Assembly (NCBI GenBank): GCA_947177395.1
Contig: CAMWUI010000020.1
Location: 1 to 50,617 of the forward strand
Direction of reading: 5' to 3'
Length of the DNA stretch: 50,617 nucleotides
Source: an uncultured Paraprevotella sp.
Lineage (GTDB): Bacteria; Bacteroidota; Bacteroidia; Bacteroidales; Bacteroidaceae
Shown: one piece after another, positions 1 through 50,617 of the stretch
How the letters are laid out: each line of letters opens with the position of its first letter
Numbering within the stretch: position 1 is the first letter of the stretch
The notes under the pieces: model-generated
Databases searched by the model: none
What the model was told of the DNA's origin: nothing
What the model saw: only the letters and a program-made list of their open reading frames with translations
Position numbers and translations under genes: made by a program

Positions 1-15
1 TTTTGCCTGCACCAT

Positions 16-52
16 AAAGAGAAAAAGGCCGCCTAAACTTGTTAGACAGCCT
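16..52 (-). terminator. Rho-independent terminator of the S9 peptidase gene
   Basis: Reading the reverse strand just past the peptidase stop, AGGCTGTCTAA pairs with TTAGGCGGCCT (G-U pairs allowed) around a short loop, followed by TTTTTCTCTTT. This is a standard intrinsic terminator shape. Confidence 0.75.
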
Positions 53-78
53 CTTCATTTTTTTCCTGGTGGCGTCGG

Positions 79-2325
79 TCAGTGCGTCTTCACTTCACTC
101 CACGCGGGCGGGGTGACGCCTAAAAGATGACGCACGAAGAAGTCGTAGCGCTTGTGCTCGCCGTAGTTTTCGCCCATCGTGTGGCGGGCGCCGGGGATGA
201 CGACGAGCTCGAAATCCTTGTTGGCGCGGATGAGCGCGTCGGCCACCTGCATGGTGGAGGCGGGGTCGACGTTGTCGTCCATCTCGCCCACGACGAGCAT
301 CAGCGGGCGTTGCAGTTTGTGAGCCATCTCGACGTTGGAGCAGGCGGCGTAGGATTCGTCGACGGGGTAGCCCATCCAGAGCTCGTTCCACCAGATTTTG
401 TCCATGCGGTTGTCGTGGCAACCGCAGGCGGAGTAGGCGGCTTTGTAGAATTCGGGATGAAGCAGGACGGCGGTGGTAGATTCCTGTCCACCGGCCGAGC
501 AACCGAAGATGCCTACGCGGTCGAGGTCCATGTAGGGGTAGCGTGCAGCAGCGGCGCGAAGCCAGGCAATGTGGTCGGGCAGACCGGCGTCGCTGAGGTT
601 TTTGTAGCAGACTTCCTCGAAGGTCTTGGAGCGGAAAGAGGTGGTCATTCCGTCGACTTGGACGACGATGAAGCCGAGTTCGGCCAGCGAGGTCATCCAC
701 CAGTTGTAGGGGGTGAATTCCTTGGGTACGTAGTGGCTGCCGGGGCCGGAGTAGATGTATTCGATGACGGGATAGCGGCGCGAGGGGTCGAAGTTCGTGG
801 GGCGGTAGATAAGGCCCCACATGGGGGTGATGCCGTCGCGGCCGGGGGCACTGAACACCTCGGGCGCGCGCCAGCCGTCGGCCGTAAGGGCGGAGATGTC
901 GGCCTGCTCGAGGGTGAGGCGGATGCGTCCGTCGGAAGCGTCGCGCAGGACGGCGACGGGGGGGCACTCGATGGTGGAGTAGACGTCGACCATATAGCGT
1001 AGGTCGGGGGAGTACCAGGCACGGTGCATGCCTTCCTCGGGTGTGAGGGCGGTGAAGCCGCTGCCGTCGAAGTTGACACGGTAGTAATGGATGAGGTAGG
1101 GATCTTCATCGGGGTTGACACCGTTGGCGGAGAAATAGATTTGGCCATGCTCCTCGTCGACATACTGTATCTCACGTACATACCAGGGTCCGCGGGTCAC
1201 CTGCACGGGGCTGTCGGGGCGGGTGCGGTCGTAGAGGTAAAGGTGGTTGTGGTTGTCGCGCTCACTGGTCCAGAGAATGCGGTGTCCGTCGCGCAGATGG
1301 TGGCGGTAGAGGAGGGGATAGTTGACGTATTTCTCCTGTTTCTCCTCGATGAGGGTGCGCACGGTACCGTCCTCGGCCGAGAGTTCGAGCAGGCGGTAGG
1401 TCTTGTGTCCACGTTCGTTGTATTCGAAGGTGACGGCACGGCTGTCGGCATCCCAGCGCAACCATTCGATGGCGTACTGGCGGTCGAAGAGTTCAGTGGA
1501 GGGGATGAGGCGTCGTCCGTCGCCGACATGGAAGATGCAGGGTACCTTGAAAGGGAGTTCGTCGCCGGGTTTGGCGTATTCCTGCTTGTGGAGCCGGGGT
1601 TGCAATTGGTCGCGTGGCGAGGATTCGACATAGTAGACGTAGCGTTTTTCGCTGGGGCGGATGCGGCAGGAGAGGATACAGCGTGAGTCGGGCGACCACT
1701 GGAGGCGCGCGGAGTAGTAGTTGCCGGGCGTACCGTCGTTGCTCAGCGCTTGTTCACGGCCCGTGGCCTGTTCGCGGACGTATACGTTGTCGTTTTTGAT
1801 GTAGGCCGTATAACGTCGGTCGGGCGACTCTACGGGGTTGCCTTCGCGCTCGTCATCGCGCTCCATCCAGTGGCGTCCGTGGCCGGCGCGGCGGATGCGT
1901 TCTTTTTCCTCCAGGCGGTTGCGGCGGATGTCGTATTCCCACCGTCGCCCGTCGAATTCAAAGCGGAGGGTTTCGCCTTTTTCTCCGGCCTGGACGTTCC
2001 GTATGGGCAGACGGTCGGCCTTTGCTTCGCGTCCGCTCAGCTTCGTCAGGGCTTCCGCCAGGCGGCGGGTGTCGAAGAGCGGAGTGATACGGTTGCGTCC
2101 TGCCTCGACGCGAACATACTCGTCCTGTTCTGTCGTGTGGCGCATGTACCAGAAGCAGTCTGTTCCGGGAATCCATTGCGGCTGTACGTCGCTGTGTGTC
2201 ACGCGCGCGGCACTGTATTTCGTGCGCAGGGAGTAGGCGCGGTTGTAGTCTTCGGCCGTACCCTGTGTCCGTGCAACGGTGGTGCAGAGCAGGCAGGCGG
2301 TCATGGCTATGAATGTCTTTTTCAT
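79..2325 (-). CDS. S9 family dipeptidyl peptidase (DPP IV-like), secreted or periplasmic
   Basis: A 748-residue prolyl oligopeptidase family (S9) serine peptidase, predicted to release dipeptides from peptide N-termini in the periplasm or at the surface. The start at 2325 is chosen because [18 protein letters not shown] is a clear signal peptide; an in-frame ATG 36 bases upstream would put charged residues in front of it. Residues about 90-470 look like the DPPIV N-terminal beta-propeller. The C-terminal alpha/beta hydrolase domain (about 500-745) carries the triad: Ser610 in GCSAGG, Asp683/684 in GEMDDNVD and His715 in GARHTMG. The nucleophile motif has Cys before Ser, where many relatives have Trp-Ser-Tyr. 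The length is normal for bacterial DPP IV homologues. It is monocistronic, divergent from rnhB, and ends at its own terminator. The family is sure; the exact peptide preference is not. Confidence 0.93.
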
Positions 2326-2358
2326 GATACGATGATGGTTTTGTTGTGTTTGTCGTTG

Positions 2359-2389
2359 CAAAGGTCGGCTTTTTTTGCCGAACCCCCAA
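2359..2389 (-). promoter_or_regulatory. Promoter of the S9 peptidase gene
   Basis: On the reverse strand TTG is followed 20 bases later by GACCTTTG, a near match to the Bacteroidota -7 box TAnnTTTG, ending 33 bases before the start codon. Confidence 0.5.
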
Positions 2390-2407
2390 TAAATCTTCCT
2401 ATCTTTG
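2374..2407 (+). promoter_or_regulatory. Promoter of rnhB
   Basis: TTTG, 22 bases, then TATCTTTG, an exact match to TAnnTTTG. The box ends only five bases before the ATG at 2413, so the transcript would have almost no leader. Confidence 0.6.
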
Positions 2408-2412
2408 TATCC

Positions 2413-3024
2413 ATGTTACTTCCCTTTTTACTTGAGAATGCCGTGGAGGCCGGTTGCGACGAGGCCGGACGTGGTTGTCTGGCCGGTGCGGTGTATGCGG
2501 CGGCGGTCATCCTGCCGCCCGGTTACGAGAACGAAATGCTCAATGACTCGAAGCAACTCACCGAGAAGCGGCGTTACCTGCTGCGCGAACAGATTGAGCG
2601 CGATGCCGTGGCGTGGGCCGTAGGCGTCGTCTCGCCGCAGGAGATTGACGAAATCAACATCCTGAACGCTTCCTTTCTGGCCATGCATCGCGCCGTGGAT
2701 GCACTGGCCGTGCGCCCGGAGCATCTGATTGTCGACGGCAACCGTTTCAAGCCCTATGCCGGCATCCCGCACACGACGGTGGTCAAGGGCGACGGCAAGT
2801 ATATGAGCATCGCCGCCGCATCCATTCTGGCCAAAACGTACCGCGACGATTACATGCGGCGCCTGCACGCGGAGTATCCTGTCTACCGATGGGACTCGAA
2901 CAAGGGCTATCCCTCGCGGGCGCACCGCGATGCCATCCGGCAGTACGGGACGACGCCCTACCACCGGATGACATTTAACTTGCTGGGCGGTGACGGACAG
3001 CTGGAACTTTTTACGGAGGACTGA
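2413..3024 (+). CDS. rnhB: Ribonuclease HII
   Basis: A 203-residue RNase HII, the cytoplasmic enzyme that cuts RNA in RNA-DNA hybrids and starts removal of misincorporated ribonucleotides. Visible family motifs are CDEAGRG with catalytic Asp16 and Glu17, LIVDGN with Asp108, and the [21 protein letters not shown] block containing the last metal ligand. The frame stays open far upstream, but only antisense to the peptidase gene; the ATG at 2413 gives the usual family length and follows directly on a -7 box. Six bases separate it from the WYL regulator, so the two are probably cotranscribed. Nothing else in the set resembles these motifs, so the call is firm. Confidence 0.96.
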
Positions 3025-3030
3025 TGACGT

Positions 3031-3939
3031 ATGGAACTGGGAAAGTTTGAACGTCAGCTGCGACTGATGGTTTTGCTCACGCAGAACCGCACGTACAGCA
3101 TCGAGCAGCTTTGTGAGAAACTCGATATGAGTCGCCGGACAGTGTATCGCTACATCGAATTGTTCCGTGACCTGGGATTCGAGGTTGTGAAACAGAGCGG
3201 CAACGTTTACCGGCTGGACAAGTCCTCGCCTTTCTTCCGCGAGATTTCCAGTATGGTACACTTCACCGACGACGAAGCCATTACGCTGCGCTACGTGCTG
3301 GACACACTGGCCGACACGAACATACAGGCACGTACGCTGCGGCGCAAGATGGAACGGCTGTACGACTTCGGCATCGTAAACGAAACGGAGGCGGACAGGA
3401 GGCTGGCCGACAACCTGCAGGCGCTTTATGAGGCCATCCGCGAGCGGAGACAGGTGGTGCTGCGGGGCTACAGTTCGTCCAACAGCCGGCAGTCGGGCGA
3501 CCGCGTCGTGGAGCCTTATCTGTTCCTGAGCAACAACAACGAGGTGCGTTGCTACGAGCCTGCCAGTCGGATGAACAAGACATTCAAGGTGACGCGCATC
3601 GGACGGGTAGAGGTGCTCGACCTGCTCTGGAGTCACGAGGAGGAGCACCGTCCTGTGTACACGGATCTGTTTCGTTTCAGCGGCGAGGAACGTTGCTCTG
3701 TTACATTGCGTCTCGGACGGCTGGCCGTCAACCTGTTGCGTGAGGAATATCCCGTAGGCAGTGAACGGCTCCAGCCCGACGGGCCGGAGCATTGGTTGTT
3801 GCAGACGGAAGTATGCAGTTTTACGGGCGTGGGGCGTTTCATTCTCGGGGTTTTCGAGGACGTGGAGGTCGTGGCGCCGGAAGAACTTCGTCGCTATCTC
3901 TGTGAAAAGTCTGTGCTTTTAACAAAAAAGTTCGGTTAG
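3031..3939 (+). CDS. WYL-domain HTH transcriptional regulator
   Basis: A 302-residue DNA-binding regulator. Residues about 8-60 form a winged HTH (HTH_11/DeoR-like) with the recognition helix around DMSRRTVYRYIELF. Residues about 130-220 form a WYL-type ligand-sensing domain, in a divergent form with VRCYEP and FKVTRIGRVEVL, and a C-terminal WCX-like extension follows. WYL proteins sense nucleotides or nucleic acids and act as repressors or activators; the ligand here is unknown. The gene starts six bases after rnhB and its stop codon lies in an inverted repeat in front of a small membrane-protein gene, which could be a target. The family call is good; the regulon is unknown. Confidence 0.88.
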   Translation: MELGKFERQLRLMVLLTQNRTYSIEQLCEKLDMSRRTVYRYIELFRDLGFEVVKQSGNVYRLDKSSPFFREISSMVHFTDDEAITLRYVLDTLADTNIQARTLRRKMERLYDFGIVNETEADRRLADNLQALYEAIRERRQVVLRGYSSSNSRQSGDRVVEPYLFLSNNNEVRCYEPASRMNKTFKVTRIGRVEVLDLLWSHEEEHRPVYTDLFRFSGEERCSVTLRLGRLAVNLLREEYPVGSERLQPDGPEHWLLQTEVCSFTGVGRFILGVFEDVEVVAPEELRRYLCEKSVLLTKKFG

Positions 3940-3955
3940 TGTCGTATTCTGACAC
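3939..3955. promoter_or_regulatory. Inverted repeat, candidate operator between the WYL gene and the small membrane gene
   Basis: GTGTC-N7-GACAC is a perfect 5+5 dyad that begins in the WYL stop codon and ends ten bases before the -7-like box CATCTTTG at 3966. It has no T tract and so is not a terminator. Binding of the WYL protein here is inference. Confidence 0.35.
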
Positions 3956-3965
3956 GGAGCATCCG

Positions 3966-3973
3966 CATCTTTG
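3966..3973 (+). promoter_or_regulatory. Putative -7 box for the small membrane protein gene
   Basis: CATCTTTG, one mismatch from TAnnTTTG, lies 27 bases before the ATG at 4001. No convincing -33 element is seen; the inverted repeat occupies that position. Confidence 0.4.
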
Positions 3974-4000
3974 CATCGTCAGACAAATCTTAAACACTAT

Positions 4001-4309
4001 ATGACGATGAAAAAAGAAATAACTCTTCCCGTAACGATGACGCCGGTCGGCAAGACCGTAAGTTTCCGCACTTCCGTTTGCGACACCCTGAAGGCGGCGC
4101 TCTGCCACAACCGCTTGCTCGTCGGCTTGTCCCGCTGTTACTCCCGTCTGCTGGCCGAGCATGTCAGTCCCCTGCGTACGTTGCGTCTGGTCCATGCCCA
4201 ACTGGCATTCTTTGCCCTTACCTTCCCGGTCGTGTTTTCCCTGCCTGTACGCCTGCTTGTGTTGGGATGGTTTGCGGCGGCATTGCTGCAATGCCGCCGT
4301 GCGGAATGA
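4001..4309 (+). CDS. Small hypothetical membrane protein
   Basis: A 102-residue protein of unrecognised family. The start MTMKKEITLP at 4001 (or the ATG at 4007) follows an AT-rich leader and a -7-like box. The first half is basic and polar. The second half contains one long hydrophobic stretch, from about AFFALTFPVVF to LGWFAAALLQC, which could cross the membrane once or as a hairpin. It ends just before a strong terminator, so it forms a one-gene unit. Coding status rests on the promoter and terminator flanks and the good start; no function is proposed. It could be controlled by the WYL regulator immediately upstream. Confidence 0.6.
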   Translation: MTMKKEITLPVTMTPVGKTVSFRTSVCDTLKAALCHNRLLVGLSRCYSRLLAEHVSPLRTLRLVHAQLAFFALTFPVVFSLPVRLLVLGWFAAALLQCRRAE

Positions 4310-4347
4310 AATGAGTTTGTGTGGGGGCTGGAATGTTAAAAAAGAAA

Positions 4348-4370
4348 GAGGCTGCGCACACAGCCTCATA
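4348..4370 (+). terminator. Terminator after the small membrane protein gene
   Basis: GAGGCTG, a six-base loop and CAGCCTC form a perfect 7 bp stem, followed by ATATTTTATATAG. The rest of the gap up to gpmI is AT-rich and shows only the gpmI promoter. Confidence 0.75.
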
Positions 4371-4562
4371 TTTTATATAGTCCTGCAATTGTTCCATGCC
4401 GTTTCGATAGTGTCTTAAAAACAAAATGGCACCTCATTGTTTTTTTGCTGCCCCCGTATCCCTGTCAGATAAAAAGGCAAAGACTCGTCTCTTTTCTTGT
4501 TATAGTCTGTATGGTTCTGATTTTTTTGGCTGGTGGAAAATCATATTCTCGATTTATATTTT

Positions 4563-4570
4563 TAAATTTG
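4563..4570 (+). promoter_or_regulatory. -7 box of the gpmI promoter
   Basis: TAAATTTG matches TAnnTTTG exactly, 39 bases before the gpmI ATG. No good TTTG lies at the expected distance upstream. Confidence 0.6.
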
Positions 4571-4609
4571 CAGACAGAAAGAATGGTAATTATTAAAACA
4601 TAAAGAATT

Positions 4610-6127
4610 ATGGCAAAGAAAGCTCTTTTGATGATCCTCGACGGTTGGGGCATCGGCAGTCACGGCAAGGGAGACGTAATCTTCAATACGCCGACTCCTT
4701 ATATGGACTATTTGGCTCAGAACTATCCGGTTTCTCAGTTGCAGGCTTCCGGTGAGAACGTGGGTCTGCCCGACGGACAGATGGGTAATTCCGAGGTGGG
4801 ACACCTGAACATCGGTGCGGGGCGCATCGTGTATCAGGACCTTGTGAAGATTAACCGTGCCTGTGCCGACGGCAGCATCCTGAAGAATCCCGAGATCGTT
4901 TCGGCATATGAATATGCGAAGAACAATGGTAAGAGCGTGCACCTGATGGGGCTGACTTCCAACGGCGGCGTACACTCTTCTCTTGACCATCTGTTTACTC
5001 TCTGCGGTATATCCAAAACCTATGGCATCGCCAATACGTATGTGCACTGCTTCATGGATGGGCGCGACACCGATCCGAAGAGCGGAAAGGGATTTATCGA
5101 ACAGCTTCAGGCCGAGTGCGACAAGACGGGATGTAAGATTGCGTCCATCGTAGGACGTTTCTACGCCATGGACCGTGACAAGCGCTGGGAACGCGTGAAA
5201 GAAGCATACGACCTGCTCGTGAAGGGCGAGGGTAAGCAGGCCGCGGATATGGTGGCCGCCATGCAGGAGTCGTATGACGAAGGTGTGACCGATGAGTTCA
5301 TCAAGCCCGTCAACAATTCCACTGTGGACGGAACCATCAAGGAGGGCGATGTGGTGATCTTTTTCAATTACCGCAACGACCGTGCCAAGGAACTCACTAT
5401 CGTGCTGACGCAGCAGGATATGCCGGAGCAGGGCATGATGACGATTCCCGGTCTGCAGTATTACTGCATGACTCCGTATGACGCCAGCTTTACGGGCGTA
5501 CACATCCTGTTCCCGAAAGAGAACGTGGAGAATACGCTGGGCGAATACATCAGCGCCAAGGGGCTGAAACAGTTGCACACGGCCGAGACGGAGAAGTATG
5601 CCCACGTGACGTTCTTCTTCAACGGCGGACGTGAGACTCCCTACGAAGGTGAGGAGCGTATTCTGGTAGCTTCTCCCAAGGTGGCTACCTATGACCTGCA
5701 ACCCGAGATGAGTGCCTACGAGGTAAAGGATAAACTGGTGGCTGCCATCAAGGAAGACAAGTACGACTTTATCGTTGTGAACTTTGCCAACGGAGACATG
5801 GTGGGACACACGGGCATCTATGGTGCGATAGAGAAAGCAGTAAAAGCCGTGGACGAATGTGTGAAGGAAGTGGTGGAGACGGCCAAGGCCACCGACTACG
5901 AGACCATCATCATCGCCGACCACGGTAATGCCGATAATGCAGTCAACGAGGACGGCACGCCCAACACGGCGCACTCGTTGAATCCCGTACCGTTTATTTA
6001 CGTGACGGCCAACAAGGAGGCGCGTGTTTCGGACGGTATACTGGCCGACGTGGCTCCCTCCATCCTTCATATCATGGGACTGGAGCAACCGGCAGACATG
6101 ACGGGCAAGAACCTGATTCAGGATTGA
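4610..6127 (+). CDS. gpmI: 2,3-bisphosphoglycerate-independent phosphoglycerate mutase
   Basis: A 505-residue cofactor-independent phosphoglycerate mutase that interconverts 3- and 2-phosphoglycerate in glycolysis and gluconeogenesis. It is a metal-dependent enzyme of the alkaline phosphatase superfamily. ILDGWG near the N-terminus supplies a metal-binding Asp (Asp11), and [14 protein letters not shown] contains Ser61, the residue that carries the phosphate. The C-terminal IADHGNADN and [13 protein letters not shown] blocks supply the remaining metal ligands. The length is normal for the family. It has its own promoter and a terminator directly behind it, so it is monocistronic. No oddities were seen. 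Confidence 0.97.
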
Positions 6128-6157
6128 TTCTGCGTCTGATACTATAATATAATAAAC

Positions 6158-6194
6158 AAAGCCGTGCCGGACCTGTCCCGACACGGCTTTTTTC
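6158..6194 (+). terminator. Terminator of gpmI
   Basis: AAAGCCGTG pairs with CACGGCTTT around an imperfect inner stem (CCGGACC/TCCCG), followed by a T run. The -7 box of the next gene starts right behind it. Confidence 0.85.
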
Positions 6195-6196
6195 AT

Positions 6197-6204
6197 TACC
6201 TTTG
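6197..6204 (+). promoter_or_regulatory. -7 box of the membrane-anchored HTH regulator gene
   Basis: TACCTTTG is an exact TAnnTTTG match, 25 bases before the ATG at 6230. It abuts the gpmI terminator, whose stem takes up the -33 region. Confidence 0.6.
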
Positions 6205-6229
6205 TCACACATAACCTCGTCTTGTTATT

Positions 6230-7252
6230 ATGAAATACGCACCGTTTTTCCTGCTTTCTCTGTTCCTGCTCGGCGGTTGCCGGGACAAGGCGTCGGAACC
6301 GGTCTTGTACGGATTGCCGGGAGCGTGGACGCTTTCCCGTGTGATGTATCCCTTTGGCCAGGAGCATTTGTTTCCGTCGGACGGTATGACCTATAGTCGC
6401 ATCTTCGATGACAGAGACACGACTTTCTATGAATGCCGTCTGCAATCCACTCCTTCCGGCATCGTTATCATTCCTCTGAGGAAGGGAACGTTCGAACTCA
6501 TCAATAAGGGACACGGCGAGTGGCTGTATTTCGAGGACGGAAGTCCCCGGCCGCTGACGAAGGAAAACGATACGGCGCTGGTGATACAGCAAAACGGAGT
6601 TTTGTATACGTGGATACGGAATAACGAAATGAGCAGGAACCGTATGGAGGAAATCCGCGACATCATCAGTCACGACATCAGCGATGCCGACGGAGAGGTG
6701 ATGCGCTACGTGTTGTCCGTATCCGAGCGTGAGCTCCGCTCGACAAATCACCGTCTTACGTTCGTACTCGCCGTGCTGGCCATTGTCGTCCTTCTTACCC
6801 TGAATTATGTGTACCGTCTGGTCCGCCGCAAGAAGCGCGTAGAACGGCAGTTGCGGCAGATAACGGAAGAACAGACGCAGAGGCCGCAACTCGTGCAGAG
6901 CGCCCTCAGACAGGTGGAGGAAGACTTTTTCGCTTCCGATTGGTTTGTCTCGTTCCGTTGCCGTGTGGTTGCCGGTGAACTCCTGAAGCCGGAAGACTGG
7001 GAGGCGATAGAGCGGGAAATGAAACCTGTGTATGCCGATTTTTTCCGCCGGTTGCCCGGGCTGTGCCGGATGTCGACGGTGGAATATCGCGTATGCCTGC
7101 TCATTAAGTTGCGTTTCTCTCCTTCCGAGATGGCCGAGGTGCTCTGCAAAGACATCAGCACCATCAGCAGTATACGGAACAGACTGTATAAAAAAGTATT
7201 TGGCCGTAACGGAGGATCGAGGAACTGGGATGATTTTATCCTTTCATTATAA
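6230..7252 (+). CDS. Membrane-anchored one-component regulator: lipobox, lipocalin-like sensor domain, TM helix, C-terminal HTH
   Basis: A 340-residue protein. Residues 1-17 form a lipoprotein-type signal ending LLGGC (Cys17). Residues about 28-130 form a beta-rich domain starting GAWTLSRVMYPFG that resembles the protein encoded just downstream. Residues 175-197 form a strong membrane helix, followed by basic residues and a coiled-coil-like stretch. Residues about 282-325 (VEYRVCLLIKLRFSPSEMAEVL...STISSIRNRLYKKVFG) look like a LuxR/sigma-region-4-like HTH. The topology fits a periplasmic sensor with a cytoplasmic DNA-binding end, as in membrane-tethered Bacteroidales regulators that usually carry TPR sensors. 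Here the sensor is lipocalin-like instead. The target and ligand are unknown; the adjacent secreted homologue is the obvious candidate. Confidence 0.75.
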   Translation: MKYAPFFLLSLFLLGGCRDKASEPVLYGLPGAWTLSRVMYPFGQEHLFPSDGMTYSRIFDDRDTTFYECRLQSTPSGIVIIPLRKGTFELINKGHGEWLYFEDGSPRPLTKENDTALVIQQNGVLYTWIRNNEMSRNRMEEIRDIISHDISDADGEVMRYVLSVSERELRSTNHRLTFVLAVLAIVVLLTLNYVYRLVRRKKRVERQLRQITEEQTQRPQLVQSALRQVEEDFFASDWFVSFRCRVVAGELLKPEDWEAIEREMKPVYADFFRRLPGLCRMSTVEYRVCLLIKLRFSPSEMAEVLCKDISTISSIRNRLYKKVFGRNGGSRNWDDFILSL

Positions 7253-7324
7253 GTCGTTTGCCAAATCTTGCAAACTTTGTCGGCACTCCCGACGCGAGAT
7301 GCCAATGATTTGCCAAGCCGTTTC

Positions 7325-7356
7325 TTTGGGCACCCGTCGGAGAGATGATACATTTG
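7325..7356 (+). promoter_or_regulatory. Promoter of the secreted lipocalin-like protein gene
   Basis: TTTG, exactly 20 bases, TACATTTG: a full match to the Bacteroidota primary promoter. Upstream, TTTGC-N8-GCAAA (7257-7274) and a second TTTGCCAA (about 7309-7316) could be regulator sites. Confidence 0.75.
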
Positions 7357-7405
7357 CATTGTGAACAGACAATGTTTTTTTATTCATTTCTTAAATCAAT
7401 TACGT

Positions 7406-7927
7406 ATGAAAAAGAATTTTCTGAAACAGGCAAGTGTAATGTGCCTCGTAGCGCTCATGGCATTGATGAATGCCGGCAAGTTGATGGCGCGAGGAAAACA
7501 GGTGGAGAACAAGTATCTCGTCGGCGTGTGGCTGATGAAATCGATGCAGTGGGACGGAGAGGAGAAGACAAACTGCGGCGATACTTATACACAAGTTAAG
7601 GTATACGGCGCGGACGGAGAATACTCCTGTGCCGAAATCGTAAAAAAGAAAGACGGCACTGTCTGCATCCTTCCTCATGAATATGGAACCTACACTTACA
7701 GCAAGGACGGAGTCTATACGGAAATGGGGCGCAAGACAGACAAGGATGCAATCGTTGTGGTGGACAAGAACAATTTCAAGGGACGGTGGACCAGGCTCAC
7801 TGCCGAATGGCAGAAGGTCACGGATATACCGGCCGAACTGACGAACTATGTCGTGGACAAGTGCAAGGCTAACCAAGAGCCTCCCGCAGATATGCAGAAA
7901 CTGATTAGAAAGTACATGTTCAAGTAA
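7406..7927 (+). CDS. Secreted lipocalin-like protein (DUF4488-type)
   Basis: A 173-residue protein with an N-terminal signal peptide (MKKNFLKQASVMCLVALMALMNAG). The upstream in-frame ATG at 7361 would precede it, so 7406 is preferred. The mature part opens LVGVWLMKSMQWDGEE and continues with repeated beta strands (YTQVKVYGADGEYSC, GTVCILPHEYGTYTYSKDG), a pattern typical of lipocalin-like or DUF4488-type Bacteroidales proteins that form small ligand-binding barrels. The order of motifs parallels residues 28-130 of the regulator just upstream (G-W start, YS...C, then G-V-I-P...GT). It has its own perfect promoter and a strong terminator. Likely periplasmic; the ligand is unknown. Confidence 0.75.
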   Translation: MKKNFLKQASVMCLVALMALMNAGKLMARGKQVENKYLVGVWLMKSMQWDGEEKTNCGDTYTQVKVYGADGEYSCAEIVKKKDGTVCILPHEYGTYTYSKDGVYTEMGRKTDKDAIVVVDKNNFKGRWTRLTAEWQKVTDIPAELTNYVVDKCKANQEPPADMQKLIRKYMFK

Positions 7928-7958
7928 AATACTGCTTTTCATTTCACCAGAATGAACA

Positions 7959-7996
7959 GGCGTCTTCGGAAAAGTATCCGGAGGCGCCGCCTTTTT
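7959..7996 (+). terminator. Terminator after the lipocalin-like gene
   Basis: GGCGTCTTCGG pairs with CCGGAGGCGCC over 11 positions (with G-U pairs), loop AAAAGTAT, then GCCTTTTT. Confidence 0.8.
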
Positions 7997-8092
7997 GGGG
8001 GATTCGGTGTCGTGTGGGAAAGGGAGAGAACCTCTTTGTCGCTTGTTTGCAATATTCTTTGCCGGATGCCTCTTTCGTGCCGATTTATATCG

Positions 8093-8100
8093 TATCTTTG
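8093..8100 (+). promoter_or_regulatory. -7 box of the ung operon
   Basis: TATCTTTG is an exact TAnnTTTG match, 33 bases before the ung ATG. The -33 element is weak. Confidence 0.6.
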
Positions 8101-8132
8101 TGCGGAAGAAAAACGGAAAAGCATAAGAGCCT

Positions 8133-8795
8133 ATGAACGTACAGATAGAGGCGAGCTGGAAACAGCATCTCGCAGACGAGTTTGAGAAACCTTATTTCGT
8201 GAGGCTTACCGACTTTGTACGCAATGAATACGGTAGCACGACCTGTTATCCTCCGGGTAAACTCATTTTCAATGCTTTCAATCTGTGTCCGTTCGACCGG
8301 GTGAAAGTCGTGATTATAGGGCAGGACCCCTATCACGGTCCCGATCAGGCACACGGACTTTGTTTCTCCGTGAACGACGGAGTGCCCTTCCCGCCTTCTC
8401 TGCAGAACATCTTCAAGGAGATTCAGAGCGATCTGGGCGTGCCGGTTCCTGTCACGGGCAATCTGACCCGATGGGCCGAACAAGGCGTTCTGTTGCTCAA
8501 TGCCACACTGACCGTGCGGGCACATCAGGCCGGATCGCACCAACGGCAGGGATGGGAAGAATTTACAGATGCGGCCATCAAGGCTTTGGCCGAAAAGCGC
8601 GAGCAACTGGTGTTTATCCTGTGGGGTTCATACGCGCAGAAGAAGGGAGCCTTTATCGACCGCAACCGCCATCTGGTGCTTGCCTCGGCCCATCCGTCGC
8701 CCTTGTCCGCTTTCCACGGCTTCTTCGGGAACAAGCATTTCAGCCGGGCGAACGCCTATCTGGAACAGCATGGTAAAACGCCTGTAAACTGGTAA
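8133..8795 (+). CDS. ung: Uracil-DNA glycosylase
   Basis: A 220-residue family 1 uracil-DNA glycosylase that removes uracil from DNA at the start of base excision repair. The catalytic water-activating motif [14 protein letters not shown] (Asp65) and the DNA-intercalating motif [13 protein letters not shown] (His187) are both intact, and LLLNATLTV supplies the uracil-binding region. The length matches the family. The start at 8133 follows a -7 box and gives the standard N-terminus. It is followed four bases later by a DUF3109 gene, so the two form an operon. Confidence 0.97.
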
Positions 8796-8799
8796 GAAG

Positions 8800-9402
8800 A
8801 TGAGTGACAACCGCATACCGATGATTCAGATTGACGATACGATAATTTCCGTCGACTGTCTTACCGAGAAGTTCTGTTGCGACTTGGGCGCATGCAAGGG
8901 GGAGTGTTGTATCGAAGGCGATGCCGGAGCACCGGTGGAGTTGGAGGAAGTGGCCGAACTGGAAGAGGCGTTGCCCGTGGTGTGGCCCATGTTATCAGCT
9001 TCGGCACAGGCTGTAATCGACCGTCAGGGAGTGGTCTACACCGACGAGGAGGGCGACCTGGTGACCAGTATTGTCAACGGAAAGGATTGCGTGTTCACGT
9101 GCTATGGCGAGGACGGTTCCTGCTATTGTGCGCTGGAAAAGGCCTTCCGCGAAGGCAAGAGTCGTTTCTATAAGCCCATATCCTGTCACCTTTATCCCAT
9201 CCGGCTGAAAAAGATAGGCGACTGCGTGGCATTGAACTACAACCGTTGGGACGTTTGCAAGATGGCTGTAGTGAAAGGGCGTCAGCTGGACCTTCCGGTC
9301 TATCGGTTCCTGAAAGCCCCGTTGATACGCCGCTTCGGTGAAGCCTGGTACGCCGAGTTGGAGGATGCCGTGGAAGAACTGAAACAGCAGGGAATGATTT
9401 GA
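8800..9402 (+). CDS. DUF3109 family cysteine-rich protein
   Basis: A 200-residue cytoplasmic protein matching the Bacteroidota DUF3109 family. It has clusters of cysteines: FCCDLGACKGECC near residues 26-37, then VFTCYGEDGSCYC and KPISCHLYPIR. The spacing resembles the metal-binding CxxCxxxCC-type proteins of the YkgJ/UPF0153 group, so zinc or iron-sulfur binding is likely but unproven. It starts four bases after ung, which suggests shared transcription and perhaps a link to DNA maintenance. No catalytic function is established for the family as far as I know. Confidence 0.82.
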   Translation: MSDNRIPMIQIDDTIISVDCLTEKFCCDLGACKGECCIEGDAGAPVELEEVAELEEALPVVWPMLSASAQAVIDRQGVVYTDEEGDLVTSIVNGKDCVFTCYGEDGSCYCALEKAFREGKSRFYKPISCHLYPIRLKKIGDCVALNYNRWDVCKMAVVKGRQLDLPVYRFLKAPLIRRFGEAWYAELEDAVEELKQQGMI

Positions 9403-9464
9403 AAGAACGTCCGTGTCCCTGCCGGCAAAGGAATAAAATCTGTTGTGATAAAAAGTATTGTATC

Positions 9465-10778
9465 ATGAAAAACATCAAGGTAGTATTATTGATATCGTTG
9501 TTGGGAATCAGTCTGCATGCCGGTGCGCAGGTGCTTCAACCACAGTCTGCGGAGGAGAGCCGGAACGAGTTCTCCGATGCCAAGTTCGGAATCTTCCTGC
9601 ATTGGGGCATCTACTCCATGTTCGGTCAGGGCGAGTGGTATATGCAGAACGCCGGCATAGACCGGCTGGAATATGCCAAGGCGGCGAATGCCTTTTATCC
9701 CCACGACTTTGATGCCGACGCCTGGGTATCGGCCTTCAAGGATGCCGGTGCGCGGTATGTCTGTTTCACCTCCCGCCATCACGATGGTTTCTCCATGTGG
9801 GACACGGCGGAGAGCGACTTCAACATCATGCACACCCCGTTCAGGCGCGACGTGGTGAAAGAACTGGCAGACGCCTGCCATGTCCAGGGGATGAGGCTAC
9901 ATCTTTATTACTCCCACATAGACTGGATGCGCGAGGATTATCCGATGGGGCGGACTGGGACCCGGACTGGAAAGAATCCGGCCCGGGCGGACTGGACTTC
10001 CTATTACGCTTTTATGAACCGCCAGCTGACGGAGATCCTCACCAAGTACGGTCGTATCGGAGCCATCTGGTTCGACGGGCATTGGGACCACGACCAAGAT
10101 TCGGTGCCATTCGACTGGCAACTGTCCTCTCAATATGAAATGATTCACAAGTTGCAGCCCGCTTGTCTTGTAGGGAACAACCACCACCGTGCGCCCTATC
10201 CGGGTGAAGACATACAGTTGTTCGAACGTGATGTGCCGGGCGAGAACCGTGCCGGCTTGTCGGGACAGTCCGTGAGCCGCCTGCCGCTTGAAACCTGTCA
10301 GACGATGAACGGGATGTGGGGGTATAAAGTCACTGACCAGAACTATAAATCTGCCGCCGAACTGATTCGTCTGCTGGTGCGTACGGCCGGCAAGGGAGCC
10401 AATCTTCTGTTGAACATAGGTCCGCAGCCCGACGGCAACCTGCCCGCAACGGCTTTGGAACGGTTGAAAGAGATGGGTAAATGGTTGCGCGAGAACGGCG
10501 AATCCATTTACGGGACCACAGCCGGACAGGTCGGCGACGGTGAGAATGTCGTATCAACCAGAAAGGGCACGCATCTGTATGTGCACTTGCTCAACGACAC
10601 CCTGTCGGGATGTCTCACTCTGCCTGTAACTGAGAAGATAAAGGCTGTGAGAACTTTCCCCGGCGGAGAAGAGATAAAGCATACGGTCAGGGGCGGTATC
10701 CTGACGCTGAATGTTCCCGAACCGGCATCCGAAGGTATTACGGATCGCATCATCAAGGTCGAGTTGCGCACTCGCTGA
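9465..10778 (+). CDS. GH29 alpha-L-fucosidase, secreted
   Basis: A 437-residue glycoside hydrolase family 29 enzyme, expected to release alpha-linked L-fucose from glycans by a retaining mechanism. The start at 9465 is chosen because MKNIKVVLLISLLGISLHAGAQ is a signal peptide; the upstream ATG at 9399 overlaps the previous stop and adds a Cys-rich tail. The family hallmarks FGIFLHWGIYS, RHHDGFSMWD and IWFDGHWDHD are present, with Asp204 as the probable nucleophile. The C-terminal 80 residues form the usual small beta-sandwich. There is no lipobox, so it should be periplasmic. It differs clearly from the second GH29 at 16883. No clear terminator follows; a TGTACA repeat array lies 63 bases downstream. 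Confidence 0.93.
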   Translation: MKNIKVVLLISLLGISLHAGAQVLQPQSAEESRNEFSDAKFGIFLHWGIYSMFGQGEWYMQNAGIDRLEYAKAANAFYPHDFDADAWVSAFKDAGARYVCFTSRHHDGFSMWDTAESDFNIMHTPFRRDVVKELADACHVQGMRLHLYYSHIDWMREDYPMGRTGTRTGKNPARADWTSYYAFMNRQLTEILTKYGRIGAIWFDGHWDHDQDSVPFDWQLSSQYEMIHKLQPACLVGNNHHRAPYPGEDIQLFERDVPGENRAGLSGQSVSRLPLETCQTMNGMWGYKVTDQNYKSAAELIRLLVRTAGKGANLLLNIGPQPDGNLPATALERLKEMGKWLRENGESIYGTTAGQVGDGENVVSTRKGTHLYVHLLNDTLSGCLTLPVTEKIKAVRTFPGGEEIKHTVRGGILTLNVPEPASEGITDRIIKVELRTR

Positions 10779-10841
10779 CTCTCTATTCAGTTTCATTCTT
10801 AGGTGCAAATTTAGTGAGCTTATTCGGTATACAATAGGCTG

Positions 10842-10971
10842 TGTACACTTTGTACAGCAGTTGCTGTACACTTTGTACAGCAGGCATTGTACACTTTGTA
10901 CAGCAGGCATTGTACACTTTGTACAACAGGCATTGTACACTCTGTACAACAGGCACTGTACAAGTTGTCCA
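10842..10971. repeat. Six-unit 23-bp tandem array of paired TGTACA palindromes
   Basis: Units begin at 10842, 10865, 10888, 10911, 10934 and 10957, exactly 23 bp apart. Each is TGTACA-CTT-TGTACA plus a short linker such as GCAGGCAT. That makes eleven perfect TGTACA palindromes and one TGTCCA, spaced alternately 9 and 14 bases. Each pair can form a 6 bp hairpin with a 3-base loop on either strand. The array lies between the convergent fucosidase and MATE genes. It has no T tract. The unit length is not a multiple of three, so the open frames across it are not credible genes. Confidence 0.95.
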
Positions 10972-10975
10972 CACG

Positions 10976-11135
10976 GTGTTGAACAAAGCTGGACGAACCG
11001 TCCATAAAATCTTAATGGAAGAAAAACTGACTGTACAGCTTCTTGCTGATTTATGTGGACTGAATGTAATATGTTGTATAATAGGAGTAATTGTTTGGAG
11101 TAGGAGCGGAGTGGATGGCTGATAATGATTCCTAT
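10976..11135. other. Remainder of the convergent gap, no gene seen
   Basis: The 160 bases between the TGTACA array and the MATE stop hold one isolated TGTACA (11032-11037) and AT-rich sequence. I see no coding region, terminator or promoter that I can support. The 63 bases before the array are equally plain. Confidence 0.6.
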
Positions 11136-12473
11136 TTATTTATTGTGTAGATAGAACATAACGATACACAGCGACGTGAGTGATTCGGAGACGAACAAGG
11201 ACAGCCATATACCGGAGTTGCCGAATATCTCAGGCATGATTATGAACACGGGAATGAGGTATGTACCGCGCAGCAGGGCAAATACGATTGACGGCATGAC
11301 TCTTTTTACGCTCTGGAAATAACCTATGGCCGTGAGGTTGAAGATGAAGAATACGAATGCAGCGGAAAAAAGAGGAAAGCCGGCTATGGCTATTCTTGTT
11401 GCCGGCAGGTCTCCGTCAAGGAAGAGCTGTACCATCGTTGTCGGGGCGAATACAAACAGCGCGGTCACGGTCAGACCGCAGACGATGGCCGAAAATATGG
11501 CGAGTCGTTCGGCGGCCATGACTCTGTGCCGGCATCCGAGTCCGTAATTGTAGCTGATGATGGGCTGTACCGATTGTGCGATGGCATTGCCTATCATAAA
11601 GACAAAGGGGCAATAGTAGCATGCTATGCTGAAAGCTCCCACACCGTCGTTTCCCATGTAGCGCATGAACACCAGGTTGCCCGTCAGCATCAGTACTCCC
11701 ATGGTTGCTTCGCCCAGCAGTGCTGAAATGCCTATTTTGCATTGGTAGCCGATGTTGCGGAAGGTCAGTGCCATGCTTTTGCGGCTGAGCTTTATTCTGA
11801 TTAGCCGCAGAGTGGCGGCGAAGACACCCAGATATCCCATTATCATCACGCCTCCCACGGCGCAACTTATGCAGGTGGCGAGGGCGGCCCCTCTTATCCC
11901 CATTTGCAGGGGAAATATGAAAAGATAATCGAGCAGAACGTTAAGCAAGCCGGGCAGCACGTTGCACCACATGGCGTATTTGGGCGATCCGTCGAGCCGT
12001 ACGATAAATAGGCCGATGGCTCCCCATACCTGGAACAGGCAGGCAAGGAATATCCAGGGCATATATGCGGTTACCAGTGGCATGAGCGATTCGGAACTGC
12101 CGAGCAGACGGCCTGTGGCCTCGGGAGATGCAAGAGTTGTCAGAAGAAACAAGGCCACGATAAGGGTGGCGAGCAGCAATGCCTGGGTTACATTCAGCCG
12201 GGCGGCTTTTACATTGCCGTTGGCAAGGTGGATGGAGGAGACCACCGACGCTCCCATGCCGAGCATGAGCCCGATGCCCATGATGACCATCGTGGGTGAG
12301 ATACAGATGTTTACGGCGGCAAGGGCGTCGCTGCCCACGCCACGTCCCACAAATATGCCGTCGGTTGCCGTCACTGCGCACAAGGACAGCATTCCCAGAA
12401 GAGTGGGGATGAAATAGATTCTGAAAAGGCGGGGTATCTCTACGGTCCCCAGATCGACTGAATCGCGTTGCAT
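11136..12473 (-). CDS. MATE family efflux transporter
   Basis: A 445-residue multi-pass inner-membrane protein with about 12 hydrophobic helices, typical of MATE (NorM/DinF/MepA-type) cation-coupled exporters. Family features include the N-terminal RLFRIYFIPTLLGMLSLCAVTATDGIF helix, the GRGVGSDALAAVNI motif after helix 1, and the repeated second half starting near IGISALLGEATMGVLML. The substrate cannot be read from the sequence. The start at 12473 gives a normal N-terminus. It follows a 130-base leader with a terminator-like hairpin and has its own promoter, so expression may be regulated by attenuation. It is not obviously cotranscribed with the glycan operon upstream. Confidence 0.9.
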   Translation of the reverse strand: MQRDSVDLGTVEIPRLFRIYFIPTLLGMLSLCAVTATDGIFVGRGVGSDALAAVNICISPTMVIMGIGLMLGMGASVVSSIHLANGNVKAARLNVTQALLLATLIVALFLLTTLASPEATGRLLGSSESLMPLVTAYMPWIFLACLFQVWGAIGLFIVRLDGSPKYAMWCNVLPGLLNVLLDYLFIFPLQMGIRGAALATCISCAVGGVMIMGYLGVFAATLRLIRIKLSRKSMALTFRNIGYQCKIGISALLGEATMGVLMLTGNLVFMRYMGNDGVGAFSIACYYCPFVFMIGNAIAQSVQPIISYNYGLGCRHRVMAAERLAIFSAIVCGLTVTALFVFAPTTMVQLFLDGDLPATRIAIAGFPLFSAAFVFFIFNLTAIGYFQSVKRVMPSIVFALLRGTYLIPVFIIMPEIFGNSGIWLSLFVSESLTSLCIVMFYLHNK

Positions 12474-12502
12474 ACGTTACGTCTTCATGGAAGGTTGAAC
12501 AT

Positions 12503-12550
12503 AAAAAGAGCCGCATAAGATTCGAGGTTTTACCCAGTCATCTTATCCGG
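12503..12550 (-). promoter_or_regulatory. Structured leader with terminator-like hairpin before the MATE gene
   Basis: On the reverse strand CCGGATAAGAT and ATCTTATGCGG can form a long stem around an 18-base loop, followed by CTCTTTTT, only 29 bases before the MATE start codon. Two smaller hairpins precede it, GATTGTAA/TTGTAATC and CCTC/GAGG. The arrangement suggests transcription attenuation or a riboswitch. I do not recognise a named riboswitch class. Confidence 0.5.
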
Positions 12551-12607
12551 CCATATATGTCATGCCCTCCGATGAGGATTACAAAACGCTGCTTACAATC
12601 GGCACTG

Positions 12608-12638
12608 CAAAGTTAGTGCTTTTCGTTCGGATGGCAAA
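12608..12638 (-). promoter_or_regulatory. Promoter of the MATE gene
   Basis: Reverse strand TTTG, exactly 19 bases, TAACTTTG: a full Bacteroidota promoter. Transcription should start near 12601, leaving a leader of about 130 bases. Confidence 0.75.
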
Positions 12639-12661
12639 ATATTAGGTTGGGCTATATTGCG

Positions 12662-13468
12662 TCAGTGTATGTCCTGCAGGAAACGTTCAACCAAACTGTT
12701 GGATATAACCCGCTGCTGAGGGTTGAAGCCGTGTCCGGCTCCGGGAATGATTTCCAGCCGGGCCTTCCTGTAAGCATCCTTTGCCTTTTCCGAGTAGACT
12801 GCCGGTACAATGGGGTCCCGATCGCCGTGGACGATGAGTACGGGACCTTTGTAGGCATCGATGATGTCGAACGGATTCATGTCGTGGATCTCGAGAAAGA
12901 ACCTCCGGCCCAGCGGGACGTTCCATATGTAGGTGGTGTCGGGGATAGCCTCGGCGGTCGGATACCGCCCGTTCCAGTTGTCAGGGATGCAGAAGGCCGG
13001 ATAAATGAGTACCAGCGCACTGATCTGCTTTTTCAGTTCGGCTGCAGCCAGTGCGGAGACAAGTCCTCCCTGGCTTTCGCCTATCAGCACGATGTTGTTC
13101 TTGTCTGTGTCTTTCTGTTTCCGGAAATATCTGACGATGGCTTTCAGGCATTCCTTTTCGTCGAGTACCGACATGTTCATGGTGTTGCTGTCCGTGTTGC
13201 TACGGACGGAACCGCAGGGAAAGTCGAACGTGTATACCTGGTATCCCAGTTTGTTGAGTGTCTGGAAATAATCTCTTCCGAAGTGGTGGCTGCCGTTAAA
13301 CCCGTGGCTGATGATGGCCACTTTGTTTTTGGATGTGCCGGAGGAAGGGGCGGGGCGGCTTATGATGCCGTAGATGGTCTTGTTGCCGTAAGGTATTCTC
13401 AGTACCTGTTGTGCGGCTACTATCGTGACTGACAGCAGCATCAGAAAGAAGATGGACGTTTTTTTCAT
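12662..13468 (-). CDS. Secreted alpha/beta hydrolase (serine hydrolase)
   Basis: A 268-residue alpha/beta-hydrolase of the S33-like or acyl esterase-like type. The start at 13468 gives the signal peptide MKKTSIFFLMLLSVTIVAAQ; in-frame ATGs at 13510 and 13480 would add a second hydrophobic tail in front. The triad is visible: Ser in LIGESQGG, Asp in VHGDRDPIVP and His in GAGHGF. NKVAIISHGFNGSHHFG is the oxyanion-hole strand. It is the last gene of an apparent operon with a GH16 and a GH29 enzyme, 87 bases after the GH16 stop. An esterase that removes acyl groups from glycans would fit, but a peptidase or lipase is possible. Confidence 0.85.
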   Translation of the reverse strand: MKKTSIFFLMLLSVTIVAAQQVLRIPYGNKTIYGIISRPAPSSGTSKNKVAIISHGFNGSHHFGRDYFQTLNKLGYQVYTFDFPCGSVRSNTDSNTMNMSVLDEKECLKAIVRYFRKQKDTDKNNIVLIGESQGGLVSALAAAELKKQISALVLIYPAFCIPDNWNGRYPTAEAIPDTTYIWNVPLGRRFFLEIHDMNPFDIIDAYKGPVLIVHGDRDPIVPAVYSEKAKDAYRKARLEIIPGAGHGFNPQQRVISNSLVERFLQDIH

Positions 13469-13555
13469 GACGGTAATCATTGGAGAAGGGAAGATAAGCA
13501 ACGAGGTCACCTCTCTTACGTCGGCGGTCGGCCTCTTGTATAGTGAGATGGGGCG

Positions 13556-16500
13556 TTACGGAACCATCACTTTCCGGTTGTTGACAATGTAGATGCCCTG
13601 AGGAACGGATATTTCCTGGCGGCTGTTTACAATGCCCTTGAACAGGGCTTGTCCGGCGAGGGTACTTGCGCAGACGGGAACGGGAGTTGCCGTAGTGATT
13701 GTGATGGTACGGTTGCCGACATGGATGTCGACCGTGTCGTTTTCCCGAATCTCTCTGATGGCAGTTTCGTCGTTCTTTGTCTGATATACGCGTACCCAGT
13801 CGAAGCGGGTTTCATACGTGTGGGTGATGTCGGCGTTGGCGGCCCAGAAATTGTTGCCTACGGATTGGTTCAGGATAATGTAGAACGTCTTGTCGAAAGG
13901 CCATGAGGAGGGATTGGAGTTGGAGGCTTTCCGGTACCGGCCCACTTCCTTGCCGTCGAGATACCAGATCATCTTTTCCGCGTCCCATTCGAATCCGAAC
14001 GTGTGGTAACGGTCGGTGGCGCAGTATTCGCTGGCGGAATACATGGAAGTCTTGTAGCCGGTGTGGAGGGTGTGGTAGGCCGTGTTCTGGTTGTCTATCT
14101 GTTCCCAGATGTCGATTTCGCCGCAGGCGGGCCAGCCGCCGGTCTGATCGTCGGGCATCATCCAGAATGCCGGGAAATTGCCGGTGTGCGGATTGGTAAG
14201 GATACGTGCTTCTATCTTGCCGTACTGGAATCCGAAACGTCCGCCGCTGCTCTGTACGGCACCGGTAATCATGTCACCCTGGTACTTCGTCGGGTCCGGG
14301 TTAGGGATGGCGCGTGTCACGAGTTGTCCGCCTTGCAGGAAGGCTACACGTTCGTCGTCGGCAATCCAGCGGTTCCAGGTCGAGCTTCGCCGGGGACTGC
14401 ATATCCATTTTTCCGGGTCGGGGCGTGTGCCGTCGGGAGCGTTGAACTCGTCGCTGAACACCAGTTCGTATGTGGCGTCTTCTCCGGCCTTGAAGTCGGC
14501 CGTGAGGGTTACGTCGCCGTTTACGCTGTCGGCCGGAAGAGTGTAGTTGCCGGCTTTTACTTCATATTCGCTCCATTGGCGGTTGCCATGGATATATTGA
14601 GGGCCATCGAAGTTGTGGCCGTGCCTGACGATCATCTTGTCGGCTACGTAGCCTTTGGCGACAGGTGTGGGGACAACGCTGAGAGACTGGAAGGTGGGCA
14701 GAGCGAGCGGCAGGGCCGCGTTGCCGGTGGCGTGGATACTACCGTTGGTGGTAAGCAGTTCAAGTTTGTGTTTTGTGTTGTGCACATTGAGCAGAAAGTC
14801 TACCACATAGCCGCCGTTTTCGTTGATTTTGTTTCCTTCCGTCTCGTTCCAGTGGCCGGCTGGGTCGATGTTGTTCCAGTCCACTTTCAGTCGGGCGCGG
14901 TAGATACCGGTGGGCAGGATGGAAGGAATCGTGAAGGCGGGCAGGGATTCCACAGACACACTGCCAGGGGCGGAGATGGTTTCGCCCAGACTGTTTTTCT
15001 GGTTGTAGCAGGTGTAGGATACCAGTTCGCTGGTAAACGCGGGTATTCCATTGGCATCCAGCTGGCTGGTGAACTGGCCGTCGTTGTTCAGGTCGATGTA
15101 TAAATAATGGTGCATGGCACGTCCTGTGTAGTCAACGGCTGTCGCTACGGCATCGCCGGGAACGACCGACACTTGCTTGTCGGTCAGGTTCCGGTAGACG
15201 TAGTTGGTGCCCTCGGGCAGGGTGATGGTAGAAGTTCCACCCTGAGTGGCAGTAAAAGTAAAGCTGTTGAGTTTGCGGTCGGTACGTGTCACAATCAGGT
15301 CGTCGGGAAAATTGCGGACGTAGTCCTCTCCGGGTTCTTCTCCAGTCCCCGGATCTACGAAGTAAGGCTCTATTTCCACATCTCCGTCTATGTATTCGCC
15401 GGGAATGGTGTATTTGTTGTCTTTAAACAGGAAGGCCGGGAAAATGATATCGGTATATTGCGGCGTGCCGTGAACGAGGCTGTCACCCGTGAGGTTGTAG
15501 CCATGGCGCACTTTGATATAGGATATCCGGAAGTTGTCGGAAGCCGGTTTGGCGACAATGGTGATCGGTTCGCCGAACCTGACGGTTTTCGTAATGAGCT
15601 CCGTGCCGTCTTCATTCATGATGTCGCCGTTGAGGCCGCCGGAGCGCCTTACCGTCACTTCGTCTCCGTGCACATTCATGCGTACATCAACAATCATGCC
15701 TCCGTTCTGCACGATGCTGTTGGTAGCCGTATTGCGGCCGGCGGGATCCACACTGCCCCAGTCGACTTTGAAACGCATGCGGTAGAAGCCGTTGGGCAGG
15801 TCGGCAGGAAGCCGGAAAGCTGGCGGGTTCATGAAGTTGCGGGCGCTTCCGCTGATTTTTGTCCCGTCGCTTTTGTATCCTTCTGTATTCTCAACCGTTT
15901 CCACGTAAGAGTAGGTCATGATGTCGCTGCTGGCCGGGATTGTATAATCCTTGTTCAGTTCGGCCGAGAACTTACCGTCGTTCCCACGGTCCAGGTAGAC
16001 GTAGCCGTTCATCCAGTTGCCCGTGAATGAGAACACGGGGGTCAGAGTCTCGCCCGCCTTGGCCGTGAATGTGTTTTCCAGTTGTTTGCGGTAAATGATT
16101 TGCGGGGATTTGCTTCCCACGCTGATGGTCTGGTTGCCGTCGGCGGAGCCGTTCAGTGCGATGGAGTTGAGATAGTAACCCGACTTGTCGGATGCCTGCG
16201 TCTCCTCGTAGTTCAGCGGGTAGTCGCTGTAGATGACGCGGGGAGTGGGTGTTCCCATGATGGCGATTTCGTCGATGTAGGCGGCGAAGTCCGATGACAG
16301 GTTGTGCGGGGATTCGCATTCAGGTACGACAACGAGACTGTGTATCTCGATGCCTCCTGCACCTTTGATGGAAAAGACGGCATCGCTCCACTTGTTGGCT
16401 GTAATCTTGCTGTTGGATACTTCCCAGAACTGCTCTGTCTCTTTCGATTGGCCGGCGCGGTCCGTGCGCTTGCCCAGTCCGATGAGCATGACGCGTCCTG

Positions 16501-16858
16501 TAGTCGGTTTGTTGACGAAGACGTGTACGTATTTGGCCGTTGTGTTCAGTTCGAACGGTTCGGCCAAATCGATGCGGGCGCCGAACGTGTTGCTGCCGAA
16601 ACGGGAGCACTGGACGGCCAGCATCTTTTCCGTGCTGTTGGGGGCTTTGCCGAGGATTTCGTCTTCCTGCGTCAGTTCATTGGTGATGACCCGGATGTTG
16701 CCTTGCAGCAGTCCCGTTCTGAAAGGAGATTCCTCCCAGGCGTCGTAAACTCCGATGTTTGTATATGTATCCGCTGTTTCAAAGCCGATGTTCAGCTGGG
16801 CCGCCGCTGCGAGCGGAAGTACCGTCGCGGCCAGTCCGATATATTTCTTTATATTCAT
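13556..16858 (-). CDS. Large multidomain GH16 endo-glycanase with C-terminal sorting-like tail
   Basis: A 1100-residue secreted protein. Residues 1-20 are a signal peptide. Residues about 20-210 form a galactose-binding-like beta-sandwich ending in an AYIDEIAIMG strand. Two related modules follow at about 225-500 and 515-790, each with a Y(L/I)D-x-x-NDG-(K/Q)F segment, a G(F/I)YR-RxKVDW-DPAG segment and an IVRHG(Y/H)N-type segment. Residues about 795-1030 are the GH16 domain with GEIDIWEQ: Glu914 as nucleophile, Asp916, Glu919 as acid/base. The extra residue in ExDxxE marks the laminarinase-like GH16 subgroup. The last 60 residues end QGIYIVNNRKVMVP, like type IX secretion C-terminal signals. 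It sits 24 bases after a GH29 gene. The substrate could be a beta-1,3-glucan or host O-glycan. Confidence 0.9.
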   Translation of the reverse strand: MNIKKYIGLAATVLPLAAAAQLNIGFETADTYTNIGVYDAWEESPFRTGLLQGNIRVITNELTQEDEILGKAPNSTEKMLAVQCSRFGSNTFGARIDLAEPFELNTTAKYVHVFVNKPTTGRVMLIGLGKRTDRAGQSKETEQFWEVSNSKITANKWSDAVFSIKGAGGIEIHSLVVVPECESPHNLSSDFAAYIDEIAIMGTPTPRVIYSDYPLNYEETQASDKSGYYLNSIALNGSADGNQTISVGSKSPQIIYRKQLENTFTAKAGETLTPVFSFTGNWMNGYVYLDRGNDGKFSAELNKDYTIPASSDIMTYSYVETVENTEGYKSDGTKISGSARNFMNPPAFRLPADLPNGFYRMRFKVDWGSVDPAGRNTATNSIVQNGGMIVDVRMNVHGDEVTVRRSGGLNGDIMNEDGTELITKTVRFGEPITIVAKPASDNFRISYIKVRHGYNLTGDSLVHGTPQYTDIIFPAFLFKDNKYTIPGEYIDGDVEIEPYFVDPGTGEEPGEDYVRNFPDDLIVTRTDRKLNSFTFTATQGGTSTITLPEGTNYVYRNLTDKQVSVVPGDAVATAVDYTGRAMHHYLYIDLNNDGQFTSQLDANGIPAFTSELVSYTCYNQKNSLGETISAPGSVSVESLPAFTIPSILPTGIYRARLKVDWNNIDPAGHWNETEGNKINENGGYVVDFLLNVHNTKHKLELLTTNGSIHATGNAALPLALPTFQSLSVVPTPVAKGYVADKMIVRHGHNFDGPQYIHGNRQWSEYEVKAGNYTLPADSVNGDVTLTADFKAGEDATYELVFSDEFNAPDGTRPDPEKWICSPRRSSTWNRWIADDERVAFLQGGQLVTRAIPNPDPTKYQGDMITGAVQSSGGRFGFQYGKIEARILTNPHTGNFPAFWMMPDDQTGGWPACGEIDIWEQIDNQNTAYHTLHTGYKTSMYSASEYCATDRYHTFGFEWDAEKMIWYLDGKEVGRYRKASNSNPSSWPFDKTFYIILNQSVGNNFWAANADITHTYETRFDWVRVYQTKNDETAIREIRENDTVDIHVGNRTITITTATPVPVCASTLAGQALFKGIVNSRQEISVPQGIYIVNNRKVMVP

Positions 16859-16882
16859 AAGTCCGTTGTGTTTTTGATGGGG

Positions 16883-18379
16883 TTAGTAAATGGACACCGT
16901 GTGAAGCAGCGGGCAGGCCTTGCTGTCTTCGATCGTGATGCGGAGATACTTGGCATTTACACCGTTTCCGTAGCTGGCCGACGTGGAACCGTTTACGGGT
17001 AGGATGCGTTTGTATCCGATGGTTGTGGTCTGGATATTGCCTCCCTGGCGGATCCAGTTGCTGCCGTCAGTGCTTGTTTCTATCTTGAAATTCTTGATGC
17101 GCTGGCCTTTGCGGATATACTCCATCATGCTGACATAGCGAATCGTTTGCGGAGTGTCCCATTCGAACGTGAGGGTCGCCGACGTGGTCCCGTCGTTTGT
17201 GGCCCAGTATGTGTCCTTGTCTTCGTCGATGACATTGGAGGCCGTATACGTGCGTGTAGCTCCCGCCGTGCGCTCTTCGCTGGCTGTGACAGTGGCTTTT
17301 GTTGCCAGATCGTTGCCCAGTCTGTTTTTCAGCATGTCGCCCAGTTCCTTGCAACGGCTGACTGTAGCGGCGGGCAGACTTCCCGACCGGTCGGGCGGGA
17401 GATTCAGGATGAGTGTGGCGTTGCGGCCTACTGTTTCGAGATACATTTGGAACAGGCGCTCGGCAGTGAGAACGGATTCACCGTCGTGCCAGAACCATCC
17501 GCGGTTGGTGGCCTTGGCATCGCTCTCTCCAGGATTCCATTTCCATTCGTTTTCGTTTCCGGACGTACCGGTACCCATGCTCCAGCAGGTTTCACCGGCC
17601 CATCCGGCTTCGTTGCCGATCCATCGAGCCTCGCCTCCTACGCCCCACATCACGCAGTCGGGGCATACCTTATGTACGGAATCGCGAAGGTTGGGGATGT
17701 CGTAGTACGTGCTGGCGTCGATGGAGCGTGTGCCGCCTTCGCCGCCATAATATCCGCTTCCGCCGTTGGCACCGTCGAACCACATCTCAAACTGGTCCGT
17801 TCCGTATTGTGCCAGTTCGGCGCACTGGCGGAGGAATACTTCTTTGACGTATGTATCTTTACCGTAATGCGCGGAGTTGCGGTCCCAGGGCGACACATAG
17901 AAACCGTATTTCATGTTCAGGTCGCGGGCCGCTTCTGCGAAATCGCGGGGGATGTTTGTGTTTCTTGCAAAGTCATTTCCACCGTTGGTAACATTGTGTG
18001 AGGTGCTTGCTGTAGGCCAAAGGCAGAAACCGTCATGGTGTTTCACAACGGCTATGCCTCCTTTCATGCCGGCCGACCGGGCAGCTTCAAGCCATTGTCT
18101 GGGGTTGGGAGCGGCTGTCGGGGCGAATCCGCTTTCGGGTTCGTCGCCGTTGCCCCATTCCAGTCCGGTATACGTATTCATACCGTAGTGGTAGAATGCG
18201 TAAAACTCTGTTTCATTCCATTTCAACTGGCGTTCGTGTGGAATGGGATGAACCGGTGCCGGTTCATTGTCGGGATTTGCAAGCGTTTGTGCTTCAAGTT
18301 TGAATTCGCTTTGGGCAGTCATGGTTACAGGGATACCAAGGACGCCGAAAGCCAATAATGTCCGTAGCATTGTTCTCAT
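16883..18379 (-). CDS. GH29 alpha-L-fucosidase with C-terminal F5/8 type C (CBM32-like) domain
   Basis: A 498-residue secreted GH29 enzyme. The signal peptide lies within residues 1-23 (LRTLLAFGVLGIPVTMTAQ); the start could be 18379 or the ATG nine bases inside. The catalytic barrel has KHHDGFCLWPT and QFEMWFDGANGG with Asp202 as the probable nucleophile. The insert-rich form resembles the GH29-B type that prefers alpha-1,3/1,4-linked fucose. Residues about 360-498 (ATVTASEERTAG, NVIDEDKDTYWAT, LTFEWDTPQTIRYV) match a discoidin-like F5/8 type C carbohydrate-binding domain. It is the first gene of the GH29-GH16-hydrolase operon. The linkage preference is inference. Confidence 0.92.
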   Translation of the reverse strand: MRTMLRTLLAFGVLGIPVTMTAQSEFKLEAQTLANPDNEPAPVHPIPHERQLKWNETEFYAFYHYGMNTYTGLEWGNGDEPESGFAPTAAPNPRQWLEAARSAGMKGGIAVVKHHDGFCLWPTASTSHNVTNGGNDFARNTNIPRDFAEAARDLNMKYGFYVSPWDRNSAHYGKDTYVKEVFLRQCAELAQYGTDQFEMWFDGANGGSGYYGGEGGTRSIDASTYYDIPNLRDSVHKVCPDCVMWGVGGEARWIGNEAGWAGETCWSMGTGTSGNENEWKWNPGESDAKATNRGWFWHDGESVLTAERLFQMYLETVGRNATLILNLPPDRSGSLPAATVSRCKELGDMLKNRLGNDLATKATVTASEERTAGATRTYTASNVIDEDKDTYWATNDGTTSATLTFEWDTPQTIRYVSMMEYIRKGQRIKNFKIETSTDGSNWIRQGGNIQTTTIGYKRILPVNGSTSASYGNGVNAKYLRITIEDSKACPLLHTVSIY

Positions 18380-18415
18380 AAGGGCTAATTGTGTTTTTTA
18401 TGGTGAATATCGTCG

Positions 18416-18423
18416 TAAAGATA
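18416..18423 (-). promoter_or_regulatory. Putative -7 box of the GH29-GH16 operon
   Basis: Reverse strand TATCTTTA, one mismatch from TAnnTTTG, 36 bases before the start codon. No good -33 element; a poor match would fit an activator-dependent promoter. Confidence 0.4.
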
Positions 18424-18540
18424 CTGTTTTTTTATATTAAAAGAGATAATATCCGGGAAAAAGAAAGGGGATTTATAATTTTTGTGTATGGAGCGGAAGG
18501 GCTGGCTTCCAAAATATTCCGGATAGGAGGGGCGTGTGAT

Positions 18541-18585
18541 AAAAAGAATGTACCGGCTTCCGCAAATGATTCTCGGAGCCGGTAC
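18541..18585 (-). terminator. Terminator of gyrB
   Basis: GTACCGGCT(T)CCG and CGGAGCCGGTAC form a 12 bp stem with one bulge. On the reverse strand it is followed by CATTCTTTTT, 30 bases after the gyrB stop. Confidence 0.8.
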
Positions 18586-18614
18586 ATATTATTAATATAA
18601 TTATGAAAAGTCCG

Positions 18615-20597
<1,983 letters not shown>

Positions 20598-20608
20598 TTA
20601 ATTCAGTA

Positions 20609-20640
20609 CAAATATACGCATATTCTTTGAATACAGGAAA
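20609..20640 (-). promoter_or_regulatory. Promoter of gyrB
   Basis: Reverse strand TTTC, 20 bases, TATATTTG (exact TAnnTTTG), ending 23 bases before the gyrB start codon. Confidence 0.65.
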
Positions 20641-20674
20641 AATAAGAGCCTAAAAACTCGGCGGTATATAATAC

Positions 20675-20702
20675 AAAAAAACCGTCCTCTAAAGGACGGT
20701 CT
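20675..20702 (-). terminator. Terminator of rpsT
   Basis: Reverse strand ACCGTCC, short loop, GGACGGT, then TTTTTTTGT. A textbook intrinsic terminator 20 bases after the rpsT stop. Confidence 0.9.
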
Positions 20703-20721
20703 ATATATATAAGTTTGTTGA

Positions 20722-20976
20722 TTATGCTAATTTAGCAGCAAACTTGGCCAACTTTGACTTGATGTTGGCAGCTTTGTTCTTGTGAATGATGTTTGTCTTA
20801 GCCAATTTGTCCACAGCTTTCTGTATGCTCGGCATCATAGCTACAGCGGCTTCCTTATCTGTCAGCGCGCGGAACTTGCGCACCATGTTACGCATTGTCT
20901 TTGCGTAATATCTGTTGTGGAGGCGTCTTTTTTCCTCTTGGCGGATACGTTTTAATGATGATTTGTGATTTGCCAT
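20722..20976 (-). CDS. rpsT: 30S ribosomal protein S20
   Basis: An 84-residue S20 that binds 16S rRNA in the small subunit body. The N-terminus [18 protein letters not shown] and the lysine-rich helices with [18 protein letters not shown] are characteristic. Length and start are standard. It lies 32 bases after a tRNA-Glu gene on the same strand with no terminator or -7 box in between, so both probably come from the promoter at 21134-21164. Confidence 0.97.
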
Positions 20977-21008
20977 CTCAATTCTTTCTCTAATATCGTT
21001 TAACTTAG

Positions 21009-21080
21009 TAGTCCCTAGGAGAGTCGAACTCCTCTTTAGAGAATGAAAATCTCTCGTCCTAACCGATAGACGAAGGGACC
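21009..21080 (-). tRNA. tRNA-Glu (anticodon UUC)
   Basis: A reverse-strand cloverleaf of 72 bases. The acceptor stem is GGTCCCT with AGGGACT (one G-U pair), the D arm contains TCTATCGGTTAGGA, and the anticodon stem AGAGA/TCTCT holds loop TTTTCAT, which gives anticodon TTC. The T arm carries GTTCGACTC. The discriminator is A and CCA is not encoded. Confidence 0.95.
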
Positions 21081-21133
21081 GGCCTATGAGCTCTCGCTCA
21101 ATGCGGAATGAGGTTTGTTTCTCATTTGCGGTG

Positions 21134-21164
21134 CAAAGGTAGGGCTTTTTTTATAACCTCCAAA
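21134..21164 (-). promoter_or_regulatory. Promoter of tRNA-Glu and rpsT
   Basis: Reverse strand TTTG, exactly 19 bases, TACCTTTG: a perfect Bacteroidota promoter about 50 bases before the tRNA 5' end. Confidence 0.8.
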
Positions 21165-21235
21165 GGTTTTTGAGAAAAAAATGTGTCTGGGTATAGAAAA
21201 AAGTGCAATATGGGGTGTCGGGTTGTTCTTTTCCG

Positions 21236-21243
21236 TACATTTG
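21236..21243 (+). promoter_or_regulatory. -7 box of recO
   Basis: TACATTTG is an exact TAnnTTTG match ending 23 bases before the ATG at 21267. The -33 element is weak. Confidence 0.6.
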
Positions 21244-21266
21244 TGAGGGAGAAAAGCGATAAACAC

Positions 21267-21995
21267 ATGAATTTGGAGAGAACGCGTGGTTTGGTGTTGC
21301 GTACAGTAAAGTACGGGGATTCGTCGCTGATAACGGATGTCTTTACCGAAACGGGAGGCGTGCGGTCGTTCATGGTGAGGCTACCGCGTACCAGGCGGGG
21401 AAGCGTGAAAGGAAGCCTGTTCCGTCCTTTGTGCTGGATTGAGTTCGATTATGAATACCGTCCGAAAGTGTCTTTGCAGAAGATGCGTGACGTACATATT
21501 TGCGTTTCTTATGCGTCTTTGCCATACGATCCTTTTAAATCGGCTATTGCTTTATTTCTTGCGGATTTTCTGTATTGGGCGCTTCGTAACGAAGCATGTA
21601 ATCCTCCGCTTTTTACCTATATATATAACTCTCTGCAATGGCTGGATCGCTGCGAGAGCGGATTTGCCAATTTTCACATGGTGTTTATAACGAGGTTAAC
21701 CCGTTTTTTGGGATTTTATCCGAATGCGGAGGGATATTGCCGGGGGGATTTCTTTGATATGCAGAATGCTTGTTTTACGGGCAGGCGTCCTTTTCATTCC
21801 GCCTATCTTGAGGCGGAGGAGGCTTCGCTGGTACCGTTGATGATGCGTATGAGGTATGAGACAATGCGGCACTTTGTCTTTAACAGAGGACAGCGGAACC
21901 GTTATCTGGCGGTCATAAATGATTATTACCGTCTTCATATACCGGATTTTCCGGAACTGAAATCCTGGGAAATCCTGAAAGAAGTGTTTGACTAA
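21267..21995 (+). CDS. recO: DNA repair protein RecO
   Basis: A 242-residue RecO, which helps load RecA on SSB-coated single-stranded DNA in the RecFOR pathway. The N-terminal OB-fold begins TRGLVLRTVKYGDSSLITDVFTE and continues with SFMVRLPRTRR. The helical C-terminal half contains HMVFITRLTRFLGFYPN. The start at 21267 is preferred over 21183 because it follows a -7 box and gives the standard N-terminus. No zinc-binding cysteine quartet is evident. It converges on yqeY, with a shared bidirectional terminator. Confidence 0.92.
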   Translation: MNLERTRGLVLRTVKYGDSSLITDVFTETGGVRSFMVRLPRTRRGSVKGSLFRPLCWIEFDYEYRPKVSLQKMRDVHICVSYASLPYDPFKSAIALFLADFLYWALRNEACNPPLFTYIYNSLQWLDRCESGFANFHMVFITRLTRFLGFYPNAEGYCRGDFFDMQNACFTGRRPFHSAYLEAEEASLVPLMMRMRYETMRHFVFNRGQRNRYLAVINDYYRLHIPDFPELKSWEILKEVFD

Positions 21996-22043
21996 GAAGC
22001 GGGCGGAGCGAAAGACGATCCATACCGATTGTGTGCTTTTAAC

Positions 22044-22072
22044 ACAAAGCCCACGGATATCGCGGGCTTTGT
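22044..22072. terminator. Bidirectional terminator between recO and yqeY
   Basis: CAAAGCCC and GGGCTTTG form an 8 bp stem with extra inner CG pairs. T-rich sequence lies on both sides (GCTTTGTATT forward, GCTTTGTGTT reverse), so it can serve both convergent genes. Confidence 0.75.
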
Positions 22073-22124
22073 ATTGCTGAACTTCTTTCAGTGAAGCTCG
22101 GTATAGCTTGGTGAGAGTTGTCAG

Positions 22125-22574
22125 TTATGCCAGCAACTGTTTGACTAGTGCGCTGATGGCTTTGCCTTCGGCTTTTCCTGCCAACTGTTTGGTGGCGATG
22201 CCCATAACTTTGCCCATATCTTTGGCTGAGGTAGCTCCGGTCTGAGCGATAATCTCCCGTACGGCAGCCTCCAGTTCTTCGGCAGTGAGCTGTTTGGGCA
22301 GATAAGATTCAAATACGGCCACCTGGCTCATCTCCTCTTCGGCCAGATCCGGACGTTGCTGTTCTGTATAAAGGGCGGCCGTATCTTTGCCTTGTTTGGC
22401 CAGTTTTGCCAGAATCTTCAATGCGTCGGCATCGGACAGTTCGTCGTTGGCACCCGGAGCGGTCTTGGCTTCCAAGAAATATTTTTTCACGTTGCGCAGC
22501 GCTTCCAGACGGACTTTGTCCTTGGCTTTCATGGCTGCGATGATGTCTTTACTGATTTGTTCGAATAGTGTCAT
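22125..22574 (-). CDS. GatB/YqeY domain protein
   Basis: A 149-residue protein of the YqeY family, related to the tail domain of GatB. FEQISKDIIAAMKAKDKVRLEALRN, PKQLTAEELEAAVREII and KDMGKVMGIATKQLAGKAEGK are family hallmarks. It is cytoplasmic; its molecular role is not settled, though the related GatB domain contacts tRNA. It is the last gene of the dcw run, 26 bases after ftsZ, a linkage often seen in Bacteroidales. Confidence 0.92.
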   Translation of the reverse strand: MTLFEQISKDIIAAMKAKDKVRLEALRNVKKYFLEAKTAPGANDELSDADALKILAKLAKQGKDTAALYTEQQRPDLAEEEMSQVAVFESYLPKQLTAEELEAAVREIIAQTGATSAKDMGKVMGIATKQLAGKAEGKAISALVKQLLA

Positions 22575-22600
22575 ATTATATGATGTTTGGTTTTGTCCGG

Positions 22601-23926
22601 TCAGAATGTGATAGTCATTCTTTCATTATCAGAGGGTGAAGACACGGCATTGGACTTGTCTTCAAAGGTCTGTTCGTTTGTTTCTGCCTTGTTGCGTATG
22701 CGTTCCAGCATCTCTTTGCTCCGCTTGTAAGTAGGAATCGTGTCTACCATCGAGATGACATCGTCATTGTCGAAGTCTTCCGGACTGAAGATAAATATAT
22801 GGTGGCGGCGTTTGGTGAAACGTTTGACTTCCACATCTTTGTAGAATTGGCTGCGTCTTTTACTCTTTTGTTCTTCCAATTCTTCCAGTTCGGCGATTTT
22901 GTCGGCATCGGCTGCCGTGTGTTTGGCCATGACGGAATCCATACCCGGAACATTTTCCAAGCCGAATCCAGTGGCCAGTACAGTGATCTTAATCTTTTTC
23001 TCCAGTGAGTTGTCAATGGCCAGACCGAATTTGGTTTCCACGTCGGGGCCGAATTTTATCATGAAGTCGTTCACCTCTTCCATTTCCTGCATGGTAAAAT
23101 CGCAATCCGGTGCTTCGCTGAAGGAGATATTGAACAAGACCTTCTTGGAGTTGAAGATGTCGTTGTTGTTCAGCAGCGGCGAATGCAATGCTTCTTCAAT
23201 GGCGCGGCTTACGCGATTTTCGCCTTCGCCGTAGCCTGTACTCATGATGGCGACTCCTCCGTCTTTCAGTACTGTGGTTACGTCCTGGAAGTCAAGATTG
23301 ATACGTCCGGTAATGGTGATGATTTCGGCTATGCTCTTGGCTGCTACGGACAGTGTGTCGTCGGCTTTGGCGAAAGCGTTCAACACAGTCAGTTCGGGAT
23401 AGATTTCACGCAGACGTTCATTGTTGATGACCAGCAAGGCGTCAACGTGTTTGGAAATCTCTTCCACTCCATCCAGAGCCTGGTCGATTTTCTTGTTGCC
23501 TTCAAAACGGAAGGGGATAGTCACGATACCTACGGTGAGAATACCCATTTCCTTGGCGCATTTGGCAATGACCGGAGCTGCGCCTGTACCCGTTCCGCCT
23601 CCCATACCGGCTGTGATGAAGACCATACGTGTTCCGTCGTTCAGCATCTTCTGGATATCTTCGATGCTTTCCGTGGCGGCTTCCCGCGCGCGTTCCGGCC
23701 TATTGCCGGCTCCCAGTCCCTCTTTGCCCAGTTGCAGGCGGGTGGGAATAGGAGAGTTTACAAGAGCCTGGTTGTCTGTATTGCAGAGTACGAATGTTAC
23801 GTCATGAATGCCTTCACGATACATGTGATTGACTGCGTTTCCGCCGCCGCCGCCCACACCAATAACCTTGATAATGCCGGAACTGTTTGTGGTGAAGTTA
23901 AAGTGTATACCGTTGTCTTCCTGCAT
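22601..23926 (-). CDS. ftsZ: Cell division protein FtsZ
   Basis: A 441-residue tubulin-like GTPase that forms the division ring. The nucleotide-binding loop GGGTGTG is at residues 109-115, IGVGGGGGNAVNHM at 22-35 and NTDNQAL follow the family, and the T7-loop region NLDFQDVTTV is present. After the core (about 330 residues) there is a charged linker of about 100 residues with an unusual ordered-looking segment, RHHIFIFSPEDFDNDD, before the tail NERMTITF. A long linker is common in Bacteroidota FtsZ. It starts 73 bases after ftsA. Confidence 0.97.
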   Translation of the reverse strand: MQEDNGIHFNFTTNSSGIIKVIGVGGGGGNAVNHMYREGIHDVTFVLCNTDNQALVNSPIPTRLQLGKEGLGAGNRPERAREAATESIEDIQKMLNDGTRMVFITAGMGGGTGTGAAPVIAKCAKEMGILTVGIVTIPFRFEGNKKIDQALDGVEEISKHVDALLVINNERLREIYPELTVLNAFAKADDTLSVAAKSIAEIITITGRINLDFQDVTTVLKDGGVAIMSTGYGEGENRVSRAIEEALHSPLLNNNDIFNSKKVLFNISFSEAPDCDFTMQEMEEVNDFMIKFGPDVETKFGLAIDNSLEKKIKITVLATGFGLENVPGMDSVMAKHTAADADKIAELEELEEQKSKRRSQFYKDVEVKRFTKRRHHIFIFSPEDFDNDDVISMVDTIPTYKRSKEMLERIRNKAETNEQTFEDKSNAVSSPSDNERMTITF

Positions 23927-23999
23927 AGCTGTCTGTTTTATAGGGTAATGACGAATATCTGTTCGTCGCAGTTTGTTGATATGTTTTTAGAACCAATGG

Positions 24000-25385
24000 T
24001 TATTCTTCGGTGAGCCTCTTCGACCAGTCGCTGAGTCGGCCGAACATGCGGCTCGTCCATGATTCTTTCGGGTTTTTCTTGGGTGTCTCTTCTGTTGTTT
24101 TAGTTGAACCAACCGGTGGCTTCTGTCTGTTGCTGTTTTTTTCTTCGCGTCCCGGGAAGCCGGAGTGCGTGGTTGTTATACGGTGGTCGGTGAACTCGGT
24201 TTTTGTTTCGAGCGTGGTATCCTCTTCTGTTGGGCCAGTACAATTGGCTTCCCCTTTGGTCAATAAAGACAGCAATGTATTCAAAGATCCGTTCTTGCAA
24301 ATCTTTTCCGGGTGCTGGGTCTGCAAGGTCGTTTTTAGAATCTTGGCTGTTTTTAATTTGTCGAATCCCATGCGATGCAGGAATGCCTTGTCCAGATTCT
24401 TGATATTGGAGCCTCCGCCAGTCACGATAATTCCTGCCAATAATTGGTCACGGTATCCACTGGTACAAATTTGTTCCCATATATTGGCTATGATTTCCTC
24501 CATACGGGCTTCTACGATTTCCTGTAACAGTCGCTCTTCTATAGTACGGCCGTTGTTGATGCTTAGCAAACGGTTGCTTTCTTCTTCTCTTGGTTCCGTG
24601 TAGGCTGATCCGTATTGCAATTTTAGTTCCTCTGCTTCCTCTTCTTCTATTTGCAGGCTGCAGATGTCCTGTGTGATATTGTTGCTTCCTAAGGGTATGA
24701 CAACCAGATGCCGGAGGATTTTGTTTTTGAATATGGCCAGGATGGTGGTGTCTGCTCCGAAATCAACCAAGGCACAACCGGAGCGTTTTTCCGTTTCCGT
24801 CAATACATTGTCGGCTAACGCCAGAGGAGATATGAAGTAATCGACGATGTCTAGATCCGCTGCCAGAAAACATTTCTGTAGATTTTCTCTTACCTGTGTC
24901 CGTGCGATGATGTTCAGGAAACGTCCTTCGATATGGCTGCTTTGGACACCGACAGGTTCTATTGTATATTGGTTGCCAACCCGATATTCTTGAGGAATAA
25001 CGTCCAGTATTTCCTGATCCGGATAAGTTGCGTTCAGGTTTGTATCCAATAGCATATCCACCAGTTCATTGGTGATAAGTTCCTTGCTGTCCAATTGGCG
25101 TGAAACGGAATTTTTGACGGTGCGGAGAGATTGTCCGCTGACTCCAACATATACCTTATTAATATGTACATGTTGGCTGTCTTCCAGATGTTGTATGATG
25201 TTCCGGATGTTCTGTACGGTTTTGTCGATGTTATACACGACGCCTTTCCGGCTACAGTCCTGGGCCGGTTCCTGAGCTATGTCCAATACCTGTATGCTTC
25301 CGTCTGCATTCTTTCTTCCGGCAATACCCCGGATTGTAGACGAGCCTAATTCTATCGCAACGATTAAGTCCTTTTCTCCTGCCAT
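24000..25385 (-). CDS. ftsA: Cell division protein FtsA
   Basis: A 461-residue actin-like protein that tethers FtsZ to the membrane and recruits later division proteins. The start at 25385 (MAGEKDLIVAIELGSSTIRG) is chosen because it begins one base from the end of ftsQ and gives the standard phosphate-1 motif; the longer frame runs antisense-like through ftsQ. CALVDFGADTTI and AGIIVTGGGSNIKNL are the other nucleotide-binding motifs. After a polar low-complexity linker, the C-terminal SWTSRMFGRLSDWSKRL is an amphipathic helix typical of FtsA membrane targeting. Confidence 0.96.
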   Translation of the reverse strand: MAGEKDLIVAIELGSSTIRGIAGRKNADGSIQVLDIAQEPAQDCSRKGVVYNIDKTVQNIRNIIQHLEDSQHVHINKVYVGVSGQSLRTVKNSVSRQLDSKELITNELVDMLLDTNLNATYPDQEILDVIPQEYRVGNQYTIEPVGVQSSHIEGRFLNIIARTQVRENLQKCFLAADLDIVDYFISPLALADNVLTETEKRSGCALVDFGADTTILAIFKNKILRHLVVIPLGSNNITQDICSLQIEEEEAEELKLQYGSAYTEPREEESNRLLSINNGRTIEERLLQEIVEARMEEIIANIWEQICTSGYRDQLLAGIIVTGGGSNIKNLDKAFLHRMGFDKLKTAKILKTTLQTQHPEKICKNGSLNTLLSLLTKGEANCTGPTEEDTTLETKTEFTDHRITTTHSGFPGREEKNSNRQKPPVGSTKTTEETPKKNPKESWTSRMFGRLSDWSKRLTEE

Positions 25386-25386
25386 A

Positions 25387-26124
25387 TCATTTCTTGTTTT
25401 TTTTGCAAATAATTTGGTTGTCATACTCAAGACTGATGGTTGAGTATTTATTCCAGCCAACCTTGTTGAGCCCTTCGGTATAGAATGTTCTCATCCGGTT
25501 CAGTTTCTCCTTGTATTTTCGAGGTTGCCCTAAAAATATCGTATGTTCCCCAACCTTGGGGGTTAGTTCTATAGTACCGTCGGACAGCACGTGTATCTGC
25601 TGGATCTGGTTATTCCAGAATGCATCATGCTGTATCAGCCGTCCTAACGCAGTCAAGGACTTGCGGGCGTATTCTTTGGTTATATGACCGGTGGCAACGA
25701 CCAAATCCGCATAATATCCTTTGCTGGGCATGGGGCGGCCGCTGTTGTCCAGATAATAATTCTCGCCGTTGTCGCTCATGATATGCAGTACCGGCTGATG
25801 CGGTAACACCTGAATGCAAATCTTTCCGGTCGCTGTTTTGTAGCAGCGGACGTTCTGTACGAAAGGAGCCTGGGCCAATGTCTGTTCGATGTCCAGCAAG
25901 TCGATGTCCTTCATCTTTTTCCCTTCCGGGAATTTCTTTGCTTTGGTCAATATTCCCCGTATGTCGCTTTCGTTGATAAAATTGGTTCGCATGGAGTCTG
26001 TCACCGAGATAAATACATCGTTGCAGACAAGCTCGTCTTTGGGCTTGTTCAAAACTGTGATGGCAAATATGAAATATATGGCCAATCCCAGCAATGCTGT
26101 TATTATGAGCAGTCGTTTAGCCAT
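25387..26124 (-). CDS. ftsQ: Cell division protein FtsQ
   Basis: A 245-residue bitopic division protein. It has a short cytoplasmic N-terminus, one membrane helix at about residues 4-26, then a periplasmic POTRA-like domain (INESDIRGILTKA, DIEQTLAQAPFVQNVRCYK) and the FtsQ domain. In other bacteria it links early and late divisome proteins through FtsB and FtsL. Its start overlaps the murC stop by eight bases and its stop is one base before ftsA, so it is translationally embedded in the operon. Identification relies on position plus the POTRA pattern, since FtsQ sequences vary. Confidence 0.9.
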   Translation of the reverse strand: MAKRLLIITALLGLAIYFIFAITVLNKPKDELVCNDVFISVTDSMRTNFINESDIRGILTKAKKFPEGKKMKDIDLLDIEQTLAQAPFVQNVRCYKTATGKICIQVLPHQPVLHIMSDNGENYYLDNSGRPMPSKGYYADLVVATGHITKEYARKSLTALGRLIQHDAFWNNQIQQIHVLSDGTIELTPKVGEHTIFLGQPRKYKEKLNRMRTFYTEGLNKVGWNKYSTISLEYDNQIICKKNKK

Positions 26125-27496
26125 TTTGTTCCAGGTATTCAGCTATTTGAGGAGCATAATCTTCCAAATCTCCGGCTCCCAGTGTGATGAGAACATCGAA
26201 GTCGCTGCATTTGATAATATCGAGTACTTCGTTCTTGCTGCACATCCGTTTGGTGACTTCCGGTGCCAGATGATCGTAGATCAGTTTGCTGCTTACACCG
26301 GGTATCGGTAATTCGCGGGCCGGATAGATGTCGGTCAATATGACATCATCCAGCAGAGAAAGGCTTTCTGCGAATTCTTTGTAAAAGTCACGCGTACGGC
26401 TGTAAAGGTGCGGCTGGAATACTCCTGTGATTTTCTTGTCTCTATACAGTTCACGTATGGACTGGATACTGTGGCGTATTTCTTCCGGATGGTGAGCATA
26501 GTCGCTTAGATATACGACCTTGTCCTTTTTGACGCGGAAATCAAAGCGCCGGTCCACGCCACGGAAACTCTCCATGCCGGCTTTTATCTCGTCTGCCGTG
26601 ACGCCGGCCAGTTGGGCCAGAGCCATGGCAGCGATACCGTTTTCAATGTTAATGCTGACGGGAACTCCCAGTCGGATACCCTTGATGGAACCTAAAGGCG
26701 AGATATAATCGAACGTGATTTCCCCGTTTTCTATCAGTATGTTTTCTGCGTGAAAGTCGCCTCGTTCCCGGCTATAGGTGTACAGCGTGACACCGGTCTG
26801 TATATCGGGCTGCATTTCTAGATCTTCATGAAGAATTAGATAGCCGTCCGGTCGGATAAGCGAACTATATTTACGGAAACTTTCCATATATGCTTCTTTA
26901 CTGCCGTAAATATCCAGATGATCGGCATCAGTGGATGTGATAACGCTGGCATATGGAGTCAGCCAATGGAACGAACGGTCGAATTCGTCCGCTTCGATTA
27001 CCACATACTCGCTTTGGTCCGACAGGATATAGTTGGTTCCGTAGTTTTTGGTGATACCGCCCAAAAATGCAGTACAGTCCACTTTGCTTTGGTGAAGCAG
27101 GTGGGCAGTCATGGAGGAAGTCGTAGTTTTGCCATGTGTACCGGCTACACACAATCCCTTGGCTGAGCGGGTGATGGTGCCTAATACCTGTGCACGTTTC
27201 TCCGTTTCGAAACCATTCTCACGGAAATAAGCCAGTTCTTTGTGTGTGGCGGGAATGGCCGGTGTATAAACGACCAGACAGGTGGCTTTGTCTTTGCAAG
27301 CAGATGGAATAGCATCAATGTCCTCTGTATAATGGATGAGGGCTCCTTCTTCGCACAATTTCCCGGTCAGTTCGGTGGGTGTTTTGTCATATCCTGCCAC
27401 CACAATTCCCCGACGAAGGAAATAACGGGCGATGGCACTCATGCCGATACCGCCTATTCCTACAAAATATACTGCTTTGATGGTGCTGGTTTCCAT
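26117..27496 (-). CDS. murC: UDP-N-acetylmuramate-L-alanine ligase
   Basis: A 459-residue Mur ligase that adds L-alanine to UDP-MurNAc in the cytoplasm, the first peptide step of peptidoglycan precursor synthesis. The N-terminal FVGIGGIGMSAIARYF binds the UDP substrate, the ATP loop GTHGKTTT lies at residues 119-126, and DYAHHPEEI is the MurC/Mpl signature. The last eight bases overlap ftsQ; murG ends six bases upstream. No second copy is in the window. Confidence 0.97.
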   Translation of the reverse strand: METSTIKAVYFVGIGGIGMSAIARYFLRRGIVVAGYDKTPTELTGKLCEEGALIHYTEDIDAIPSACKDKATCLVVYTPAIPATHKELAYFRENGFETEKRAQVLGTITRSAKGLCVAGTHGKTTTSSMTAHLLHQSKVDCTAFLGGITKNYGTNYILSDQSEYVVIEADEFDRSFHWLTPYASVITSTDADHLDIYGSKEAYMESFRKYSSLIRPDGYLILHEDLEMQPDIQTGVTLYTYSRERGDFHAENILIENGEITFDYISPLGSIKGIRLGVPVSINIENGIAAMALAQLAGVTADEIKAGMESFRGVDRRFDFRVKKDKVVYLSDYAHHPEEIRHSIQSIRELYRDKKITGVFQPHLYSRTRDFYKEFAESLSLLDDVILTDIYPARELPIPGVSSKLIYDHLAPEVTKRMCSKNEVLDIIKCSDFDVLITLGAGDLEDYAPQIAEYLEQNG

Positions 27497-27501
27497 ATAT
27501 C

Positions 27502-28629
27502 TTATGATTGTTTGTCTCTGTATTCAACGGCTAATTTGTATACTTCTCCGGCAATTGTATCGGCCGCATATTCGTAAGCCATGGTCCGGCAGTTCTTGCT
27601 CAGTTGTGTTAAGAGAGCCGGTTGCGTGATGGTTTCGATTGCCAAGGGAATTAATTGGGTTACGGCATCTGCGTCTTTCACATGCAGGGCGGCCTGTTTG
27701 TCGGCGAGGGCCATTGCATTCTTTGTCTGATGATCTTCCGCCACGTTGGGCGAAGGCACGAGTATGGACGGTTTGCCTAGCAGACATAGCTCCGAAATGC
27801 TGCTGGCACCGGCACGTGAGACAACCAGGTCGGCAGCGGCGTATGCCTGTTCCATACTAGCGATAAAATCGGTTACGAACAGGTTGTCCGGTGTCCCGGT
27901 CACTTCCAGTCGTTTTCGGATGGACTGAATGTAAAATCCTCCGGTCTGCCATATAACTTGTATTCCGCTGTCGGCAATGAATCTCAACTGGGACAATACA
28001 CTTTCGTTCAGTGTGCCTGCTCCCAGACTGCCCCCGATAATCAGCAGAGTCTTTTTGTCGGGCGAGAGGCCGAATGCTTTCAATGCTTCTTCGCGGGTGA
28101 CGGATGAATCCCGCAATCCTTGTCGTACAGGATTACCTGTCAGGAGCAGTTTCTCCTTCGGGAAAAAGCGTTCCATTCCCTCGTAGGCCACGCATATCTT
28201 ACATGCCTTTTTTGCCAGAAGTTTGTTTGTGACTCCCGCATACGAATTCTGTTCCTGTATCAAAGTGGGAATTCCCATGGAACCGGCCATATCCAGTGTT
28301 GGTCCGCTGGCGTAACCGCCAACGCCGACAGCTACCATCGGGCGAAAGTCGCGGATAATCTTTTTGGCCAGTCGCCTGCTTTTGAGAATTTTAAACATCA
28401 CCTGTATGTTCTTCCACGGTTGTTTGCGGTTGAATCCGCAGATAGGCAGTCCCTTTATCTCATAACCGGCTGCCGGAACCCGTTGCATTTCCATGCGGTT
28501 CTCGGCTCCGACAAACAGGATATCGGCCTCAGGGTGTTGTGCCTTGAGAGCATTGGCAATGGAAACCGCCGGGAAGATATGGCCGCCGGTACCGCCTCCG
28601 CTTATGATGACCCGCAATTCTTGTTTCAT
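27502..28629 (-). CDS. murG: UDP-N-acetylglucosamine:lipid I GlcNAc transferase
   Basis: A 375-residue peripheral membrane glycosyltransferase (GT28) that converts lipid I to lipid II on the cytoplasmic face. SGGGTGGHIFPAVSIA is the N-terminal glycine-rich loop, and VVSRAGASSISELCLLGKPSILVPSP is the donor-binding signature. It is followed by murC after five bases. The 99-base gap before it (towards ftsW) is the largest in this part of the cluster and carries a possible internal promoter. Confidence 0.97.
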   Translation of the reverse strand: MKQELRVIISGGGTGGHIFPAVSIANALKAQHPEADILFVGAENRMEMQRVPAAGYEIKGLPICGFNRKQPWKNIQVMFKILKSRRLAKKIIRDFRPMVAVGVGGYASGPTLDMAGSMGIPTLIQEQNSYAGVTNKLLAKKACKICVAYEGMERFFPKEKLLLTGNPVRQGLRDSSVTREEALKAFGLSPDKKTLLIIGGSLGAGTLNESVLSQLRFIADSGIQVIWQTGGFYIQSIRKRLEVTGTPDNLFVTDFIASMEQAYAAADLVVSRAGASSISELCLLGKPSILVPSPNVAEDHQTKNAMALADKQAALHVKDADAVTQLIPLAIETITQPALLTQLSKNCRTMAYEYAADTIAGEVYKLAVEYRDKQS

Positions 28630-28649
28630 GATGTTCCGTGTTTAAAGGG

Positions 28650-28657
28650 CAAATTTA
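28650..28657 (-). promoter_or_regulatory. Possible internal promoter in the ftsW-murG gap
   Basis: Reverse strand TAAATTTG is an exact TAnnTTTG match 20 bases before murG, in the longest gap between ftsI and ftsA. No -33 element is visible, so this is tentative. Confidence 0.35.
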
Positions 28658-28728
28658 GTAATAAATCCGTTATGTTGTCGGGCTGGCTGTATTTTTTATT
28701 TAATATCTTGACGATTTGTGCCCCGTTG

Positions 28729-29946
28729 TCAGGCATTTATTATTTCCGTACTCTCGGGGTTAGTAGGTCGTTTTTTGGCCGATCGGCTTACACTGAGGAT
28801 AACCCCCAGATAAGCGCAGTTGATGATGGTGGATGTACCTCCTTTGCTGATGAGCGGTAGAGGTTGTCCGGTTACGGGAAATACTCCTACGGCTACGGCC
28901 ATGTTGATAAGTGCCTGGGTGACGAGCATCAGTGCCAGTCCCATGATGAGGAAAGCCGGGAAATTACGTTCACATCGCCCTGCGATACGTGCAGTCCGGA
29001 AGAGTAGGACAATATAGAGGAACAGAACGAAAAAGCCTCCTTCCAGTCCCAGTTCTTCAATGACAATAGCATAGATGAAATCCGAGAATGACTGTGGTAG
29101 GAAATCTCGTTCCACAGAGTTCCCGGGACCTTTGCCGAAACCGTTGCAGGTGGCGATGGCAATTTTGGCGTGGGTCACCTGCGGGTTCTTCTTTATGTCG
29201 TATAACTTGGCATCGGCGGGTGTTTCCGTGTGGTTGCGGATACGTCCGGTCCATGTCGGCAGGCGGTGTAGTCCGGGAACCTCGCTGATTTTCTGAATGG
29301 TGTTTTCCGGGGTGTATTTTAGGAAAGAATAAGCGGTAAACAAACCTATTGCCATGATACCTAACAAAGAACCCAGCTGCTTCCATGGAACGCCTCCGAT
29401 GAACATCATGAGAATAATGACCAAGAAAGTCATGGCGGCGGTGGAAAAATTCTCAGGAACAATTAGTCCACATATGACAACAACCAATCCCATGATCCAT
29501 TTGAAAGCGCGGGGTTGGGCTCCTTGTTCATCGCGCATGCTGGACAGGATTATGGCGGTGGAAGCGATGAGCGTGCCTTTGGCCAGTTCGGACGGCTGGA
29601 AACTTACACCTCCGTATGCCACCCAACGTGAGGCTTCGTTCACTTTGTCCGTGAACATGGCGATAACCAGCGTAATCACGGAGAGAGGAATGAATACGAT
29701 GGGAATCAGTTTAAAATACCGGCAATGGATTTTATGTACGCAGACAGTAGTAAAAAGTCCGATGAGCAGATAACTGGCATGCTGGAGAATCGGTTTCCAG
29801 TAATATCCGGTTTTATAGCTCATATTGCTGGATGCGCTGTATACCTCGGTTATTGAGATGATGCATAGAAAGAAGAGCACCATCCAGATAACTTTATCCC
29901 CTTCGAAAAGTGAGACTTTTTTTAATGATTGAGCCGATATGACCAT
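28729..29946 (-). CDS. ftsW: Lipid II polymerase FtsW (SEDS family)
   Basis: A 405-residue polytopic inner-membrane protein of the SEDS family, the glycosyltransferase of septal peptidoglycan working with FtsI. The SEDS signature GQPLPLISKGGTSTI is near the C-terminus, and SFQPSELAKGTLI gives the conserved periplasmic loop. About ten membrane helices can be seen. Placement between murD and murG in a dcw cluster argues for FtsW and not RodA. Confidence 0.95.
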   Translation of the reverse strand: MVISAQSLKKVSLFEGDKVIWMVLFFLCIISITEVYSASSNMSYKTGYYWKPILQHASYLLIGLFTTVCVHKIHCRYFKLIPIVFIPLSVITLVIAMFTDKVNEASRWVAYGGVSFQPSELAKGTLIASTAIILSSMRDEQGAQPRAFKWIMGLVVVICGLIVPENFSTAAMTFLVIILMMFIGGVPWKQLGSLLGIMAIGLFTAYSFLKYTPENTIQKISEVPGLHRLPTWTGRIRNHTETPADAKLYDIKKNPQVTHAKIAIATCNGFGKGPGNSVERDFLPQSFSDFIYAIVIEELGLEGGFFVLFLYIVLLFRTARIAGRCERNFPAFLIMGLALMLVTQALINMAVAVGVFPVTGQPLPLISKGGTSTIINCAYLGVILSVSRSAKKRPTNPESTEIINA

Positions 29947-29981
29947 ACGTTTTTGTTGCTTGTGGGGTTGTTGTATTCATT

Positions 29982-31316
29982 TTACAGAGCGCGTACGAGT
30001 GATTTGAACTGTTCGCCTCGATCTTCCATATTCTTGAACAGGTCAAAGCTGGCACAGCAGGGACTCAGCAGTACGGTGTCTCCGGGTTCCGCTATCCGGT
30101 AACAGGCATCTATGCATTCTTTCATGCTGTGCGTGTCTGCGACAGGCAGACCGAAACTGTCGAAAAAAGCATGGAGTTTACTGTTGTCCGCTCCCAGAAA
30201 AACCAATGCCTTGCATTTTTCTTTTACCAGTCCGGCTATGGCGGTATAGTCATTACCTTTGTCTTTTCCGCCAATGATGAGAATAGTGGGTGACGTCATA
30301 CTTTCCAAGGCATACCAGCAGGCGTCCACATTGGTCGCTTTTGAGTCGTTGATATATTCCACTCCTCTTACGCGGCCCGCCTTTTCAAGCCGGTGTTCCA
30401 CACCTTCAAAGTCTGCCAGTCCCTGGCGGAGGATATCGTTTCGGATGCCAGCCAGTTTAGCCGAGATGCCGGCAGCCAGTGAATTGTACATATTGTGACG
30501 TCCGTGCAGCGACAGGTTCTCTTGTTCCATGTTGAACGGTGTCGGAGTTTCCAGTGTGTAATGCCCGTCGGCGATGTAGCCGATCATTCCCTCCTTGCTG
30601 ACGAGCGAGAACGGGCATGCGTGCGCCTTGATGCCGTATTTCTTGAGTTCTTGTTTGATGATGGGGTCATCGGCCCAGTAGATGAAGGCGTCTTCCTCGG
30701 TCTGGTTTTGTAGAATTCTCATTTTGGCATCGATATAGTTTTGCATCTTGTTGTCGTAACGGTCCAGATGATCCGGCGTTATATTAAGCAGGATAGCAAT
30801 GTTGGCACGGAATCGGTACATGTTGTCAAGTTGAAAACTACTTAGTTCGATAACGTAGTAGTCGTAGTTCTGTTCGGCGACCTGTAGAGCCAGGCTTTGT
30901 CCGATGTTTCCGGCCAGTCCTACGTTATATCCGGCTTCTTTGAGGATGTGGTAGATTAGGGAAGTTGTGGTTGTTTTACCGTTGCTTCCGGTGATACAGA
31001 TCATCTTGGCGTTGGTGTAGCGTCCGGCAAATTCGATCTCGGAAATCACCGGGATGTTTTTGTTTCGCAGTTTGACAACAATAGGAGAATCTTCCGGGAT
31101 ACCGGGACTTTTGATGATTTCGTCGGCATTCAGAATGAGCGGTTCGGTATGTTTCAGTTCTTCCCAAGAGATATTCTTTTCGTTAAGCATCTGCTTGTAA
31201 TGTTCCTTGATGGATCCTTTGTCCGAGACGAATACATCAAAACCTTCTTTCTGTGCCAATATGGCGGCGCCGACGCCGCTCTCAGCAGCACCTAATATAA
31301 CGATTCTTTTTGCCAT
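29982..31316 (-). CDS. murD: UDP-N-acetylmuramoyl-L-alanine-D-glutamate ligase
   Basis: A 444-residue Mur ligase that adds D-glutamate in the cytoplasm. The N-terminal VILGAAESGVGAAILA, the ATP loop GSNGKTTT at residues 110-117 and the catalytic NITPDHLDRY block are present. It is shorter than MurC and MurE and lacks their signature motifs, consistent with MurD. It lies 16 bases after mraY and 35 bases before ftsW. Confidence 0.96.
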   Translation of the reverse strand: MAKRIVILGAAESGVGAAILAQKEGFDVFVSDKGSIKEHYKQMLNEKNISWEELKHTEPLILNADEIIKSPGIPEDSPIVVKLRNKNIPVISEIEFAGRYTNAKMICITGSNGKTTTTSLIYHILKEAGYNVGLAGNIGQSLALQVAEQNYDYYVIELSSFQLDNMYRFRANIAILLNITPDHLDRYDNKMQNYIDAKMRILQNQTEEDAFIYWADDPIIKQELKKYGIKAHACPFSLVSKEGMIGYIADGHYTLETPTPFNMEQENLSLHGRHNMYNSLAAGISAKLAGIRNDILRQGLADFEGVEHRLEKAGRVRGVEYINDSKATNVDACWYALESMTSPTILIIGGKDKGNDYTAIAGLVKEKCKALVFLGADNSKLHAFFDSFGLPVADTHSMKECIDACYRIAEPGDTVLLSPCCASFDLFKNMEDRGEQFKSLVRAL

Positions 31317-31332
31317 AATCCGATGTTTTTGT

Positions 31333-32598
31333 TTATCTTATCTTCAATGTAATGATGGCCAATGCCGCCAGAATGATTGTAGTGATCCAGAAGCGGACGG
31401 TGATTTTTGATTCCAGCCAACAGCCCCGGGGCCAGTTGAACAATACTTGTATGTCAGGTCCCAGTTGTCCGGGTTTCACCCGGAAGGCGTCGTGAATAGG
31501 TGCACGCTTGAACACGCGCAGTTTCTTGCCGCGTTTGTTTCCCCATCTGGCGTAGTTCATTTGCAGCATGACGCTGAGGCTTTCCATAAAGAACACGAAA
31601 CAAAGTATCGGAATGAGCAGTTCTTTGTGGATGATGATGGCCGTTACGGCTATGATGCCTCCGATGGCCAGACTGCCTGTGTCTCCCATGAAAATCTGTG
31701 CGGGATAGGCGTTGTACCACAGGAAACCGATCAGGGCCCCGACAAAGGCACAGATAAAGATAACAAGTTCTTGTGACTCGGGAATATACATGATATTCAG
31801 ATAGCTGGCATATTCGATGTGGCTCGATACATATGCCAATATACCTAATGCGACTCCGATAATTGCGGAGTTTCCGGCAGTCATACCATCCATCCCGTCA
31901 TTGAGGTTTGAACCGTTGGATACGGCTACGACAACTACGGTGGTCATGACAACGAACAGCGCCCATCCTGCGGCATATTTGTATTTCCCGCAGAAACCCA
32001 TGATTTCCGTGTAACTCAGGTTGTTGTTCTTGACAAACGGTATAGTCGTAATGGTAGATTTTGTTTTTTCGCTTTTGTGCATGACGACTTCCGAACTGCC
32101 AGTTTTATGCATCGTGATGTTTTCACGTATGACGGTATCCGGACTAAGCCATAACGTGAGTCCGACGGCCAATCCCAGCAGTGTCTGTCCGATGAGTTTG
32201 TATAGCGGTTTCAGTCCGTCTTTCGAAATCTTCATCTTTATGTAGTCGTCGATGAAACCCAATATGCCCAGCCAGGCCGTGGTGATGAGCATCAGAATCA
32301 TGTATATGTTGCGTAGCCGACCGAAGAGCAGGCAGGGAATGAGGATAGAGACAAGTATGATGATCCCTCCCATCGTAGGTACGTTTTTTTTCTCCACGCC
32401 GTAAGGGTCGATGCTTGCGTCCCGCTGTGCCTCGCTGACATGATGCCGCTTCATCCACCGGATGAAATATTCGCCGAACCAGACGGATATGATAAGCGAC
32501 AAGATAAGAGTCAGTAGTGAGCGGAACGAAATGTATGTCCACATATGGGCGCCCGGTATGTCGTATTGGGCCAGATATCTGAATAAATAGTAAAGCAT
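31333..32598 (-). CDS. mraY: Phospho-N-acetylmuramoyl-pentapeptide transferase
   Basis: A 421-residue polytopic membrane enzyme that moves phospho-MurNAc-pentapeptide onto undecaprenyl phosphate to make lipid I. Family motifs are VPTMGG, GFIDDYIKM, NGSNLNDGMDGMTAGNS and the cytoplasmic HDAFR segment. It has a periplasmic-type insert of about 60 residues between the second and third motifs (TVIRENITMHKTGSS...), typical of Bacteroidota versions and making it longer than the E. coli enzyme. Confidence 0.96.
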   Translation of the reverse strand: MLYYLFRYLAQYDIPGAHMWTYISFRSLLTLILSLIISVWFGEYFIRWMKRHHVSEAQRDASIDPYGVEKKNVPTMGGIIILVSILIPCLLFGRLRNIYMILMLITTAWLGILGFIDDYIKMKISKDGLKPLYKLIGQTLLGLAVGLTLWLSPDTVIRENITMHKTGSSEVVMHKSEKTKSTITTIPFVKNNNLSYTEIMGFCGKYKYAAGWALFVVMTTVVVVAVSNGSNLNDGMDGMTAGNSAIIGVALGILAYVSSHIEYASYLNIMYIPESQELVIFICAFVGALIGFLWYNAYPAQIFMGDTGSLAIGGIIAVTAIIIHKELLIPILCFVFFMESLSVMLQMNYARWGNKRGKKLRVFKRAPIHDAFRVKPGQLGPDIQVLFNWPRGCWLESKITVRFWITTIILAALAIITLKIR

Positions 32599-32624
32599 GT
32601 GATTCGCTTTTTTAGTTGGTTTAA

Positions 32625-34076
32625 TTAGGAAAGAAAGGCTTCCCGGATGATTTCATGGTCATCGAAGTGGTGTTTCACTCCTTTCACGTCTTGATAGTCT
32701 TCATGCCCCTTTCCGGCTACGAGAATCACATCGCCCGGCGATGCCAGCATGCATGCCGTGCGGATGGCTTCCCTGCGGTCGGTGATTGACAGGACTTTGT
32801 TCATTTGTTCAGCATTCAGACCGGCCAGCATGTCGTTTATGATGTCCTGAGGTTCTTCGAAGCGTGGATTATCGCTTGTGATGATTATCCGATCGCTTTG
32901 TTTTGCGGCTTCTTGTGCCATGAGCGGTCGTTTGCCTTTGTCCCGGTTGCCGCCGGCGCCGCATACGGTGATGACATTGCCCCGGTGGCGCAGTATTTCG
33001 TTGATGGTCTCCAGAACGTTGGCCAATGCGTCGGGAGTATGGGCGTAATCGACAATGGCGGTTACGTTGTTGGCGGACCTGATGGTCTCGAACCGGCCGT
33101 TTACCGGCTGCAGGGTGCTCATCACCACCAGTACGTCTTCGGGGGATTTGCCCAGACTGACAGCTGCGCCGTATACTGCCAGCAGATTGGATACGTTGAA
33201 CCGGCCGATGAACGGAACACTTACTTCCTGACCATTGATGCTCAGATACATGCCTTCGAACGAGTCTTCCAAAATACTGGCGGTGAAATCTGCCATTCCA
33301 TGCAGGGAATATGTAAGGATACGGGCCTGCGTGTTTTGCGTCATGATCCGTCCGTTTTTATCGTCGGCGTTAGTGATGGCAAACGCACTTTCAGGCAGTT
33401 GGTCGAAGAAAGCTTTCTTTGCGTCGCGGTAACCGGCGAACGTCTTGTGGTAATCCAGATGGTCGCGTGTTAGATTGGTGAAGATGCCTCCGGCGAATTT
33501 CAGTCCTCCGATGCGTTTCTGAGCTACAGAGTGTGAACTGACCTCCATGAAAGCATATTTGCATCCTTCGTCGGCCATCCGTCCCAGTAATCGGTTCAAA
33601 GTTATCGGGTCGGGAGTCGTATGTTCGGTGGGTAGTGCCTCGCCGTCTATATAGTTGCAGACCGTCGAACACAGGCCGCATTTGTAACCGAACTTGCGGA
33701 ACATATTATATAATAAGGTAGCGATAGTCGTTTTACCGTTTGTGCCGGTCACGCCTATCAGTTCGAGTTTCGAAGTCGGGTCTCCGAAAAAACGGGTGGC
33801 GACAAGTCCGGTGATATCTTCCGTGTTGGCTACCTGGATATAGGTAACACCTTCTTTCTTTTCTTCCGGGAATGCTTCGCACAGAATGGCCGTGGCGCCT
33901 TGTTCTATGGCTTTGGATATGTAGGAATGTCCGTCAGTCCGTGTGCCTCGGACAGCAATGAACAAGTCGCCGGGAACGACTGATCGTGAGTCTATGTTGA
34001 CACCTGTAATGTCTATAGACACCTGACCGGAGGTTTCTATGATGTTGATCGGTTTCAGTAGTTCGTCTAACTTCAT
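32625..34076 (-). CDS. murE: UDP-MurNAc-L-Ala-D-Glu:meso-diaminopimelate ligase
   Basis: A 483-residue Mur ligase adding the third stem-peptide residue. The ATP loop GTNGKTT lies at 111-117. The DNPR motif at 402-405 is the known marker for meso-diaminopimelate specificity, as opposed to lysine, which fits a Gram-negative wall. The start at 34076 is chosen over 34112 because the longer form overlaps ftsI and adds a non-homologous stretch; [10 protein letters not shown] is the usual start. It follows ftsI after 22 bases. Confidence 0.96.
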
Positions 34077-34098
34077 ATATGTGTTGTTTTTAGGTTCT

Positions 34099-36255
34099 TT
34101 ACCTGAGTTCAATGTTTATCTGTTTGCCTTTCTCTACTTGTGTGTCAGGAGCGATGCTTTGTCTGACGACTTTACCGACGCCTTTTAGATGCACGCGCAG
34201 TCCACGTTGCTCTAATGCATAAACCGCGTCCCGGGCTCCCATGCCGCTGACATCCGGAACCAGAGGTAGAGGAGTATTGTTGCGGTTCAGGGAAACTGTG
34301 TTTCCGTTGTTGCGCGTCTGTCCCCACACAGGAGAAGTCACGTTGGCGTCCTGCCAGTCCTGTTTCAGTGTGATGCCTAAGGATTTCAGGACAGTTCGTG
34401 CTGCAGTCAGATTGCCGTTCAGCACATCCGGTACGAAAACGGAGACTGAATCTGCGCCTTCGTCTGCATCCCTGTAGACACCTTTTATCATGACAGCTTG
34501 TGCGATTTCGCTGAATACCGGGCCGCATTGTCCGCCTCCGGAAGCTGGTAAACCGGATTTCTGGATGGCAACGATGCAACTGTAGCGCGGTTTGTCTGAC
34601 GGGAAGTAACCGCAGAAGCTGACCAGGTATTTCATGGCCCCGGAATGATAGCCGCCGGATTGGGCCACCTGGGCAGTGCCCGTCTTGCCCGATACCTTGA
34701 ACTGTTTGCAGCCGGCCTTCTTGCCCAGACCTTTGCTGACCACCAGTTCCAATATCTCCTGAATGTCCTTGAGTGTCGAAGGCGAGCATATACGTTCCTT
34801 GATGACTTCTACCGGAAATTCGCGCACGACTTCGCCATCTTTCATTTCAGCTTTTACGAAACGCGGTTTCACCATTTTGCCTCCATTGGCGATGGCGTTA
34901 TAGAATGTTACGGTGTAAATAGGCGGAATCTGAGTCTCATAACCGATACTCATCCAAGGTAGGGCCGTTTTGGACCAGTTGCTCCCGTCTTTTTTAGGTC
35001 TGCGTACGTTGGGCTTTCCGCTGCCGGGCAGATCCAACTCCATCGGTATGCCTACCCCTTCGCGATAAAGTCCGTCCACGAACTGTTCAGGATTATCCTT
35101 GTAGTAGTCATCGATAATACGACTTACACCGATATTGGATGAGTACATCAGCACTTCCGGTATACTGATCCGGCCATAGCCGCCCTTGCGCCAGTTATGG
35201 TCTTTCATCACCCGCCCGTGCATGCTCCATTGTCCGTTACCGGTTTCGATGAAGTCGTCCTTCGTTATTTTTTTATCTTCCAAGGCCACCATGATAGAGG
35301 CTGTCTTGAACGTGGAGCCAGGTTCCATCATGTCCGATACGGCATTGTTCTTTATCTCCCGATACTGTCCGTCGCTGCATCTGGACATGTTGACGATGGC
35401 CTTCACGTCGCCGGTAGCCACTTCCATGAGGACAACAACCCCAACGTCGCCGTTAATCTCTTTCAGTTTCTTTATCAGGGCTTTTTCGGCGGCATCTTGC
35501 ATGGATATGTCTATGGTCGTCATGATGTCATTGCCGTCCACCGGAGGTTGGTCCACCAGACTCAGCCATTTGTTGCGCACTTTGGCCCGGTGGGAGATTC
35601 CTTCTTTTCCTCTCAGGATGGAGTCGTAGGCCAGTTCCAGACCGTTGCGTGCCGAATCTTTGCTGGCGTAGAGGGCGCCCAGTGTGCGGGTAGCCAGTGA
35701 GCCGAAAGGTTTCTTCCGCTGGTTGAACTCTTCCGAATAGAAACCTCCCTTGAACGGTTTTTCCCGGAACAGGGGGAGCTGTTTGCATTCTTTATATTGT
35801 ATATAAGAAATACGTTTTTTGTACACCAGCCAGTTGCGTCGTTTCAGTTTGCGCCCTTTTTCCAACCGTTGCCGGAACTCTTTGGCTGTCACATCCGGAA
35901 ATATCTGGTGCAGTCCCTCGCTGATGGAATCCATTTTTTCGGTCAGTACGGAGTCACGCCAGTATTGCAGTTTAGCCGCTGCGGCAGTGTCCTTATCACT
36001 GGCGATAAAGTCCATATATATCTTATATTCCGGCAGGGAACTTGTCATCAGTTGCCCGTCGGAGGAAAGTATGTTGCCGCGGTTGGCCCGGATAGGTACA
36101 TTCTCTTTTACCAGCTGTTTGCTGACTTCCTCCCAGTAGGATCGTTCGGCCAACACTAAGTAACAGGCGTTACAAAAGATGAAAAGCCCTCCCAGACTCA
36201 TCAGCACGATAACGACGAAGTAGCGTGGCATTATTTTTTTGCTGTTGAAATTCAT
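34099..36255 (-). CDS. ftsI: Septal peptidoglycan transpeptidase FtsI (PBP3) with C-terminal PASTA domains
   Basis: A 718-residue class B penicillin-binding protein that crosslinks septal peptidoglycan. There is one N-terminal membrane helix (about 11-34), then a PBP dimerisation domain and a transpeptidase domain with SxxK Ser314-Lys317, SSN 372-374 and KTG 524-526. The last 110 residues form two PASTA modules ([19 protein letters not shown] and [20 protein letters not shown]), present in Bacteroidota and Gram-positive versions but not in E. coli. The start at 36255 overlaps the ftsL stop by four bases (ATGA). The longer open frame upstream is antisense to nothing and would run through ftsL in another frame, so it is rejected. 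Confidence 0.96.
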
Positions 36256-36758
36256 TCTTCCTTTCTTTTTATGCGGTATGGCGGTTCTTTCGGTATGGTC
36301 AGTGTGCTGTCGTTTGTCTTTTTCAGATATTCCTCTATCTGGCTCTGTCTGCTCCTCACGGTCAGCTCGCTTGAACGTGTCAAAGCGCGGTACTTGATTT
36401 CTTGCAGTTCCACTTTCAGGCGTTCGATTTCGATAATCTCCTGTTCCGCCGAATAGCGGTTGGTAATGTAGACAATTACAAACACGCAACACAAGACGAT
36501 GAGTCCCATTTGGCGTTTCAACCAATCGCCGGTGAGAATGTCTCCGCCCAGAATCTGCCGCAACGACAGGTTTGAGTGCTGTTCGGCTTCTTCATTCTGG
36601 GTAAATTCACCTACGGTGGTAGGAGTCCGTGCCGTTTCCTCCTCCATCGTGTCTTCTTCTGGCGGATTTGTCTCTTCGGTCGTTGTCTCCGGAGCTCCGG
36701 TCAATTCCTTGGTTACCAGTTCCGGGTCCTGTAATATGTCAGTCTGTTCTTCTTTCAT
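36252..36758 (-). CDS. ftsL: FtsL-like division protein
   Basis: A 168-residue bitopic protein between rsmH and ftsI, the position of ftsL. It has a long acidic cytoplasmic N-terminus rich in Glu and Thr (about 65 residues), one membrane helix (about 84-103, MGLIVLCCVFVIVYI) and a periplasmic coiled coil (EIIEIERLKVELQEIKYRALT). FtsL sequence conservation is low, so the assignment depends on position and topology. The acidic extension is longer than in E. coli. It overlaps ftsI by ATGA. Confidence 0.85.
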   Translation of the reverse strand: MKEEQTDILQDPELVTKELTGAPETTTEETNPPEEDTMEEETARTPTTVGEFTQNEEAEQHSNLSLRQILGGDILTGDWLKRQMGLIVLCCVFVIVYITNRYSAEQEIIEIERLKVELQEIKYRALTRSSELTVRSRQSQIEEYLKKTNDSTLTIPKEPPYRIKRKEE

Positions 36759-36774
36759 TGTCTTTTCCGGCTTT

Positions 36775-37692
36775 TTATAGGGGCTCTTTCTTCTCGGCTA
36801 TGCGCAGTTTGGCGCTTCGGCTTCTCGGATTCCGTTCCTGTTCGTCAGTATCAGGGATAATCACTTTGTTATTCACGGCTTTCAACGGTGTTTCCGCCCG
36901 TCCGAAGAAGTCCTGGATTATTTTGCCCTCCACATTTCCGCTTTTTATCAGGTTTTTTACCATGCGGTCCTCTAACGAGTGATAAGTGAGCACGGACAGG
37001 CGTCCTCCGGGTTTTAGTAGTTCGGTTGCGGCGGATAGCATCTCTTTCAGGGCTTCCATCTCATGATTCACTTCGATACGCAGGGCCTGAAACACTTTCG
37101 CCAGCTCTTTCTTTTCACGTTCTCTCCCGAATATAGGTCTTACTATGTTCAGGAAATCACTCGTTTGTTCTATGGGGCGCTGGCGTCTGCTTTTTACTAT
37201 GACATTTGCGATGCGCCGGCTGTTCTTAAGTTCTCCGTATAGGTAGAACACGTCAGCCAGCCGTTCCTCTTCGTAGGTGTTCAGCAGGTCGGCGGCGTTT
37301 TGTCCGGCTCGCTTGTTCATGCGCATGTCCAGCGGTCCGTCAAACCGGAAGGAAAATCCCCGTTCCTCTGCATCGAAATGATGGCTTGACACGCCTAAGT
37401 CTGCCAGTATTCCGTCCAATTGTTCCACACCGTAGTAACGCATCCAGTTTTTCAGATACCGGAAGTTACTGCGCACGAACGTCAGACGCGGGTCGTCCAC
37501 AATGTTCCGTTCAGCATCCTCGTCCTGGTCGAAACTGTAGAGATGTCCTTCCGGACTCAGTCGCGACAGAATTTCGTGGCTGTGCCCTCCGCCTCCGAAT
37601 GTCATGTCGGCATAGGTCCCCTCCGGCTTTACGTTCAGTCCGTCTACGGTTTCTTTCCGCAATACGGGTACGTGGTAAACTCCTTCTTCCAT
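36775..37692 (-). CDS. rsmH: 16S rRNA (cytosine1402-N4)-methyltransferase
   Basis: A 305-residue RsmH (MraW), which methylates N4 of C1402 in 16S rRNA. Hallmarks are VYHVPVLRKETVDGL, the SAM-binding DMTFGGGGHS at residues 29-38, LADLGVSSHHFD and the C-terminal SYHSLEDRMVK. It lies six bases after mraZ and 16 bases before ftsL. Confidence 0.96.
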   Translation of the reverse strand: MEEGVYHVPVLRKETVDGLNVKPEGTYADMTFGGGGHSHEILSRLSPEGHLYSFDQDEDAERNIVDDPRLTFVRSNFRYLKNWMRYYGVEQLDGILADLGVSSHHFDAEERGFSFRFDGPLDMRMNKRAGQNAADLLNTYEEERLADVFYLYGELKNSRRIANVIVKSRRQRPIEQTSDFLNIVRPIFGREREKKELAKVFQALRIEVNHEMEALKEMLSAATELLKPGGRLSVLTYHSLEDRMVKNLIKSGNVEGKIIQDFFGRAETPLKAVNNKVIIPDTDEQERNPRSRSAKLRIAEKKEPL

Positions 37693-37698
37693 CTGTTG

Positions 37699-38175
37699 TT
37701 ATTGTTCGTGGGATGCGTTCGGTTGTCCGGCGGCGATGTTTATCATAGCCTCCAGCCCGTCGCCCAGTTCGCCGTTGTCTTCGAGTAATTTCTCCGCTTC
37801 TTCCCGGCTCCAGATTTCTATGGTGTCATCCATGCCGATGAAGCGGACGTCCGTCGTGATGCCGGCGGACAGCAAATATCGTCTGGATAGTAGCAGGCGC
37901 CCGTTACCGTCCGGAACGATACGTTCGGCGTCGGCCACGAAACGTCTCAGCAGTTCGCGTCCTTTCCGGTCGAAAGGATGTGTGCGTGCGGTCAAATCAT
38001 CGATGAGGCGGTTCCAGATGCTTTCAGGGTAGAGCACCAGGCAATGTTGGAACACATCCCTGCGCAGAATGAGCCCCTCCTCTCCGCTTCCCTGCAATAC
38101 TTTGCGGAAAGCGGCTGGCAGGAAGACCCTGCCTTTGGTGTCTGTCTTGGCGTCTGTATTTCCGGTGAAACGCAT
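37699..38175 (-). CDS. mraZ: MraZ, transcriptional regulator of the dcw cluster
   Basis: A 158-residue protein with two AbrB-like DNA-binding swapped-hairpin domains (DTKGRVFLPAAFRKVL and NGRLLLSRRYLLSAGI). MraZ in other bacteria binds direct repeats in front of its own operon and represses division genes. The start at 38175 (MRFTGNTDAKTD) is chosen over 38265 since the longer form would run through the promoter and MraZ boxes. It is the first gene of the cluster, and two matching boxes lie 46-62 bases upstream. Confidence 0.95.
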   Translation of the reverse strand: MRFTGNTDAKTDTKGRVFLPAAFRKVLQGSGEEGLILRRDVFQHCLVLYPESIWNRLIDDLTARTHPFDRKGRELLRRFVADAERIVPDGNGRLLLSRRYLLSAGITTDVRFIGMDDTIEIWSREEAEKLLEDNGELGDGLEAMINIAAGQPNASHEQ

Positions 38176-38205
38176 CGTTGTATACCTTATATTATAATCT
38201 GGCTC

Positions 38206-38213
38206 CAAAGATA
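38206..38213 (-). promoter_or_regulatory. -7 box of the dcw operon promoter
   Basis: Reverse strand TATCTTTG, exact TAnnTTTG match, 30 bases before the mraZ start. The -33 region coincides with the MraZ boxes. Confidence 0.7.
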
Positions 38214-38221
38214 GTGAAATT

Positions 38222-38237
38222 CCCCACATTTCCCCAC
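38222..38237 (-). promoter_or_regulatory. MraZ operator: two TGGGG boxes spaced by five bases
   Basis: On the reverse strand GTGGGGAAAT is followed directly by GTGGGGAATT, a 10-base direct repeat that contains TGGGG-N5-TGGGG. This matches the TGGGN-N5-TGGGN pattern known for MraZ binding. It sits immediately upstream of the -7 box, so MraZ bound here would block RNA polymerase. Confidence 0.8.
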
Positions 38238-38695
38238 ACAAAAGGAAAAAATTATTTTTCAACATCTTGTTAATAACTATATCGATTTATAGACAATTGA
38301 GAATGAGTAGTTTTGAAAACTTCCGTTGAAGTGGGGCAAAAATGATAACTGAATGTTCAAAGCAGTCGTGTTGTGAGGGTAATTGTGCAGGTATGTCATT
38401 GTGCCGGCAACAAAGATTGTCCTACTTATAAAGATGTTTATTGGGCATGATGCAGGGTGGGGTATTAATGACTTTTCTTTTTAGAATAGATAAGGTGTGT
38501 ATGTTGAATTAAAGTCATGATTTGAATGTGGAAACGGCGCGCTTTAGTGGGTGTATGCGGATGGGGATTTTCGTGAGGTGATATACCTCCGGAAGGAGGA
38601 TTGTACGGGCGGAAGAGATGCCGGAGAGGGAAAATACGGAGGGGGAAGCCGACGGTTTTTGATGCCTTGTTTTATGCATTATCACATGGAAAAAC
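38238..38695. other. Non-coding gap between mraZ and the surface operon
   Basis: AT-rich near mraZ, mixed further on. One isolated GTGGGGCAAAA (38331-38341) resembles a single MraZ box in the opposite orientation. An open reverse frame across 38515-38862 overlaps the promoter and start of the forward lipoprotein gene and has no recognisable content. I see no gene here that I can support. Confidence 0.55.
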
Positions 38696-38740
38696 CGGTA
38701 TTCCCTCTTTAAATATCGGTATTTAGAGGGGTTTTTACCG
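38696..38740. terminator. Nested hairpin, terminator-like in both directions
   Basis: CCCTCT(TT)AAATA and TATTTAGAGGG form a stem with TCGG loop, nested inside CGGTA/TACCG. T runs flank both ends (GTTTTTACC forward, TTTTTCC on the reverse strand). It lies just upstream of the lipoprotein promoter and may insulate it. Confidence 0.5.
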
Positions 38741-38770
38741 AAAAGTTGGTTCCCTTTGAACTTTTTTTGG

Positions 38771-38778
38771 CAACTTTG
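38771..38778 (+). promoter_or_regulatory. Putative -7 box of the surface-protein operon
   Basis: CAACTTTG, one mismatch from TAnnTTTG, 38 bases before the start at 38817, with TTGG 22 bases upstream. Confidence 0.45.
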
Positions 38779-38816
38779 CATACAATTTAAAACATGTTTT
38801 ATTAGTTTTTCGACAG

Positions 38817-39947
38817 ATGAGAAAACAAACTTTTTTTCTGCTTTCTTTGGGATTTTTATCATTTACGTCCTGCATTCAGGAAGAGGCTCCCAATGCAGAA
38901 TGCGATATAGTGACTTGTCGTGTAATAAATTTGGAGAATTATTCCATATTCTACAGCCGTCATGATGCAGTGAAAGAAGTAGCTTCGACGGATAGTGTTG
39001 TCACGTTCCCGGTGCGGAACGGTGCGGACGTGTCAGCCATAGCGTTGGAGCTGGATATCACACCGGGAGCAACGGTGACACCGGCCAGCGGGAGCGTGCA
39101 GGACTTCTCGCAGGACGGCGTGTTGTACAAAGTAGTTTCCGAAGACCGGCACTGGAGCCGTACTTATCGGGTGCGTTTTGTACCGATGATGGTGCTGCCC
39201 ACCGAATATAAGTTTGAATACTACGAACTCGACCCCAATTCCCAGAAATATTACAATTGGTATGGGATGAATGAGGAAGAGACCCGGATTGACTTTTGGG
39301 CTACCGGAAATTCTGGTTTTCGCCTGAGTCGTTCTTCGGCTCTTCCCGATGAATATCCCACAGTGCCGGTGGAGGACGGGGTGTCCGGTTCGGCCGTTAA
39401 ACTGGAAACGCGTAGCACGGGAGCTTTCGGCAACATGGTGAACATGCGTATCGCAGCCGGCAATCTGTTTATCGGGACATTCGATACGCAGAATGCTTTG
39501 AAAGACGCCATGAAGGCCACTTGTTTCGGTTTGCCGTTCAGCCAGAAACCTTTGCGCTTTTCCGGTGATTACAAGTTCGTGCCGGGAAAAGATTTTCAGG
39601 ACCGTTCGGGAACTGTGATATCAGGGCGTGTGGACCAGCCCGACCTGTATGCTGTTTTTTACCGCAATACGGATGACGAGGGTAACGACGTGATGTTGCA
39701 CGGCGATGATGTGCTCACCAATCCGAACATCGTGGCACTGGCGCGGCTGGAAAGTCCGCTGACCACTACGGAATGGCAGCATTTCGACATTGAGTTTGAC
39801 TACCGGGGGACGGTGGATGCCGGCCGGTTGCGAAACTTCGGCTACAATCTGGCGGTTGTGTTTACGTCCAGTATCGAGGGCGCCAGTTTCTGCGGAGCCG
39901 TGGGCAGTACATTGTGGGTAGACGAGGTGAAGGTCACATGCGAGTAA
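38817..39947 (+). CDS. Surface lipoprotein with PCMD domain
   Basis: A 376-residue lipoprotein with signal and lipobox ending FTSC (Cys19). Residues about 30-120 form an Ig-like beta-sandwich (DSVVTFPVRNGADVSAIALELDI, SEDRHWSRTYRVRFV) commonly found in front of PCMD domains. Residues about 125-376 match the PCMD (putative carbohydrate metabolism) domain of Bacteroidales outer-membrane lipoproteins, with GFRLSRSS, STGAFGN and the terminal GSTLWVDEVKVTCE. PCMD proteins are thought to bind or process glycans at the surface, though catalytic proof is lacking. It is the first gene of a five-gene forward run, 28-37 bases before the outer-membrane barrel gene. Confidence 0.85.
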   Translation: MRKQTFFLLSLGFLSFTSCIQEEAPNAECDIVTCRVINLENYSIFYSRHDAVKEVASTDSVVTFPVRNGADVSAIALELDITPGATVTPASGSVQDFSQDGVLYKVVSEDRHWSRTYRVRFVPMMVLPTEYKFEYYELDPNSQKYYNWYGMNEEETRIDFWATGNSGFRLSRSSALPDEYPTVPVEDGVSGSAVKLETRSTGAFGNMVNMRIAAGNLFIGTFDTQNALKDAMKATCFGLPFSQKPLRFSGDYKFVPGKDFQDRSGTVISGRVDQPDLYAVFYRNTDDEGNDVMLHGDDVLTNPNIVALARLESPLTTTEWQHFDIEFDYRGTVDAGRLRNFGYNLAVVFTSSIEGASFCGAVGSTLWVDEVKVTCE

Positions 39948-39984
39948 AAACGACGGTAGAACAATAATAAGAAGAATGATAACA

Positions 39985-40767
39985 ATGAAGAATAGTATGA
40001 AATATATTATATGTATGGTGTTGGCCTGCGTGTTCTCGGTATCGGTGTCGGCGCAGGATACGGACAAGTATGCCCAGTGGGGGCCGCGGTGTGAAAAAGG
40101 TTACGGCTATCTGGTGCGGGCCGGTTATATTCTGGGAGGTACTTCGCCGCTGCCTCTTCCCAAGGAAGTGCGCAGTATCAATCTGTTTCGTCCCGATGGA
40201 GGTTTCGGATTCTATGTGGACGGCTATAAGATGTTTTCACGCCGATGGGGACTGATGGCTGGTGCTCACTTCTTCTTAGAGGGCATGCATACGGGGGCCA
40301 ACGTGAAGAACTATCACATGGGTATCGCGCAGGGCGAGGATTATCTGGAAGGGTACTTCACCGGTACGGATGTCACCGAAACATTCATGGCGGGCTTCAC
40401 CATCCCCGTGATGGCGACATTCCGCCTCAGTCCCCGTTGGAATATGAACCTTGGCCCGTACGTAAGTTTCATCTTGGGAGCGGATTTCAAAGGGTCTGTC
40501 TACGACGGCTATCTGCGTGAGGGAACGCCCACGGGACCGAAAGTGGAGATTGTCAGTGACAACCCTGCCACGTATGACTTTGCGGGCGATATGCGCAGTG
40601 TGCTCTATGGGGTGGAATTGGGCTTCGACTATAAGATACGCCGCGGTCTGACGGCTTTTGCCAGTGTGGACTGGGGTATGACGGGCGTTTTCCACAATGA
40701 TTTCAAGACGGTGGATTTCCCCATGTATCCCCTGTATGCCACGTTCGGCATAGCGTGTCATTATTAA
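39985..40767 (+). CDS. Outer-membrane beta-barrel protein
   Basis: A 260-residue protein with a signal peptide (MKNSMKYIICMVLACVFSVSVSAQ). ATGs at 39976 and 39997 are alternative starts. The mature part alternates aromatic-rich strands (GYGYLVRAGYILGG, GGFGFYVDGYKMFSRRWGLMAGAHFF, WNMNLGPYVSFILGADF, LTAFASVDWGMTGVF) and ends on a strand, FGIACHY, like small PorT-type Bacteroidota barrels. It is probably a pore or adhesin partner for the lipoprotein upstream. The function is unknown. It is followed after 49 bases by the calycin-like gene. Confidence 0.8.
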   Translation: MKNSMKYIICMVLACVFSVSVSAQDTDKYAQWGPRCEKGYGYLVRAGYILGGTSPLPLPKEVRSINLFRPDGGFGFYVDGYKMFSRRWGLMAGAHFFLEGMHTGANVKNYHMGIAQGEDYLEGYFTGTDVTETFMAGFTIPVMATFRLSPRWNMNLGPYVSFILGADFKGSVYDGYLREGTPTGPKVEIVSDNPATYDFAGDMRSVLYGVELGFDYKIRRGLTAFASVDWGMTGVFHNDFKTVDFPMYPLYATFGIACHY

Positions 40768-40816
40768 TAAGATATATATAATAGAAACAAGAATATTCAT
40801 TAAAAAATATTGGTAT

Positions 40817-41869
40817 ATGAAGAAGACTTTACTTCTGATGTTTGCTTTCCTGGGCGGCATGGTGGCTCAGGCACAGAACACCGTTACTTATACGGACAAC
40901 TTGGTGGTGACGATAAACGAAGAGAGCACGGAACCGCAGCCCACGGAAATCAAGGTGACGACGAATGCGGACGGCACTTATACCCTGGCTTTGGACAACT
41001 TCATGCTGGGCGCCGGCGAGGATGCACTTGCTGTGGGCAACATTGTATTGAAGAACATCTCGGGTACGGAGGAGAACGGCCGTATCAAATTGAATACTAC
41101 ACAAACGATACAGATAGTTCCGGGTACGGATGAAACCATTCCCGAAGAAGCTTGGATAGGCCCGATGTTGGGTGACGTCCCCGTTGTGTTGGTAGCCGAA
41201 ATGACGGCCGATAAGTTGCACTGCCTGATAGACATCGATATGATGGAGACCCTCGAACAAATAATAAAGGTAACTTTTGGTACTCCTTTTGGAGAATCGG
41301 AAGAGCCCGGAGTAACCGTTACTTATACGGATGACTTGGTAGTGACGATAAACGAAGAGAGCACGGAACCGCAGCCCACGGAAATCAAGGTGACGACGAA
41401 TGCGGACGGCACTTATACCCTGGCTTTGGACAACTTCATGCTGGGCGCCGGCGAGGATGCACTTGCTGTGGGCAACATTGTATTGAAGAACATCTCGGGT
41501 ACGGAGGAGAACGGCCGTATCAAATTGAATACTACACAAACGATACAGATAGTTCCGGGTACGGATGAAACCATTCCCGAAGAAGCTTGGATAGGCCCGA
41601 TGTTGGGTGACGTCCCCGTTGTGTTGGTAGCCGAAATGACGGCCGACAAGTTGCACTGCCTGATAGACATCGATATGATGGAGACCCTCGAACAAGTGAT
41701 AAAAGTGACCTTCGGTACTCCGTTTAAAACTACTGGTATTCAAAAGGTTGTTCCCTCTCAAAATAAGTCGACGAGGTATTACTCTTTGGATGGTGTTTTG
41801 AAGGGAAGCGATTGGAATCAATTATCGAAAGGTGTTTATATTGTAAATGGTAAGAAAGTAGTTAAATAA
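40817..41869 (+). CDS. Secreted protein with two nearly identical calycin-like domains and a C-terminal sorting-like tail
   Basis: A 350-residue protein with a signal peptide (MKKTLLLMFAFLGGMVAQAQ) and two copies of a domain of about 145 residues that matches the calycin-like beta-barrel family of Bacteroidales (VTYTDxLVVTINEEST, GTYTLALDNFML, then GNIVLKNI). The copies differ at only a few residues: N/D in YTDNL/YTDDL and I/V in EQIIK/EQVIK. After the second copy a short AT-rich segment encodes a C-terminus that ends SKGVYIVNGKKVVK, like type IX-type sorting signals. Such barrels bind small hydrophobic ligands or act as adhesion modules; the ligand is unknown. One base separates its stop from the next start. 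Confidence 0.85.
   Translation: MKKTLLLMFAFLGGMVAQAQNTVTYTDNLVVTINEESTEPQPTEIKVTTNADGTYTLALDNFMLGAGEDALAVGNIVLKNISGTEENGRIKLNTTQTIQIVPGTDETIPEEAWIGPMLGDVPVVLVAEMTADKLHCLIDIDMMETLEQIIKVTFGTPFGESEEPGVTVTYTDDLVVTINEESTEPQPTEIKVTTNADGTYTLALDNFMLGAGEDALAVGNIVLKNISGTEENGRIKLNTTQTIQIVPGTDETIPEEAWIGPMLGDVPVVLVAEMTADKLHCLIDIDMMETLEQVIKVTFGTPFKTTGIQKVVPSQNKSTRYYSLDGVLKGSDWNQLSKGVYIVNGKKVVK
40881..41715 (+). repeat. Two-copy 435-bp in-frame tandem duplication
   Basis: The second copy begins 435 bases after the first. Across the core (about 40909-41260 against 41344-41695) I find one mismatch (GATAAG/GACAAG). The flanking 30-40 bases differ more. Synonymous sites are as conserved as the others. Confidence 0.95.
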
Positions 41870-41870
41870 G

Positions 41871-43604
41871 ATGAAAAGGATTTTATTATTAGGAACGTTG
41901 TTTTCTCTCACATTGGGAGTACAAGCACAAAGTACCTATCAGGTATTGGGAGATTTCAATGATGAATGGGTGGATTGTGTGCCTTGGGATAGTAAGAATA
42001 ACTCAAAGGTACAAGGTACACAACCCGTTGGTTGGACGATTTCCAATGTGTGTGGTATGAGCGGAATGGGTGCAACTACTGTTGGCGTTAAAGAGGAAAT
42101 AGAAACTGGAAATTATGCAGTAGGATTGAAAAACACTGCGAATTCTTTCAAATCTTCCCAAATTGTACCAGCTTATATTTCATTGGGAACCACTTGGGCT
42201 ACAGCTAAAGCCTCTTTGTCCGTAAGTGCACAAGATGGCGGATGTTTTGGAGGTATTGAGTTTACGGCTCGTCCGGATGCCCTTCGTTTGTCTTATAAGC
42301 GTTCTCATGGAACAGCAAAACCCGATGAAAAAGCATCTGTGATAGCTTATCTTTGGAAAGGACAGTATTCTCAAGCTAATGTTCCTGGTAATACATCTAT
42401 GCAGACTCCTGTAAAGGTAACAATGATAGATAGGGATCGTAATATTTTAGGTAAATCAACAGATCAAGGCGGGACTGTTACGAAATCATCAGATGCAATG
42501 TGTATTGCTTCAATGGAATATTATATTGAAGGGGATGCTTCTGAATGGACAGACTTAACGATACCTTTTAAGTATTCTGTAGTAGAAGAACAGCCCGAAA
42601 AAATGAATATTATAATAGCTGCAAATGATTATTTTGCAGGTGCGTCTGCCGTGGGTAAAGATAATTCAATAACGATAGACGATGTTACTTTGTTATATTA
42701 CCATGCTTTGAATTCATTGTCTGTGGCTGGTGCAACTCTTGATTTTAGCGAAGGTACATTGCATTATGATTTGGATGCTCAGGGTATTACGTATGATGCA
42801 TCTAAATTGTCTTACGAAAAGAAAGGTCAGGGGGCAACGGTGAAGACTTCTTATGATGCTAATACTGCTATACTGACAATCCGGGTAGAAGCAGAGAATA
42901 TTTCAGAAGATGCGACGGCTTATACGGAATATACAGTGCAATACCGCAAGGTGACAACGATTTCGGAACAGGGGTATGACGCTAATACTTCCGGTTTGTA
43001 CAATGCTACGTTGAACCGTGCGTTCAAGGCCGGTTGGAACACTGTGTGTCTGCCGTTTGATGTGCAGCCGGAAGATATCTGTGACGGTGCCGTAGCACAG
43101 GGCTTCAGTAGCTGCGATACGAACGGGCTGAATTTTGCGAAGGTAGATGTGATGGAAGCTAACACCCCGTATCTGCTCTATTGCCCCGTAGCGGTGGAAG
43201 CTGGTAAAGTATTCAAAGCTGTGACATTGTCAGCCGGTGCTCCCAAGAGCATTACGCACGGTGACTTCACCTTCACCGGTACATACGCGGCCTTGACAGA
43301 CATGGCTGGCAAATATGGTGTGGCCAAGATCGATGGCGAGGACAAGATTACTTTGGGTGCTGCCGGATCTACAGTGAAAGGTACGCGCGCTTACTTCACT
43401 ACGACCGGTGCGGCAGTGCAGTCCATGAAACTGAACTTCTTCGACGGCGAGGTAACAGGTATCGAGGCCGTAGGCGGTTCCGATGCAGAGGCATTCGATG
43501 TATACACGCTTTCCGGCGTACAGGTGCGTCGCGCAGCCAAGACGCTGGACGGCCTGCAGAAAGGCATCTATATCGTGAACGGTAAGAAACAGGTTGTTAA
43601 ATAA
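41871..43604 (+). CDS. Secreted multidomain surface protein with C-terminal sorting-like tail, base-composition mosaic
   Basis: A 577-residue protein: signal peptide 1-19 (ending VQAQ), a beta-rich N-terminal region (about 20-285, STYQVLGDFNDEWVDCVPWD...ITIDDVTLLYYH) that resembles a PCMD or galactose-binding fold, an Ig-like unit (about 286-375), a third beta domain starting LNRAFKAGWNTVCLPFDV, and a tail ending KGIYIVNGKKQVVK. The first ~350 codons are AT-rich (for example 19 of 60 G+C at 42121-42180) while the rest is like the neighbours (31 of 60 at 43321-43380), so the gene looks assembled from two sources. It starts one base after the previous stop and precedes a 61-residue peptide gene by 18 bases. 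The function is unknown. Confidence 0.8.
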   Translation: MKRILLLGTLFSLTLGVQAQSTYQVLGDFNDEWVDCVPWDSKNNSKVQGTQPVGWTISNVCGMSGMGATTVGVKEEIETGNYAVGLKNTANSFKSSQIVPAYISLGTTWATAKASLSVSAQDGGCFGGIEFTARPDALRLSYKRSHGTAKPDEKASVIAYLWKGQYSQANVPGNTSMQTPVKVTMIDRDRNILGKSTDQGGTVTKSSDAMCIASMEYYIEGDASEWTDLTIPFKYSVVEEQPEKMNIIIAANDYFAGASAVGKDNSITIDDVTLLYYHALNSLSVAGATLDFSEGTLHYDLDAQGITYDASKLSYEKKGQGATVKTSYDANTAILTIRVEAENISEDATAYTEYTVQYRKVTTISEQGYDANTSGLYNATLNRAFKAGWNTVCLPFDVQPEDICDGAVAQGFSSCDTNGLNFAKVDVMEANTPYLLYCPVAVEAGKVFKAVTLSAGAPKSITHGDFTFTGTYAALTDMAGKYGVAKIDGEDKITLGAAGSTVKGTRAYFTTTGAAVQSMKLNFFDGEVTGIEAVGGSDAEAFDVYTLSGVQVRRAAKTLDGLQKGIYIVNGKKQVVK

Positions 43605-43622
43605 CAAAACACAGGAAACGAA

Positions 43623-43808
43623 ATGAAAAAGATGATATATACGGCACCCGCATGCGAGGTGACAATGGTGAGAGTGGAAGGAATGCTGGCGTCCTCGGTT
43701 CTGACACCGGGCGGAAACAATTCCGGTATTCAACCGGGCGACAGCGGCTACGACGGCGAATTCAACTCCGGAGGAAGTTGGGGCGAAATCTGGGGTAAAT
43801 ATAAATAA
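43623..43808 (+). CDS. Short peptide of a widespread unnamed Bacteroidales family
   Basis: A 61-residue peptide beginning MKKMIYTAPACEVTMVRVEGMLASSVL and continuing with a Gly/Ser/Asn-rich, tryptophan-containing C-terminal half (PGGNNSGI, GSWGEIWG). I recall many short Prevotella and Bacteroides proteins with the same plan: a K-x-Y-x-x-P start, an E-V-x-x-(V/L) strand, a conserved small-residue Ser-Ser step after an E-G-M-L-A segment, then a variable Gly-rich tail. They often follow genes for sortable surface proteins. There is no signal peptide. A leader-core peptide layout is conceivable, but no modifying enzyme is encoded nearby. It is the last gene of the operon, followed by a hairpin. 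Confidence 0.7.
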   Translation: MKKMIYTAPACEVTMVRVEGMLASSVLTPGGNNSGIQPGDSGYDGEFNSGGSWGEIWGKYK

Positions 43809-43831
43809 GAGACTCCCCCTCTATATGGAAG

Positions 43832-43869
43832 ACCACCGGCCTTGTGACAAGAGTTGCAGGGCCGGTGGT
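43832..43869 (+). terminator. Hairpin at the end of the surface operon
   Basis: ACCACCGGCC and GGCCGGTGGT form a perfect 10 bp stem around an 18-base loop, 24 bases after the peptide stop. The T tract is missing (ATATAAAGG follows), so it could be a transcript-stabilising stem or a weak terminator. Confidence 0.6.
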
Positions 43870-43903
43870 ATATAAAGGTCGTCAAAACTTAAATGACATC
43901 CTC

Positions 43904-44015
43904 AAGGAATACTATCCTTAGGTTGTAAGGAATACAATCGTAAGGTGCTAAGGAATACTATTATAAGGAGACAAGGAATACTATTGTGAGCACTTAACGA
44001 TAGTATTTCATTCCC
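43904..44015. repeat. Four-unit 23-bp tandem array (AAGGAATACTAT type) plus an inverted partial unit
   Basis: Units start at 43904, 43927, 43950 and 43973, exactly 23 bases apart. Each begins AAGGAATAC(T/A)AT and ends with a more variable 11 bases that often contains TAAGG or TTAGG. A fifth partial unit in inverted sense (GATAGTATTTCATTCC) closes the array. Confidence 0.9.
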
Positions 44016-44018
44016 CGA

Positions 44019-44135
44019 GTGGATCGCACTCTGCGACCCATAGTGGACAGCGCTTCACTACCTCTAATGGACAGCACTCCACTACCCCCAGTGAACAGCG
44101 CTCCACTCGACAAGTGAACAGCACACGGCTCGGCA
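44019..44135. repeat. Five-unit 24-bp tandem array (GTGGACAGCGCT type)
   Basis: Units start at 44019, 44043, 44067, 44091 and 44114. The typical unit is GTG(G/A)ACAGC(G/A)CTCCACT plus a short linker; the first unit is the most diverged. AGTG and CACT or CCACT frame a central AGCGCT, so most units have dyad symmetry. Confidence 0.9.
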
Positions 44136-44180
44136 CGGGAAACGCCTGCGGGAGGAAAGGCCGTCTTCGGCCGTCGCCTT

Positions 44181-44570
44181 CTCCCTACACAGATGTTTGC
44201 GGAAAAATGCTTCAATGGTTCAAACTGTTTGATTGCCAGCTACAAATGGTTCAGCCTTCCTTCAGTTTTCCTTCATTTATCCTTCAGTTTTTCCTCCTCC
44301 CTACACAAATGTTTGCGAGAAAAAGCTTCAATGGTTCAAACTGTTTGATTGTCAGTGACAAATGGTTCATTTATCCTTCAGTTTTTCCGCCCAATGGTTC
44401 AGTGGACGGCCGCCGCGGCGCACCGAAACCGCTAATTCCTGAACCATTACTTGCTGATTCCCAGCGAGTCTGAACCATTGCTGAACCATTTGTGAACCAT
44501 TACTCGTTGATACTCAGTGAGTCTGAACCATTGAAGCCTTTTTCTGCCAACATTTGTGTATAGGGAATGC
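44181..44570. repeat. Foldback of AATGGTTCA motifs: two direct 116-bp copies and an inverted arm
   Basis: Two direct copies begin CTCCCTACAC at 44181 and 44297 (116 apart), both containing TTCAATGGTTCAAACTG and CAAATGGTTCA; the second lacks about 21 bases. From about 44438 the same elements return inverted (TGAACCATT five times, then GGCAGAAAAAGG and ACACAAATGT in complement at 44535-44566). In total there are five forward ATGGTTCA and five inverted copies, around a GC-rich centre near 44405-44420. Confidence 0.9.
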
Positions 44571-44645
44571 TTGTTCGGTTGCACCAGCAACCAACATGCA
44601 GGGGGTATTGTACTTTAATATTCCCACATGCTTTCTGCTGGGTTC

Positions 44646-45311
44646 TCAGTAGCGTAGCCGCCACTCTTTCACCCTTGCGGGCAGAAAGGCTTTCAGCACC
44701 ACCGAGTCACCCGGCCGAATTTGTTTCAGTTCATCCAGGGGGATGCTGGCATAGACAGTCGTAGTATAAGAAGACGGGTCGTTGTTGGCGTTGTGGTGGA
44801 GCGACAGGTACAGACAACGGCGGTTGTTGTCGGTGATATGTAGCGAGTCGGTGCGGTACCCCCAGTATTGCGTGCCCCCTTGGGTGCGGGGATTAATCAT
44901 CAGGTTGATATAGTTCCCGCCCCTCCATACGCTGGTGACCGGAGTCGGGTCGGCGGCCTGAGGCCGTTCTGTGGAATCGCGCAGTACGCGGACTGCCGTC
45001 AGTGAGTAAAGGCGGATTGTGGGCGGGGTGCTGCCGATGGATTCATAGCTGCACACCTGCCGGTATACCGTGTTAGGCTGGTTGCCTGTGAGCGGCGTTT
45101 CCAGCCGGTAGTCCGTACCGTTGTCGCAGTGGAACGTGCGAACGATGCCGGTTTCGTCGGACGGGAAATCTCCCAGTTCCGTGATGAGCGGGGGATAGGG
45201 CGTCTCGTCTTCTTCTCCGCCGTCGCACGCTGCAAAGCCGCACAGGATGCCCGTCAACAGACCGTAGCGGACAATCTGTGAAGCAAGGTTGCAGATGCCC
45301 GCCCGTTTCAT
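44646..45311 (-). CDS. NigD-like lipoprotein
   Basis: A 221-residue lipoprotein with a lipobox ending GFAAC (about Cys29). The mature region starts with an acidic spacer (DGGEEDETPYPP), then a small OB-like domain (ITELGDFPSDETGIVRTFHCDNGTDYRL) and a beta-rich C-terminal domain, the layout of Bacteroidales NigD-like proteins, whose role is unclear. It is the last gene of the rluD-ddl-acyltransferase run; its ATG overlaps the acyltransferase stop by four bases. The NigD assignment is from pattern only. It faces the repeat-rich gap. Confidence 0.65.
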   Translation of the reverse strand: MKRAGICNLASQIVRYGLLTGILCGFAACDGGEEDETPYPPLITELGDFPSDETGIVRTFHCDNGTDYRLETPLTGNQPNTVYRQVCSYESIGSTPPTIRLYSLTAVRVLRDSTERPQAADPTPVTSVWRGGNYINLMINPRTQGGTQYWGYRTDSLHITDNNRRCLYLSLHHNANNDPSSYTTTVYASIPLDELKQIRPGDSVVLKAFLPARVKEWRLRY

Positions 45312-46465
45312 GCTTCAAGAGCTTTCTGATGGTTGAAGACAGGGTTGGCATACATGGTCAGTATGCGTTCGCGCAGGAAAGGAAGGTCCGGTTGCGACAG
45401 GGTTATCTTGTCGAGTCTGCTTTGCAGGTATTGTTCGAAACGCTCCTTCTCTTCGTCGGTATACCGGTCGGCAAAGGCTGTGGTGCCGTGCAACAGGTCG
45501 GCAGCTACGAAGTTGCCCGGATAAAGCCGGTAGTTCCGGTGAATCTCCCGGTCGATGTGTGCGGCGATACGGGGATAAAGTTCTGTTTTGGGCAGGTCGG
45601 CAGGCAGGCTGTCGAGCCATTCGTCGATGCAGGCTCCTGTCTGGAAATGAATGCGTCCTTTGTAGCCGTAAATGCCTGTGTACATATTGTCCAGGTCGTC
45701 CTGCTGGCTTTTTTTGAATCCGGGTATGTCCCGCTTCTGCTGGAACTCCTGTGCTTTCAGGTAATCACACGGGTCGTATTCGTAAGAGAGAGCCGTGGGG
45801 ACGATGTGCAGAGCCTTGAGCCGTTCCGTCACACTGCCTTCTCCTCCCATGCACATCATTTTCAGAATAGAGTCCTGCGTACGGTCGTCAGAGTCCTTGG
45901 CCCGGCCTTCCCGTTGCGCTATCCATACGCTCTGGTGCTTTTCGCTGACGGCAAAATGGATGTATCGTCCCAGTCGGGCGCTGGACAACAGCATCTGGCG
46001 CATGGAAAGCGACCGCTGCACGATGAATGACTTGTTGACACGGACGAACATCCTGATCCACGGCAGGATGAGCAGATTGTCGCCGATGGCGATTTCCGGT
46101 GTTGAGCGAAATCCGTTCTTAACCATCATGATACTCAGGAAGGCGGAGTCGAGCACAATGTCGCGGTGGTTGGTCACGAAGGTGTAAGCCCGGTCGTGGT
46201 CCGGCAGCGACGTGCTGTCCATGTCCAGTCCGTCGCTACACCGGTCGGCCAATTGAAACAGGAGCGGATAGCAGAATTTCTCCTGTACCTCGTCTACCGT
46301 GCGGCAGGAGCGCAGTCCGGCGGCAAAAGTATCGAAAGGTATATCCGGCAGGACTTTGGTTATCACGGCACGGAACGTTTCGTCTTTCAGGATCTCTTCA
46401 AAAATGCCCGGCAGTTCTTCCGGTGTGTATGGACGGATCTCGTCGAATTCGGCAGGTATTATCAT
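45308..46465 (-). CDS. Putative 1-acylglycerol-phosphate-type acyltransferase
   Basis: A 385-residue protein of the PlsC/GPAT-like superfamily. The catalytic block is TNHRDIVLD (His100...Asp106), which has five residues between His and Asp where the canonical motif has four, and the substrate-binding block is IAQREGRAKDSDD. It lacks obvious membrane helices, so it is probably a peripheral membrane enzyme. The acceptor is unknown: glycerol phosphate, lysophosphatidate or a Bacteroidota lipid such as an ornithine or glycine lipid. Its start overlaps ddl by ATGA and its end overlaps the NigD-like gene by ATGA, which implies coupled translation. Confidence 0.82.
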   Translation of the reverse strand: MIIPAEFDEIRPYTPEELPGIFEEILKDETFRAVITKVLPDIPFDTFAAGLRSCRTVDEVQEKFCYPLLFQLADRCSDGLDMDSTSLPDHDRAYTFVTNHRDIVLDSAFLSIMMVKNGFRSTPEIAIGDNLLILPWIRMFVRVNKSFIVQRSLSMRQMLLSSARLGRYIHFAVSEKHQSVWIAQREGRAKDSDDRTQDSILKMMCMGGEGSVTERLKALHIVPTALSYEYDPCDYLKAQEFQQKRDIPGFKKSQQDDLDNMYTGIYGYKGRIHFQTGACIDEWLDSLPADLPKTELYPRIAAHIDREIHRNYRLYPGNFVAADLLHGTTAFADRYTDEEKERFEQYLQSRLDKITLSQPDLPFLRERILTMYANPVFNHQKALEA

Positions 46466-47478
46466 GGCATGTCGTTTAGTCGGTTTTCTATGATATCGGT
46501 AAGCACATCCTTTATGTCCAGTCCGGCGGCCCGCACCTGTTGCGGTATGAAACTGGTGGCGGTCATGCCCGGTGTGGTGTTTATCTCCAACATGTTGATT
46601 CGTTCCTTTTCATTACCCTCGCTGTCGGTGGTCCGGGTGATGATATAGTCGATGCGTACGATGCCGGAACATCCCAGTATGTCGTAGATGGTGGATGTGA
46701 TGAGGCGCACGCGTTCGGCCGTCTCCTCGTTCAGGCGTGCCGGTGTGATTTCCCGCACCTGACCGTTGTATTTGGCGTCGTAGTCGAAGAACTCGTTGTC
46801 GGTCACAACCTCCGTGATGGGGAAGACTACGTCGCTGCGGCGTGTCTTGTAGCATCCGCAGGTGATTTCCGTGCCTTGCATGAATGCTTCGATCATTACC
46901 TCGTCGCTTTCGTTCATGGCTTTCCGGATAGCTTCCCGGAGCTGGCCTGCTTCTTTAACCTTGGTGACGCCGAAACTGGACCCCCCGGCATTGGGCTTGA
47001 CAAAACAGGGCAGTCCGATTTTCTCTATCACCTCGTCGTCCGTAACCAGATGTTCGAAGCCCCTTCTCACCACCATGCTCTCGCTGACGCTCACACCGAA
47101 GCTTTTCAGGTACTGATTGAGGGTGAATTTATTGAACGTCATGGCTTCCACCAGTACGCTGCTGGTGGAGTAGGGCATGTGAATCAAGTCGAAATACCCC
47201 TGAAGCAGACCGTTTTCACCCGGTGTGCCGTGTATCGTTATATAGGCGAAGTCCGGGCGTATGCGCCGTTCGCCGTGGAGAAACGAAAAGTCATTGCGGT
47301 CTACAGCGGCTTTTGTCCCGTCGTCCAGACGGGCTTCCCAGGCGAGGCCGTTGATTTCTATGATGTAGATATTATATTTTTCTTTATCGAGAAAAGAATA
47401 AATGCCCTGGGCGCTACGCAGGGAAACATCGTGTTCGGAAGAGTCTCCTCCGGCAATGATTGCAATTGTTTTTTTCAT
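46462..47478 (-). CDS. ddl: D-alanine-D-alanine ligase
   Basis: A 338-residue ATP-grasp enzyme making D-Ala-D-Ala for the peptidoglycan stem. IAIIAGGDSSEHDVSLRSAQGI is the N-terminal signature, HGTPGENGLLQGYFDL and the C-terminal MLEINTTPGMTATSF are family blocks with the metal ligands. The start at 47478 (MKKTIAIIAGG) is preferred; the frame extends to 47808 only antisense-like through rluD. It sits apart from the dcw cluster, which explains why ddl is missing there. It overlaps the acyltransferase start by four bases. Confidence 0.95.
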   Translation of the reverse strand: MKKTIAIIAGGDSSEHDVSLRSAQGIYSFLDKEKYNIYIIEINGLAWEARLDDGTKAAVDRNDFSFLHGERRIRPDFAYITIHGTPGENGLLQGYFDLIHMPYSTSSVLVEAMTFNKFTLNQYLKSFGVSVSESMVVRRGFEHLVTDDEVIEKIGLPCFVKPNAGGSSFGVTKVKEAGQLREAIRKAMNESDEVMIEAFMQGTEITCGCYKTRRSDVVFPITEVVTDNEFFDYDAKYNGQVREITPARLNEETAERVRLITSTIYDILGCSGIVRIDYIITRTTDSEGNEKERINMLEINTTPGMTATSFIPQQVRAAGLDIKDVLTDIIENRLNDMP

Positions 47479-47501
47479 TTTTTCTGTCTGATTAGTTCTG
47501 A

Positions 47502-48596
47502 TTAGTCGGTTGTTCGGTTGGAAATATAAGTGCGCCACCGGTTCAGGAGTGTTTGCATGTCTTCCGGAAGTTCGGACGTGAAGAACATCTCCTCTCCCGT
47601 GCGGGGATGTGTGAAACCCAAAGTGCGGGCATGGAGTGCCTGGCGCGGACATGTGTCGAAGCAGTTGTGGATAAACTGTTTGTATTTGCTGAACTGTGTT
47701 CCCCGCAGAATCTCGTTTCCTCCGTAGCGTTCGTCGTTGAACAGCGGATGACCGATATGCTTCATGTGCACCCGTATCTGGTGCGTGCGTCCTGTTTCCA
47801 GTATGCACTCTACAAACGTGACGTAACCGAAACGTTCCAGGACATGATAGTGGGTGACGGCGGTCTTGCCGATTTCCCCTCCGGCCGGATAGACGGCCAT
47901 CTGCATTCGGTCGCGCGGATGGCGGGCTATGTTGCCTTCTATGCGTCCTTCATCGGTATCCGGATTCCCCCATACCAAGGCGTTGTAACAGCGTTTGGTG
48001 GTTTTGTCGAAAAATTGCTTGCACAGGTGGGTCTTGGCTTCCGGTGTCTTGGCTATGACCAGCAGGCCGGACGTGTCTTTGTCGATGCGGTGGACAAGCC
48101 CCACTTCCGGGTCGTTGGGATTATAGGCGGGGTTGTCTTTCAGGTGCCATGCCACGGCGTTCACCAGAGTGCCCGTATAGTTACCGCATCCAGGGTGCAC
48201 CACCAGGCCGGCCGGTTTGTTGACCACCATCAGGTCGGCATCTTCGTAAACGATGTTCAGAGGGATGTCCTCGGGAATGATTTCATTGTTATATTTCGGA
48301 CGGTCCAGCATGAGTGTCACCACATCGCCCGGTTTGATTTTGTAGTTGCTTTTTGCCGGCCGGTCGTTCACGAGGATAAAACCGGCGTCGGCTGCTTTTT
48401 GCAGCCGGTTGCGCGAGGTGTTGAACAGATGTTCCATCAGGAACTTGTCTATGCGCATCGGGGTCTGCCCCTTGTCGGCTACGACACGGTGGTGCTCATA
48501 AAGCATTGCCGGCTGTTCCGTTTCGTCCAGTCCGTCGTCCGTCTCGTCGATGAAATCGTCAGATAGAGGAGAAGAGAGTTCGATGGGATTGTTCAT
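47502..48596 (-). CDS. rluD: 23S rRNA pseudouridine synthase, RluD family
   Basis: A 364-residue RluA/RluD-type pseudouridine synthase. The N-terminal S4 RNA-binding domain (RIDKFLMEHLFNTSRNRLQKAADAGFILVND) is followed by the catalytic domain with HRIDKDTSGLLVIAK, whose Asp is the nucleophile, and ILETGRTHQIRVHM. The start at 48596 (MNNPIEL) avoids overlapping the PASTA gene stop; 48629 is possible. RluD modifies helix 69 of 23S rRNA in E. coli. The acidic N-terminal extension of about 40 residues is Bacteroidota-like. Confidence 0.92.
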   Translation of the reverse strand: MNNPIELSSPLSDDFIDETDDGLDETEQPAMLYEHHRVVADKGQTPMRIDKFLMEHLFNTSRNRLQKAADAGFILVNDRPAKSNYKIKPGDVVTLMLDRPKYNNEIIPEDIPLNIVYEDADLMVVNKPAGLVVHPGCGNYTGTLVNAVAWHLKDNPAYNPNDPEVGLVHRIDKDTSGLLVIAKTPEAKTHLCKQFFDKTTKRCYNALVWGNPDTDEGRIEGNIARHPRDRMQMAVYPAGGEIGKTAVTHYHVLERFGYVTFVECILETGRTHQIRVHMKHIGHPLFNDERYGGNEILRGTQFSKYKQFIHNCFDTCPRQALHARTLGFTHPRTGEEMFFTSELPEDMQTLLNRWRTYISNRTTD

Positions 48597-48618
48597 CTGA
48601 TTAATTAGGGAATTGGGG

Positions 48619-49260
48619 TTACAGTTCAAATCCTTCTATGCTTCCGTCGGTCAGTGCCGGTGCTTCTGTTCCGAGCGAGTCTGTATATGAGTCGCGGAAG
48701 TCGTTTTCATACCCTTTGCCCACTTGCAGGACTACGGGAATGTCAGTTGAAATCCGTTCTCCGGCATCGATGGTCCGGCCTTCGCATTTCACTCCGTATA
48801 CCCAGTCGGCCTCTCCGTCGACGTATTCATAAGGAGCCAATTTTATTCCCAGAGCTTTGAGCCGTGCCTCCGCTTCGCGCAGGGAGCAGTTGTCTGCAAT
48901 GTCGGGAAAGGCCACGGTGGGGCTGTGTTGCGAGTTTAGAGTCAGGTATATGTCCCGTCCCAGTTTCACATTCGTGCCTCCGGCCGGGGTCTGTTCCAGT
49001 ATGGTGCCGGGCATCTGGTTGCGGTTGTAGCTGGAGTCGACGACAATCGCGTTCAGGCCTGCCTGGTTCAGCGCATAGCGGGCATCGTTCAGCGGCATTC
49101 CTTTAATGTCGGGCACACGGACACTTTCTCCGTGGTGAGTGTATATGTCCAGCCCTTTCCACACGCCGAATGCCAGCAGGACGATGAACAGTATCATTCC
49201 AAGCAGGTTGCCCCACAAGAGCGGGCTGGTTATCTTTGATTTGAATTCGCTAAATGTCAT
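48619..49260 (-). CDS. Single-pass membrane protein with PASTA domains
   Basis: A 213-residue protein: cytoplasmic stub, one membrane helix (about 14-36), then two to three PASTA modules (VRVPDIKGMPLNDARYALNQAGL, TVAFPDIADNCSLREAEARLKALGI, and a degenerate third) and an acidic tail. PASTA domains bind peptidoglycan fragments. No kinase or transpeptidase domain is attached, which is unusual outside Bacteroidota. It precedes rluD and ddl in the same operon, so it may take part in cell wall sensing or assembly. It starts after its own -7 box. Confidence 0.85.
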   Translation of the reverse strand: MTFSEFKSKITSPLLWGNLLGMILFIVLLAFGVWKGLDIYTHHGESVRVPDIKGMPLNDARYALNQAGLNAIVVDSSYNRNQMPGTILEQTPAGGTNVKLGRDIYLTLNSQHSPTVAFPDIADNCSLREAEARLKALGIKLAPYEYVDGEADWVYGVKCEGRTIDAGERISTDIPVVLQVGKGYENDFRDSYTDSLGTEAPALTDGSIEGFEL

Positions 49261-49289
49261 GGTTGTTTATGTTAGGTCGTTTCCTGTGT

Positions 49290-49297
49290 CAAAGGTA
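49290..49297 (-). promoter_or_regulatory. -7 box of the PASTA-rluD-ddl operon
   Basis: Reverse strand TACCTTTG, exact TAnnTTTG, 29 bases before the PASTA gene start. The rpmH terminator occupies its -33 region. Confidence 0.6.
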
Positions 49298-49303
49298 GTA
49301 ATA

Positions 49304-49349
49304 AAAAACGAAGAAGAAGTAAAGTTTCCCTTACTTCTTCTTCGTTTTT
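49304..49349 (-). terminator. Terminator of rpmH
   Basis: AAAAACGAAGAAGAAGTAA and TTACTTCTTCTTCGTTTTT form a perfect 19 bp stem around a short loop, ending in a T run on the reverse strand, 20 bases after the rpmH stop. Confidence 0.9.
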
Positions 49350-49369
49350 GTTATTTGGTACGGCAAAAA

Positions 49370-49525
49370 TTACTTGCCGTGCTTCTCGTCGGACACGGTC
49401 AGCTTCTTGCGGCCTTTGGCGCGGCGTGCAGCCAATACCTTGCGGCCGTTTGCAGTAGCCATTCTTTCGCGGAACCCGTGTTTGTTCTTTCTCTTTCTGT
49501 TGTGAGGTTGGAATGTTCTTTTCAT
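49370..49525 (-). CDS. rpmH: 50S ribosomal protein L34
   Basis: A 51-residue L34. It starts [19 protein letters not shown] and continues [22 protein letters not shown], the strongly conserved L34 sequence, with a short extra C-terminal tail (TVSDEKHGK) common in Bacteroidota. It acts in the large ribosomal subunit. It has its own promoter, divergent from efp, and a strong terminator. Confidence 0.97.
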
Positions 49526-49567
49526 GTCTATATGCTTTTTATTTATTGTATTTCACGATTCGGGTTG

Positions 49568-49598
49568 CAAAAGTAGATACTTTTTTTTAATTAAGCAA
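49568..49598 (-). promoter_or_regulatory. Promoter of rpmH
   Basis: Reverse strand TTG, 20 bases, TACTTTTG (TAnnTTTG), 42 bases before the rpmH start. Confidence 0.65.
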
Positions 49599-49624
49599 GA
49601 GATAATTCATTTTTACTCATAACT

Positions 49625-49656
49625 TTTGCGTTTTTTTCTAATTTCAATTACCTTTG
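49625..49656 (+). promoter_or_regulatory. Promoter of efp
   Basis: TTTG, exactly 20 bases, TACCTTTG: a full Bacteroidota promoter, about 60 bases before the efp start. It stands back to back with the rpmH promoter. Confidence 0.8.
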
Positions 49657-49715
49657 TGGGTCTAAAAGCGACAGCGTGGATATTATTAGTATAAATCAAA
49701 GATAATAGGCAATTT

Positions 49716-50285
49716 ATGATTAACTCACAAGACATTAAAAAAGGCACTTGCATCCGTTTGGACGGCAAGTTGTATTTTTGCATCGATTTCCTGCACGTGA
49801 AACCGGGTAAGGGAAACACGATTATGCGTACCACATTGAAGGATGTCGTTTCCGGCAATGTGCTGGAGCGCCGTTTCAATATCGGGGAAAAGTTGGAAGA
49901 CGTACGTGTGGAGCGCCGCCCCTATCAGTTCCTTTACAAGGAAGGCGAGGACTTTATTTTCATGAACCAGGAAACGTATGACCAGCTTCCTATCGACCGC
50001 GACCTGATTACAGGGGTGGACTTTATGAAAGAAGGTGAAATCGTGGAAGTTGTATCGGATGCATCGACTGAAACGATTCTGTATGCGGAAGTGCCGGTAA
50101 AGGTGAAACTGGTGATTACCTATACGGAACCGGGTCTGAAAGGCGATACGGCTACCAATACGACCAAGCCGGCCAAGGTGGAGACCGGCGCCGAAATCCG
50201 TGTGCCTCTGTTTATCAACGAAGGTGAGACGGTGGAAGTGGACACACGCGACGGTTCCTATCTGGGTCGCGTGAAGGTGGACTGA
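49716..50285 (+). CDS. efp: Translation elongation factor P
   Basis: A 189-residue EF-P, which relieves ribosome stalling at consecutive prolines. It has the three-domain layout: the KOW-like domain with PGKG tip (Lys32, the position modified in many bacteria), the middle OB domain, and the C-terminal domain with GDTATNTTKPAKVETGAEIRVP and the final GRVKVD. Start and length are standard. A terminator follows. Confidence 0.97.
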   Translation: MINSQDIKKGTCIRLDGKLYFCIDFLHVKPGKGNTIMRTTLKDVVSGNVLERRFNIGEKLEDVRVERRPYQFLYKEGEDFIFMNQETYDQLPIDRDLITGVDFMKEGEIVEVVSDASTETILYAEVPVKVKLVITYTEPGLKGDTATNTTKPAKVETGAEIRVPLFINEGETVEVDTRDGSYLGRVKVD

Positions 50286-50308
50286 TTCGTCCGTTGCATG
50301 CTGTATAC

Positions 50309-50350
50309 GGGAGGCATTCCGGCGTTTGCCGGGGAGCCTCCCTTTCCTTT
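50309..50350 (+). terminator. Terminator of efp
   Basis: GGGAGGC and GCCTCCC enclose an inner CCGGC/GCCGG stem, then TTTCCTTTTG. Confidence 0.85.
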
Positions 50351-50395
50351 TGTCTAAAATAGTAAGTCATATTTCCTGTTTCTTGATTATTTTGT

Positions 50396-50403
50396 TACCT
50401 TTG
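50396..50403 (+). promoter_or_regulatory. -7 box of the glycosyltransferase gene
   Basis: TACCTTTG, exact TAnnTTTG, 17 bases before the ATG at 50421. Confidence 0.6.
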
Positions 50404-50420
50404 TTTTTTGATAGGCTATC

Positions 50421-50617
50421 ATGTCGGATAGTGTAAAAACAGACGAAAATATGAGATTCTCGCTGATTGTTCCGGTGTACAATCGTCCGGACGAAGTGGC
50501 CGAACTGCTTGAGTCGCTTGCCGGACAGACATATGATGACTTTGAGGTGCTTGTTGTAGAAGACGGCTCCGATATATCCTGCAGGCAGGTGGTGGAAGCA
50601 TGGAACGGACGGTTGGA
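50421..50617 (+). CDS. Family 2 glycosyltransferase, N-terminal part (runs off the window)
   Basis: The first 65 residues of a GT2 (GT-A fold) glycosyltransferase. The N-terminus MRFSLIVPVYNRPDEVAELLESLAGQTYDDFEV, after a ten-residue leader, is the nucleotide-sugar-binding start of the family, and VVEDGSD is the region before the metal-binding DxD. The rest lies outside the window, so donor and acceptor are unknown. The start could be 50421 or the ATG ten codons further on (50451). Confidence 0.85.
   Translation, partial: MSDSVKTDENMRFSLIVPVYNRPDEVAELLESLAGQTYDDFEVLVVEDGSDISCRQVVEAWNGRL

Follow-up and report, generated by a model that had tools for sequence, protein, structure and literature searches.

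An array of six palindromic units in the chromosome of an uncultured Paraprevotella sp. is, judging by its letters and layout, probably an orphan array of replication-origin iterons of the O type, the type found in phages. It lies at positions 10842-10971 of the stretch of 50,617 nucleotides that was analysed (hereafter the window). On our best reading the array works like an O-type iteron array and fails as an origin, the initiator gene being absent beside it. O-type iterons are already known in phages, and the new part is the existence of orphan chromosomal arrays of them.

A six-unit dyad array between convergent genes

The array has six units with an exact step of 23 bp, starting at 10842, 10865, 10888, 10911, 10934 and 10957. 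Units 1 to 5 read TGTACA-N3-TGTACA and unit 6 reads TGTACA-AGT-TGTCCA, which makes a total of eleven TGTACA and one TGTCCA. This composition had been described in an earlier note on the same DNA, and both pattern matching and TRF (period 23, 5.3 copies, match 92%, 0 indels) agree with it. The repeat combines a 15-bp dyad (6-3-6) with an 8-bp linker. Pattern matching places the dyads TGTACACTTTGTACA at 10842-10856, 10865-10879, 10888-10902 and 10911-10925, followed by TGTACACTCTGTACA at 10934-10948 and by the end variant TGTACAAGTTGTCCA at 10957-10971. A degenerate unit, GTATACAATAGGCTG, was read from the sequence at 10827-10841, directly preceding the array. The array is real and far beyond chance: with up to two mismatches, the window has seven matches to TGTACA-N3-TGTACA, of which the array accounts for six, against an expectation of 1.3, and none of 100 shuffled sequences had as many matches. 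Its dyad score was reached by 0 of 200 column permutations.

Past the last unit follows a conserved tail (10972-11060, + strand), parts of which align with those of three other arrays of the genome, L027, L030 and L035 (75-80% over 59-83 bp). This tail holds an extra 15-bp dyad of the 6-3-6 form, TGGACGAACCGTCCA at 10990-11004, read from the sequence and lying outside the 23-bp register. The AT content at 60-120 bp into the tail is 68% in the window and 53-72% across nine arrays, and does not make a clear AT-rich arm. As the earlier note had stated, the site lies between two convergent stop codons. Open reading frames and family matches assign these to an alpha-L-fucosidase gene (PF01120; 9399-10778, + strand, with a mechanically called start), whose stop at 10778 is 64 bp before the array, and to a MATE transporter gene (PF01554; 11136-12473, - strand), whose stop at 11136 puts its end 165 bp past it.

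Two further repeats were seen in the window. At 43904-44122 there is a second dispersed repeat, a 23-bp array adjoining a 24-bp array with units carrying AGTGGA...TCCACT, which is 86% identical over 254 bp to positions 3297-3549 of L038 and partly present in L039; a single stretch resembling it was noticed by eye upstream of the array of the viral contig L182, and BLAST did not list it. At 40880-41725 there is a tandem duplication of 435 bp (match 97%, 1.9 copies).

Related arrays in the same genome

Using a covariance model built on three units (R1), we found arrays in at least 13 places of the genome, with 150 of 426 candidates scored. They are on contigs C2 (two arrays), C7, C9, C13, C15, C19, C20 (which carries the window), C32, C34, C36, C40 and C42. 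The array on C32 is weak, sits at a contig end and is outside the 12 arrays that were examined. A strict two-unit pattern gave 12 matches in the genome. All 12 examined arrays are intergenic, they contain 4-7 units (six units in 7 of the 12), and the TGTCCA end variant occurs in the tail-side unit of the window array and of several others. Most of them are significant in a TRF-based dyad test, the exceptions being L035 (p 0.37) and L036 (p 0.075). A tail accompanies nine of the 12 arrays, in version A at L026, L031, L032, L033 and L034 and in version B at the window array, L027, L030 and L035; neither version was found at L028, L029 and L036. Directly upstream of L026, L031 and L033 we also observed a common terminator-like stretch (GAGG...CCTCTTTCTTTTTT).

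Dispersed intergenic copies with a common tail in two versions are what a non-autonomous, MITE-like mobile repeat would leave, with array and tail copied by a trans-acting transposase in the manner of BrickBuilt and the array as cargo or by-product. A MITE with 23-nt tandem repeats is known in P. gingivalis, according to the accessible part of its description (PMC4596501). However, inspection of the flanks by eye revealed neither terminal inverted repeats nor target duplications, the left end is not common to the copies except for the terminator-like stretch in three of them, and the RAYT/Y1 transposase PF01797, the one family searched, had 0 matches in this genome (G000; assembly 87.7% complete). 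Moreover, a dyad with a 23-bp step is the design of initiator iterons. We consider a mobile repeat unlikely.

The earlier note had expected such arrays to recur at convergent gene ends. Recurrence is borne out by the copies described above, but convergence is not general: by ORF calling, the genes flanking the 12 arrays are convergent in 3 cases and tandem in 8, with 1 contig edge and 0 divergent pairs. A lower ORF cut-off gave 4 convergent, 7 tandem, 1 contig edge and 0 divergent for the same arrays. The background gaps comprise 20 tandem, 7 convergent and 7 divergent ones (n=34), and these numbers are small.

Constraint on the dyads

The note had further suggested that the palindromes are more constrained than the linkers, and a unit-by-unit comparison between nine arrays (the window array and L026-L033, with L034-L036 left out) agrees: identity is 1864/1980 (94%) in the stems, 293/495 (59%) in the loops and 856/1320 (65%) in the linkers. 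In the first 70 bp of the tail, 1596/2520 comparisons are identical over all pairs, the tail-less L028 and L029 included. Within versions, tail identity is 0.81 (B, three arrays) and 0.78 (A, four arrays), against 0.93 and 0.97 in the stems. The 60 bp upstream of the arrays are identical in 1195/2160 comparisons, about the level of a gapped alignment of unrelated DNA. Since the stems are most alike, and tails, loops, linkers and upstream sequences have drifted, the dyads are the best-kept part between copies.

This result bears on the view of the arrays as a functionless minisatellite, in which template switching keeps the palindromes perfect and slippage keeps the arrays in step. Arrays of 22-24 bp and of many sequences are indeed common in the sampled Bacteroidales stretches. 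Homogenisation within an array, however, does not produce stems that are alike between separate arrays with drifted loops and linkers, and the narrow range of sizes (4-7 units, with six predominating) also speaks against this view, which appears very unlikely to us.

Distribution across genomes

A relaxed two-unit pattern was matched in 1 of 399 genomes of the family, namely in the genome under study, and in 0 of the 398 others. With the strict two-unit pattern, again only this genome was matched among 18 genomes of the genus. The earlier note would have taken absence from all relatives, together with absence elsewhere in the genome and the lack of a bound protein or transcript effect, as evidence against its reading. 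The pattern is absent from the 17 congeners, while at least 13 arrays are present in the genome. A search for an empty site gave no match across the array junction in the 17 congeners; the best-kept stretch, 71-81% identical in 17 of 17, includes the genes for uracil-DNA glycosylase and DUF3109, in whole or in part.

In the order, which was taken as Bacteroidales because a genome read as P. gingivalis is assigned to it, R1 matched 2 of 393 genomes under strict filters: the genome under study and a weak second one. In a family taken as Porphyromonadaceae it matched 0 of 38. A scan of a species-genome collection, outside which our genome possibly lies, returned 12 stretches. Ten of these are in the Tannerella MAGs Gx485_bin220 and Iy174_bin48, which we take to be from termite guts, and the other two are in Neisseria sp. 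83E34 and in an Acidobacteriales MAG. Within the family of the Tannerella MAG, R1 matched 14 of 123 genomes, among them the MAG itself and G400, and some of the 14 have a 22-bp period. The 22-bp arrays L085, L087, L088, L089 and L100 were seen in this family, several of them showing ACA-NN-TGT at intervals of roughly 11 bp.

The same geometry with other letters is found in Tannerella. In Iy174_bin48, arrays on many contigs are built of 6-3-6 dyads at a 23-bp step with differing letters: TGTACA/TGTACA, CGTACA/TGTACG, GGTACA/TGTACC, AGTACA/TGTACT, GGGACA/TGTCCC and CGACCA/TGGTCG. In 41 three-unit rows from our genome and Tannerella, the two arms change together: pairing is kept in 94.3% of cells (shuffles: 81.8%), 68 cells are doubly changed (shuffles: 13.2), and the covariation is 0.331 (shuffles: 0.083), values that are overstated, as the rows are related and were chosen as dyads.

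These findings can be set against binding of the arrays by a resident host protein with a nucleoid, segregation or regulatory function, unrelated to phage initiators. Such a protein would account for the conserved stems and the regular 23-bp spacing, and perhaps for the absence of divergent flanks in the 11 of our own arrays with both flanks known (0/11, compared with 7/34 background gaps). Absence from 17 congeners and 398 other genomes of the family, with the patterns used, would nevertheless be odd for a core host factor, and the several different dyads among the Tannerella arrays of one genome are a second point against it. A resident host protein is, in our estimate, quite unlikely.

RNA hairpins in 3' untranslated regions, with a role in termination, in protecting the mRNA or as a small RNA, are another possible source of paired arms. 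As an RNA, the window array has a predicted fold better than its shuffles (z -3.07). In counts made by hand, gene ends facing the arrays are 3' rather than 5' by 15 to 8 in our genome (12 arrays) and by 16 to 4 in Tannerella G399 (14 arrays, with 2 in possible ORFs left out), and the paired changes in Tannerella point the same way. In a P. gingivalis sample of 22 arrays, with 1 left out, however, 3' and 5' ends are equally frequent (22 each), three of our own arrays already have the terminator-like stretch ahead of them, and Rfam families gave no match in window positions 9000-13000. The paired changes themselves are predicted alike by a dimer-bound DNA dyad and by a hairpin, and where the third stem pair is a mismatch (T.C, G.A), neither strand would form a pair there. 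The earlier note had offered hairpins slowing polymerase and a small RNA made of repeats; these are not favoured here, since several variants break the pair on both strands and the phage motif is placed like a DNA-binding iteron (see below). Overall, we regard an RNA role as highly improbable.

The same motif in phages

To return to the reading of the array as O-type iterons, twelve viral contigs were matched by 23-bp TGTAC patterns and by 23- and 24-bp GGGACA patterns, and in 7 of the 12 an ORF with initiator-family support contains the motif or lies no more than 100 bp away. The relaxed TGTAC pattern matches four of them. In L181 it has four positions, one with a half lost, within a gene matching O-like initiation families (phrog_9773, 3e-9), which a DnaB gene adjoins. 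The five units of L182 end 77 bp before a called ORF that matches the replication initiation proteins of phrog_428 (1.3e-17). L184 has seven positions, one of them degenerate, ending 7 bp from a DnaD-like helicase loader ORF (phrog_6493, 2.3e-7). L183 has two units and no initiator-type gene nearby. A pattern of 18 fixed bases at 23 bp adds four more contigs: L248, whose units are within a gene with a phrog_9773 match (1e-30); L249, where the matched stretch is a simple repeat; L250, where a DnaD-like gene follows the two units at a distance of about 640 bp; and L251, with units in a repressor gene region. The Tannerella dyad GGGACA-N3-TGTCCC at 23 bp matches L252 and L253, in both cases within initiator-like genes (phrog_6493, 6.8e-35, and phrog_1032, 6.6e-20, respectively). 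At 24 bp, intended as a control, the same dyad matches L255 and L256, both within an ORF; that of L256 has weak initiator support (phrog_428, 6e-4) and that of L255 has no phrog match. The control thus does not separate 23 from 24 bp. The CGACCA and GGAACA dyads of the Tannerella family and the window tail motif matched no viral contig, and BLAST of the window region against phages and plasmids gave no relatives.

A 24-bp TGTAC scan returned 63 stretches, by their look mostly coding repeats, which were kept out of the 12-contig count. Two were taken further: L188, with units within a gene matching the initiator family phrog_4707, and L196, near a repressor-like gene. Paired GTAC dyads about 23-24 bp apart were also observed in L251, L185/L196, L197, L205 and L239 (L185, L197, L205 and L239 from printed lines); those of L251 and L196 are perhaps operators. 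On the bacterial side, 196 bp separate the array of Neisseria L047 from an O-like gene that matches phrog_9773 (2.5e-16).

The core of the window array, TGTACACTTTGTACA, is an exact 15-mer in the array of L248. When 22 core 15-mers of our genome were compared with 12 from the phage side, counting both strands, one site and its complement were in common; this is a short match, and the linkers have no likeness by eye. The terminase of L182 has its nearest relatives in Bacteroides phages (35-37%) and that of L184 in a Clostridioides phage (70%), so this type of iteron is not apparently confined to one host group. No O-like gene is annotated in two Bacteroides phages akin to L182 by terminase.

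The 23-bp period in initiator genes

The contigs above had been found by their repeats. As an independent test, we also examined initiator genes selected by the initiator protein alone: 12 records of named phages, chosen by eye for variety from the tblastn matches of the L248 and L181 initiators (63 and 39 records), in which the best self-match offset of the initiator gene was determined over the range 15-40. The top offset is 23 in 10 of the 12 phages; the exceptions are Acinetobacter phage TRS1, with 22, and Flavobacterium phage Fpv5, with 15. The self-match is above all 60 codon shuffles in 9 of 12, Fpv5 included, and is equalled by 2/60 shuffles in Pmp14, 2/60 in SspJY37 and 1/60 in BcepIL02. 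For the 23-bp result P is about 4e-13, a value valid only if the phages are independent and too small given their relatedness: two are Vibrio cyclitrophicus phages, and Aaphi23 and Pmp14 look alike. Of 33 flanking chunks taken from these records, 2 have 23 as the top offset, and three with other offsets exceed all shuffles. The viral contigs gave a top offset of 23 in L181, L248, L252 and L253 and of 24 in L188, L255 and L256; the self-match of L253 is no better than 34 of 60 shuffles. Under a stricter dyad scan, 4 of the 12 named phages showed chains of two units, all at 23 bp; that of Fpv5 was equalled by 6/40 shuffles. In Pseudomonas phage CF63a, a paired change distinguishes the adjacent units TGCGGAAAAGCCGCA and CGCGGAAAAGCCGCG.

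With the same dyad and 23-bp period in or beside phage initiator genes, and 23 bp as the usual offset, the earlier note's proposal of a plasmid- or phage-like iteron is well supported as regards the kind of site.

Orphan iterons as possible decoys

What could such iterons do in a chromosome? The 15-bp dyad appears to be built like the site of an O-like phage replication initiator (lambda type, winged-helix), and six dyads at 23 bp agree with the layout of an O-type origin. The chromosomal arrays might bind the initiator of an invading phage or related replicon. Held off the phage's own origin by titration or handcuffing, the initiator would then be lost to the phage, and replication would fail. 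That the arrays act as such decoys against phage replication is a suggestion to which we give somewhat less than an even chance. The predicted role fits because the arrays are many, keep their dyads and vary their linkers, lie in intergenic places, are patchily distributed and, in one Tannerella genome, comprise several dyads. Taken as a whole, orphan phage-type iterons titrating an invading initiator make the best explanation that we can offer, and we hold it to be about as probable as its negation.

Our initiator model A2 had no match in the genome under study or in G399, G400, G876 and G913, and gave one weak match among the 17 congeners, in G006 (L254), where there are four TGTAC sites and no 23-bp self-match. 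A2 recovers left-out members (E 1.6e-5 to 1.3e-21) and misses more distant initiators; as it is blind to these and the assembly is 87.7% complete, a resident initiator may have escaped detection.

There is an experimental precedent in E. coli. Cells carrying plasmids with lambda origins are lambda-resistant and give no plaques, and the authors' term for these origins, in the text available to us, is "DNA decoys" (PMC4488673). For the lambda inhibition phenotype, the available part of PMC3349717 states that iterons are needed and the AT-rich region is not, and that oop transcription is also required. In open-access titles and abstracts we found no account of chromosomal iteron arrays that serve naturally as decoys against phages. 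If the arrays do titrate phage initiators, this would be a defence without any protein, and a natural counterpart to the laboratory lambda decoys. That some Bacteroidales possess such a DNA-only immunity, with dispersed origin iterons as decoys for phage initiators, is a tentative idea, and one we consider doubtful. With similar reserve, the specificities TGTACA, GGGACA, CGACCA, AGTACA, GGTACA and CGTACA of Iy174_bin48, all at one spacing, could be what an arms race with iteron-changing phages would be expected to leave. The signature of a 15-bp dyad with a 22-24-bp period provides a means to look for phage origins of the O type and for orphan copies of them, and reading the arrays as iterons and decoys offers a testable account of some of the 22-24-bp palindromic arrays in Bacteroidales.

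Comparison with known systems

REP and BIME elements are short intergenic palindromes in many copies, associated with a RAYT-type transposase. Our arrays resemble them as multi-copy intergenic palindromes and in not being found between divergent genes, and differ from them in the strict 23-bp tandem arrangement. PF01797 was matched once in each of G399, G400 and G013; as it was not found in our own genome, RAYT is not needed, and a RAYT/REP origin was rejected.

BrickBuilt of P. gingivalis is described, in the accessible part of PMC4596501, as a 23-nt tandem repeat in a MITE with IS5-like terminal inverted repeats (TIRs), a leader and a tail. The likeness to our arrays is in the 23-bp tandem repeat without spacers, the dispersed intergenic copies and the conserved segment alongside. 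The brick AGACCATAGTATCCTCTCATRTG, read in G913 (taken as ATCC 33277), forms a weaker dyad than our units do (0.83-0.85, with p 0.055-0.095 by permutation), and G913 has no match to R1. With up to two mismatches, the IS5-like TIR GAGACCTTTGCA was found within 400 bp of the 12 arrays as one single match with 1 mismatch (L030) and none elsewhere. The identity of the window array with BrickBuilt was rejected, since repeat sequence and architecture differ, R1 has no match and the TIRs are, but for the one match at L030, missing. P. gingivalis has other short repeats of this size. In 600 kb sampled from G913, 28 of 68 TRF arrays have a period of 22 or 23, and 10 of 34 tested rows of 21-24 bp have a dyad with permutation p <=0.02. 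Apart from BrickBuilt, short 22/23-bp dyad arrays of several sequences were seen there (L136, L140, L142, L144, L150, L154, L157 and L162). Three P. gingivalis palindromic arrays gave no convincing match to phages.

The closest resemblance in design is to origins of the lambda type. According to the available text of the sources, the four iterons of lambda, 18-19 bp long and separated by short spacers, lie inside its gene O (PMC3349717, PMC4488673), and Stx phages have six (PMC3349717, PMC7466680). The window array likewise consists of tandem dyad iterons about 22-24 bp apart; the offset is 22-23 bp in 11 of the 12 initiator genes of origins of this type (by annotation including Aaphi23, Pmp14 and TRS1), and a 15-mer of the window is identical to one in a phage array. 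Unlike such origins, the window array is not inside a gene and has no initiator alongside, its flanks being the fucosidase and MATE genes; our arrays are many per chromosome, their AT-rich arm is not clear, and they are known here from sequence alone. With the ectopic lambda origins that act in decoy or inhibition experiments they have in common that iteron DNA is placed away from the phage, the difference being that those origins are man-made and on E. coli plasmids, whereas the arrays described here are natural and chromosomal.
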